DNA of 41,217 nt from Clostridiales bacterium (GTDB taxonomy: Bacteria; Bacillota; Clostridia; Oscillospirales; Oscillospiraceae). The position numbers were made by a program, and so were the translations under genes. The stretch spans positions 14,422-55,638 of the forward strand of contig JAAVHT010000040.1 of assembly GCA_014799565.1 (NCBI GenBank), written 5' to 3'. Positions 1 through 41,217 of the stretch are shown piece by piece. Below the pieces are notes generated by a model. That model was given only the letters and a program-made list of their open reading frames with translations, had not been told where the DNA came from and ran no database searches. Positions within the stretch are counted from its first letter, which is position 1. Every line of letters starts with the position of its first letter.

Positions 1-221
1 TCCACCGAGCTGACGGTAGGGTGCTTCTGGATGAGGGCCTGGACCTGTTCCCCCACGATCTCCTCCACCAGGGCGGGCAGATCCTCGAAGTGGTAGTAGA
101 AGGAATTGCGATTGATACCGCAGCCCTCTACGATATCCTTCACGGTGATCTGATTCAGGGGCCGGTCGTTGAGCAGCTTGAGAAAGGTATCCTTAATAGC
201 CCTCCGGGTAAAATTCGCCAT
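1..221 (-). CDS. TetR/AcrR-family transcriptional regulator, N-terminal part
   Basis: Only the first 73 codons are inside the window; the gene runs off the left edge. The translation starts MANFTRRAIKDTF and contains a TetR-type helix-turn-helix with the recognition segment GINRNSFYYHFEDL at about residues 36-49, which matches the usual GxxxxxFYYHF signature of the family. The ATG at 221-219 is preceded by GGAGG eight bases upstream (CTGCTGGAGGTACGACC). It is divergent from the CooC-like gene and may regulate that operon, but the ligand-binding domain is missing here, so the effector cannot be guessed. Confidence 0.85.
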   Translation of the reverse strand, partial: MANFTRRAIKDTFLKLLNDRPLNQITVKDIVEGCGINRNSFYYHFEDLPALVEEIVGEQVQALIQKHPTVSSV

Positions 222-251
222 GGTCGTACCTCCAGCAGATGGTTTCCTCTT

Positions 252-280
252 AGGTTACATATCCGGACGCAAAAAGTCAA
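252..280 (-). promoter_or_regulatory. Sigma-A promoter of the TetR gene
   Basis: On the minus strand TTGACT (280-275) and TAACCT (257-252) are separated by 17 bases. The start of transcription would lie about 25 bases before the TetR ATG. The prediction rests on box match and spacing only. Confidence 0.5.
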
Positions 281-311
281 GGGGTCAGCTGCCCAAAAAC
301 CGATGTTTTGC

Positions 312-400
312 GGTCAGACCACGACCGTAAAAAAGAGGCTCCACATTTTTCAACCTTTGTCAATATCAATTCCCTTTCAAACTCGGTATAATTTGAGCAG
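312..400 (+). promoter_or_regulatory. Promoter/operator block of the dehydratase operon (copy 1 of 2)
   Basis: This block contains GGTCAGACCA (312-321), a conserved GTAAAAAAGAG, a TTTGTCAATATCAATT box (357-371 region) and an extended -10 element GGTATAAT (TATAAT 387-392). It aligns without gaps to 6768-6856, with about 13 differences in 89 positions by eye. GGTCAGACCA has the inverted-repeat form (TnGTnnnACnA) bound by FadR-subfamily GntR regulators. No good -35 is found 17 bases from the -10, so the promoter may depend on the extended -10 or on an activator. Confidence 0.65.
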
Positions 401-479
401 CAGATTATGGAAAGCCGCAAGAAAAACCGATGCGGGAGAGAAAATCTTACCTGATGAGAGAGAAAGGGGAAATTCAGAC

Positions 480-1247
480 GTGGAGCGCAACGCGAGGATC
501 ATTGCCCTGGCGGGCAAGGGGGGTGTGGGAAAAACTTCCCTGTCCGCAGCCTTTGTCCGTCTGCTGACGGAGCAGCGCCCGGAAGCCAGAATCCTGGCCA
601 TCGACGCCGACCCGGCCGTGGGTCTGGCCACCGCGCTGGGCGTGGAGGTTCGGGAGACCCTGGACGATATCCGAAAAAGCATCATTGCCAGTGTGGAGGA
701 CGGCGCTCCCCGCGAGGCAATCGAGCTGTTAAACGAAGCCCGCTTCCGCATTTTTGACACCATGGTGGAGGAGCGGGCCTTCTCCTTCCTCGCCATTGGC
801 AGACCGGAAGGTGCTGGCTGCTATTGTAAAATTAACACCTATCTGAGAGAGGTCATCAGCCTCCTGGCCAAGGACTTTGACTATGTGGTCATCGACGGAG
901 AGGCGGGCATCGAGCAGATCAACCGACGGGTCATGGAGAAGGTGACGGATCTGGTGCTGGTCACTGACCCCAGCCAAAAAGGAACCCAGGTTATCCAGAC
1001 CATCCGCCAGGTAGCCCAGGAGTTGGTGATGTTCCAGCGCTGCGGCGCGGTGCTTAACCGGCTGGAGGATCCGGAGCTGGCTCAGTACGTCCAGCTGGAC
1101 GGCATCGAGCTGCTGTCCTGCGTTCCCTCTGACCGGGCCCAGGCCGAGAGCGACGTGCGCGGCCTCAGCGTGTTCCAGATTCCAGGAAACGCAGCCATCC
1201 TCCAGGGCGCCCAGGAGGCCCTGGTCAAGCTGGGCATACTGCCATGA
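480..1247 (+). CDS. CooC-like MinD/ParA-family ATPase (metal-cluster maturation type)
   Basis: This is a 255-residue P-loop ATPase of the MinD/CooC group. The deviant Walker A motif GKGGVGKTS is at residues 12-20, IDADPA at 41-46, and VVIDGEAG supplies the Walker B/switch region. Cys-Tyr-Cys at 114-116 (GAGCYCKIN) matches the CxC motif that binds metal between the subunits of CooC, the nickel-insertion ATPase of CO dehydrogenase. The start is GTG 480, with AGAAAGGGGA upstream; the frame is open further left only because it crosses the TetR gene. It is the first gene of a plus-strand operon with a reductase/dehydratase and an acetyl-CoA-synthase-like protein, so a role in assembling a metal centre for one of them is inferred. 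No CO dehydrogenase gene is nearby. Confidence 0.8.
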   Translation: MERNARIIALAGKGGVGKTSLSAAFVRLLTEQRPEARILAIDADPAVGLATALGVEVRETLDDIRKSIIASVEDGAPREAIELLNEARFRIFDTMVEERAFSFLAIGRPEGAGCYCKINTYLREVISLLAKDFDYVVIDGEAGIEQINRRVMEKVTDLVLVTDPSQKGTQVIQTIRQVAQELVMFQRCGAVLNRLEDPELAQYVQLDGIELLSCVPSDRAQAESDVRGLSVFQIPGNAAILQGAQEALVKLGILP

Positions 1248-1278
1248 CGCGCCATCTACGGAAAGTGAGGGATGATAT

Positions 1279-2484
1279 TTGAAAGATTTAAAGCATCTGA
1301 TTTACTTTGAAAAGCTGCTGGAGAACAGCAGCAACGAGCTCATCGACCAGGCCCGGGCGGAGGGGAAGCTGGCCATCGGCTACACCTGCTTCCATATGCC
1401 GGAGGTGCTGCTGAACCTGGGCAACTGCTTCTCTGTCCGCCTGCGGGCCCCCAAGACGGGATCCATGGACATCGCTACATACTATATGTCCAACTACACC
1501 TGCGAATACTGCCGCGCCCTGCTGGAGCGGAGTATTGAGGGCGGCTTCAACTACCTGGACGCCCTGGCGGGGGTGGACGCCTGTGCGGAGATGAACCGCT
1601 GCATGGAGAACATCGAGCTGGTGGCGGGACTGCCGGGTGAGAAGTTCTTTGTCACCCACGCCGATATCCCCTACAAAGCTGAGGATTTCACCATTACCCA
1701 CTACGTGAGGCAAATCCGCAACCGTGTGCTGGAACGGCTCCATGAGGTCTACGGCGTGGACATTTCCGATGAGTCCATCCGCAAAGCGGTGGCGGAGCAC
1801 AACGAAGTCTGCCGGATCATCACCGAGCTCGGCCAGTTCCGCAAGCTGGACAACCCGCCTATCACCGGCTACGAGTTCCATGTGCTGAACATGATTACCT
1901 ATTGCTGCCCCAAGTATCTCATTCTGGACAAGCTCCGGAAAACCCTGGAGGAGGTCAAGAACCGCAAGGTGGACGCCAAACCCTGGTTCCGGGCCCGTGT
2001 GGCCATCGTGGGCAGCGAGGTGGACGACCTGGACATGACCAGGCTCATTGAGGACAGCGGGGCCATGGTGGTGGCCGACCGCTTCTGCTTCGGCTCCACG
2101 CCGGGGCGGGAGGTCATTGAACTCAACGACACCGAGGACGCGCTGACCCAGGTCTGCCGCCACTACTTACAGGTCTCCGAGTGCCCCCGGTTCATGAGCG
2201 ACGAGAAGATCCGGCAGCGCCGCGCCACGGCGGATCGCCTGGCCCGGGAGTACAACGCCGAGGGCATCATCTTCGAGCAGATCAAGTTCTGCGACTTCTG
2301 GGCCTTTGAGCGTGCCCTGGCCAGCCACATCCAGGAGACGGAGTACGGCCACCCTGTGCTGAGCATCGACCGGCCCTACAACGCCCGGAGTTCCGGCCAG
2401 CTGCGCACCCGGATGCAGGCGTTCGTGGAGTCCCTGGAAATCAAGCGCATCCAGAAAAACAGAGAGGGGGCGGCGTCATGCTGA
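1279..2484 (+). CDS. 2-hydroxyacyl-CoA dehydratase/benzoyl-CoA reductase family subunit (HgdB/FldC-like, 401 aa)
   Basis: This is a member of the HGD-D family (HgdA/B, FldB/C, BcrB/C), which holds [4Fe-4S] clusters and receives electrons from an ATP-dependent activator. The length of 401 aa is normal for one subunit. Typical features are the N-terminal IGYTCFHMPEVLL segment, the Cys-rich run YTCEYCRALL with VDACAEMNRC, and ITYCCPKY in the middle. The start is TTG 1279 with GAGGGA upstream; the nearby ATG 1272 is out of frame. The last seven bases overlap the next gene, which implies coupled translation. The substrate cannot be read from the sequence; hydroxyacyl-CoA or aryl-CoA chemistry is inferred from the family. 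Confidence 0.85.
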   Translation: MKDLKHLIYFEKLLENSSNELIDQARAEGKLAIGYTCFHMPEVLLNLGNCFSVRLRAPKTGSMDIATYYMSNYTCEYCRALLERSIEGGFNYLDALAGVDACAEMNRCMENIELVAGLPGEKFFVTHADIPYKAEDFTITHYVRQIRNRVLERLHEVYGVDISDESIRKAVAEHNEVCRIITELGQFRKLDNPPITGYEFHVLNMITYCCPKYLILDKLRKTLEEVKNRKVDAKPWFRARVAIVGSEVDDLDMTRLIEDSGAMVVADRFCFGSTPGREVIELNDTEDALTQVCRHYLQVSECPRFMSDEKIRQRRATADRLAREYNAEGIIFEQIKFCDFWAFERALASHIQETEYGHPVLSIDRPYNARSSGQLRTRMQAFVESLEIKRIQKNREGAASC

Positions 2485-4217
2485 AGGCCAATTTGAGATG
2501 GGCAAAAAACAACCTGCCCCGGGATCTGAAGATCTGGAAGGACCTGATCTCCGAGGTGGATTGGAAAGACGTGGGCAGAAACGTCAAAAACAATCTGAAA
2601 GCCACCAAGAACCGGGTCGTGGACGAAGTAAAGACCGTGGCGGCCATGTCCGGCGCGGAAAAGAAGGATCTTCTGCTCCACGGCGAGAAGCACCTGGGCC
2701 GCCTGTACCAGAAGGGGCAGATCGCCTTCACCCGCCGGGAGTGGCGGGGCGTGGAGAGCACGGCCCGGGACTTCGCCGGCTGGCTGGGCCTCTGGGGCAT
2801 CATGCTGAACATGGTGATGAAGGATCCGGTGTCCATCATGGAAGGACTGATGGAGTACCGGTGGTTCAGCTCCTATCTGGCGCTGCCCGCCTTCGTGGAT
2901 CGGAATACCCTGGGCCTGCGGGGCCCCCACGTCACCATCGCCCACCAGCTGTTCTACCCGGTGCTGCGCAACGGCGCGGATAACATCGCCACCCTGCTGA
3001 TGGCGGACGAGCGCATCGGCAACAACAAGAAGATCCAGGAAAAGCTGCTGATGTTCGACGAGATGACCATGAGCCAGATGATGGCGGGTTTCCCGGGGCT
3101 CATCGGTATGCCCTATCAGCTGATGCCCGTGTTCCTGGTCAGTGAGCTCGACCAGCTGATCTGCGTGCCCTATATCGACGCGGTGGAGAGCTTCGGCCTG
3201 CCCGCGGACACCTGCCCCGTGCCCACCAGCGAGTGCGGCGCCGCCATTCTGGACGTACTGCCCCACTGCGGCCTGGGCTTCATCTCCACCTCCACCCCCT
3301 GCGACGGGTCCACCATGGCCACCTCCTACCAGGATCGCCGGTTCAAGATGCCCACCTATCCCCTGACCCTCCCCGTGCGCTACGACGACGAGGACACCGT
3401 GGACTGCGGCGCGGAGGACATGAAGCGGTGCATCAAATGGGTGGAGAACCTCACCGGCCAGACCTGGGACTGGAACCACTATTTCTCCGTCATCCGGCGG
3501 TTCAACCAGCAGACCTGCTACGAGATGGAGAAGTGGGAGGTCAACAAGACCCCCTATCCCCAGGTCATCGGCCCCGCTTACGAGCTGTTCCGAAAGTGGA
3601 GCTACGAGATGGACGGCGGTCTGGATCCCCGGGTCATGAAGACCTTCGAAAAGGTCAACAAGACCATGCTGCGCTGCTATGAGAAGCGGATGAATCCCTA
3701 CCGGGCCCCCATCCGCCACCGGGCCATCGTGTGGAGCTGCCCCGCCCACTACTACGCCAATTTCTCCAACTGGCTGCAAAACGCCTGGGGCATCGGCGTG
3801 CTGGTGGAGATGGAGAGCCTGAACTTCACCAAGATGCTCAACACCGATGACCACGAGGAGGCCATCCGCGACCTGGCCCGGCTGTACGAGCGCATGGTCA
3901 TGCGCAAGCACACCAACGGCGGCCACGTCCACGTGCTGGAGGAGCTGTGGAAGCAGGTGGAGGAGTTCAATGCGGAAATCGTCATCATGTATCAGCACGT
4001 GTGCTGCAAGACCATGGCCGGTCTCCAGGGCCTGTTTGACGAGCAGGCCCGCCAGCGGGGCATCCACATCATCTGGGTGGAGCACGACCTGATGGATCCC
4101 CGCACCGTATCCCGCCGGGATATGCGCACCAAGGTCAACAACTATATGATCAACGTGTTCCAGGAGGAACCCCTGGATCCCTCCCTGGTGGAGTTTGAAG
4201 ACGACATCACGTGGTGA
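2478..4217 (+). CDS. Large 2-hydroxyacyl-CoA dehydratase-family subunit (HgdA-like, 579 aa)
   Basis: This second HGD-D-type subunit has an N-terminal extension of roughly 100 charged residues before the region that resembles the family. Landmarks are CPVPTSECGAAILDVLP, STPCDGSTMATSY and WDWNHYFSVIRRFNQQT, the last typical of the helical part of these subunits, plus EIVIMYQHVCCKTMAG and GIHIIWVEHDLMDPR near the C-terminus. At 579 aa it is much longer than the usual 370-480 aa partner. The ATG overlaps the end of the upstream subunit, so the two are probably made together as a heterodimer. It could instead be an atypical family branch whose substrate is not a CoA ester. Confidence 0.8.
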   Translation: MLKANLRWAKNNLPRDLKIWKDLISEVDWKDVGRNVKNNLKATKNRVVDEVKTVAAMSGAEKKDLLLHGEKHLGRLYQKGQIAFTRREWRGVESTARDFAGWLGLWGIMLNMVMKDPVSIMEGLMEYRWFSSYLALPAFVDRNTLGLRGPHVTIAHQLFYPVLRNGADNIATLLMADERIGNNKKIQEKLLMFDEMTMSQMMAGFPGLIGMPYQLMPVFLVSELDQLICVPYIDAVESFGLPADTCPVPTSECGAAILDVLPHCGLGFISTSTPCDGSTMATSYQDRRFKMPTYPLTLPVRYDDEDTVDCGAEDMKRCIKWVENLTGQTWDWNHYFSVIRRFNQQTCYEMEKWEVNKTPYPQVIGPAYELFRKWSYEMDGGLDPRVMKTFEKVNKTMLRCYEKRMNPYRAPIRHRAIVWSCPAHYYANFSNWLQNAWGIGVLVEMESLNFTKMLNTDDHEEAIRDLARLYERMVMRKHTNGGHVHVLEELWKQVEEFNAEIVIMYQHVCCKTMAGLQGLFDEQARQRGIHIIWVEHDLMDPRTVSRRDMRTKVNNYMINVFQEEPLDPSLVEFEDDITW

Positions 4218-4240
4218 CGTGAGGAAGGAGAGAGAAGCGT

Positions 4241-5038
4241 ATGAAATATTTCGGCGGCTGCGATGTGGGCTCGACCTATACCAAGTGCGTGATCCTGGAC
4301 GAAACCGGCAAGATGGTGGCGGACACCACCATCCGCAGCAAGATCAATTCGGAGGTTTCCGCCACCATGGCCCTGGAGGAGACGCTGACCAAGGCGGGGC
4401 TGAAAGAGGCCAAGGAGCTCAGCTATCTCATCGGCACCGGCTACGGCCGCAACAAGGTGCCCTTCGCCGATGAGAACATCTCCGAGATCTCCTGCCACGC
4501 TATGGGCGTCCACGTCACCGACCCCCGCGTCAAGGCCATCATCGACATCGGCGGGCAGGACGTGAAGGGCATCTCCATCGACACCGATGGAACGGTGAAG
4601 AACTTTGCCATGAACGACAAGTGCGCCGCCGGCACGGGCCGGTTCTACGAGGCCATGGCCAACGCCTTTGAGATGACCCTGCCGGAGTTCTCCAGCCTGT
4701 CCCTGTCGGCTAAGAACACCATTCCCATCACCGCCCAGTGCACTGTTTTCGCCGAGAGCGAGGTCATCACCCTGGTGGGCGAGGGCAAGCCCATGGATGA
4801 GATCGCCGCCGGCATCCAGATGGCTGTGGCAAAGCGCTGCTTCGTCATGAGCAAGAAAGCCGGGGCCACCGACAGCATTACCCTCACCGGGGGCTGCGCC
4901 AAAAACGCCGGACTGAAAAAGGCCATCGAGCACGTGCTGAAGCTGAAGGTCATCGACCTGAAGACAGATCCCCAACTGATGGGCGCGCTGGGCGCGGCGG
5001 AGTATGCCCGCCAGAAAGGCCTGGCAAAGGGGGCATAA
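4241..5038 (+). CDS. ATP-dependent activator of the dehydratase/reductase (BadF/BadG/BcrA/HgdC family)
   Basis: This 265-residue ASKHA-fold ATPase passes one electron to the dehydratase at the cost of ATP. It has the full signature: GCDVGSTYTK (phosphate 1, residues 6-15), IDIGGQD (101-107), MNDKCAAGTGRF with cluster ligand Cys128, ITAQCTVFAESEVI with Cys167, and LTGGCAKNAGL near the C-terminus. Two such cysteines from each monomer hold a single [4Fe-4S] cluster in the homodimer of HgdC. The length matches HgdC (about 260 aa). AGGAAGGAG precedes the ATG, 23 bases after the large subunit. Confidence 0.93.
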   Translation: MKYFGGCDVGSTYTKCVILDETGKMVADTTIRSKINSEVSATMALEETLTKAGLKEAKELSYLIGTGYGRNKVPFADENISEISCHAMGVHVTDPRVKAIIDIGGQDVKGISIDTDGTVKNFAMNDKCAAGTGRFYEAMANAFEMTLPEFSSLSLSAKNTIPITAQCTVFAESEVITLVGEGKPMDEIAAGIQMAVAKRCFVMSKKAGATDSITLTGGCAKNAGLKKAIEHVLKLKVIDLKTDPQLMGALGAAEYARQKGLAKGA

Positions 5039-5041
5039 AAG

Positions 5042-5215
5042 ATGAAAACGTTATGCAAGATCCTGCGGACTATCATCAAATGGCTGACCGTCATCACGGG
5101 CGTGCTGTTCACCATTTATATGCTGAATCTGGACATGAAGCTGGTGGGCTGGGTGTACAAATGGCTCAACAAATTCCATGACCGCCGGGACGGCACACGG
5201 GACGTGGCCTTCTGA
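5042..5215 (+). CDS. Small single-span membrane peptide in the dehydratase operon (57 aa)
   Basis: This 57-residue ORF begins three bases after the activator stop and its TGA overlaps the ATG of the next gene (ATGA-type overlap). Residues about 13-30 (KWLTVITGVLFTIYMLN) form one hydrophobic segment with basic residues before it, and the tail is charged (FHDRRDGTRDVAF). No family is recognised. Its tight position between two soluble metalloprotein genes suggests a membrane anchor or an operon-specific partner. The coupling at both ends is the main reason to believe it is real. Confidence 0.7.
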   Translation: MKTLCKILRTIIKWLTVITGVLFTIYMLNLDMKLVGWVYKWLNKFHDRRDGTRDVAF

Positions 5216-5946
5216 TGGAGCTGTATAACGAGTTGATCCGGGAGACCACTTCCCTGCTGCCCGAAACGGTCCGCCGCTGGGACTATGACCCGGCGGCGGC
5301 CTGGGAGGACGCGGGCAGCAGCGAGCTGGTGCTGCTGCGGGACACGGCCTGCGAGCTGGGCGGCAGCGGGAAGGACGCGGTGCAGTATACCTGCGTCACC
5401 ACCAGCCGGGCGCTGGTGGAACGGGACGAAGTCCTGCTGTGGGGGCCGGATCTGAAGGAACTGCGGGCCGACGCGCCCTATGCCCGCATCGCCCTGCTCC
5501 GGGTGGGGGACATCGAGAGCGACGACGGCGACGACACGGCGGCCTACCACGCTATCAAGGATATGGAGTTCGTCAAGTACCATGTGTTTCCCCGGGGGTA
5601 TATGCTGCGCGTCTCCACCGAGAGCCACCGGGAGCAGGTTCGGGTCAGCAAACAGGCACTGAAAAAGGGGATCGACTTCCGGCGGGTAGGGTGCGATTTC
5701 ATCCGGCGGTACAAGGAAAACCCCAATGTGCTGGCGGTCAAGCTGGTGTTCGTCACCGCGCCCCAAGCCCCCTACGCCGCCCTGACGTCCCTCGCCAAGC
5801 GCACAACGGACATCACCCACGCCCTGTGCGGCATTCTGGATGGGATGCCCATGGACTGCACCGCCTGCCACCTCAAGCCCATCTGCGACGAGGTGGAGGG
5901 CATGAAAACACTGCACTTCGGGCAGAAAGGCACGACCGCTTTGTAA
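5215..5946 (+). CDS. Acetyl-CoA synthase (AcsB/CdhC) middle-domain-like Fe-S protein
   Basis: This 243-residue protein appears, from remembered AcsB sequence and not from a computed alignment, to match the second domain and the beginning of the A-cluster domain of acetyl-CoA synthase. The run VLLWGPD (74-79 region), IALLRVGDI, QVRVSKQALKKGIDF (141-155) and the final CxxC(x5)C parallel the AcsB segments EVIGPD, LRVSKDAVAKGF and the CxxC...C that starts the A-cluster. Cys215, Cys218 and Cys224 (DCTACHLKPICDE) could ligate an Fe-S cluster, with Cys205 as a possible fourth. The Cys-Gly-Cys nickel site of true ACS is absent and the length is one third of ACS. It is the last gene of the operon. A role in electron transfer or acyl handling is inference. 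Confidence 0.6.
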   Translation: MELYNELIRETTSLLPETVRRWDYDPAAAWEDAGSSELVLLRDTACELGGSGKDAVQYTCVTTSRALVERDEVLLWGPDLKELRADAPYARIALLRVGDIESDDGDDTAAYHAIKDMEFVKYHVFPRGYMLRVSTESHREQVRVSKQALKKGIDFRRVGCDFIRRYKENPNVLAVKLVFVTAPQAPYAALTSLAKRTTDITHALCGILDGMPMDCTACHLKPICDEVEGMKTLHFGQKGTTAL

Positions 5947-5965
5947 CAGGGCAGCGGCATTGTTT

Positions 5966-6003
5966 GAGGGAGCGAGGCTGATCACTGCCCCGCTCCCTCT
6001 TTG
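5966..6003 (+). terminator. Rho-independent terminator of the dehydratase operon
   Basis: GAGGGAGCG (5966-5974) pairs with CGCTCCCTC (5991-5999) and is followed by TTTGT. It lies between convergent genes and may serve both strands. Confidence 0.7.
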
Positions 6004-6014
6004 TCCCACATAGG

Positions 6015-6752
6015 TTATCTTCTCTTCCGCGCCGCCTCTGCCCTGCTGACGCCGCTGTCCAATTCCTGGATAAATCCGTCATGATCCTCCCGCAGCAGCC
6101 GCACTGCTCCACTGCCGTCTCCTGCTTCGATGCACCGGGTGAACTCCTCCAGCCGCCGGACGCAGTGCTCCCGCCCCACCCGGCGGATGTGGGTCTTCCA
6201 GGAATTGATGCAGGCCGGGAGAAACGCGTTCAAAATCAGCGGCGTGATCGTGTTTCCGCTCAGGAATGTTACCGTGCGATGATAGCGGAACAGGGCCTCC
6301 GCCAAGGCGTCGTCGCTGATCTCCGCCGCATGAGCCGCCTCTTCGGCCAAAGTGGTCAGCCTGGCCACATCCTCCGGGGTGTGGCTTTCGGCCAGAGCTT
6401 CAAAGGCAGGGTATTCCAGATAGCCCCGCGCATCCAGCATACTTCTCAGCGTTGTGGAGTCCAGCCGCCCATCCCGATAGCGCATGATGGCCAGCAGAGT
6501 GTCCAGATTTCCTGTCTGCGCATAGTCTGCCACCCGCACCCCCTTTCGCCCCTCCGTCTCCAGAAAGCCCAGTCGGATCAGCTCCCGCAGGCCTTCGTGA
6601 ACGGTGGTCTTGCTGATTTTCATCTCGTCGGCGATCTCCCGCTCGGTTGGAAGCGGGTTCCCCGGCCTCAGCTCGCCGGAGAGGATCAACTCTTCCAGCC
6701 GCTGAATGAACAACTCCTTAATGGTGGGCGCGACAATCTCCCCCAGCTTCAT
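6015..6752 (-). CDS. GntR-family transcriptional regulator, FadR subfamily (FCD domain)
   Basis: This 245-residue protein has an N-terminal winged helix (residues about 10-75, with LRPGNPLPTEREIADEM and ISKTTVHEGLRELIRLGFLE) and an all-helical FCD ligand-binding domain to about residue 230. The start is ATG 6752, preceded by GGGAGGTG; an upstream in-frame GTG/ATG region would run through the operator. A TGGTCAGACCA site lies 15 bases in front of its start, which argues for autoregulation, and the same site precedes the dehydratase operon. FCD proteins of this type usually bind small carboxylates or fatty acids, so the ligand may be the substrate or product of the neighbouring reductases. Confidence 0.9.
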   Translation of the reverse strand: MKLGEIVAPTIKELFIQRLEELILSGELRPGNPLPTEREIADEMKISKTTVHEGLRELIRLGFLETEGRKGVRVADYAQTGNLDTLLAIMRYRDGRLDSTTLRSMLDARGYLEYPAFEALAESHTPEDVARLTTLAEEAAHAAEISDDALAEALFRYHRTVTFLSGNTITPLILNAFLPACINSWKTHIRRVGREHCVRRLEEFTRCIEAGDGSGAVRLLREDHDGFIQELDSGVSRAEAARKRR

Positions 6753-6767
6753 AGCAGCACCTCCCGT

Positions 6768-6856
6768 GGTCAGACCATGATCGTAAAAAAGAGATACCAT
6801 ATTTTTTATCCTTTGTCAATATCAATTTCCCTTCATACCCGGTATAATTTGAGCAG
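6768..6856 (+). promoter_or_regulatory. Divergent promoter/operator block between the GntR regulator and the flavoprotein (copy 2 of 2)
   Basis: Here the operator is the perfect palindrome-type TGGTCAGACCA (6767-6777). The plus-strand -10 is GGTATAAT (TATAAT 6843-6848). On the minus strand TTGACA (6819-6814) and TATCTC (6796-6791), 17 bases apart, would drive the GntR gene, with the operator just downstream of its start point. The block is colinear with 312-400. Binding by the adjacent GntR protein is inferred. Confidence 0.7.
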
Positions 6857-7009
6857 AAAACATATGTGGGACAGGTACTTTACACGGTTCCCCACGCCGC
6901 GATCAGCGCGGCCAGTTTCCCCTCCTCCCCCACCTGGTACGAAGGAAAGGGATACGCGTTCAAAAACATGAATTCTGTGGACAGACATCATTTAAGGAGG
7001 AAAACAGCC

Positions 7010-9067
7010 ATGGATAAGAGACTGGAACCTTTGTTCACCCCGTGGAAAATCGGGAACTGCGAAATCAAGAACCGCATCGTGCTCACCTCCATGGGGGGCA
7101 CCAACCTGTTTGGCTGGATGGAGCGCCACCACTTCGATGAGATGGGCGCCAAATTCATCATGGAGGTGGCCCAGAACAACGTGGGCCTGCTCCTGCCGGG
7201 CTGTCAACCCATCCGCAACCCCATGCTCGGCCAGTGGCTGGATCGGAACGACAAGATGTACCGGGATCTGGCAGGGTGGATGCCCAGATTCCATAAAACG
7301 GGGGCCAAACTGTTCGTCCAGCTGACGGCGGGTTTCGGACGTTCTTTCACCATCAGCCCCATGATGGAGACGCTGTATACCAACCCGGCTCTGCGTGTGC
7401 TGGCCAAGCCGGTGATGGATCTGGACAAGATCACCGCTTCCGCCAGCCCCTCTCCTAACCGCTGGTCGGACAAGGTGCCCTCCCGGGCGCTGACGGTGGA
7501 GGAAATCCACGAGTACGTAGCCGCCTTTGGCCGGACGGCAAAGAAGCTGAAGATGGCCGGGGTGGACGGGGTGGAAATCCATGCCGTCCACGAAGGGTAC
7601 CTGCTGGATCAATTTACGCTGAAATACGTAAACAAACGCACCGACCAATATGGGGGCTCCTTTGAGAATCGCTACCGCTTCCCGGTGGAGATCGTCCAGG
7701 AGATCAAGCGGGTGTGCGGCAAGGACTTCCCCGTGTCCCTGCGGTACAGCGTGCTGTCCAAGACCAAGGGCTTCCGCCATGGTGCGCTTCCCGGAGAGGA
7801 CTTCGTGGAAGCCGGACGCGATATGGAAGAATCGGAGCGGGCGGCAAAGTACCTCCAGGACGCCGGGTACGATATGCTCAACTGTGATAACGGAACCTAT
7901 GATGCCTGGTATTGGGCCCATCCGCCCATCTATATGCCGGAGAACTGCAACCTGGCGGATGTGGAGCACATCAAAAAGTTCGTGGACATCCCCGTGGTGT
8001 GTGCTGGACGGCTGGATCCCCGGACAGCGGCAGATTCCATCGCCGCAGGGCAGCTGGACGGCGCGGGCTTTGCCCGTCCCTTCCTGGCGGATCCGGAGTG
8101 GGTCACCAAGCTGACGGAGGATCGGGAGGCGGACATCCGGCCCTGCATCCTGTGCCACAACGGCTGCTTCAATATGTGCCACTATAAGGGCGTACCCAAC
8201 GACCAGGAGCTGAACGACAGCCTGCACCTGGCCCGGTGCGCCGTCAACGCCGAGATGATGCAGTGGGACAAGCACGCCATCAAAAAGACTGACACACCCA
8301 AGACCGTCCCCATCATCGGCGGCGGCATCGGCGGCATGGAGGCGGCGCGGGTGCTGAAGCTCCGGGGCCATAATCCGGTGATCTACGAAAAGGGCGGCGT
8401 GCTGGGCGGCACCTTTATCCCTGCCAGCGCAGAATCCTACAAGGGAAAGCTGCGGCAGCTGCTGGGCTGGTACCGGCGGCAGATGGAGCTGCTGGGCATC
8501 GAGGTGCATCTGAATACGGAAATCCGGGGTCTGTCCCAATTTGCGGGGAAGGACGTCATTGTGGCCACCGGGTCTGTACCTCGGGTGCTGTCCCGGGTTC
8601 CGGGCCATGAAAAGATGGTGGAAGCCTGCGAATTCTTGAACAAGGAGAAAGAGGTGGGCCAGCGGGTGGCCGTCATCGGCGGCGGACTTACGGGATGCGA
8701 GATCGCCTATGAGCTGGCCCTCATGGGAAAATCGCCCATCATCGTAGAGATGAAGGACGATCTGGTATCCCAGAAGGGCGTGTGCCTGGCCAACAGCTCC
8801 TATCTGCGGGAATGGTTCGACCTCCACCAGGTGCCGGTCTACCTGGAGACGACCCTCAACGAGGTGCGGGACGGCTCCATCCTCTGCACAGACAAGAACG
8901 GTAAAACGGTAGAGATTGTCTGCGACAGTGTCATCAGCTCGGCCGGGTATATCGCCACGCCGCTGGCTCCGGCGGACAAAACGATCCATCTGGTGGGCGA
9001 CTGCCGGGAGATCGGCAACCTGCGCTCCGTAGTGTGGGGCGCCTACGAGACGGCTATGTCGATTTGA
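7010..9067 (+). CDS. Old Yellow Enzyme-family Fe-S flavoprotein (2-enoate reductase / 2,4-dienoyl-CoA reductase / BaiCD-like)
   Basis: The protein has 685 residues and three parts. Residues 1-370 form an FMN-binding TIM barrel, with the active-site run HAVHEGYLLDQF at 191-202. Cys379, Cys382, Cys386 and probably Cys390 or Cys410 (PCILCHNGC) ligate a [4Fe-4S] cluster. The C-terminal FAD/NAD(P)H domain has IIGGGIGG at 435-442 and a second Rossmann motif AVIGGGLTGCE. Enzymes of this build reduce the C=C bond of enoates, dienoyl-CoA or 3-oxo-4-ene steroids in anaerobes. ATG 7010 follows AAGGAGG at a normal distance. The shared operator links it to the dehydratase operon: the dehydratase would make a double bond and this enzyme would reduce it. 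Confidence 0.88.
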   Translation: MDKRLEPLFTPWKIGNCEIKNRIVLTSMGGTNLFGWMERHHFDEMGAKFIMEVAQNNVGLLLPGCQPIRNPMLGQWLDRNDKMYRDLAGWMPRFHKTGAKLFVQLTAGFGRSFTISPMMETLYTNPALRVLAKPVMDLDKITASASPSPNRWSDKVPSRALTVEEIHEYVAAFGRTAKKLKMAGVDGVEIHAVHEGYLLDQFTLKYVNKRTDQYGGSFENRYRFPVEIVQEIKRVCGKDFPVSLRYSVLSKTKGFRHGALPGEDFVEAGRDMEESERAAKYLQDAGYDMLNCDNGTYDAWYWAHPPIYMPENCNLADVEHIKKFVDIPVVCAGRLDPRTAADSIAAGQLDGAGFARPFLADPEWVTKLTEDREADIRPCILCHNGCFNMCHYKGVPNDQELNDSLHLARCAVNAEMMQWDKHAIKKTDTPKTVPIIGGGIGGMEAARVLKLRGHNPVIYEKGGVLGGTFIPASAESYKGKLRQLLGWYRRQMELLGIEVHLNTEIRGLSQFAGKDVIVATGSVPRVLSRVPGHEKMVEACEFLNKEKEVGQRVAVIGGGLTGCEIAYELALMGKSPIIVEMKDDLVSQKGVCLANSSYLREWFDLHQVPVYLETTLNEVRDGSILCTDKNGKTVEIVCDSVISSAGYIATPLAPADKTIHLVGDCREIGNLRSVVWGAYETAMSI

Positions 9068-9404
9068 GCAAAGTCCCCCCTTTCGAGTTTTTCTCGAAAG
9101 GGGGGACTGCTATCTCCGCCAGCGCGTCGTTCACTGTTTGCGAAGGCGCCTTGGCCCATTGCCGGACAGTATCAAATTCGGGGTAACAGTATCTCCACCT
9201 GCCGTGCTGTCCCCGTGCGATCTCTCCTGCCTCTAGTTTTGCCGCCTGCTCCCGCCATACCTCCAAAATCGTAAGCAGTTCCTCCGAATCACATCCGTTT
9301 GGCTCCACCTGCAAGTAGACGCTTCCGGTTTCGCCGTACACCTTCGGCCCATAGACGTCTTCCAAGGTGAACAGGGTGCGAACCAGTTCCTTGGCTGCAC
9401 CCAT
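9054..9404 (-). CDS. Uncharacterised 116-aa reading frame downstream of a gtrA remnant
   Basis: The frame encodes a plausible soluble protein (TLEDVYGPKVYGETG, LEVWREQAAKLEAGEIARG, GRWRYCYPEFDTVRQW) but I recognise no family. There is no convincing ribosome binding site before ATG 9404; the frame is continuous with a gtrA fragment immediately upstream, so it may be a fusion created by rearrangement. Its 3' end passes through the strong hairpin at 9072-9108 and overlaps the flavoprotein gene by 14 bases, which is unusual for a functional gene. It may be a relic. Confidence 0.35.
   Translation of the reverse strand: MGAAKELVRTLFTLEDVYGPKVYGETGSVYLQVEPNGCDSEELLTILEVWREQAAKLEAGEIARGQHGRWRYCYPEFDTVRQWAKAPSQTVNDALAEIAVPPFEKNSKGGTLLKST
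9072..9108. terminator. Strong 16-bp hairpin after the flavoprotein
   Basis: AGTCCCCCCTTTCGAG (9072-9087) is perfectly complementary to 9093-9108 with a five-base loop. Neither flank has a long T tract, so it may act as a weak bidirectional terminator or as an mRNA-stabilising stem for the 7010-9067 transcript. Confidence 0.6.
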
Positions 9405-9491
9405 GTTTACAAACAGCGCCTGGCTGTACGCGGGCAGGGCAGCGGACAGCCAGGCCAGCACCACCGCCAGGATGATGAACTTGAACAGCAA
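9404..9491 (-). pseudogene. gtrA-like fragment (internal membrane segment)
   Basis: The minus strand encodes FKFIILAVVLAW followed by SAALPAYSQALFV, nearly the same as ILLAVVVVVISAALPAYSQALFV in the intact GtrA protein at 37052-37576. Only about 30 codons survive, and the upstream side ends at a terminator hairpin. It is a relic of a second gtrA copy fused in frame to 9054-9404. Confidence 0.7.
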
Positions 9492-9492
9492 A

Positions 9493-9532
9493 AAGAACCA
9501 GGCCGGAGCAACAAAGCTCCTGCCTGGTTCTT
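9493..9532. terminator. Bidirectional terminator hairpin
   Basis: AAGAACCAGGC (9493-9503) pairs with GCCTGGTTCTT (9522-9532), with an inner GGAGC/GCTCC stem and one mismatch between. TTTTAG follows on the plus strand and TTTTTGC on the minus strand. It would end the minus-strand stress operon whose last gene stops at 9683. Confidence 0.8.
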
Positions 9533-9682
9533 TTAGTTCTCTACAGAGTATTATAATTTTCAGGCTCTTATCAAGCGAAATGCCGGCAAAGACCTCATCT
9601 TTTTAAAATTTGTTTCTTCAACTCAGGAGCTCTTTTGTGCTGTCTGCACGACCTGGAGCGGTTTATATAAGAAACGAAAGCA

Positions 9683-9856
9683 TTATCCTCGCTTGGGCGG
9701 GTGCAGATCCCAGTCTGGGAAACAGCTTGCAAAACCTTCCAGATTTTGTGTCAGCATGATGGACTCCATCTTTGCCAAATCGGAGTCGCCCTGACCAAAC
9801 AATGCCTCCAGTTCGTCAAAATCGGCCATGCCATCCAGTTCGGGTATGTTTTCCAT
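9683..9856 (-). CDS. Small acidic protein, last gene of the SPFH/zinc-ribbon operon (57 aa)
   Basis: The 57-residue product starts MENIPELDGMADFDELEALF and ends DLHPPKRG. It is rich in Asp and Glu and has no membrane segment. GGGAGGTC lies four bases before ATG 9856, and the gene starts 33 bases after the coiled-coil protein. No family is recognised. Position and a good ribosome binding site support a real gene; a regulatory or partner-binding role in the stress operon is a guess. Confidence 0.65.
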   Translation of the reverse strand: MENIPELDGMADFDELEALFGQGDSDLAKMESIMLTQNLEGFASCFPDWDLHPPKRG

Positions 9857-9888
9857 GATAGACCTCCCATTATGAAATCGTGAGCTTT

Positions 9889-11556
9889 TTAAGCCACAAT
9901 GTCGCGAATCTGTTCGCTCTCAAATTTCCGTACCAGCGATTGCGCCTGCGTCCACTCCGAAAGCGCCGCATCGATCTTTTGCTTTCCGGACAAAATTCTT
10001 CCATCAAAATCTGCGTTGCTGTTTACCGTGTTCGTGGCGATATCCTTAACAGCCTTGGAGGAACTCAGAAAGAGGCCTACCGCTCCAATCAGCAGGATAA
10101 CGCCGAGGGGGAACATGGGGACCAGACAAATCACGCCTAAGACGGCCAGCACCAAAGAAGCAATTTTCAGTTGCTGGGGCCGCTGTGTCTGTATCGCGCT
10201 GAGGGTTTCGGCACGGCGCCGCTCCATATGCTGCTCAAAGTCCGTCTTCAGGGCCGCACCGTTGGTTCCGTCTGTGGAGACGCCGCGCCAATCTTCGACT
10301 TCCAGCGTAATCTGTTCCGGGAACGTGGGCTTTTTCTCGGTGATGTAGGTCTCAAATCCGTTGCGGATGTAGCTGCTCAAAAACGACACGGCGGTCTTCT
10401 TTTCGGAGGGACGCACTCCCTCTTTGGCGACGATGACATTGGTCATTTGACCGATGAGGTCAATAGTTTCCTCCCGCTTTTTGCGCTCTGCCGCCAGAAT
10501 GGACGCCTTGGCCGCCTCGGTGTCGCCGTCGAAATTGCGCACCGCCATCAGATACTGTTCCTCCTTGCGCAGAGGTTCTTCTTTGCTGTCATAGCGGCTG
10601 ATCAGGGCAACAAGAGTTTGGTCGATGTCCTTTTTCAGCTTTTGCTGATCCACCTCTACATTCTTCATCTTGGAGAAGTTATAGGCGATCTTATCAACGG
10701 AATTGATGCGGCTGACATAAGCAGAGATGGCATCGTATTCATGGACACAGGCGCTCATCTGGGGGAACTGTCCCTCCAGATTCACGGTGAAGTCCTCACA
10801 GTAGGCGCGCCACTGCTCCGCCTGCTTGGATTCAAAGTCGTCGCCGTTCTCCTGGATTTCCTTCATCCATTTTGCGACATAATCGTCGCACATATGCTTT
10901 TCATCCGGCCCGAATACGCCGTTCAGATAGGCGTTCAGATAGGTGAAGTTACTTCTGGTGAAATTGGAGACGGTCTGTTTTGCAAAGTAGATGGACAGCC
11001 ACTCATAGCACGTGTCCGTGCGGTTGTTCCGTCGGCAGATCAGGGCCATAGTCAACGCCGTTTTTTCCTCGTCGCGCTTCATGGCCTCAGCAATGGCGCG
11101 GTCGGCCAGATCCCGGTCGTTGCCGATCCAGGCAGAGACGGCGATTAGGCAAGGGGCAAGCCAATAATCCGGCGTAGAGAGCATCAGCTCTTCTGTAACC
11201 TGAGAGATGGTGGTCTTTTTGACCAAAGCCAGGTCTGTGGCCTGCAACACGCCCAACATGGTTTCGCGGACGGTCTTGTAGTCGCCGAAGCTCTGCTCCA
11301 GCTCCTGACGCACGCGAATCAGCTCCGTGGCGGCCTTCTGCAGGGCGGCAGCCTTTCTGTGTTCATTCAAAAAGCTCTCGAAGCTGGTTTTAAGGGCCTG
11401 TAGATCCCGGTTTACCTTTGCCAGGTCGTTGCTGACGCTGTCAATTTTTTTGTTGCTCAGGGCAAGCTCTGTCTCAATGCGCCTTGTGGCCTCCGATACC
11501 GAATCAATTCGGCGCTCCAGCCCGGAAAGGTTGATGTTTGCTGCTTGTGTTGCCAT
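9889..11556 (-). CDS. Coiled-coil protein with C-terminal membrane hairpin (555 aa)
   Basis: Residues 1-100 are predicted coiled coil (heptad-like runs in LERRIDSVSEATRRIETELA and later LQALKTSFESFLNEH). A long helical, probably TPR-like cytosolic body follows, with the run ALTMALICRRNNRTDTCYEWL. Two adjacent hydrophobic segments at about 465-500 (IASLVLAVLGVICLVPMFPL, GVILLIGAVGLFL) form a membrane hairpin, and a short helical tail ends the protein. ATG 11556 follows AAAAGGGGAG. I do not recognise a named family. In the operon it follows an SPFH protein and two zinc-ribbon/membrane proteins, so a role in sensing or repairing envelope stress is plausible. Confidence 0.8.
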   Translation of the reverse strand: MATQAANINLSGLERRIDSVSEATRRIETELALSNKKIDSVSNDLAKVNRDLQALKTSFESFLNEHRKAAALQKAATELIRVRQELEQSFGDYKTVRETMLGVLQATDLALVKKTTISQVTEELMLSTPDYWLAPCLIAVSAWIGNDRDLADRAIAEAMKRDEEKTALTMALICRRNNRTDTCYEWLSIYFAKQTVSNFTRSNFTYLNAYLNGVFGPDEKHMCDDYVAKWMKEIQENGDDFESKQAEQWRAYCEDFTVNLEGQFPQMSACVHEYDAISAYVSRINSVDKIAYNFSKMKNVEVDQQKLKKDIDQTLVALISRYDSKEEPLRKEEQYLMAVRNFDGDTEAAKASILAAERKKREETIDLIGQMTNVIVAKEGVRPSEKKTAVSFLSSYIRNGFETYITEKKPTFPEQITLEVEDWRGVSTDGTNGAALKTDFEQHMERRRAETLSAIQTQRPQQLKIASLVLAVLGVICLVPMFPLGVILLIGAVGLFLSSSKAVKDIATNTVNSNADFDGRILSGKQKIDAALSEWTQAQSLVRKFESEQIRDIVA

Positions 11557-11583
11557 GTCTTCTCCCCTTTTCTTTTTTAATTG

Positions 11584-12393
11584 TTACACAATACCGGCGT
11601 CTGCTCTGTATTTTTCGCATTTTTTCTGATATGCACCCAAGAACTTTCCCTTCAGCGCCACGTCATTGATGGCGGCAATGACCGTCCCCACATCGGCAAT
11701 GTAGTGTTCATAGAAATACCTTGCCTTTGCCTTCAGGTAAAAGCTGTTGTCCACATAGGGGGAGTCAGGATTTGTGTCGATCGCTTTCAGCAGAGCAAAG
11801 CAGGTTTTGGGGATACCGCAGTGGGAAGCCAGCTCCTGATACATCTCAAGGAGACTCTTGGTCAAAAAATTGGCTGAGGTTCGCTTCCCGATCAAATAGG
11901 GACACAGCGTATCAATGAATCCGCACAAGTCCGCGGCGTCCGCCTCCGCCTGCATATTCATGGCGACCAGCTGGATGACGTCCTCCTCATAGTCGGCCAA
12001 GTTGTATGCGGAGGAGAGCAGCAGACCCCGGATGTCCGTCACTTCGTCATATTCCAGGGCCACATCCTTGATTTGAGTGAAAAAGCGCCGCATAGAGTCC
12101 GGCTTTCTGGCGGTGAACTCGTCGTAATAGGCCAGAATATACATGGCCGGGGCGTTGTCCATGGAGATATTCATGACCTCCATGGCGTAATGGCGGGCAT
12201 CCTCCAGCTTTCCTTCCGAAAAAAAGCGGATCGCGTTGCGGCGGCTGAATACCACCTTGCCGTTGGCGTTCAGCGTCGCCCGGGAATAGTACTCCTCCTT
12301 GCCGCATTGATTGCAGATCAGGATCCTCCGTTTCGGGTTAAATACCACGTTGGTACTGCCGCAGCCGTGACACTGCATTCCCTCCATTTCCAT
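11584..12393 (-). CDS. TFIIB-type zinc-ribbon protein with helical repeat body (269 aa)
   Basis: An N-terminal zinc ribbon is formed by Cys8, Cys11, Cys27 and Cys30 (CHGCGSTNVVF and ICNQCGKEEY). The rest is helical and TPR-like (LEDARHYAMEVMNISMDNAP; AMYILAYYDEF), with no membrane span. Zinc-ribbon proteins of this type are found beside SPFH/YdjI-like proteins in Firmicutes. A good RBS (AGGGAGGAATCGC) precedes ATG 12393, and the stop is 27 bases before the coiled-coil gene. The ribbon probably binds another protein of the operon and not DNA; that is inference. Confidence 0.75.
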   Translation of the reverse strand: MEMEGMQCHGCGSTNVVFNPKRRILICNQCGKEEYYSRATLNANGKVVFSRRNAIRFFSEGKLEDARHYAMEVMNISMDNAPAMYILAYYDEFTARKPDSMRRFFTQIKDVALEYDEVTDIRGLLLSSAYNLADYEEDVIQLVAMNMQAEADAADLCGFIDTLCPYLIGKRTSANFLTKSLLEMYQELASHCGIPKTCFALLKAIDTNPDSPYVDNSFYLKAKARYFYEHYIADVGTVIAAINDVALKGKFLGAYQKKCEKYRADAGIV

Positions 12394-12407
12394 CTGCGAT
12401 TCCTCCC

Positions 12408-13106
12408 TTACCCCTTGAACGCAGCGGCGCTGCCTCGAGTCTTCCAGGTGAGCTCTGCTTCATGAATCTTGTCCTGGATCGCGGAGGGTTCTTCCTGGTG
12501 CGTCATCAGGTGCATCAACTCGTCCAACTGGCGCTCCATCTGTCGCTCACACTCAAAGGTGGCCCCTGTGGTGATGTTTGTGCTGTAATCCACCGCCTCC
12601 TTCAACTTCAAAAGCCGGGCCCTGATCTGACTGTCCTCCGCAATGCCAAGGAGCTCGCCCAGCTTCGCGGAAATGCAGACAGGGCCGGAGATCTTCTGCC
12701 GGGTACGATCCAACTGCTCTGAGAGGCGCTGGGCATCCTTTTCCGCATAAACGATCAGAAAGATATAGATAATGTTGACAATTGCGTTGCAGAGCAGCAG
12801 AGAGATGTTGAAGCCGCCGCGCCCGGACAAAACCAGCTTTGTGTTTAAGATCATAGACGATGCAACATAGCCAATGGTGAAGTATATGGAAAGCGCACCA
12901 ACCTCTGTAGCCTGTCTCCCGGGGGAGTGTCGGAATACCGTCAGATATAAAATCGACAGCGCAACTGCGGAAAGCACAAAGATCACTGCACCGGTGCATC
13001 GAAAGGACAGGCCAAACCGCTCAGGGATGACAAAGATAAAAAGGCACCAGATAATCCCCAATACCCCAATAGCGGCGGCCAACAAGTTGCGATTTGATAA
13101 TCTCAT
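12408..13106 (-). CDS. Four-helix integral membrane protein with cytosolic helical tail (232 aa)
   Basis: Four hydrophobic segments lie at about residues 8-28, 38-58, 68-90 and 100-120 (NLLAAAIGVLGIIWCLFIFV; CTGAVIFVLSAVALSILYL; YFTIGYVASSMIL; LLCNAIVNIIYIFLIVY). A charged, helical cytosolic tail of about 110 residues with EQLDRTRQKI and ERQMERQLDELMHLM follows. The layout resembles XpaC-like or YdjH-like small membrane proteins of envelope-stress clusters, but no clear match was recognised. AAGGGGTGAT precedes ATG 13106, and it is 21 bases after the SPFH gene. Confidence 0.75.
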   Translation of the reverse strand: MRLSNRNLLAAAIGVLGIIWCLFIFVIPERFGLSFRCTGAVIFVLSAVALSILYLTVFRHSPGRQATEVGALSIYFTIGYVASSMILNTKLVLSGRGGFNISLLLCNAIVNIIYIFLIVYAEKDAQRLSEQLDRTRQKISGPVCISAKLGELLGIAEDSQIRARLLKLKEAVDYSTNITTGATFECERQMERQLDELMHLMTHQEEPSAIQDKIHEAELTWKTRGSAAAFKG

Positions 13107-13127
13107 TCATATCACCCCTTTCCTCAG

Positions 13128-14486
13128 TTAAATTTTTGTTCCGCATTCAGCGCAAAATTTTGCACCTGGCATCAGCTCCGTTCCACAACTGGGACAGGTA
13201 AGGCTGAGTCTGTGGCCGCAGTTGGAACAGAATTTGGCGCCGGGAATCAGCTTCGCGCCGCAGTCGGGACAGACCGATTCCGCAGCCGGGAACATTTCGC
13301 CGCAGTTGGAGCAAAATTTCACACCCGCGGCGTTCTTCGTGCCGCAGTGGCTGCATATCTTCTGGTCGGCGGCCGGAGCCGGATGAGGAGCAACAGGTGT
13401 CCCTGCAATGGAATTTTGGGCGATAGAGCTCATATTTGCGCCGAAGGCCCCGCCGACGCCAAAGCCCATACCTAAGCCCATGCCGGCGCCCATAAAGCCG
13501 GAGGAGGTTCCCTCATTTTCAGCGGCGGCCTGCATGACATTGAAGGAGTGCTCCTGCTGGTAGGTATAGCCCTCCCGCTCCCGCATCCGGGCGCGAGCGG
13601 CAGACTCGATGTCCATTTTAGCAGCGACGCCCTCCGCCTCAATACGGTTCTTTTTGCGCTGGATCTTCGCCTCATTGATGATGCGGAGATCCTCGTCGGG
13701 GACGTTGATATTGTGGAAGGAGAAATTGTCCAGCGTCAAGCCGAAGGAGTCGAAGTGTTCAATCAGACTGGTATAGATGGCCTTGGAGAACTCAGAAAGA
13801 TAGGCGCTTATCTTCAAAACGCTGATCTGTTCCCGAATAATCTGTTTACCCAACAGATCGGGGACATATTCGAGAATTCTGGCACGCATGAAAGAGATCA
13901 GCTCATCTCGGGTATAGTCCGCCCGGGTTCCCACCACCTTTTGCAAGAATTTCCTGGCCTGCATTTCCGCGCGGCTGGTATCAATCTGTTCGATGTGGAC
14001 GCCGAACAGGCCAAACGCGCGGACGTGGACATTGACGTCCTCCTCGGGATCGGTTACCACAACGGGGGCTTGAGTTCCCCAGGAGAGTTCGTTCATATAA
14101 GTAGTATTTATAAAATAGACCGTGCTGTGGAAAGCTGACTCGCCACCAGTCAGGGCATGGGACAAATTTCGGAAAGGAGCAAAACGGCTGTCTCCGGTCT
14201 CCAGCTTGATTTTACAGGGTCCCATAAACGTGGTGAGCTGTGAGGCACCCGTTCCGTCATCACCCAGAGAATTGCCTGCGTTCATATTGTTGGTGAAAAC
14301 AGCCATCTGTGATGGGCCAACAATCAGATAAGAACCGTTGGGAAAGTCTTCGTACTCGTATTTATGCGCGATGATAGAAGCTTCTTGGTCAAATTCGGGC
14401 TCCCATTTAATGACATCAACAGAAAATGCGCCTAAAATTCCAGAATGCTGTTTTTCTTTTGGATTATTGCTTGAGAACAAACCCAC
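13128..14486 (-). CDS. SPFH-domain protein with C-terminal zinc ribbons (YdjI / virion-core-like)
   Basis: The protein has 452 residues. An SPFH/band-7-type domain fills about residues 30-300; it is followed by a coiled segment (EAKIQRKKNRIEAEGVAAK), a Gly/Met-rich linker (MGAGMGLGMGFGVGGAFG) and at least three C-x2-C zinc-ribbon modules in the last 80 residues (ICSHCGTKNAAGVKFCSNCG; VCPDCGAKLIPGAKFCSNCG; TCPSCGTELMPGAKFCAECG). B. subtilis YdjI has the same order and is recruited to the membrane in a PspA/LiaH-like stress pathway. The start is GTG 14486 behind GGGAGG. It is the first gene of a five-gene minus-strand operon. Confidence 0.88.
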   Translation of the reverse strand: MGLFSSNNPKEKQHSGILGAFSVDVIKWEPEFDQEASIIAHKYEYEDFPNGSYLIVGPSQMAVFTNNMNAGNSLGDDGTGASQLTTFMGPCKIKLETGDSRFAPFRNLSHALTGGESAFHSTVYFINTTYMNELSWGTQAPVVVTDPEEDVNVHVRAFGLFGVHIEQIDTSRAEMQARKFLQKVVGTRADYTRDELISFMRARILEYVPDLLGKQIIREQISVLKISAYLSEFSKAIYTSLIEHFDSFGLTLDNFSFHNINVPDEDLRIINEAKIQRKKNRIEAEGVAAKMDIESAARARMREREGYTYQQEHSFNVMQAAAENEGTSSGFMGAGMGLGMGFGVGGAFGANMSSIAQNSIAGTPVAPHPAPAADQKICSHCGTKNAAGVKFCSNCGEMFPAAESVCPDCGAKLIPGAKFCSNCGHRLSLTCPSCGTELMPGAKFCAECGTKI

Positions 14487-14565
14487 TTCAAATTCCTCCC
14501 ATAGATTTTATTTGTGCTGCAATTTCTTGAATTTTTTGAGTAATGGGTTGCGTTTATCTTGGTTT

Positions 14566-14594
14566 AGCATATCACATAAATCGACATTTTTCAA
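14566..14594 (-). promoter_or_regulatory. Promoter of the SPFH operon
   Basis: On the minus strand TTGAAA (14594-14589) and TATGCT (14571-14566) are 17 bases apart, with a TGTGA next to the -10. The leader to GTG 14486 is about 75 bases. No operator is obvious. Confidence 0.5.
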
Positions 14595-14649
14595 CATTAA
14601 TCGAGCCAAATCTAAGGATCCTCAACGGGTGCCAGCAGCATGGTTCCTT

Positions 14650-14880
14650 TCATATGGCACCATTTCGCCGTCAAGCTCAGCCAAGGCCCCCAGCACACTG
14701 TCAGCAGCTGGATCAACTCTCCAGGCCATTTCCAGACCATCATCGACCCAAACTGCACCACATCGGCGTGGGCATCCCCCAGTACGACCTGCTGCTATCT
14801 GGTTCTCGAAATACTCAACAGCGTCAATTTCTATGCGCAGCAGGGCACTGCCCGGATGAGCAAATCTGAAGATCAATTCT
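14650..14880 (+). pseudogene. CAP/SCP-domain (PR-1-like) secreted protein remnant, frameshifted
   Basis: In one frame the DNA reads VSSWINSPGHFQTIIDPN, the conserved helix of bacterial CAP domains (WxxSPGHxxNIxDPxF). About 14755 the match moves into another frame, HIGVGIPQYDLLL, the next CAP strand. Both ends are missing and no start codon or RBS is present. The following 14881-15140 shows no gene; a short tail VFTEMEVTECKWKKHGE ending at 15053 may be another relic. Confidence 0.7.
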
Positions 14881-15140
14881 CACTTCGGTTCCGCCGTGCC
14901 TAAGTCGAGCACCTGCATTGCTTCTGGGTAGTGCGTTTTAGGATCAAAGCTGAAATCCCCGGCTGCCAAACGCTGCCACATGGTCTCCTCTATCAGTGTT
15001 CACCGAGATGGAGGTCACCGAGTGCAAGTGGAAGAAGCATGGTGAATAAAAATGCGGGGTCAATTTTGACACCCCTGCAAAACAGAAGATCGTTTCCCCC
15101 AGTGGGTGGATTTTTTCACATGGTCATATAAAAGTTAAAA

Positions 15141-15175
15141 AACGGGCTGCACAGCGTCTGACTGTGCGGCCCGTT
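15141..15175 (-). terminator. Terminator of the gtrA relic
   Basis: AACGGGCTGCACAG (15141-15154) pairs with 15162-15175 with one mismatch; on the minus strand it is followed by TTTTTTAACTTTTA. It lies just after the end of the gtrA fragment at 15186. Confidence 0.75.
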
Positions 15176-15185
15176 TGCAACTGAT

Positions 15186-15311
15186 TCAGCCCTCCATAAA
15201 GGAGTGCATATTCCTATTTCTATCCAGCATAACCCAGAACTTCATGGCAGGGCAGCTGATGATGACCTGCATCAGAATATTTACGATATTGACCAGGGGG
15301 AAGCTCCCAGG
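15186..15311 (-). pseudogene. gtrA-like fragment (C-terminal segment)
   Basis: The minus strand encodes SFPLVNIVNILMQV then ISCPAMKFWVM and a stop, matching the last 50 residues of the intact GtrA at 37052 (LANILNILIQV, SYPAMKFWIM). The N-terminal three quarters is absent. Together with 9404-9491 it represents two different pieces of gtrA on the two sides of the SPFH operon, but in swapped order. Confidence 0.75.
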
Positions 15312-15443
15312 CCCTTACGAAATTAGATAGGAACAACCTGCTGTGTATTAATCAAAAATGCTTCTCTGTTTTGCAACACCCCCAAGCGGTTATTGTTATA
15401 CGAAAAAGTGTACCGTGTCTGTTCCTGGATATCTTCCTCAGAT

Positions 15444-16427
15444 TCACTTTGTAGACTCATTCTCCACAATTGCATACCCCAGCTTGATTTCTTTGGCCGG
15501 TGCCTCCGGGTTTTCCAGCCGTTCCAGCAGCAGCGCGGCAGCATTGGCCCCGCTGTCCTCATAGAAATACCGGATGGTGGTAATAGTAGGAGTGGTCACC
15601 CCGCACAGGTCGGAGCCCCCCTGCCCGGTGAGCCGGATGTCCTCCGGCACCCGAATGCCTTGACTTTTCAGATATTGGAGCGCCCCCACCGCCATACTGT
15701 CGGTGGCGCAGATCAGCCCGTCCAGGGGGCCATATGCCTCCAACAGCTCCTGGGCCTTTTCCCGTCCGGCGGAAGCGGTGAAGCCGGCCACGGCGATGTG
15801 GCCCGCCTGATCCTCCAGCCCGGCGTCCCGCACCGCGTCGCAGTAAGCCCGGCTGCGCTCCTGGCCCACGGCCTTGTCCTGGGGCAGCGCGCCAATGTAG
15901 CCCAGCCTGCGGCAGCCCTTGTCCGCCATCAGGCGGGTCATGTCGTAGAAGGCATGGTAGTCGTCATGATAGACGCAGGACACGCCCGCCAGCTGCTGCC
16001 CCACCACCACCACCGGCACCCGGCTCTTTTTCAGCATCGTGATATGCCGGGCGGTGAATACGGTGCCGATGAGAATCACGCCGTCCACCCGCTGGTCGTC
16101 GAAGCTGTCCAGATACTCCAGCTCCCGGTTGGGGTCGTTGTGGGTGTCGGCCAGCAGGATCTGGAAGCCTTTTTCCTCCAAAACAGAGTCGATGCCCGCC
16201 ATAATGCTGCTGATGGAAAAGGAGTCGATCTTGGGCAGGATCACCCCGATGGTCTTGGTCTTCCGGGTCCGCAGGGCCTGGGCCTGGGCCATGGGACGGT
16301 AGCCCGTTTCCTCAATCACCTTGCGGATTGCGTCCTTTTTCTCCTGCGACAGGTATCCATCATTCAAATAGCGGGAAACGGCGGAGGGGGATACCCCCGC
16401 CAGCTTGGCGATCTCCGCGATGTTCAT
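15444..16427 (-). CDS. LacI-family sucrose/sugar operon repressor
   Basis: This 327-residue LacI/GalR regulator has a helix-turn-helix at residues 1-25 (MNIAEIAKLAGVSPSAVSRYL), the hinge region at about 45-58, and a periplasmic-binding-protein-like effector domain (GVILPKIDSFSISSIMAGI; VDGVILIGT; GCRRLGYIG). ATG 16427 follows AGGAGG. It is divergent from a HAD phosphatase and a PTS operon, and TGAAAT-N2-ATTTCA operators lie at its own promoter and at both others, so it very probably represses itself and the PTS genes. Family members in this position usually respond to sucrose 6-phosphate or to a fructose phosphate. Confidence 0.9.
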   Translation of the reverse strand: MNIAEIAKLAGVSPSAVSRYLNDGYLSQEKKDAIRKVIEETGYRPMAQAQALRTRKTKTIGVILPKIDSFSISSIMAGIDSVLEEKGFQILLADTHNDPNRELEYLDSFDDQRVDGVILIGTVFTARHITMLKKSRVPVVVVGQQLAGVSCVYHDDYHAFYDMTRLMADKGCRRLGYIGALPQDKAVGQERSRAYCDAVRDAGLEDQAGHIAVAGFTASAGREKAQELLEAYGPLDGLICATDSMAVGALQYLKSQGIRVPEDIRLTGQGGSDLCGVTTPTITTIRYFYEDSGANAAALLLERLENPEAPAKEIKLGYAIVENESTK

Positions 16428-16442
16428 AGGCGCCTCCTGTTT

Positions 16443-16456
16443 TGAAATCTATTTCA
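16443..16456. promoter_or_regulatory. LacI operator at the repressor gene
   Basis: TGAAATCTATTTCA is a perfect inverted repeat of TGAAAT around a CT centre. It lies 16 bases upstream of the repressor start, so it would block transcription of the repressor gene itself. Confidence 0.75.
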
Positions 16457-16576
16457 CATCATAGCACAGGGCGCGATGGATTTCCAGTGGCGGACGGCAC
16501 AAATCTTTCCGCAGTACTTGGCATATTTGCCAAATTCCCGCCGTAAAATTTGGCGAAGCCAACGGCCAATAGGCTC

Positions 16577-16625
16577 TTGCGCCGGGTTCCGCTTTCTGGT
16601 ATGATTTCACATGAAATCAATTTCA
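16577..16625 (+). promoter_or_regulatory. Promoter and overlapping LacI operators of the HAD gene
   Basis: TTGCGC (16577-16582) and TATGAT (16600-16605) are 17 bases apart. Two overlapping palindromes cover the -10 and start region: TGATTTCACATGAAATCA (16602-16619) and TGAAATCAATTTCA (16612-16625). The nested sites would let a LacI dimer bind in two registers. Confidence 0.75.
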
Positions 16626-16654
16626 CTTTTGTGCTGCGACAACAGGAGGCCATT

Positions 16655-17485
16655 ATGGAACACAAACTGATTTTTCTGGATATCGACGGAACCCTCACCG
16701 AGCCGGGGAAAAACGAGCCGCCCACTTCCGCCGTGGAGGCCGTGCGCATAGCCCGGGCCAACGGGCACCGCGTCGTGCTGTGCTCCGGGCGCAGCCGCGG
16801 GATGCTGTCCCCGCTGCTGGCATACGGCTTTGACGGTTTGGTGGGCAGCGCGGGAGGGTACATTGAATACGGCGGGCAGGTGATCTACGACTGTCCCATG
16901 ACGCCCGAACAACAGGGGCAGGCCATGAGGGTGCTGGCGGACAACGGTATTTTCCGCACCGTGGAGGGAAAAGAGCACAGCTATACGGACGAGGGCTTCA
17001 AACAGTTCCTGCGGGAAAACGCTGGGGCAGGGGGCAACAGTGAGCTCTTGCGCTGGCGGGAGCAGATTGAGGGCGAGCTGGGTATCCGGCCTATGGCCGA
17101 GTACCAGGGGGAGCCCATCTATAAGATCGTGTTCATGTGCCGCCGGGCCGAGGATCTCCAGGGGCCTATGCGGGTACTTGGGGATAGCTTCGGCTTCTGC
17201 CTCCAGGGCACGGATCAGTACGGCGTCATCAACGGGGAACTCATCAACAAGGCATTCCACAAGGGCACAGCGGTTCAGCGGCTCAGCCAATACACCGGCG
17301 TCCCCATTGAGGACACCATCGCCTTTGGGGACAGCATGAACGACCTGGAGATGATCCAAACCGCCGGGCTGGGCATCTGCATGGGCAACGGAAGTGAGGC
17401 GCTAAAGAAGATTGCCGACGAGGTATGCCCCCCGGTGGGGGAGGACGGCCTGTTCAGAGCCTTCCAGTCCCACGGCCTCATTTGA
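16655..17485 (+). CDS. Cof-type HAD-IIB sugar-phosphatase-like hydrolase
   Basis: The protein has 276 residues. The DxD motif FLDIDGTLT holds Asp9 and Asp11, the metal/nucleophile pair of the HAD superfamily. The C2 cap of the Cof type is in the middle, and motif III/IV is IAFGDSMNDLEMIQ near the C-terminus. ATG 16655 follows CAGGAGG; the frame is open upstream but has no RBS. It is transcribed from its own LacI-controlled promoter next to a PTS operon, so its substrate is probably a phosphorylated hexose or disaccharide that the PTS brings in; this is inference. Confidence 0.85.
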   Translation: MEHKLIFLDIDGTLTEPGKNEPPTSAVEAVRIARANGHRVVLCSGRSRGMLSPLLAYGFDGLVGSAGGYIEYGGQVIYDCPMTPEQQGQAMRVLADNGIFRTVEGKEHSYTDEGFKQFLRENAGAGGNSELLRWREQIEGELGIRPMAEYQGEPIYKIVFMCRRAEDLQGPMRVLGDSFGFCLQGTDQYGVINGELINKAFHKGTAVQRLSQYTGVPIEDTIAFGDSMNDLEMIQTAGLGICMGNGSEALKKIADEVCPPVGEDGLFRAFQSHGLI

Positions 17486-17546
17486 TGTGAAATCAGTTTT
17501 AGTATTATGCACAAAACACGCTGCAAAGATTTGGCAGGCTTATCAA

Positions 17547-17602
17547 TTTACACCGGCCTTTCCATCTGTTATAATCCAACTATGATATGAAATTGATTTC
17601 AT
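17547..17602 (+). promoter_or_regulatory. Promoter and LacI operator of the PTS operon
   Basis: TTTACA (17547-17552) and TATAAT (17570-17575) are 17 bases apart. ATGAAATTGATTTCAT (17587-17602), a perfect 16-bp palindrome of the same type as the operators at 16443 and 16612, begins just after the expected start of transcription. Bound repressor would block elongation. Confidence 0.85.
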
Positions 17603-17640
17603 CCATGAGGTCAGTTTCAAAATGAACGGGAGGAATTTCT

Positions 17641-19527
17641 ATGGCATTGGACTACAGGAAATGCGCACAGGAGATTTTCAGCCACCTGGGCGGGCGGGAA
17701 AACCTGGTAAGCGCGGCCCACTGCGCCACCCGCCTGCGGCTGGTCACGGTGGACAACAGTAAGATCGACATGAAGGCCCTGGAGAATGTGGACGGCGTGA
17801 AGGGCGTGTTCAGCTCCAACGGCCAGCTTCAGCTCATCCTGGGCACCGGCACCGTCAACAAAGTGTATGACGAGTTCCTGGCCGTCACCGGCATGACCGC
17901 CGCCACCAAGGACGAGGTCAAGGCCGCGGCCGCCGCCCGGCAGCCCCTGCCCCAGCGGATGGTGAAAGCCCTGGGCGACGTGTTCGTCCCCATCCTGCCC
18001 GCCATCGTGGCCTCCGGCCTGATGATGGGCCTGGTGGAGGCCCTGGGCCACGCCATCCCCTCCTTCGCCGGATCCGACTGGTACGGCTTCCTGGATCTGG
18101 TGTCCGCCACCGCCTTTGCCTACCTGCCGGTGCTGATCGCCGTCAGCGCGGCCCGGGTGTTCGGCGGCAATATCTTCCTGGGCGGCGTGGTCGGCCTGTG
18201 CATGATCCACTCCGGCCTCATCAACGCCTGGTCCGTGGCCGGGATGGAGACCATCCCCACCTGGCGCCTACTGTTCTTCAATGTCAAACAGGTGGGCTAT
18301 CAGGGCCACGTTATCCCGGTGATCATCGCCGTGTGGCTCATGTGCTTCATCGAGAAGCGGCTGCATAAAGTGGTGCCCGAGACCATCGACCTGTTCGTCA
18401 CCCCGCTGGTGACGGTGCTGTCCACCGTGTTCCTCACCTTCACCATCATCGGCCCGATCTTCTCCACCGCTGAGACCTATGTCCTCAACTTCGCCCAGTG
18501 GCTGATCACCGTGGGCTACGGCGTGGGCGCGCTGGTCATGGGCGCCATTTATCCCCTCACCGTGGTGTGCGGCCTGCATCATATGTACAACATCATCGAG
18601 GCGGGCCTTTTGTCCGAGGGCAGCCTGAACATCTGGATGCCCATCGCCTCCGCCGCCAACTTCGCCCAGTGCGGAGCCTGTCTGGCGGTGGCCCTCAAGA
18701 GCAAGAACGCCAAGAACAAGACCGTGGCCATCCCCTCCTCCATGTCGGCGGCCCTGGGCATCACCGAGCCCGCCATCTTCGGCGTGAACCTCCGCTTCAT
18801 GAAGCCCCTGGTGTGCGGCATGATCGGCGGCGCCATCGGCGCCATGTTTGGCTCCATCATGGGCATCGGAGCCAACGCCTACGGCGTCACCGGCATCCCC
18901 GGCTTCCTGATCGTGGACAGCTCCAAGATCCTGCCCTACGCCATCCTGCTGGTCATCTCCGGCGGCATCGCCTTTGGCCTGACCTGGTTCGTGTGGAAAG
19001 AGGAGGCCCCCGAGACCGCTTCCGCTTCCGCCCCTGCCGCCCCCGAGGCTGAGACCGCCCTCCCCGCCGTTGACTGCCAGCCCGGCGCCGTGTACGCCCC
19101 TGTGTCCGGCACCGTCATCCCCTCTGAGGAGATCCCCGACGAGACCTTTGCCGCCGGCGTCCTGGGCCAGGGCGTAGGCATCAACCCCAGCGAGGGCGTT
19201 GTGGCCGCCCCCTTTGACGGTGAGATTTCCTCCGTCACTGAAACCCACCACGCCGTGGGCGTCACCTCCCCCGACGGCATGGAGCTGCTGATCCACGTGG
19301 GCGTGGATACGGTGGCCATGCAGGGCGACGGCTTCACCTGCTTCGTGCAGGAGGGTCAGCAGGTGAAGGCGGGCGACAAGCTCATCGCCTTCGACCGGGA
19401 TAAAATCGCCGCCGCGGGCCATCCTGACGTGGTGGTGCTGCTGGTGACCAACTCCGATGATTACGGGGATGTGTCCATCCAGCCCGGGCCCTGCAAGGCC
19501 ATGGATCAGGTGATCCAAGTCAAATAA
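17641..19527 (+). CDS. scrA: Sucrose-type PTS transporter EIIBCA
   Basis: This 628-residue membrane transporter has three fused domains. EIIB spans residues 1-85 with phosphorylation site Cys28 (SAAHCATRLRL). EIIC spans about 110-460, with ten or so hydrophobic segments and the sugar-binding-like MIHSGLINAWSVAG run. EIIA (crr-like) spans about 485-628 with active-site His552 (LLIHVGVDTV). An Ala/Pro/Glu linker joins C and A. Sucrose or a related disaccharide is inferred from the LacI, GH13 and HAD neighbours; trehalose is the main alternative. The start has GGGAGG ten bases upstream. Confidence 0.9.
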   Translation: MALDYRKCAQEIFSHLGGRENLVSAAHCATRLRLVTVDNSKIDMKALENVDGVKGVFSSNGQLQLILGTGTVNKVYDEFLAVTGMTAATKDEVKAAAAARQPLPQRMVKALGDVFVPILPAIVASGLMMGLVEALGHAIPSFAGSDWYGFLDLVSATAFAYLPVLIAVSAARVFGGNIFLGGVVGLCMIHSGLINAWSVAGMETIPTWRLLFFNVKQVGYQGHVIPVIIAVWLMCFIEKRLHKVVPETIDLFVTPLVTVLSTVFLTFTIIGPIFSTAETYVLNFAQWLITVGYGVGALVMGAIYPLTVVCGLHHMYNIIEAGLLSEGSLNIWMPIASAANFAQCGACLAVALKSKNAKNKTVAIPSSMSAALGITEPAIFGVNLRFMKPLVCGMIGGAIGAMFGSIMGIGANAYGVTGIPGFLIVDSSKILPYAILLVISGGIAFGLTWFVWKEEAPETASASAPAAPEAETALPAVDCQPGAVYAPVSGTVIPSEEIPDETFAAGVLGQGVGINPSEGVVAAPFDGEISSVTETHHAVGVTSPDGMELLIHVGVDTVAMQGDGFTCFVQEGQQVKAGDKLIAFDRDKIAAAGHPDVVVLLVTNSDDYGDVSIQPGPCKAMDQVIQVK

Positions 19528-19551
19528 CCAAGCCGCATGGAGGTGCGATCC

Positions 19552-21399
19552 ATGACCAAAAAAGAGGAAGCCCTGTTTCAGACCCGGCTGGGGCGCCATC
19601 TGGACGAGCTGCGCTGGCTGTACATGGAGCTGTACGGCAATGACTCCATGTTCGCCGAGTTGTGCGACGAAATGCGCCGCTACGCGGACGAGCGCCCCGC
19701 GGCACTGAAAAAGCGGGACGCGGCCCGGGAGGCCGACCGGTCATGGTACAAGTCCAACGACCTGACCGGCATGATGCTCTACATCGACAACTTTGCCGGG
19801 GATTTGAACGGTGTGCGCAAAAAGCTGCCCTACATCGAAAAAACCGGCGTGAACCTCATCCACCTGATGCCCTTCCTGGATACCGTCCCCGGGCGCAGCG
19901 ACGGCGGCTACGCTGTGGCGGACTTCCGGGCGGTGCGGCCCGACCTGGGGACGATGGAGGATCTGGAAAAGCTCACCGCCGCCTGCCACAAAAAGGGCGT
20001 CAACGTGTGCATGGATTTCGTGATGAACCACACCAGTCAGGATCACGAGTGGGCGAAAAAGGCCCGGGCCGGGGACGGAGAGTACATGAGCCGCTACTTC
20101 TTCTTCGCCGACCCCTCCATCCCGCAGGAGTATGAAAAGACGGTACCCCAGGTGTTCCCAACCACGGCCCCCGGCAACTTCACCTGGCTGGACGACTGCC
20201 AGCACTATGTCATGACCTCCTTCTACCCCTACCAGTGGGATCTGAACTACCGCAATCCCCGGGTGTTCAATGAGATGATGTATAACTTCCTGTTCCTGGC
20301 CAACAAGGGTATGGACATGATCCGCATCGACGCGGTGCCCTACATCTGGAAGGAACTGGGCACCGACTGCCGCAACCTGCCCCAGGTCCACACCATCGTG
20401 CGGATGATGCGGATGATCGGCGAGATCGTCTGCCCCAGCGTGATTCTGCTGGGCGAGGTGGTCATGGAGCCGGTCAAAGTGGTGCCCTACTTCGGCACGG
20501 TGGAAAAGCCGGAGTGTCATCTGCTCTACAACGTGACCACCATGTGTACCACCTGGCACACCGTGGCCACGAAGGACACCCGGCTGCTGAGAAAGCAGCT
20601 GGATATTGTCAACGCCCTGCCCAAGGAGTATGTGTTCCTCAACTACCTGCGCTGCCACGACGACATCGGCTGGGGGCTGGATTACGAAACGCTGAAACAG
20701 TGGGGCATTTCGGAAGTCCCCCACAAGAAATTCCTCAGCGACTGGTTCCAGGGCCATGTGGAGGGCAGCGTCAGCCGGGGTGAGCTATACAACGACGACC
20801 CCGCCAGCGGCGACGCCCGCCAGTGCGGCACCACCGCCAGCCTGTGCGGCATTGAAAAGGCCGGGTTTGAGGGCGACGCGGACGCCATGGAGCGGGCGGT
20901 GCGCTTTGACCTCACCCTCCACGCCATGATGTTCATGCAGACGGGCATCCCCCTGCTGTACAGCGGGGACGAGATCGCCCAGGTGAACGACTACGGCTAC
21001 AAGGACGACCCCACCAAGGCGGAGGACAGCCGCTACCTGCATCGGGGAAAAATGCGCTGGGATTTGGCGGAGCACACGGATGACCTGGCAACCCCGGAGG
21101 GACGGGTGTTCTGCGGGCTGAACGCCCTGGGGGCCCTGCGCAAGACAAATCCCGCCTTCGGCGCGGCGGCGGACGTGTGGACGCTGGACACCGGGGATGA
21201 CGGCCTGCTGGCCATCGGTCGGTACTATGAGGGCCAGAAGATCATCGGCGTGTTCAACTTCACCGGGGAGGAGAAATCCGTCACCTTCCCCTATGACGGG
21301 GGCGAGTTCACCGACCTGCTCACCGGGGAGAAATACGTGCTGGAAAACCTGCCCGTCCCGGCCTATGGTTTCTATTATCTGGAGCAAACTCAGATATAA
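19552..21399 (+). CDS. Amylosucrase-like GH13 enzyme (GH13_4-type)
   Basis: The enzyme has 615 residues and no signal peptide. Its (beta/alpha)8 barrel has the GH13 regions: MDFVMNHT (154-161), IRIDAVPYIWK with nucleophile Asp260, LLGEVVME with acid/base Glu302, and NYLRCHDDIGW with Asp370. The IDAVPYIWK and HDDIGW motifs resemble amylosucrase, which makes amylose from sucrose. ATG 19552 has GGAGGTG seven bases upstream; ATG 19537 lacks an RBS. A PTS delivers phosphorylated sugar, so it may cleave or transfer from sucrose 6-phosphate or a dephosphorylated form; neither is proven. Confidence 0.85.
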   Translation: MTKKEEALFQTRLGRHLDELRWLYMELYGNDSMFAELCDEMRRYADERPAALKKRDAAREADRSWYKSNDLTGMMLYIDNFAGDLNGVRKKLPYIEKTGVNLIHLMPFLDTVPGRSDGGYAVADFRAVRPDLGTMEDLEKLTAACHKKGVNVCMDFVMNHTSQDHEWAKKARAGDGEYMSRYFFFADPSIPQEYEKTVPQVFPTTAPGNFTWLDDCQHYVMTSFYPYQWDLNYRNPRVFNEMMYNFLFLANKGMDMIRIDAVPYIWKELGTDCRNLPQVHTIVRMMRMIGEIVCPSVILLGEVVMEPVKVVPYFGTVEKPECHLLYNVTTMCTTWHTVATKDTRLLRKQLDIVNALPKEYVFLNYLRCHDDIGWGLDYETLKQWGISEVPHKKFLSDWFQGHVEGSVSRGELYNDDPASGDARQCGTTASLCGIEKAGFEGDADAMERAVRFDLTLHAMMFMQTGIPLLYSGDEIAQVNDYGYKDDPTKAEDSRYLHRGKMRWDLAEHTDDLATPEGRVFCGLNALGALRKTNPAFGAAADVWTLDTGDDGLLAIGRYYEGQKIIGVFNFTGEEKSVTFPYDGGEFTDLLTGEKYVLENLPVPAYGFYYLEQTQI

Positions 21400-21423
21400 T
21401 TGATAACGAAAGGATGCATCACC

Positions 21424-21684
21424 ATGGAAGAATTCACCTATACCATCACCGATCCTGTTGGCATCCACGCCCGTCCCGCGGGCCTGCTGGTGAAAGCGGC
21501 AAAGGCTTTGGACAGCACCGTCACCATCGCCAAGGCCGACGGCAAGTCTGCCGCGGCCACCAAGCTCATGGCGCTCATGGGCCTGGGCATCAAGCAGGGC
21601 GACACCGTCACCGTCACCGTGGAAGGCGGCAGCGAGGAAGCCAACGCTGCCGCCATGGAGCAGTTCTTCAAGGATAACCTGTAA
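21424..21684 (+). CDS. ptsH: PTS phosphocarrier HPr, operon-specific
   Basis: The protein has 86 residues and carries the phosphocarrier motif GIHARPAG with His15. Where B. subtilis HPr has regulatory Ser46 (LKSIMGVMSLG), this sequence has TKLMALMGLG, so Lys47 takes the serine position. It could pass phosphate from Enzyme I to EIIA but could not be phosphorylated by HPr kinase at that site. It is coupled to the GH13 gene (25 bases apart). ATG 21424 follows GAAAGGA. Expression is probably set by the PTS promoter. Confidence 0.92.
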   Translation: MEEFTYTITDPVGIHARPAGLLVKAAKALDSTVTIAKADGKSAAATKLMALMGLGIKQGDTVTVTVEGGSEEANAAAMEQFFKDNL

Positions 21685-21706
21685 AGCACCGTATCAAACG
21701 CCGTGT

Positions 21707-21738
21707 CAGGGGCGTCTGCCTCACGGCAGACGTCCCTG
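21707..21738 (+). terminator. Hairpin between HPr and Enzyme I (partial terminator)
   Basis: CAGGGGCGTCTGCC (21707-21720) pairs with 21725-21738, with one mismatch and a four-base TCAC loop. Only AATTTATATTT follows, so it may lower downstream Enzyme I expression or protect the upstream mRNA. Confidence 0.55.
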
Positions 21739-21763
21739 AATTTATATTTGGGAGGAAACTTAT

Positions 21764-23419
21764 ATGATTTTGATGCAGGGAAAAGGCGTTTCCAAGGGCG
21801 TGGTAAAGGGGCCGATCTACTTCTACCAGCGGGCAGAAGGCATGACGGCGCAGACTGCCGCCGATGATATTGATGAGGAAAAGCGCCGCCTGGAAGAAGC
21901 CAAGGAAAAATCCATGGAGCAGCTCAACGCCCTGGCGGACAAGGCCCGGGAGGAGGCCGGCGACGAGGCCGCCATGCTCTTTGAGACCCACGCCATGTTC
22001 GTGGAGGACGAGGACTTTGTGGACTGCATGAACGCCGCTCTGGAGGAGGAACACTGCACCGCCGAGCGAGCGGTGGAAATTGCTGGGGAGCAGTTTTCCG
22101 CCATGCTGGCCGCCATGGATGACGCATATATGCAGGCCCGCGCCGCCGACATCAAGGATGTAGCCCGGCGCATCCTCAATAACCTGTTGGGGGTCACCGA
22201 GGGCGGCATCGACTCCGATGAGCCGGTGATTTTGGCTGCGGACGACCTGGCCCCCTCCGAGACCCTTCAGCTGGACAAGAGCAAGATCCTTGGCTTCATT
22301 ACCCAGGGCGGCTCGGGCAACAGCCATACCGCCATTCTGGCCCGCACCATGGGCATCCCGGCCATCTGCGGCCTGGGTGATTCCCTCAAGCAGGAGCTGA
22401 ATGGGCGGACCGCTTACATCGACGGCGAGACAGGTAAGGTGGCCGTTGAGCCGGACGAGATCACCCTCACCGCCTTCCAAGCCAAGCTGGAAAAGCAGCA
22501 GGAAATGAAAACCCTGATGGAGACTATGAAGGGGCAAGAGGACGTAACCCTGGATGGACGGCACATGATGGTGTACTGCAACATCGGCTCCCCGGAGAAC
22601 GTAGCCGCAGTCCATAACAATGACGGCCAGGGCATCGGCCTGTTCCGCTCCGAATTTCTCTATCTGGCCGCTGACGACTACCCCACCGAGGAGGAGCAGT
22701 TCCAGGCGTATAAGGAAGTTGCCGCTGCCATGGACGGCAAACGGGTAGTCATCCGTACGCTGGATATCGGTGCCGATAAGCAGGTGGATTATTTCCAACT
22801 CCAGAAGGAGGAAAACCCTGCCCTGGGCGTGCGGGCCATTCGCATCTGCCTGAACCGGCCCGAAGTGTTCCGCACCCAGTTGAGGGCTCTGTACCGAGCC
22901 TCCGCTTACGGTAAGGTGGCCATCATGTTCCCCATGATTACCTCCGTGTGGGAGGTTCGTGAGTGCAAGCGGGCCTGCCAGAAGGTGATGGCTGAGCTGG
23001 ACGCGGAGGGTGTCCCCTACCGCAAGGACACCGAGATCGGCATCATGATCGAGACCCCAGCCTCTGTCTTCGTGGCGGAGGAGCTGGCAAAAGAGGTTGA
23101 CTTCTTCTCCGTTGGTACCAATGACCTTACCCAGTACACCCTGGCCTGCGACCGTCAGGCCAACGACCTGGGCAAGTTCTTTGATCCCCACCACCCGGCG
23201 GTGTTGCGGGCGCTGAAGGTGGCCACGGACGCCGCCCACAAGGCGGGTATCTGGATCGGCATCTGCGGCGAACTGGGCGCGGATCTATCCCTGCTGGAGA
23301 CCTTCCTGGCCATCGGCATCGACGAGCTGTCTGTGTCGCCCTCCTCTGTTCTTCCCCTTCGGGCGGAAATTCGCAAGTCCATTGCCAAGACCTGCACCCT
23401 GGAAAAACTGGAGTGCTGA
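21764..23419 (+). CDS. ptsI: PTS Enzyme I (phosphoenolpyruvate-protein phosphotransferase)
   Basis: This 551-residue cytosolic enzyme transfers phosphate from PEP to HPr. Active-site His188 lies in GGSGNSHTAILARTMGIPA. The PEP-binding TIM-barrel signatures FFSVGTNDLTQYTLA and IGICGELGAD, with catalytic Cys in the latter, lie near the C-terminus. Length and domain order are normal. ATG 21764 follows GGGAGGAAAC. It is the last gene of the sugar operon. An operon with its own HPr and Enzyme I suggests this strain makes a complete PTS only when the sugar is present, or that these are the sole copies. Confidence 0.93.
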   Translation: MILMQGKGVSKGVVKGPIYFYQRAEGMTAQTAADDIDEEKRRLEEAKEKSMEQLNALADKAREEAGDEAAMLFETHAMFVEDEDFVDCMNAALEEEHCTAERAVEIAGEQFSAMLAAMDDAYMQARAADIKDVARRILNNLLGVTEGGIDSDEPVILAADDLAPSETLQLDKSKILGFITQGGSGNSHTAILARTMGIPAICGLGDSLKQELNGRTAYIDGETGKVAVEPDEITLTAFQAKLEKQQEMKTLMETMKGQEDVTLDGRHMMVYCNIGSPENVAAVHNNDGQGIGLFRSEFLYLAADDYPTEEEQFQAYKEVAAAMDGKRVVIRTLDIGADKQVDYFQLQKEENPALGVRAIRICLNRPEVFRTQLRALYRASAYGKVAIMFPMITSVWEVRECKRACQKVMAELDAEGVPYRKDTEIGIMIETPASVFVAEELAKEVDFFSVGTNDLTQYTLACDRQANDLGKFFDPHHPAVLRALKVATDAAHKAGIWIGICGELGADLSLLETFLAIGIDELSVSPSSVLPLRAEIRKSIAKTCTLEKLEC

Positions 23420-23427
23420 ATAAAAGT

Positions 23428-23475
23428 CGGGAGCTATCCTACAAGCAGAGGGTAGCTCCCGTCTCATTTCTTTAA
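23428..23475 (+). terminator. Terminator of the PTS operon
   Basis: CGGGAGCTATCC (23428-23439) pairs with GGTAGCTCCCG (23451-23461) with one bulged base; TCTCATTTCTTT follows. Confidence 0.7.
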
Positions 23476-23577
23476 AAGTTTCCTGCTGTAGTCCCCGTCC
23501 CATCAGTTGGCAGCTACGAATTGCACCAGTGTCTGCAAAGAAAAACCCGCCACTGACGGAGCGGCTGACAAAAGTCC

Positions 23578-23614
23578 ACGGCACACCGGGGCAATCCCGG
23601 TGTGCCGTCTTTTC
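23578..23614 (+). terminator. Stand-alone GC-rich terminator
   Basis: ACGGCACACCGGG (23578-23590) pairs perfectly with CCCGGTGTGCCGT (23596-23608); CTTTTCT follows. No gene is seen immediately upstream, so it probably belongs to a lost host gene. From 23615 to 23892 I see only the tRNA fragment. Confidence 0.65.
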
Positions 23615-23727
23615 TCTGTCTGTGGCCTGTTATGTGGTCAAACCCGAAATACAAAAATTCAAATACAAGAAAAAGTGCCAATACCAAAAAGTGATCCGCC
23701 GTTTTCAGCAGACAATAGCGGATTTTG

Positions 23728-23772
23728 TGGAGCTGCTACCCAGATTTGACCTGGGAACCTCATCCTTACCAA
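23728..23772 (-). other. Displaced 3' half of tRNA-Thr(GGT): integrase attachment scar
   Basis: Read on the minus strand this is the last 45 bases of a tRNA-Thr: anticodon loop TTGGTAA (anticodon GGT), anticodon 3' stem GGATG, variable loop AGGTT, T stem CCCAG/CTGGG, acceptor 3' strand TAGCAGC, then T and CCA. The T loop reads GTCAAAT, one change from the usual TTCAAAT. The 5' half is absent and the break is exactly at the anticodon loop. No intact tRNA is seen in the window. The geometry places an inserted element on the high-coordinate side. Confidence 0.8.
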
Positions 23773-23892
23773 CTGATTGCCAACCCTCAATGTGCCGCTT
23801 TCTGGCGCTTTGGGGGCCTTTTTGTTCCGGGTGGGTGTGGTCTTTGGCGCTTTCCTGTCCATTGATTCCGCCCGCTCGTTTCCCCGTGTGGG

Positions 23893-24135
23893 TCAGGAGG
23901 CAAACGCCGAGCTGACAGCAGCGAGCGGAAAGCCCATCCTGACTGCCCGCTCCCGCTCATAGGTGACCCTGGTAACTCCCTCAATGAAGCGCCGCTCTTT
24001 TCCCTCTGCGCTGGCCCATCTTACTCCATACTTCCGGCACATCTGGAAGAAGATTTCATAAAACCGCGCCTCCTCCAGGTTCCTGCGGCAATACCATTTC
24101 ACATCGGAAGCAGGGATTTCTTTTCTGATTTCCAC
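23893..24135 (-). CDS. Small basic protein of unknown function inside the island (80 aa)
   Basis: The 80-residue product reads EIRKEIPASDVKWYCRRN at its start and contains EARFYEIFFQMCRKYGVRW and RRFIEGVTRVTYERERA. It is basic, with no membrane segment or known motif. The start is taken at GTG 24135 with GGGGAGG eight bases upstream. Similar small basic proteins are often encoded near the ends of mobile elements, but I do not recognise this one. It lies just inside the tRNA scar. Confidence 0.45.
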   Translation of the reverse strand: MEIRKEIPASDVKWYCRRNLEEARFYEIFFQMCRKYGVRWASAEGKERRFIEGVTRVTYERERAVRMGFPLAAVSSAFAS

Positions 24136-24313
24136 CAGGACACCTCCCCAATCAAGCAAGATGGATCCAGACAGGCGGAACGTTTGTTGACTCCGCATCA
24201 GCTTGCGCCATCGGCACAATAGAGGCGGGGATTTGTTGATTGGCAGTTAAGACACGGATAACACACCGATCCCTGAACCACTCAAGAAGCTCCGGGCCTT
24301 CGGCTTTATGGGG

Positions 24314-25426
24314 TCACAGCGTTTTGCAGTAGTCAAAAATCCGCTGCAGATTGTCATAGATAAACTGCTGCGCGGTCTCGGATAAGAGGAGCTGGCCCTC
24401 CGAAACTATCAGTCCGATCTTCTCGCCTTCCTCTGTGGGGAAGCTGCTCCATTCTTTTCGTCCTTCGCCCGAATCCGCTCTAAAGACGCTGTACTTCTCC
24501 TGATAAAGCCAAACCGCAAGAAATCTCTTGGGCAATATATCCGGGTACTCCTCTTCACCTCTCAGGTTGGCATTGATGACGGTCTCCAGATAAGCCGGCT
24601 GAATCGGCTTGGAAACAGGCCGCAGCTTGCTGCGAAGCTCCTCGGTAAGCACAGGCTCTCGCGGCCCCCACCTGTAAGCCTCTCCAGAGGCAAGATCCTG
24701 AACGATGCCATCCAAATTGTCGCAAAGAAACCGCTGAGCGGGCGCGGTCCACAGAACCGAGCGGTCCCTGTTCGGGTCGCAGCGGATTCCGATTTTTTCT
24801 CCGGCCTCGGTCGGATACCGCCTTTTACTCTTTCCTATCAAAATGGTTTCCATCAGGCCGTTTTTTACCAACCACACGCCGAGCTTCGCCGCGCTCAGCA
24901 CACGAGGCAAGTCCCCGGGCAGACAGCTGTTGATCTGCTTTACCATAGCTGTGATGAGAAGCGGTTCCTCCGAAACGGGAACCCGGCTGTGCCATTTCGG
25001 GGTCAGGCAGGCCAACAGCGGCTCCCACTGCATTCGCTCCAAAGCGATAATTTGTCCTATACTGTCCCGCAAAAGCATCTGCCCCTGCTCCCCGCAAACA
25101 ATCTCGGAATAGGCTTTCCCATCTGCGGCCGTGAACTGTGCAGACCGCAGCCCAAGACCGGCACCCTTTGGAGCAGGCTGATTATTCCAACACTGCCTGC
25201 TTTCTTTGTGCTGCGCCATGAGATAGCCCTCCTGAGTCAGCCACTCAAAGGCCGCATAATTCAAAAAGTGCGGATCCGCGGTAAATCCCAGCGATGTACA
25301 CAGATCGTGCATGAAAGATTTCACCGGCACTTCCTTCGGGACGGCTTTGCTGATGTTGGGGCCCGCCCCCATCGGCAGCGGGTTCAGATGATTCTCCGTA
25401 TGGCCGGCAAACTGTGATTCGCTCAA
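24314..25426 (-). CDS. Unknown protein with three internal winged-helix-like repeats (370 aa)
   Basis: Three repeats of about 85-90 residues lie at about 38-129, 156-243 and 280-365. The shared pattern is a leucine-rich helix, a VWLVKNGLM- or FEWLTQEGYL-type helix, then a conserved P-T-E-x-G-E-K-I-G-I turn, and a final AQRFLCDNLDGIV- or AQQFIYDNLQRIF-type helix. This resembles tandem winged helices of phage-type adaptor proteins, but no family is named. The start is TTG 25426 with AGGAGGG eight bases upstream. It is divergent from the ClpP/VirD4-like operon and shares its promoter region, so it may regulate it or be part of the same system. Confidence 0.65.
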   Translation of the reverse strand: MSESQFAGHTENHLNPLPMGAGPNISKAVPKEVPVKSFMHDLCTSLGFTADPHFLNYAAFEWLTQEGYLMAQHKESRQCWNNQPAPKGAGLGLRSAQFTAADGKAYSEIVCGEQGQMLLRDSIGQIIALERMQWEPLLACLTPKWHSRVPVSEEPLLITAMVKQINSCLPGDLPRVLSAAKLGVWLVKNGLMETILIGKSKRRYPTEAGEKIGIRCDPNRDRSVLWTAPAQRFLCDNLDGIVQDLASGEAYRWGPREPVLTEELRSKLRPVSKPIQPAYLETVINANLRGEEEYPDILPKRFLAVWLYQEKYSVFRADSGEGRKEWSSFPTEEGEKIGLIVSEGQLLLSETAQQFIYDNLQRIFDYCKTL

Positions 25427-25470
25427 GCCTAATCCCTCCTATTACATTTAGTCCACATAAAATTTTGTTT

Positions 25471-25536
25471 ATTATACCATCTTGCTGCAGAACTTGCAAT
25501 GTTTTTGTTGAAAAGAAGGAATTCGGAGTGTATACT
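25471..25536. promoter_or_regulatory. Back-to-back promoters of the three-repeat gene and the ClpP/VirD4 operon
   Basis: Plus strand: TTGAAA (25508-25513) and TATACT (25531-25536), 17 bases apart. Minus strand: TTGCAA (25499-25494) and TATAAT (25476-25471), also 17 bases apart. The -35 boxes are only eight bases apart, so the two genes are probably controlled together. Confidence 0.75.
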
Positions 25537-25573
25537 AAATCTATTCTGAGGGGATGCGAAAGGGAGATGCTTT

Positions 25574-27034
25574 TTGAAAAGAGACATGATAGAAAAGCAG
25601 TTGGAGTTGATGGATGCACTGATGCACAGCGTCAGCCAGAAAGCGCAGATCCCGGAAGCGTTTAAGCTGTTTTATGGGGTGTTTTTGAAGGATATGGTTC
25701 ATACCACAGGGGGGCGGACCGGGCAGGATTGGGAGCCGCAGGTATACTTCTCCTATGTCCTGTGTCGGGATGACGAGGTGCTGGCCGTGGCGGCGCCCTA
25801 CACCACTTTGAAAGAAGGCTGGAAGCGGCCGCTGCCCTCAGAGAGGCTGGAAGCCCTGCAGGCAGCGGGGCTCCCTCTGTTTTCCGATTTTTATACCATG
25901 CGGAGGGGGGAAGATGGGGAACTGACAATGAGCCTGAAATCCCGGGATTGTCCGAGCCCCTCCGGTTGGCGGCTTCCCACGGTTCGCGTCCCATCGGAGT
26001 TGAGCGACCTTCTATACAAAAAGGGAATGGCCCGTTCTCCCGATCTCATTCCCACTGACTACGGGAACCAGCTTGGGCTGTGCGAAACGCACTGGTACGG
26101 GGGGGAGTTTGCCGGGCAACCGCGCCCGGATGCCGGTTTGTACTGCTCCGCCGCCGGCTGGGTAAATCGGGTGAGGCTGGGGGAGCATCCCTGGGGGGGT
26201 GGCCCGGACTGGGTGCCCCTTCCCCTGGATACCCGGCTGGAACGGATGCGGGCCGGCCGGTGGTCCGGCAGCCCCGGCCACTGTATGTCCGCTTTTCTGC
26301 GCCTGGAGGCTATGCCGGTGGCACCCCTTTTGTCGGCTCGTCTGAGCAAAAAATACATTGAGGAACACCGGTCGGAACTACAGGCGCGTTACGGCTCCGG
26401 CGTCACCTACGGGCAGACTGCGCGGAACGTGGATCGGCTGCTGCGTTCCGATTCGGAATCGGAGCGGACGGAAGGGGAGTCCCGTCTCAATGATTTGACC
26501 GTTCTCTTTTTTTGTGACCACAAGCTGCGCAACTCCAAAACCAGGCTCCAGAAGGTCAAAAAAAGCGAAGTAATCAATGAAGCCAAACCGGCTGGCCGAT
26601 CCCTTTCCGACCGTCTGGCCGGGGCGGGCATTTTGGAGAACGGCAGTTCCTACCTGCCCCTGGTGGGGGACTGTTTGGATGACGTGTTTCAAGGGCTGAG
26701 CCGCCTGATCGGCACCGGCGCTCCCGCGCAGGCGTTTTACTCAGAGACGCCGTCCTGGGTCTGGGAAGATCTGTACGGGGAATGGGACAAAAGCCTGGAT
26801 GGTCTGATTTACAGAGTGTGGGGGATGGGCGCGCCCGAAACGGTGAACTCCTCCGTCGCCGAGGCGCAAATTACGGGGATCCTCCGGCGGCTGCTGATTG
26901 AGCCGTTCTGCCTTTTGGAGGAAATACGGCGTTTGGAGGAGAAACACAGCGCGCTTCTGGAAGAAATCCGGGAGCGGAACAAAACGTTGAAAAAAGAACT
27001 GAAAGGGATGAATTTTGATGGAAATGTCGGCTGA
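25574..27034 (+). CDS. Uncharacterised 486-residue protein, first gene of the ClpP/VirD4-like operon
   Basis: No family is recognised. The protein is soluble by inspection. A charged, mixed N-terminal half is followed by VLFFCDHKLRNSKTRLQKVK at about residue 320, and the final 50 residues (LLEEIRRLEEKHSALLEEIRERNKTLKK) are a strong coiled coil. The start is TTG 25574 with AGGGAG seven bases upstream; ATG 25586 lacks one. Its last 17 bases overlap the ClpP-like gene, so the two are translationally coupled. It could be a substrate adaptor or sensor for the protease, which is only a suggestion. Confidence 0.7.
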   Translation: MKRDMIEKQLELMDALMHSVSQKAQIPEAFKLFYGVFLKDMVHTTGGRTGQDWEPQVYFSYVLCRDDEVLAVAAPYTTLKEGWKRPLPSERLEALQAAGLPLFSDFYTMRRGEDGELTMSLKSRDCPSPSGWRLPTVRVPSELSDLLYKKGMARSPDLIPTDYGNQLGLCETHWYGGEFAGQPRPDAGLYCSAAGWVNRVRLGEHPWGGGPDWVPLPLDTRLERMRAGRWSGSPGHCMSAFLRLEAMPVAPLLSARLSKKYIEEHRSELQARYGSGVTYGQTARNVDRLLRSDSESERTEGESRLNDLTVLFFCDHKLRNSKTRLQKVKKSEVINEAKPAGRSLSDRLAGAGILENGSSYLPLVGDCLDDVFQGLSRLIGTGAPAQAFYSETPSWVWEDLYGEWDKSLDGLIYRVWGMGAPETVNSSVAEAQITGILRRLLIEPFCLLEEIRRLEEKHSALLEEIRERNKTLKKELKGMNFDGNVG

Positions 27035-27605
27035 AACCCCCATGATCATTAGAGAAACCAGCCAAGGCGATTCGCGCCGCAGCATTTTGGATGAGATGCT
27101 TTTGCACCGGGAGGTGGAGTGCGTGGGAGAGATCAACGCGGACTCTGTCTACTCCCTGTGCCGCCAGCTGCGCCACCTCCAGCGGGAAGACCCTGACGGA
27201 GAGATCACCATGTATATCAACAGCCCCGGCGGCTCGGTCGCGGACGGGCTGGCGCTCTACGATGTGATGAAGGGCATTTCCTGCCCCATCCGCACCATCT
27301 GCCTGGGCACGGCGGCCAGCATGGGAGCCGTTCTGTTTGCCGCCGGGGATCAGCGGGACATCCTGCCCCACGGCAGGGTCATGATCCACGACCCCCTGAT
27401 TGGACGGACGGGGGGCAGCGCCTTACAGCTCCATGAAATCAGCCAGAGCCTGATGCAGACCCGGGAGCAGATGGGACAGCTTTTGGCCCAATTTACCGGG
27501 CGGACGCTGGAAGAGATCTACGAAAAGACCCGCCGGGACAGCTATTTCAACGCGGAGGAAGCCGTGGCCTTTGGCTTGGCCGACCGGGTAATCCAGACCA
27601 TCTGA
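27018..27605 (+). CDS. ClpP-family serine protease inside the island
   Basis: This 195-residue ClpP homologue has the complete catalytic triad: Ser101 (GTAASMGAVLF), His124 (GRVMIHDP) and Asp174 (TRRDSYF), plus the INSPGGSV strand typical of the fold. The length equals a normal ClpP subunit. No ClpX, ClpA or ClpC gene is near it, so it either borrows a host unfoldase or works with the adjacent ATPase. ATG 27018 is 17 bases before the stop of the upstream gene. A housekeeping ClpP would normally sit beside clpX, so this looks like a specialised copy. Confidence 0.88.
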   Translation: MEMSAETPMIIRETSQGDSRRSILDEMLLHREVECVGEINADSVYSLCRQLRHLQREDPDGEITMYINSPGGSVADGLALYDVMKGISCPIRTICLGTAASMGAVLFAAGDQRDILPHGRVMIHDPLIGRTGGSALQLHEISQSLMQTREQMGQLLAQFTGRTLEEIYEKTRRDSYFNAEEAVAFGLADRVIQTI

Positions 27606-27618
27606 CGGGAGGAACGCC

Positions 27619-29916
27619 ATGAAAATCGAAACAAGCCGTATTTTGGCTCAGGACTGTCTCATCCCAAACGACACCTGGGTCACCCATATCAACAACAATG
27701 ATCTGATCATTGGCCCCAGCGGCGCCGGCAAGACCCGAAACTATGTCAAGCCAAACCTGCTCCAGTGCGCGCTCCAGGGCAAGGAGAGCCTGGTGGTCGC
27801 GGACACCAAAGGCAGCCTGATTCGGGAAGTGGGCCCGGTGCTGGCCGCCCACGGCTACAAGGTCATCAATTTGGATCTGACCGACCTTCTGAACAACACG
27901 GTGGGCTATAACCCCCTGGACCACGTCCGCTATGACCCCGTGAGCAAAAAATACAACGAACAGGATATTCTGACCTTGTGCACCTGCCTGATTCCGATGG
28001 AGACTCTCCAAGATCCGTTCTGGGAGCAGTCCGCCCAGCTCTACCTGTCTGCCCTGATCGGCTACGTGCTGGAGGCCCTTCCAGAGGAGGAGCACAGCCT
28101 GATGTCTGTGTGCCGGCTCTATCAGGCCATGGACGACAAGAATTTTGTCAAGCTGTTCCAGGAACTGGAAGAGGAGAACCCCGCCAGCTTTGCCGCGAGA
28201 TCCTATCGGATGGTCTCCGGAAACGAGACTGCTGAAAAAGCCTACGCCAGCATCAAAATGTTCCTGGTCAAAAACCTTCTCCCCCTGTCCTTCGACGGCC
28301 CCATCCATCTGTACACCTTGAAGGAGCGCATCGATTTCCGTGCCCTGGGCCGGGAGCAGACAGCGGTGTTCCTCACCATCAGCGACACCGACCGCTCCAT
28401 GGACAAGATCGCCAACGTGTTTTACACCCAGGCGCTCCATGCCCTGATCGAAAGTGCCGACAAAGACTACCGCCCAAACAGCTGTCTGCCTGTGCCCGTG
28501 CGCTTTATTTTGGATGACTTTGCAACCAATGTGGTTATCCCGAATTTCGACGGCATTATCTCCATCATCCGTTCCCGTGAGGTCTATGTCAGCCTGATTA
28601 TTCAGAGCATCAACCAGTTGTACGCCCTCTACGGGGATAACAGGGGCAAAACCATCATCAACAACTGTGACAACTGCCTTTACCTGGGCGGGCAGGACAT
28701 TGATACGGCTAATTTTATCAGTGTCAAGGCAAATAAACCCAAAGATGCCATCCTTCGTATGCCCCTGGATGATGTGTGGCTGTTTACCCGGGGACAGAAA
28801 CCCCGGCAGGCACGAAAGTACAAGCTGGAGGGGCACCCCCTTTACCCGGAGCTCCCCGAAGCTGGAGGCACCCCCGTCCCGGCGGCAGTGCCGGGCGCCG
28901 CTCCCGTTTCGGCACAGATGCCGGCCGCCCCGTCCGCACCGGAGCCCGACCTCCTCCCCGGCAGCGAGATCCTGGCCGGCCCGGAATCGATCCGGCTGAC
29001 GCAGTCCCAGTTCCAGTCCCTGGAGGACCGCAAGCGCCTGCTGCTGGAGAAGGCCGAACGGGTGGAATTCCTGCTCTCCGGCCGCAGCCGGCCTGTTTTG
29101 CCGGAGATGACGGATGAGAAGGGGCTGTACTCCGAGGAAAAAACCCAGATCCTGATCAACCGGCTTCTTGAGTGCGCACGGTTCTACTATCAGGTCCGGC
29201 GGCAGGCGGAGCTAAAGACCAAGGATCAGGCCTGCCTGCGCAGCTTCTTTTACTGTGCCTTGCGCCTGTCGGCCAGCCGGCCCGCCTGGCTTTCCGAGAT
29301 CAGGGGGGCGTTTCAGGACCTGCTGACCTGCGCGCAGCGGATGTACTATCCGAACCGAATCAGCCTCTGCTATGAGGAGTTGTGTAATCCCGCGAGAAAC
29401 AACGATTTTTTCAGTTGGATGGACGAGTGCTACGAGCAGCTTACCGGCCTGTCCATTACCTCGCGGATTTCCAGCGTAGACGAGCAGCTTGCTCGGGAAG
29501 CTTATTGGGAGGACATTGCCAAGCTGAACAAAGAGTTGGGTGACCTGCTTGTCTCTGACCCCAGCGACGCGGAGAGCTATTACCCGGGGGATTGGGACGA
29601 GCTGGAGGAGCAGGAGATGGAGGAGGAACAGGAGAGAGAATGGGCCCGGGAGAACCAGCGCCGACAGGACTGGGCCAGGGATTTCCCAGAGCCCCAGCGC
29701 TTCTGCCAGCACTATCTGCTGCTGCGGGAGCTGTATTTTGACACCAGGGCACAGGACACGCTGCCCCAGACCGTGGAACAGGCTCTGGACGCCCTCCTCC
29801 AGGAGTGGTCCGACAGCTACTTCCTGGACGACGCCGTGTTCTCCTCCGCCGGCAAGCTGCTGGATGACGCCGCGGCGCAACTGGACAAGCTGCTCCCGAC
29901 GCATCCGCTGTCATAA
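27619..29916 (+). CDS. Soluble VirD4/TraG-like ATPase with novel C-terminal region
   Basis: The protein has 765 residues. It is a VirD4/TraG-type P-loop ATPase: Walker A GPSGAGKT (32-39), VVADTKGSL (59-67), Walker B RFILDD (295-300; Asp in place of the usual Glu), and the sensor run IIQSINQLYALYGD. No membrane segment precedes the Walker A, so it lacks the anchor of true coupling proteins. After a Pro/Ala linker at about 412-450, some 315 residues have no recognised domain but include a helical region and the very acidic DELEEQEMEEEQEREW. ATG 27619 has GACGGGAGGAAC upstream, 13 bases after the ClpP stop. The co-operon ClpP makes a protein-processing role possible; DNA pumping is the alternative. 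Confidence 0.82.
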   Translation: MKIETSRILAQDCLIPNDTWVTHINNNDLIIGPSGAGKTRNYVKPNLLQCALQGKESLVVADTKGSLIREVGPVLAAHGYKVINLDLTDLLNNTVGYNPLDHVRYDPVSKKYNEQDILTLCTCLIPMETLQDPFWEQSAQLYLSALIGYVLEALPEEEHSLMSVCRLYQAMDDKNFVKLFQELEEENPASFAARSYRMVSGNETAEKAYASIKMFLVKNLLPLSFDGPIHLYTLKERIDFRALGREQTAVFLTISDTDRSMDKIANVFYTQALHALIESADKDYRPNSCLPVPVRFILDDFATNVVIPNFDGIISIIRSREVYVSLIIQSINQLYALYGDNRGKTIINNCDNCLYLGGQDIDTANFISVKANKPKDAILRMPLDDVWLFTRGQKPRQARKYKLEGHPLYPELPEAGGTPVPAAVPGAAPVSAQMPAAPSAPEPDLLPGSEILAGPESIRLTQSQFQSLEDRKRLLLEKAERVEFLLSGRSRPVLPEMTDEKGLYSEEKTQILINRLLECARFYYQVRRQAELKTKDQACLRSFFYCALRLSASRPAWLSEIRGAFQDLLTCAQRMYYPNRISLCYEELCNPARNNDFFSWMDECYEQLTGLSITSRISSVDEQLAREAYWEDIAKLNKELGDLLVSDPSDAESYYPGDWDELEEQEMEEEQEREWARENQRRQDWARDFPEPQRFCQHYLLLRELYFDTRAQDTLPQTVEQALDALLQEWSDSYFLDDAVFSSAGKLLDDAAAQLDKLLPTHPLS

Positions 29917-29935
29917 GAGGAGGAAGAAAGATCAG

Positions 29936-32068
29936 ATGGAAAATGTTATTTGGGCGAAAAGTTATATAGATTCCCTGCGTAGGATGTCCCCCACCATGCA
30001 GGGCAGGGCGACTCTGGCAATGATGCAGTTTGTGGAGAGTAAAAATAAAAATTCGAAAAGCCTGCATTACGAGAAGCTCCACGGCTGCAGAGAGGATAAC
30101 ATATACTCCATACGGATTGCCGACGGATTTCGGACCATCCTCTGCTGGGTTCCTCAACTGGAGGCCTATCTATTTCTCTATGCGGATCAGCACGACTCCG
30201 CCTACGACTGGGCGCACAAAGCAGTGATCTCGCTGGACAGCGAGGTTATGACAATTCAAATGTACGAGGCCCCCGGTGCGGAGACTGCGCCGGCACCGGC
30301 GGAACAGGGCCTGTTCCCGGCTGGTCAATACTCAGACAAGTCTTTGCGGCGCCTGGGCGTTCCGGAGGATCTGCTGCCTCTGGTGCGGTCCATTCAGAAT
30401 GACGATCAGCTGTTGGAACAAATGGATGCCCTCCCCGCCGAGTTAGGGGAGCGGCTGTTCGGTTTGGCAACCGGAACTCCGCTGTCTGATATTTTGGAGG
30501 AAATCGAAGCCAATAAGGCGGCTGCCGGTGGCGACCCCATGAAAAATCCGGAGACTCTGCGCTCTTTCTTCGTTCTCCCCAGCGATCCGGACTTGCGCGA
30601 GGCTGTCTTGCAGGGCGGTCTGGAGCAGTGGCGCATCTTTCTCCACCCCACACAGCGCCGACTGGTGGAAGAGCGGTTTGACGGGCCAGCCCTGGTTTTG
30701 GGCGGCGCCGGCACGGGCAAGACCATCACCGCCCTGCACCGGGCCAAGGCCCTGGCGGCTCGCATGATTCAGGAAAAAACGGAGGGGAAAATTCTCTATA
30801 CCTTCTATACGGCCAACCTCATCTACGACATAAGCGACAAACTGCGCAGTATCTGTACCGCCGAGGAATTTAAGCGCATTGATGTCCTGAATCTTGATAA
30901 GCTGCCCCGGCTCGACACCATTTCCGGCTACGAGCAGACAAGCATTCTGTATCCCAATGATAATATCCTCAAGCGGCTGTGGGAGGATGCCATCTCGATC
31001 GGAGATCCTCAGCGCACCCGTCCCGCCGGTTTTTACCAGAGGGAGTGGGAGCGCGTCATCGCCGAGCAGGAGGCGTTTACCCTGGAGGAGTATCTCGCAG
31101 TACGCCGGGTCGGAGGCAGAAAGCCCCTGTCCTCTGCACAGCGCAGAGAAGTCTGGCGCGTCTTTGACGCCTATCAGAGCCTGATGCACGAACGCCGTAT
31201 GTTTGATTATAAAACCGCCATGTACTTGTACCGCCAGTATGTCTCTAACCAGGCGGATCCGCAGTATTGCCATATCATTGTGGATGAGGCCCAGGACTTC
31301 GATACCGGCAGCCTGCGTCTGCTGCGCACTCTGGCAGGGCCGGAGCGGAAAGACGACATCTTTCTGGTGGGCGATCCCCGCCAGCGGATCTATGACCGCC
31401 GCGCCTCCTTGTCGGCCTGCGGCATTCAGGTCCAGGGTCGGATTCGCCAGCTATGGATGAACTACCGCACCACCTATCAGTTACAAGAATCCGCTACCCG
31501 TCTGCTGGATGAGGAATCCTTTGACGATTTGAATGGCGGTATGTATCAAAACCCTCGTTATTTTTCCTGCACCTCCGGGGAGCTGCCGCAGGTGAAATTC
31601 TTTGGCAGTGAGACAGAGGAAATCCAGTGGATCTATGAAGAGTTGGAGCAACTGAAACGCAGCGGCGTACCCGCGCGGGATATTTGTCTGACTGCCTCCA
31701 GCAAAAGTCTGACAAGCAGCTATATCAAACAGCTGAACAGTATGGGTATACAAACCTATGAGCTGAAAAATAAGGCGGATGACCGGAGTTTGGAAGGGAT
31801 CCGTGTGGGTACCATGCACCGCATTAAAGGACTGGAATTCCAGTATGTATTTATTGCCGGGATGAATCGGGGCGTATTTCCATCCAAGGCCGCCATCCAA
31901 TCCGAAGAGAATTTGAAACGGGCTAAATGCCTGCTGTATGTCGCTTTGACCCGCGCGCAAAAGGGCGCGTATGTCTGCGGCTATGGAAAGACTCAGTCAG
32001 AATTTCTGGCCGAATTGAACGCCTTGATAGGGGCCATGGTGGAGAGGCAGGCCGCTGTGACACGGTAA
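29936..32068 (+). CDS. UvrD-like SF1 helicase with N-terminal RelE/ParE-like domain
   Basis: The protein has 710 residues. Residues 1-95 match the RelE/ParE toxin fold by pattern (LHYEKLHGCREDNIYSIRIA; FRTILCW; LYADQHDSAYDWA). A linker of about 150 residues contains KNPETLRSFF. The SF1 helicase follows: Walker A GGAGTGKT (256-263), DEAQD (450-454), LVGDPRQRIYD, LWMNYRTT, VGTMHRIKGLEFQYVF and LLYVALTRAQKG. ATG 29936 has AAGAGGAGG upstream; the frame is open further left within the preceding gene. UvrD-type helicases of this build occur in defence systems; a nucleic-acid-sensing role is inferred. Confidence 0.85.
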   Translation: MENVIWAKSYIDSLRRMSPTMQGRATLAMMQFVESKNKNSKSLHYEKLHGCREDNIYSIRIADGFRTILCWVPQLEAYLFLYADQHDSAYDWAHKAVISLDSEVMTIQMYEAPGAETAPAPAEQGLFPAGQYSDKSLRRLGVPEDLLPLVRSIQNDDQLLEQMDALPAELGERLFGLATGTPLSDILEEIEANKAAAGGDPMKNPETLRSFFVLPSDPDLREAVLQGGLEQWRIFLHPTQRRLVEERFDGPALVLGGAGTGKTITALHRAKALAARMIQEKTEGKILYTFYTANLIYDISDKLRSICTAEEFKRIDVLNLDKLPRLDTISGYEQTSILYPNDNILKRLWEDAISIGDPQRTRPAGFYQREWERVIAEQEAFTLEEYLAVRRVGGRKPLSSAQRREVWRVFDAYQSLMHERRMFDYKTAMYLYRQYVSNQADPQYCHIIVDEAQDFDTGSLRLLRTLAGPERKDDIFLVGDPRQRIYDRRASLSACGIQVQGRIRQLWMNYRTTYQLQESATRLLDEESFDDLNGGMYQNPRYFSCTSGELPQVKFFGSETEEIQWIYEELEQLKRSGVPARDICLTASSKSLTSSYIKQLNSMGIQTYELKNKADDRSLEGIRVGTMHRIKGLEFQYVFIAGMNRGVFPSKAAIQSEENLKRAKCLLYVALTRAQKGAYVCGYGKTQSEFLAELNALIGAMVERQAAVTR

Positions 32069-32088
32069 GAATAGCAATAACAACTCCA

Positions 32089-32125
32089 TGGCTCTGCGGA
32101 TGCAGGATCGTGGAGTTGTTAGCAT
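32089..32125 (+). terminator. Terminator after the helicase
   Basis: AACAACTCCA (32089-32098) pairs with TGGAGTTGTT (32111-32120), followed by AGCATTTTCG. It separates the helicase operon from the McrBC genes. Confidence 0.6.
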
Positions 32126-32310
32126 TTTCGAGGCAGGATCCCCATGCTGCAATCTGGCAGTATAGGAACCCAACGCCTCAAAAATGGAGGGGCAACGGTG
32201 CATAGTTCCTACACGCACCCCTCTATAGTCCGGTCATCTCCCTGCTTCAGCTCATAGGGCCGTATGCCGTTGTCGTTCAGCTATTTGATATAGCCTTAAA
32301 ATACTCGTGA

Positions 32311-32540
32311 GTCAGTCTGCGCTGGCTGGGGTAAAGAAAGACGCGCACTGTTCCAGACTGTCCAGAGCATCCTGCATTTCTGCGCCAACATACCGGGCGT
32401 TAAAGAAGCTCCGTGTGTCCGGGTTTTGCATGATATCTCCATTCGCCGCCTTTTTATTGAATCAAACGCTTTTTCCTTCAAGACGGGGTTCAGTTTGCTC
32501 CAAGATTCCAAAAACCAGTTCACTACTTGCAGAAAGTGAG
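32311..32540 (-). pseudogene. Remnant of a second helicase-type gene (linker region)
   Basis: On the minus strand one frame reads KKAANGDIMQNPDTRSFFNARY and then LDSLEQCASFF. This parallels the linker of the adjacent helicase (NKAAAGGDPMKNPETLRSFF, then GLEQWRIFL). An in-frame stop interrupts the upstream side, and neither the RelE-like nor the ATPase part remains. It lies in the 525-base space between the helicase and McrB. Confidence 0.5.
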
Positions 32541-32555
32541 CATCTATAGTAAAAT
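32527..32555 (+). promoter_or_regulatory. Promoter of the mcrBC operon
   Basis: TTGCAG (32527-32532) and TAAAAT (32550-32555) are 17 bases apart, giving a short leader of about 35 bases to ATG 32595. Confidence 0.6.
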
Positions 32556-32594
32556 GACCATATTATTACAGCCGTACCGGCTTGGAGGGGAAAA

Positions 32595-34184
32595 ATGATG
32601 GAGATGGCAAAGACCTGGAGAGATATACCAATTGAGAACATCGGACCGATGCTGCTTGGCTGCAGAGAGCAGCAGAGTTGGAAGAAATGGTGGGGAAATT
32701 TACCTTTATACCCCACGTATAGCCTGCCGGGAGCACGTGCGTTGATGGTTTATTGTGTGGCAGTATGTGTAGCGGCCGGTGAACAGGATAATAGTAACCA
32801 CTTGGGTTGGATGAATGCCGATTATGATGAGATTTTCAAGGATGACGCGCACCCCTCTTACAACTGCAACACGTACTTACAATTTATTGGACCCGAAGAA
32901 TCCACCACCCGCGCTTATGATTGCCGTGACCAGATCGTAAATTTTATCGGGGAATTGCGGGATCGAAAAATTGTGACACTGGGACAGCTGATGGAGTGGC
33001 TGATGGATAAAAACGGTTCTTTGCAAGGCCAGCAGCAGGATTTGAGTCCCGCAAAAGAACAACTGGTAAACAGTCTGAACAACGGCGATTTTTATCAAAT
33101 TTGGTATAGGTGGCAGCTCCGCAAAAAAATTAAAGCCATCTCTGTTGGCGAGGAGGCCCTGGATCATCTGGAACATGGCGCCAAGCAGATCATCTTCAAT
33201 GGCGCGCCCGGCACAGGCAAGTCCCATGTATCCGAGCTGCTGGCCCGGTACCTTGGCGCAATACTGCCCGGAGAGGCCAATCCCTACGTCCGTGTCCAGT
33301 TTCACCCGTCCTATGATTACACGGACTTTGTGGAGGGCCTGCGGCCTGTTCAGATAAATGGCGAAAGCAAGTTTGTCAAGCTGGACGGCCACTTCAAGGC
33401 ATTTTGCCGTCAAGCAGCGGAACAAAACAGGGCAGAAAAGAAGAAAATAGGCGAAGATGCAGAGAAAGAGGAAAAATATCGCAAGTATCTCGATGACAAC
33501 AAGTATTTCTTCCTGATTGACGAGATCAACCGGGCCGACCTGTCCAAGGTATTCGGCGAGCTGATGTACTGTCTGGAGGCGGACAAGCGGGGACCGAAAC
33601 ATACCGTCAAGACACAGTATCAAAATTTGTCTACCTATGGTTTTAACGCTCCGGACGGGTCTAAAGAGCCCCAAAAGCCTAAGATTGCAGCCCCAATCAC
33701 TGATGATGTATTTGAGGATGGTTTCTACATCCCCGAAAACGTCTACATTCTCGGCACGATGAACGATATCGACCGCTCGGTGGAGAGTATGGACTTCGCC
33801 CTGCGGCGGCGCTTTGAGTTTATGGAGCTTAAAGTAGATGGGCGCTCGTTGCAGCGGGCATTTGAGACGATGGGATTGGGAGAAATCGCAGAGGATCTGG
33901 CCAAAAGTGTGAACGCGTTAAATGAAACGATCGAGGAAGACGGGGAAAAATATGGTTTGAACCGGGACTATTTTATCTCCCAGGGACAATTTGCCCACCT
34001 GCCTTCCGAACTTCCTAAGCGCGATGACGAGAAGACGGAGTTAGTTGGAGATCTGGCAAAAATTAAATACTATGTTTGGAAATACCGCATCGAACCGCTG
34101 CTGCGGGAGTACCTGCGGGGTGAGAGTGGTGTCGACGATTTTGTTGGAACCTGCAAAGAAAAATTTTTCTCTCCAGAGGGTTAA
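32595..34184 (+). CDS. mcrB: McrB-type GTPase of a modification-dependent restriction system
   Basis: The protein has 529 residues. The first 190 residues are a specificity region of unknown fold. The AAA+ domain then shows Walker A GAPGTGKS (203-210), Walker B LIDEINRADL (307-316) and the McrB-specific MNDIDRSVESMDFALRRRF (389-407). McrB uses GTP to drive DNA translocation and activates the McrC nuclease when modified DNA is bound. GGAGGGG precedes a tandem ATGATG, so 32595 or 32598 may be used. The mcrC gene starts 15 bases after its stop. Its own promoter allows expression independent of the helicase operon. Confidence 0.92.
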   Translation: MMEMAKTWRDIPIENIGPMLLGCREQQSWKKWWGNLPLYPTYSLPGARALMVYCVAVCVAAGEQDNSNHLGWMNADYDEIFKDDAHPSYNCNTYLQFIGPEESTTRAYDCRDQIVNFIGELRDRKIVTLGQLMEWLMDKNGSLQGQQQDLSPAKEQLVNSLNNGDFYQIWYRWQLRKKIKAISVGEEALDHLEHGAKQIIFNGAPGTGKSHVSELLARYLGAILPGEANPYVRVQFHPSYDYTDFVEGLRPVQINGESKFVKLDGHFKAFCRQAAEQNRAEKKKIGEDAEKEEKYRKYLDDNKYFFLIDEINRADLSKVFGELMYCLEADKRGPKHTVKTQYQNLSTYGFNAPDGSKEPQKPKIAAPITDDVFEDGFYIPENVYILGTMNDIDRSVESMDFALRRRFEFMELKVDGRSLQRAFETMGLGEIAEDLAKSVNALNETIEEDGEKYGLNRDYFISQGQFAHLPSELPKRDDEKTELVGDLAKIKYYVWKYRIEPLLREYLRGESGVDDFVGTCKEKFFSPEG

Positions 34185-34199
34185 ACGGGGTGATGCTCA

Positions 34200-35876
34200 A
34201 TGAGTCCCATTCTGAAGGACAATACTTTGGTCTCTGAAACTGTTGTAGAAACAAAATTCAGGGAACTAGAGAATCTGGACGACTCAAAGAGATTAGAGAA
34301 GTTTAAGGAGCTGAAAGTCTCAAAGGGACTGGAGGAATTTAACAGCTTAAAGAGATTAAAAAAGCAAATAGAGAAAGCCCAGCAATTAAAAAAGTTCACG
34401 GAAGTCAAGAAATTTGAGGCAGAATTTAAGAATGCTTCAAAAGATTTTTTCAAGGAATATTTAGAAGAATTTGAGGAGCGCTGCCGCGCCATACAAGGCT
34501 TGGCCGATGAAGGCCGGTGCAGCCTGATTGATCTGCTGAATAAAACAGAAAGAGATGACCGGGAACGTCCCCAAATATTCAAATATGGCGCCGACGGGAA
34601 ACTGTGCACCGAAAACCTGATCGGCGTGTTTGAGTACAGGACAGAGGCCGGCATAGAAACCGTCATCATCGGCGACCGTTTCGGCCCAAAAAAGGTGGCA
34701 AACGACGGCGTTGAGGGTGAGTTCCTGTCTTTCTTTGCCTGGGCCATGCTGGAGAAGTGCTGGGACGACACCCCACTGTGGATCCTGAAAGAGTCCAGGA
34801 TTAGCGGAGAAACCAATATTTTTGACCGGATTCTGCTGCTCAAGCTGGCGGTTCAGATGGAACAGGCATGGAAAAAAGGGCGGTTTCGGATCTACCGCGC
34901 CTTTTCCTGCTATGACAGCCGAATCCGGGGACAGCTCGACCTGCCCCGGAAGATTCGGATGAGCATGGGCCTGGATGACGGCAAGATGGCCTACCGGGTT
35001 CGGGAGTATAGTGAAGACAATATTTACAACCATCTGTTTTTCCAGGCTTGTCTGGAGGCGGAAAAGCGGCATCCGGAGTGGATGCGGCGTCTGAGGCAGA
35101 GAATACCTGGCTTCCGCCTGGCCCGCCAGGCGTTGGAGCGGCAGAACGCCGGCTGGAGCCGCGGCGATACCCGCTCTTTGCTCGACGGCACAAAGAAAAA
35201 AATCACAAATCCCGTCTATCGGGACTATGAGACGCTGCGGGTCGTTGCCCGGGCAGTCCTGAAGCGGACAAGCCACAGGAGTTATCCCTATGCGGAGAAC
35301 GGCGCATCCTTCGTGACCGGTGTTTTCCTGGACGTCAGCAAGCTGTGGGAGGACTATCTATACAAGGCGGTCATCCATAACTCCTCCTGCCTGGCCCAAA
35401 ATAACGCGGACATCCTGGGCGGGATGCTGAATGTCAGGCCAGACTTCTGGTGGGAAAACAAAAGGCGGGTCCTGGACGCCAAGTACCGTCCGGTCTGGGG
35501 CAGGATCCTGGAAAAAGCTCAGAAGAAAGAGCAGGCCAGTGAGCAAGACCGCAAAAGAATCCGGGACGACGTATATCAGGTCCTCACCTATATGCTGACC
35601 TTGGACTGCACCCACGGGGGCGTAATCTTCCCGGTAAAGCGCAAACGCCCGACGGCGGAACCCTCGGCCGACAAAAAGAACTTCCAGCATAAGGGATTCC
35701 GGGCAGTCAGAAAGGGATCTCCGTCGGTCAGCGGGAATCCAAACCAAAGCTTTGGACTGATCCCTTTCTTCGTTCCCCAGGATGAAAAAATGACCTATAG
35801 AGAATTTTTCAAGGCGATGGAGCTCGAGGCCAATAAGACACATGAAGAGCTGGAAGCATTTTTCGGGACAAATTAA
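34200..35876 (+). CDS. mcrC: McrC-family nuclease with unusual coiled-coil N-terminus
   Basis: The protein has 558 residues. Residues 15-100 are a Lys/Glu-rich coiled coil (LKKQIEKAQQLKKFTEVKKF) with clearly lower GC than the rest. The C-terminal nuclease has the PD-(D/E)xK pattern: Asp415 in VRPDFWW, then Asp426 and Lys428 in LDAKYRPVW. McrC normally starts with a beta-rich domain; that part here is extended by about 100 residues. ATG 34200 has GGGGTGATG upstream. With McrB it should cut DNA that carries a specific base modification; the target is unknown. Confidence 0.9.
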   Translation: MSPILKDNTLVSETVVETKFRELENLDDSKRLEKFKELKVSKGLEEFNSLKRLKKQIEKAQQLKKFTEVKKFEAEFKNASKDFFKEYLEEFEERCRAIQGLADEGRCSLIDLLNKTERDDRERPQIFKYGADGKLCTENLIGVFEYRTEAGIETVIIGDRFGPKKVANDGVEGEFLSFFAWAMLEKCWDDTPLWILKESRISGETNIFDRILLLKLAVQMEQAWKKGRFRIYRAFSCYDSRIRGQLDLPRKIRMSMGLDDGKMAYRVREYSEDNIYNHLFFQACLEAEKRHPEWMRRLRQRIPGFRLARQALERQNAGWSRGDTRSLLDGTKKKITNPVYRDYETLRVVARAVLKRTSHRSYPYAENGASFVTGVFLDVSKLWEDYLYKAVIHNSSCLAQNNADILGGMLNVRPDFWWENKRRVLDAKYRPVWGRILEKAQKKEQASEQDRKRIRDDVYQVLTYMLTLDCTHGGVIFPVKRKRPTAEPSADKKNFQHKGFRAVRKGSPSVSGNPNQSFGLIPFFVPQDEKMTYREFFKAMELEANKTHEELEAFFGTN

Positions 35877-35898
35877 AGTCCCGCTGCACGAACAAGAG

Positions 35899-35937
35899 CC
35901 CAGGATCGGATCCATAGGATCGATCCTGGGTCTTTTT
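35899..35937 (+). terminator. Terminator of mcrBC
   Basis: CCCAGGATCG (35899-35908) pairs with CGATCCTGGG (35921-35930); TCTTTTT follows. Confidence 0.85.
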
Positions 35938-36061
35938 GGCGCCGCTTCAGCCGAGATCAGGGCATCTGGGGTGGTTTTCCGGGCGGCATTTCTGCACCTG
36001 CACGGGCTTCCTTCCCCGGGTGAGCAGCCACGCCTCGTTGTCCGGAAGAAAATTGACTTAA

Positions 36062-36286
36062 ACGTCCAAACGTGGCCCAGCGGCCCAAGCGGCAGACTAT
36101 CTCACCGCCAGACCCAGCACCCAAACATTCTACATCAACGGCCAGCAAGCACCTCTCACCGCCTATCTCATCGGCGGGAGCAACTACGTTCGGCTTCGGG
36201 ACATCGGCCAAGCGGTGGACTTCGGTGTGACCTACGATGCCGCCACCAATAGCGTCTACATCGACGGTACCCAGGAAAGGAGTTAA
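36062..36286 (+). pseudogene. Copper-amine-oxidase-N-like domain fragment
   Basis: The frame reads ADYLTARPSTQTFYING and then NYVRLRDIGQAVDFGVTYD before a stop at 36284-36286. This is the repeat type found at the ends of many clostridial surface proteins (NYVKLRDIGxAVDFGVxYD). A stop at 36059-36061 cuts off the start and no initiation codon with an RBS is present, so this is a decayed tail. Confidence 0.65.
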
Positions 36287-36291
36287 CCTTC

Positions 36292-36870
36292 ATGGCTTTC
36301 ATGGCTAAGAAACGTGCCAACGGCAAAGGAAATATTCGCAAACGAAAGGACGGCCGTTGGGAAGGCCGCTATACCGCCGGCTATAACCCAGATACCGGCA
36401 AGCGCATCATCAAAAATGTCTTGGGCAAAACCCAGGCTGAAGTCAAACAGAAGCTGGCCGCCGCCCAGCAGGAATCCGAAGTGCTGGACGTCAGCCGCAC
36501 TGAGGAATACACAGTGGCCACTTGGCTGAAAAGCTGGTATGAACTCTACGCCAAACCCAATGTCTGACTGGCCACGGCAGACCGATACCGCCTGATGATT
36601 GAACCCTACACCATCCCCCGCATTGGGAAGATCAAGCTGAAAAAGCCGACCTCCCGTGATTTGCAAAAGCTCTGCAAGGATCTGATGGAGCATGGCCGTG
36701 TCAACCAGCGAAGCGGCCACGGCACCCCCCGGTCTCAGCAGCACCACGGTGCGCAGTGTCCACCTCATGCTCCACAGCGCATTTGAACGGGCAGGAAGGT
36801 CAAACTTCCTGCCAATGCTCTTTAACCCTTTCCGCACATTTCGCCGTGTGGGTCGCGGTGTGGGTCAAGT
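36292..36870 (+). pseudogene. Tyrosine integrase pseudogene (N-terminal part)
   Basis: ATG 36292 begins MAFMAKKRANGKG and continues RKRKDGRWEGRYTAGYN, the AP2-type arm-binding N-terminus of Tn916-like integrases. A TGA stop at 36565-36567 interrupts the reading frame, after which the same frame continues into an SAM-like segment (IKLKKPTSRDLQKLCKDL). A second frame carries GLSSTTVRSVHLMLHSAFERA. The catalytic domain with the R-H-R-Y residues is missing. It is therefore dead. AAAGGAG precedes the start. Confidence 0.85.
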
Positions 36871-37015
36871 GCTACACATAGCTTTCCATAGAGGGCAGTG
36901 AACTACAAGCGGCCCCGCCCAGAATTTGCGCCGCTGTAAACAATAAAAAGCTCCCTGCCGCCCATTATTTCGCCAATTCAGCTTCTTCAAAAATACACAC
37001 TTGTTATAAAATCGC

Positions 37016-37053
37016 AAGAGCAAGGCCCTCCAGTTTTGGAGGGCCTTGCTCTT
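37016..37053. terminator. Terminator between the island and gtrA
   Basis: AAGAGCAAGGCCCTCCA (37016-37032) is perfectly complementary to 37037-37053 around a GTTT loop. GCGATTTTAT follows on the minus strand, so it ends the gtrA transcript. From 36871 to 37015 nothing else is seen. Confidence 0.75.
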
Positions 37054-37576
37054 ATGATGCCGCGTCTGCAATATTCTTTTCTCTTGGCATGATCCAGAAC
37101 TTCATGGCCGGGTAGCTCATCGCCACCTGGATCAGGATATTGAGGATGTTTGCCAAAGTAGGCGCGAAGCTGCGGGGTATGCCCCAGCCCACAAACAACG
37201 CCTGACTATAGGCGGGCAGGGCGGCGGAGATGACTACAACCACCACCGCCAGCAGGATGTATTTAGGCGCCGCCTTGGAAAATTGGACGTTAGACTTGAA
37301 CACCAGATTTTTCTGTACAAAGAAATTCACAGTCTGGGCTATGGCCGTAGCCACCAAAAAGCTGAGGAACCCGCACAGCCCCAGATCGCTTCCCACATCG
37401 GTATAGTTGAAGATAAAAAAGCGAAAGGGCCGATCACTGAAGGACGCAAAAACAAAACCGGTACACAGCCACATGACAGCGAAGTTCGTGATGGTGGCGC
37501 AGTTGGACAGGACGTTGAACAGGATGAATTCCCACAGCTCAGGGTGCTCCCGTCTCCAACGCTTGACGGCATTCAT
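37052..37576 (-). CDS. GtrA-family four-helix membrane protein
   Basis: The protein has 174 residues and four membrane segments, at about 16-36 (FILFNVLSNCATITNFAVMW), 66-86, 105-125 and 138-158. The family moves or presents polyprenyl-linked sugars in wall or surface polysaccharide pathways (flippase-like). The ATG 37576 overlaps the TGA of the GH3 gene as ATGA, with GAGGAGG upstream, so translation is coupled. GtrA relics of the same type lie at 9404-9491 and 15186-15311. A role in surface glycan modification next to a glycosidase is inferred. Confidence 0.85.
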   Translation of the reverse strand: MNAVKRWRREHPELWEFILFNVLSNCATITNFAVMWLCTGFVFASFSDRPFRFFIFNYTDVGSDLGLCGFLSFLVATAIAQTVNFFVQKNLVFKSNVQFSKAAPKYILLAVVVVVISAALPAYSQALFVGWGIPRSFAPTLANILNILIQVAMSYPAMKFWIMPREKNIADAAS

Positions 37577-40023
37577 GGGCACTCCTCCTCTTGCGGTTTA
37601 TCCTGTCCCGCCCTGGAAAGCGCGGCGGCAACAGCCTTTTCTGCCTTGTTCTTGCGGAAAAAGGCAGCGGTCAAATGGCCCAAACCCCGGAAAAAGTGGC
37701 CGTTGAATACCTCCAGCAGGGCCTCCGCCATGGCCATATCCACCATGCCGCCCATCATTTTAGCCACCCCGCGAAAGGGCATATTATAGCGAAACAGGGC
37801 ATCCAGGTCTGGCTTTCCGCTGGTCATAGAGCGGTCTACCTGTCCCTTCATCATCCGGTAGACCAGCCGTCCCACCCAGCCTCTGGCGTATTGGAGTTGG
37901 GCAAAGGTGTCATTCAGCCCCAGTGGGGCGGAGCGATCCCATTTCGCGGCGGGGATGGCCCGACCCAGTAAAGTCTCAAATTCACTGTCCGGTACGTCTG
38001 CCACTCTGCCGCTGTCATAGCTGGGCAGGGCGTCATAGGGAGCCGGGGCTTTGATCCCAGCCACTTCCATCTGAGCCGTAAGCCGGATATCCCGGCAGGA
38101 AGCCCCCACGAAAAGCTGATAGCTTCCGCCCTCAACCTCCCAACGATGGATCTTTGCATCGAAATACCGAAACGCCTTGTCATCCAATGGGATGGTCACC
38201 CGCCGGCTCTCCCCCGGCTCCAAATACACCTTGGCAAAGCCCTTCAGCTCTCGAACCGGCCGGAACACCACGCTATCCTCCCGCCCCACGTAGAGCTGGG
38301 CCACCTCCGCCCCTGCCACCGAACCGGTGTTGGACAATGTAAAACTCACCGACCGATCCGTGGCCGTGATATCTGAATAGGAAAAACTGGTGTAGCTCAG
38401 CCCGAAGCCAAAGGGGAAGCGGACGGGAATCTGGGCGGTCTCATAATAGCGGTAGCCCACGAAAAGGCCCTCCCGGTACTCCGCCGTGCGCTCCTTCCCC
38501 GGGAAATACCGGGCACAGGGTGCGTCTCCGCCCGTCAGCGGCCAGCTCTGGGCCAATTTCCCGGATGGGGTGAATTTGCCCGTCAGGGCATCGGCTATCG
38601 CTCCAGCCCCGGCCTGTCCTCCCAAAGAACCGTAGAGCAGGCCCTTGCAAAGGCTGATCCAGGGTGTTTCCATGGGCGCACCCCCAGCCAGCACCACCAC
38701 CACGTTGGGATTGACCGCCGCCACCGCCTCCAGCAGCGCCGTCTGGCTGGGGCGCATGGTCATATCCATACGATCCAGACCCTCGGTCTCCGCCAACTCG
38801 TCCAGCCCCAGGTACACCAACGCCACATCGGCTTGGCCCGCCAGTTCCACCGCCTGCTGCCGCAAGGCGGCATCCTCTCCTCCGTGGCGGCGGAAACCGG
38901 GAGCGTATCCAATCACGTCCAGTCCGCTCTCCCGCAGGCAATCCAGCGGCGTATCCACCTGGGTGGGGTTCACGCTGCTGGATCCGCCGCCCTGAAAACG
39001 GGGCGTCTGGGCAAAGTCCCCGATGACCGCCACCCGTGTACCGGGGGCAAGGGGCAGGACTCGATCCTCGTTTTTCAGCAGCACGATGGTCTCTCTCGCC
39101 GCCCTTCGGGCAAAGGCGTGGTGGGCCTCCCGGTCAAACCCGGCAGTCTCTTTGGCGGGAGAAAGCTCCGTCAAAACGGACAAAAGCTCGCCCACCCGCC
39201 GATCCACCAGCTCCTCCGAGATGCGTCCGGCCCGGACGGCGGCAGCCACCTCCCGGTCGCTGTCCCCGCCAGTGGCGGGCATCTCCAGATGATTCCCGGC
39301 GATGACCCCGGCCACCCGATCGCTGCTCCCGCCCCAGTCGGTGACCACAAAGCCGTCAAAGCCCCATTCGTCCCGCAGGACGTCCTGAAGTAACGACTTA
39401 TTCTCGCTGGCATAGACGCCGTTTACCCGGTTATAGGAGGACATGAGGCACTTTGGCCCACTCTCTTTGACGGCGATCTCAAATCCGGTTAGGTAAAGCT
39501 CCCGCAATGTGCGCTCGTCCACCACGCTGTCTGAGTGCATCCGCAGGGTCTCCTGGCTGTTGGCGGCAAAGTGCTTAGGGCAAGCGGCCACCCCCCGGGA
39601 CTGGATGCCCCGTATGTATGCCGCGGCCAGCTTGCCGGACAGATAGGGATCCTCAGAAAAGTACTCAAAATTCCGCCCGCACAGAGGGGATCGCTGGATA
39701 TTCAACCCCGGAGCCAGCAACACATCCACCCCCAGGGCGGCAGCCTCCGCCCCCAGGTGTTTCCCCACCTCCTCTGCCAGCGCCGTGTCCCAGGAATTGG
39801 CTACAGCGGCGGGGGCGGGGTAGCAGGTGGCGGGAACGCTGGGATTCAGCCCCAGATGATCTGCCGCCCCCTCCTGCCGGCGGATCCCAAGGGGGCCGTC
39901 GGAGAAGAAGCGAGCGGGGATGCCCAGCCGAGGGATGGCCTTGCTGGTGAACTGGGTGCCGCCGCTGAGGAGGGAACACTTTTCTTCCAAGGTCATCCGT
40001 CCGATCAGTGTTTGCAGCTCCAA
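37573..40023 (-). CDS. GH3-family beta-glycosidase
   Basis: The enzyme has 816 residues and no signal peptide. The GH3 N-domain has KHFAANSQE (150-158) and the nucleophile motif FVVTDWGG with Asp229. The alpha/beta C-domain carries VLLKNEDRVLPL and GGSSSVNP, and a fibronectin-type III domain is at about 560-680 (FGLSYTSFSYS; GVSVAGAEVAQLYV-like). A helical C-terminal extension of about 130 residues follows. TTG 40023 has AAAGGAGG nine bases upstream, which is better than the GTG at 40101 that overlaps the upstream gene. It would cleave beta-glucosides or related sugars in the cytosol. It is coupled to GtrA. Confidence 0.9.
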   Translation of the reverse strand: MELQTLIGRMTLEEKCSLLSGGTQFTSKAIPRLGIPARFFSDGPLGIRRQEGAADHLGLNPSVPATCYPAPAAVANSWDTALAEEVGKHLGAEAAALGVDVLLAPGLNIQRSPLCGRNFEYFSEDPYLSGKLAAAYIRGIQSRGVAACPKHFAANSQETLRMHSDSVVDERTLRELYLTGFEIAVKESGPKCLMSSYNRVNGVYASENKSLLQDVLRDEWGFDGFVVTDWGGSSDRVAGVIAGNHLEMPATGGDSDREVAAAVRAGRISEELVDRRVGELLSVLTELSPAKETAGFDREAHHAFARRAARETIVLLKNEDRVLPLAPGTRVAVIGDFAQTPRFQGGGSSSVNPTQVDTPLDCLRESGLDVIGYAPGFRRHGGEDAALRQQAVELAGQADVALVYLGLDELAETEGLDRMDMTMRPSQTALLEAVAAVNPNVVVVLAGGAPMETPWISLCKGLLYGSLGGQAGAGAIADALTGKFTPSGKLAQSWPLTGGDAPCARYFPGKERTAEYREGLFVGYRYYETAQIPVRFPFGFGLSYTSFSYSDITATDRSVSFTLSNTGSVAGAEVAQLYVGREDSVVFRPVRELKGFAKVYLEPGESRRVTIPLDDKAFRYFDAKIHRWEVEGGSYQLFVGASCRDIRLTAQMEVAGIKAPAPYDALPSYDSGRVADVPDSEFETLLGRAIPAAKWDRSAPLGLNDTFAQLQYARGWVGRLVYRMMKGQVDRSMTSGKPDLDALFRYNMPFRGVAKMMGGMVDMAMAEALLEVFNGHFFRGLGHLTAAFFRKNKAEKAVAAALSRAGQDKPQEEECP

Positions 40024-40043
40024 GGTCTGATCCTCCTTTTGCA

Positions 40044-40080
40044 GCCGCGGCCCCCTCCCCTTGGGAGAAGAGGCCGCGGC
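40044..40080 (-). terminator. GC-rich hairpin between the surface protein and GH3 genes
   Basis: GCCGCGGCC (40044-40052) pairs with GGCCGCGGC (40072-40080), with an inner CTCCC/GGGAG stem. The minus strand reads TGCAAAAGGAGG after it, so it may be an mRNA-stabilising stem just before the GH3 ribosome binding site more than a terminator. Confidence 0.5.
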
Positions 40081-40101
40081 GCGCTCGTATGGTGCGGGCA
40101 C

Positions 40102-41217
40102 TCAGCCCACAGAGGTCGTCAGGGTAGAATGATCGTAGCTCATGGTCACAGTGCCGTCGCCGTTGTCCGTCCAGATGCCCCGCATGGAAGAGGGGCCCTG
40201 AGGCGGCATTTCACTGTACTGGTTGAACTGGAAGGTGCCGTCTGGGTACAGCTCCAGCTCAGCATCATCAAAGGACATAAAACCGTTCCACGTCACATTG
40301 AAAGTATAGCTCGATCCGGGATTTGCTGCTATGGGGGTGGTCGTAAAGGTATACGTCGCCGGGGTGCCGAAGGCCAAGACGTGCTGGTCATATTCACAGG
40401 ACTCCGTCAGGCTCACGTTCTTCATCACCTGAGGATAGTTAAAGCTGTCTCTGGCAATGCCATCCGTATAATTATAGTCCACAGACATTACATTATGGCC
40501 CGCAAAAGTAACCGACTCAGCCACGACCGTAACATCAGAATCGGCATTGGTCACATAGCTGCTTGCGTTGTGGCTCACCGCGGAGATGCGATAGGAGGTT
40601 CCCGGGGTCAACGCATCGCTTTTAACGCTGTTATTGTTCGGAGAAAGTGCCTCCAATGCCACCACAACAGAATCGCTGTTGTCTTCTACGTTAGTAAAGG
40701 TTACCTCCACCGTATCTGGGTAAGCCTGATACGTGTAGTCGTTGATGTTTGTCAGCTGAATGTCCACCGTCTGCTCAAACGTGTTCCACAGGTAGTCGAT
40801 GACCGGGGCATCCTGAGCACCGGAACAGGAGAAGTCCGCGGTGGCGGCGGTGGACATGGAGTGCTGCGTGTCGTTCATATTGGGGAAGGCAAACACTTTT
40901 ACCAGATATTCACCATAGCCATACTGCACCAGATCGTCCACATTGCCGCTGTATGTCTCGCTTCCTGTCCCGACAGCGGGGATAGAGTTGCTGGAGAATA
41001 GGAAGGCGTCCTTATCGTCGGTGGCATCGGTGGCACAGAAATACAGCAGATAGTAGTCCGCGTCCGCCACGCCGGTGAAGCAGTAATCCCCGTTTTCACT
41101 CAGTGTGAAGTCGCCGGGGGCAGCCAGGCGGGTGATGTCGCTCTCCTCGCCGGAGTTGGAGCCAGAGGGACGACTGGGGCTGGAAAGCCAGGTGCGCAGC
41201 ACCCCGCCCACTTCCCG
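40102..41217 (-). CDS. Secreted or surface protein with beta-sandwich repeats, C-terminal part
   Basis: The gene enters from the right edge; about 372 codons are present and the real start is outside. The visible part begins with a Ser/Pro/Gly linker (SSPSRPSGSNSGEES), then fibronectin- or Ig-like segments (PGTSYRISAVSHNASSYV; PATYTFTTTPIAANPGSSYTF). It ends with a lipocalin-like or beta-barrel tail (ELYPDGTFQFNQYSEM; IWTDNGDGTVTMSYD). Acidic, Asn/Ser/Thr-rich composition fits an extracellular protein. The stop is next to the GH3 gene on the same strand. The function is unknown; a glycan-binding role is a guess from the neighbour. Confidence 0.65.
   Translation of the reverse strand, partial: REVGGVLRTWLSSPSRPSGSNSGEESDITRLAAPGDFTLSENGDYCFTGVADADYYLLYFCATDATDDKDAFLFSSNSIPAVGTGSETYSGNVDDLVQYGYGEYLVKVFAFPNMNDTQHSMSTAATADFSCSGAQDAPVIDYLWNTFEQTVDIQLTNINDYTYQAYPDTVEVTFTNVEDNSDSVVVALEALSPNNNSVKSDALTPGTSYRISAVSHNASSYVTNADSDVTVVAESVTFAGHNVMSVDYNYTDGIARDSFNYPQVMKNVSLTESCEYDQHVLAFGTPATYTFTTTPIAANPGSSYTFNVTWNGFMSFDDAELELYPDGTFQFNQYSEMPPQGPSSMRGIWTDNGDGTVTMSYDHSTLTTSVG

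Follow-up and report, generated by a model that had tools for sequence, protein, structure and literature searches.

The window, a stretch of 41,217 nucleotides from a Clostridiales bacterium, carries a three-part module consisting of a distinct type of ClpP, a VirD4-like ATPase that is soluble and lacks a membrane anchor, and a member of an adaptor-like protein family. We propose that the module encodes an ATP-dependent protease driven by a T4CP-type motor in place of an AAA+ unfoldase, a prediction from sequence to which we assign a probability slightly above one half (roughly 55%). The module is widespread and conserved in gut bacteria of the Bacillota and Actinomycetota, and its carriers include the isolated species Scatolibacter rhodanostii (L059) and Blautia luti (L099).

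The operon and its conserved core

The operon has four genes on the forward strand, located where an earlier inspection of the DNA (hereafter the sequence-only reading) had placed them: the adaptor-like protein P0001 (25574..27034, 486 aa with the TTG start as listed; matched by an HMM of its own family), the ClpP-type serine peptidase P0002 (27018..27605; PF00574, CLP_protease, E 6.5e-51), the soluble VirD4/T4CP-like ATPase P0003 (27619..29916; Pfam T4SS-DNA_transf, E 7.4e-37), and the SF1 (UvrD-like) helicase P0004 with an N-terminal region of ~110 aa (29936..32068; UvrD_C, E 5e-24). The first two genes overlap by 17 bases, and gaps of 13 and 19 bases follow. Neighbouring genes on the same strand encode a McrB-like AAA protein of the type IV restriction kind (32595..34184; AAA_5, E 5.6e-15) and McrC (34200..35876; PF10117, E 4e-22). 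On the minus strand lies a divergent gene with no Pfam match (24314..25426), which is 44-45% identical, in two pieces, to positions 4069-4979 of locus L047, where this relative also adjoins the module.

We identified 92 module loci, which reduce to 79 non-redundant ones at 97% ATPase identity and to 65 after removal of 14 with less than 1.5 kb on either side (or a fragment). A ClpP gene lies within 3 kb of the ATPase gene and on the same strand at 58 of these 65 well-flanked loci (counting L047, whose ClpP copy is incomplete), and the linkage occurs in both gene orders. The adaptor lies within the same distance at 57 of the 65, and ClpP and adaptor are found together on the same strand at 52. 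None of 20 conjugative VirD4 loci had a ClpP or adaptor nearby, and a conjugative-type VirD4 was also present at only 1 of 80 module loci. These contrasts bear out the proposal that the genes are non-conjugative, coupled and probably protein-degrading, and leave a conjugation element unsupported as an identity for the operon. Of 48 carrier genomes, 30 have a relaxase of family PF03432 somewhere in the genome, and a search for it in the other 18 found none.

Co-occurrence of all four genes, as the sequence-only reading would have it, extends beyond chance to ClpP, ATPase and adaptor and stops short of the helicase, relatives of which were found at 2 of the 92 loci (the window and L047). We therefore reject the four-gene operon as a single system, since neither this helicase nor McrBC travels with the core.

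The ATPase is an anchorless relative of conjugative coupling proteins

P0003 scores 282 bits against the NCBIfam model 'VirD4-like, CD1115 family' (cut-off 250), and its motor core (residues 2-414, window 27622-28860) is of the RecA type with a coupling-protein fold. Coupling proteins of the CD1115 family belong to Tn916/Tn1549-type elements. The module ATPase shares with these VirD4/TraG proteins the fold and the Walker A motif, but it has no anchor, carries D-D rather than D-E in Walker B, and is tied to ClpP and the adaptor, with 79 of 80 module loci having no conjugative VirD4.

The Walker A sequence GPSGAGKT (residues 32-39, 27712..27735), whose key residues are common to conjugative VirD4s, begins at residue 32 in P0003 versus residues 116-165 in 20 conjugative relatives, in agreement with the suggestion that the anchor is missing; in most other soluble relatives it lies near residues 30-43. 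Soluble N-termini had been trimmed to a methionine near the start of the profile, and open-frame lengths were used as a check. The open frame of P0003 is only 9 codons longer than listed (774 versus 765), and the longest open frame measures 395-525 aa in 74 of 79 soluble ATPases, so that an N-terminal anchor region does not fit. The highest 19-residue hydropathy mean did not exceed 1.77 along the full length of the soluble proteins and was 1.63-2.88 in the conjugative N-termini, a slight overlap that makes this measure not decisive alone.

The acidic pair of Walker B is D299-D300 (28513..28518), with Asp replacing the Glu of conjugative VirD4s. This substitution at the second position, already noted in the sequence-only reading, was present in 67 of 67 aligned soluble ATPases (L045, on a very long branch, was excluded), versus Glu in 20 of 20 conjugative proteins. 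A text pattern gave D in 77 of 79, I in one and a fragment in one; we relied on the alignment count instead. The Walker A and arginine positions are conserved in the module ATPases. Past the ATPase core P0003 continues for ~350 residues (about 315 in the sequence-only reading), and relatives of this part occur as separate ORFs. The helical extension itself (residues ~460-759, 28996..29895), modelled as low-confidence helices, is 33% identical over 320 aa to the stand-alone ORF L036_10178_11173; separate-ORF relatives are found in L036 and L052, and an ORF of L117 falls in the same cluster.

The module ClpP has kept its catalytic residues and changed its docking pocket

Trees and pocket counts were based on 68 non-redundant, full-length ATPase-ClpP pairs, drawn from the 70 loci with ClpP by leaving out the incomplete L047 and L074; loci without ClpP fall outside these analyses. 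The catalytic triad is retained, with Ser in 68/68, His in 68/68 and Asp in 64/68. Module ClpPs form their own branch, separate from housekeeping ClpP (represented by the 17 of 19 canonical ClpPs retained by their MIHQP motif, a set that does not include the window genome's housekeeping copy), and ATPase and ClpP diverge in parallel over the 68 pairs. In the pocket where the I/LGF loops of AAA+ partners dock, the Tyr and Leu positions are kept, and the other two, hydrophobic positions of the F87 and F117 type, have become A/G/S (57/68) and D/E (53/68).

The module resembles ClpXP and ClpCP in having a ClpP peptidase with a Ser-His-Asp triad, a ring-type ATPase encoded alongside and an adaptor-like third protein. 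It differs in that its motor is T4CP-type rather than AAA+, and in that most of its ClpPs, which branch on their own, have the two hydrophobic residues of the IGF-loop pocket replaced. The ClpP had been described as having no unfoldase partner nearby. This is right insofar as no Clp/Hsp100 ATPase was found among the 10 window proteins scanned, but the VirD4-like motor is likely to be its partner. The cell's own ClpX or ClpC may also serve it.

These data also bear on whether the pair is simply debris of conjugation, an anchorless VirD4 that came to lie beside a stray ClpP with no joint function. Placement of the ATPase in the CD1115 VirD4 family by profile and the internal losses in the L047 copies of ClpP and ATPase would suit such decay. 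However, the catalytic residues are kept over 68 pairs, the Walker B signature is clade-wide, and ClpP and ATPase stay linked at 58 of 65 loci, whichever gene comes first. The adaptor accompanies the pair as a further conserved family. We regard a decayed remnant as highly improbable.

P0001 belongs to an adaptor-like family

P0001 had no match in Pfam, NCBIfam, PADLOC or PHROGs, and its first link to the family was a weak pairwise match (E 8.9e-6), single-sequence searches with it finding nothing else. It is nevertheless not an orphan: a profile built from the small neighbouring proteins of relatives ties it firmly to a family. This adaptor HMM, trained without the window, L047 and L048, matched P0001 at iE 1.2e-7 and had no match at E<1 among 14,250 decoys. 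The adaptor domain spans residues 215-455 (window 26216-26938) and has two halves, 'PLxxRL...TYGxA' and 'SLxxRL...LLIEPF'; residues 1-214 form a separate region before it. Many relatives have two small adaptor-like genes instead of one gene of the P0001 type. A fold search with the P0001 model (mean pLDDT 61) returned nothing at E <= 0.001, and a profile of alignment A5 against PDB sequences gave a best E of 0.13.

The gene had been described as encoding a coiled-coil protein. That label suits no more than one long helix at the protein's end (residues 443-478 in the low-confidence model). P0001 instead represents a new, adaptor-like family, which makes up the third component of the module's core.

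Neighbouring helicases and defence genes

Neither the UvrD helicase nor McrBC is part of the core; both were added locally. A relative 39-41% identical to P0004 was found without the module, and the RelE-like N-terminus once ascribed to this helicase found no Pfam match and no relevant PDB sequence match. GajB models match P0004 (best E 4.8e-33), but the 10 scanned window proteins include no OLD-type nuclease GajA to go with it, and we rejected Gabija; a mad8 match (E 5.7e-4) was too weak to indicate MADS. McrB- and McrC-like genes follow the window operon and adjoin the L047 module, a likeness to type IV restriction that concerns a neighbour only. When the window sequences were used in tblastn against 80 loci, the McrBC pair was found in L047 only, and McrC alone in L082. 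Defence genes adjoin some loci (Cas10/Cas6 in L101, McrBC in the window; raw occurrences), and a kinase/PP2C is among the varied extra parts at module loci.

Of 282 eligible neighbour proteins within 5 kb, 133 were scanned, taken nearest first, with up to three from each sequence cluster and an upper length of 1,200 aa. Sampling three per cluster hides recurrent neighbours, and clusters were therefore recounted in full. The most frequent non-core cluster is helicase-like (14/65 loci), followed by functionally unassigned clusters at 11/65 and 10/65, all raw counts. Ten members of the helicase cluster were scanned: seven have DnaB_C, two DEAD/Helicase_C, and one had no match.

A proposed conjugation-type motor for ClpP

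In the proposed mechanism the ATPase would form a ring like those of TrwB and Cag-beta, as its fold suggests, and draw chosen proteins through its channel to feed the ClpP ring, which could dock at the face of the motor where the membrane sits in the conjugation machine. Adaptor-like proteins (P0001, or the two small genes of many relatives) may select or hand over substrates, and the varied extra parts, such as the helicase or kinase/PP2C, may provide a trigger.

Rings such as TrwB and HerA pump or sense DNA. The VirD4-like ring might likewise do so here, with foreign DNA opening or switching on the ClpP ring, whose proteolysis would be toxic or regulatory, and no protein being threaded. The recurrence of helicases near the loci slightly strengthens this DNA-sensing switch and slightly weakens both the protease reading and the new class proposed below. 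However, the neighbouring helicases are of several types, are missing at most loci and are often on the opposite strand, and an adaptor-like family at 57 of 65 well-flanked loci fits substrate choice better; we consider such a switch unlikely.

Other ring ATPases invite comparison. As in HerA-effector systems (SIR2-HerA, DUF4297-HerA), an FtsK-HerA superfamily ring ATPase is encoded with an effector, perhaps a swapped one, but the module ATPase is not of the HerA family. In L093 a DHH phosphoesterase takes the place of ClpP, and ClpP may thus be replaceable by another effector. DndH is part of the Dnd DNA-degradation system; its C-domain gave a lower Z than coupling proteins did, and no Dnd genes were among the scanned window proteins.

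Mobility and role

The distribution of the module is patchy, and it has been recently mobile in places. A module-bearing stretch of L063 is 95.7-98.6% identical over 5.6-12.2 kb to four contigs of other assemblies, one from IMG/VR. Among viral contigs, a search with alignment A3 found one relative of P0003, and a search with the single P0003 sequence found none. At the right edge of the window island, a short ORF (36292..36567, +) resembles, by eye, the N-terminus of a tyrosine recombinase, and is probably a recombinase remnant. An imperfect 23-nt direct repeat (20/23; 23872..23894, left, + strand, and 36832-36854) marks candidate island ends, although it is short and could be due to chance. 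In the 4 nearest relatives examined (L187-L190), the gene that comes after a PtsI-like gene differs, which points to a variable site rather than a clean empty one.

The most likely role of the protease, a putative one, is to defend either the cell or the mobile island from other genetic elements. It could instead serve its carrier element, degrading host or rival proteins so that the element establishes itself, replicates or is regulated; this concerns role only and is compatible with the protease mechanism. The near-identical copies of the L063 stretch, RepL, SSB, DnaB-like and Toprim genes near some loci, and recombinase-like genes or remnants (by eye) adjoining the window island and L047 speak for such an accessory. 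Yet some loci lie amid chromosomal genes (ribosomal protein S2, thymidylate synthase and a tRNA synthetase, one each), no mobile-element gene family is constant across loci, and conjugative VirD4 is confined to 1 of 80. On balance this role seems rather doubtful.

We found no account of a VirD4-like ATPase with ClpP in the portions available of the open-licence PMC literature (which leaves preprints aside), nor the pairing by term in those of PMC5512222, PMC7159879, PMC10853773, PMC7824862, PMC12839542 and PMC12419801. As far as the excerpts of published accounts go, ClpP is driven by AAA+ ATPases, and one paper mentions a phage ClpP that may be directed against the host, without VirD4 (PMC7824862). 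Tentatively, the module would represent a new class of energy-dependent protease, made of ClpP, a soluble motor derived from conjugation coupling and its own adaptors, that is mobile, probably defensive, has an exchangeable effector and resides in gut Bacillota and Actinomycetota. It would bring with it a substrate-adaptor family without convincing match in the profile libraries searched, and, if the protease reading is true, a proteolytic type would join the systems that pair a ring ATPase with an effector. In conjugative type IV secretion, the unfoldase and the protein translocase are treated as open questions by PMC6362355. A ClpP working with a conjugation-type motor would mean that, in solution, coupling proteins can do the work of unfoldases, and this soluble, operon-linked version would allow those questions to be tested outside the membrane machine.

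ClpP and a soluble VirD4-like ATPase form the core of a widespread module

The sequence-only reading had placed the genes of the window operon correctly, with a 17-base overlap followed by gaps of 13 and 19 bases, and downstream of P0001 they encode ClpP (P0002), a VirD4-like ATPase (P0003) and an SF1 helicase (P0004). Its four-gene system gave way to a module that consists of three widespread core families, ClpP, the ATPase and an adaptor-like family that includes P0001; ClpP, described there as having no unfoldase partner nearby, likely has one in the linked motor. We found no description of such a module in the open literature searched, a scope outside which preprints and most subscription journals fell.

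We examined 65 of 79 ATPases (non-redundant at 97% identity) that had at least 1.5 kb on either side. A same-strand ClpP gene lay within 3 kb of the ATPase gene in 58 of these well-flanked loci (52 upstream, 6 downstream) and none lay within that distance in 7. That the link is kept despite changed gene order argues for joint function. Neither ClpP nor the adaptor was found in 20 control loci with conjugative VirD4, whose flanks mostly spanned about 8 kb and were shorter where a contig ended, which agrees with the earlier view that the operon does not serve conjugation. The catalytic Ser and His were present in all 68 full-length ATPase-paired ClpPs and Asp in 64 (Glu in three, Asn in one); two incomplete ClpPs were left out, that of L047, from which the Ser stretch is missing, and that of L074. 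One branch separated module ClpPs from 17 housekeeping ClpPs (support 100, quick method). ATPase and ClpP distances were correlated (r = 0.725, reached in none of 2000 permutations), which, being partly due to shared host history, is supporting evidence rather than proof.

I/LGF loops of AAA+ unfoldases are described as docking into hydrophobic ClpP pockets (PMC7112952, PMC8745299), whose residues in Neisseria meningitidis ClpP are reported to include Y67, F87, L119 and F117 (PMC6853987). Among 68 module ClpPs the Tyr pocket position was mostly kept (Y in 52, F in 11, L in 4, H in 1), as was the Leu position (63). Positions were equated by motif, with a presumed numbering correspondence. The F87-type position was A, G or S in 57 of 68 module ClpPs versus Y or F in all 17 canonical ones, and the F117-type position was D or E in 53 versus L, I or F in all 17; the window ClpP has Gly and Asp there. 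The altered pocket suggests a different partner, most obviously the linked ATPase.

An adaptor-like family accompanies most ClpP-ATPase pairs

Proteins of roughly 100-600 residues with common ‘SLxxRL’ and ‘LLIEPF’-like motifs adjoin most of the pairs. Starting from a single family, an iterated profile detected such proteins in 79 of 92 loci. The adaptor was present in 57 of the 65 well-flanked loci, in 52 of them together with ClpP; two (L098, L104) lacked both. P0001 had no match in Pfam, NCBIfam, PADLOC or PHROGs and was recovered (iE 1.2e-7) by a profile whose training set excluded the window, L047 and L048, while 14,250 shuffled or reversed decoys gave no adaptor-profile match at E < 1. 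It carries two half-domains in one chain, where many loci have two small genes instead. A Pfam scan of 30 members gave no convincing match (best E 0.0014, one member). We infer an adaptor function, and named the family adaptor-like because its genes keep the same location while its additional regions vary.

An accessory module that has moved recently in places

In the window genome (2.5 Mb, 92 contigs, 78% complete), McrB- and McrC-like genes follow the operon, and the 13-kb island lies between a gene that on visual inspection is PtsI-like and one for a family 3 glycoside hydrolase; in the four nearest relatives examined, other genes follow the PtsI-like gene. At the right end of the island is a recombinase-like remnant (36292-36567), and an imperfect 23-nt direct repeat (20/23; 23872-23894 and 36832-36854) flanks the island. 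L063 shares a module-bearing stretch (95.7-98.6% identity over 5.6-12.2 kb) with four contigs of other assemblies (L064, L066, L073 and L126), one of them from IMG/VR, a degree of sequence identity that points to recent transfer. The genomic setting indicates an accessory module that in places has moved recently. Its neighbours are diverse (129 Pfam families in 133 proteins scanned, at most three per sequence cluster) and include Cas10 and Cas6 in L101.

A metagenome contig (L047, 1994-10004) encodes a relative of each of the seven island proteins, but McrBC lies on the other flank. ClpP and ATPase of this contig have both lost internal segments, the one missing from ClpP including the catalytic Ser, and the ATPase reads in frame into the helicase; either assembly fault or decay would account for these lesions. 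Another genome of the family carries a near-full-length P0004 relative (L199:7721-9787, 39-41% identity), with no match to other island proteins within 18 kb around it.

Variants and a proposed mechanism

Relatives of the P0003 C-terminal region are separate genes in L036/L052 and L117, and in L036 another SF1 helicase comes next. The ClpP-ATPase pair is joined to PP2C and kinase-like proteins in L043, L044 and L109. In L109 (8629-19566) ClpP, adaptor and ATPase precede PP2C and a 1310-residue kinase-like protein; the set is similar in L043 and L044, and L044 adds RyR-TPR as well as a weak Card1-like match. In L093 (9983-12937) the motor is fused to a DHH/DHHA1 phosphoesterase and the locus has no ClpP, an apparent effector swap. 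Three Bifidobacterium loci (L106, L108, L112) have the ATPase and an adaptor with more than one motif copy, without linked ClpP, and might use the cell's own. No ClpP was seen in L048, whose contig starts only 770 bases upstream of the ATPase.

Helicase-like genes lay within 5 kb of the module in 14 of 65 loci; of ten scanned, seven had DnaB_C and two DEAD/Helicase_C. DnaB_C-type proteins, a possible optional fourth partner, occur near the module in L037, L038, L039, L041, L051, L053-L056, L060, L072, L079, L094, L110 and L125, either paired with a partner of about 300 residues without a Pfam match or as a single longer protein. The ClpP-less loci, the L093 fusion and the nearby helicases show that the motor is not tied to ClpP alone. 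Variants without ClpP and helicase-like neighbours also leave room for a switch in which the VirD4-like ring senses or pumps DNA and then turns on ClpP with no threading of protein, a reading we consider rather unlikely.

Most simply, by analogy, the soluble VirD4-like ring adjoining ClpP would be a protease motor, since the VirD4 homologue Cag-beta has been proposed to unfold CagA and thread it through its ring in a p97-like manner (PMC9886983) and a protein substrate of a conjugative type IV secretion system is reported to have to unfold (PMC5826034). The Walker B change in the soluble ATPase may mean slow or gated ATP use. Adaptor-like proteins would choose the substrates, with the trigger coming from the kinase or helicase additions, and a putative antiphage function is plausible.
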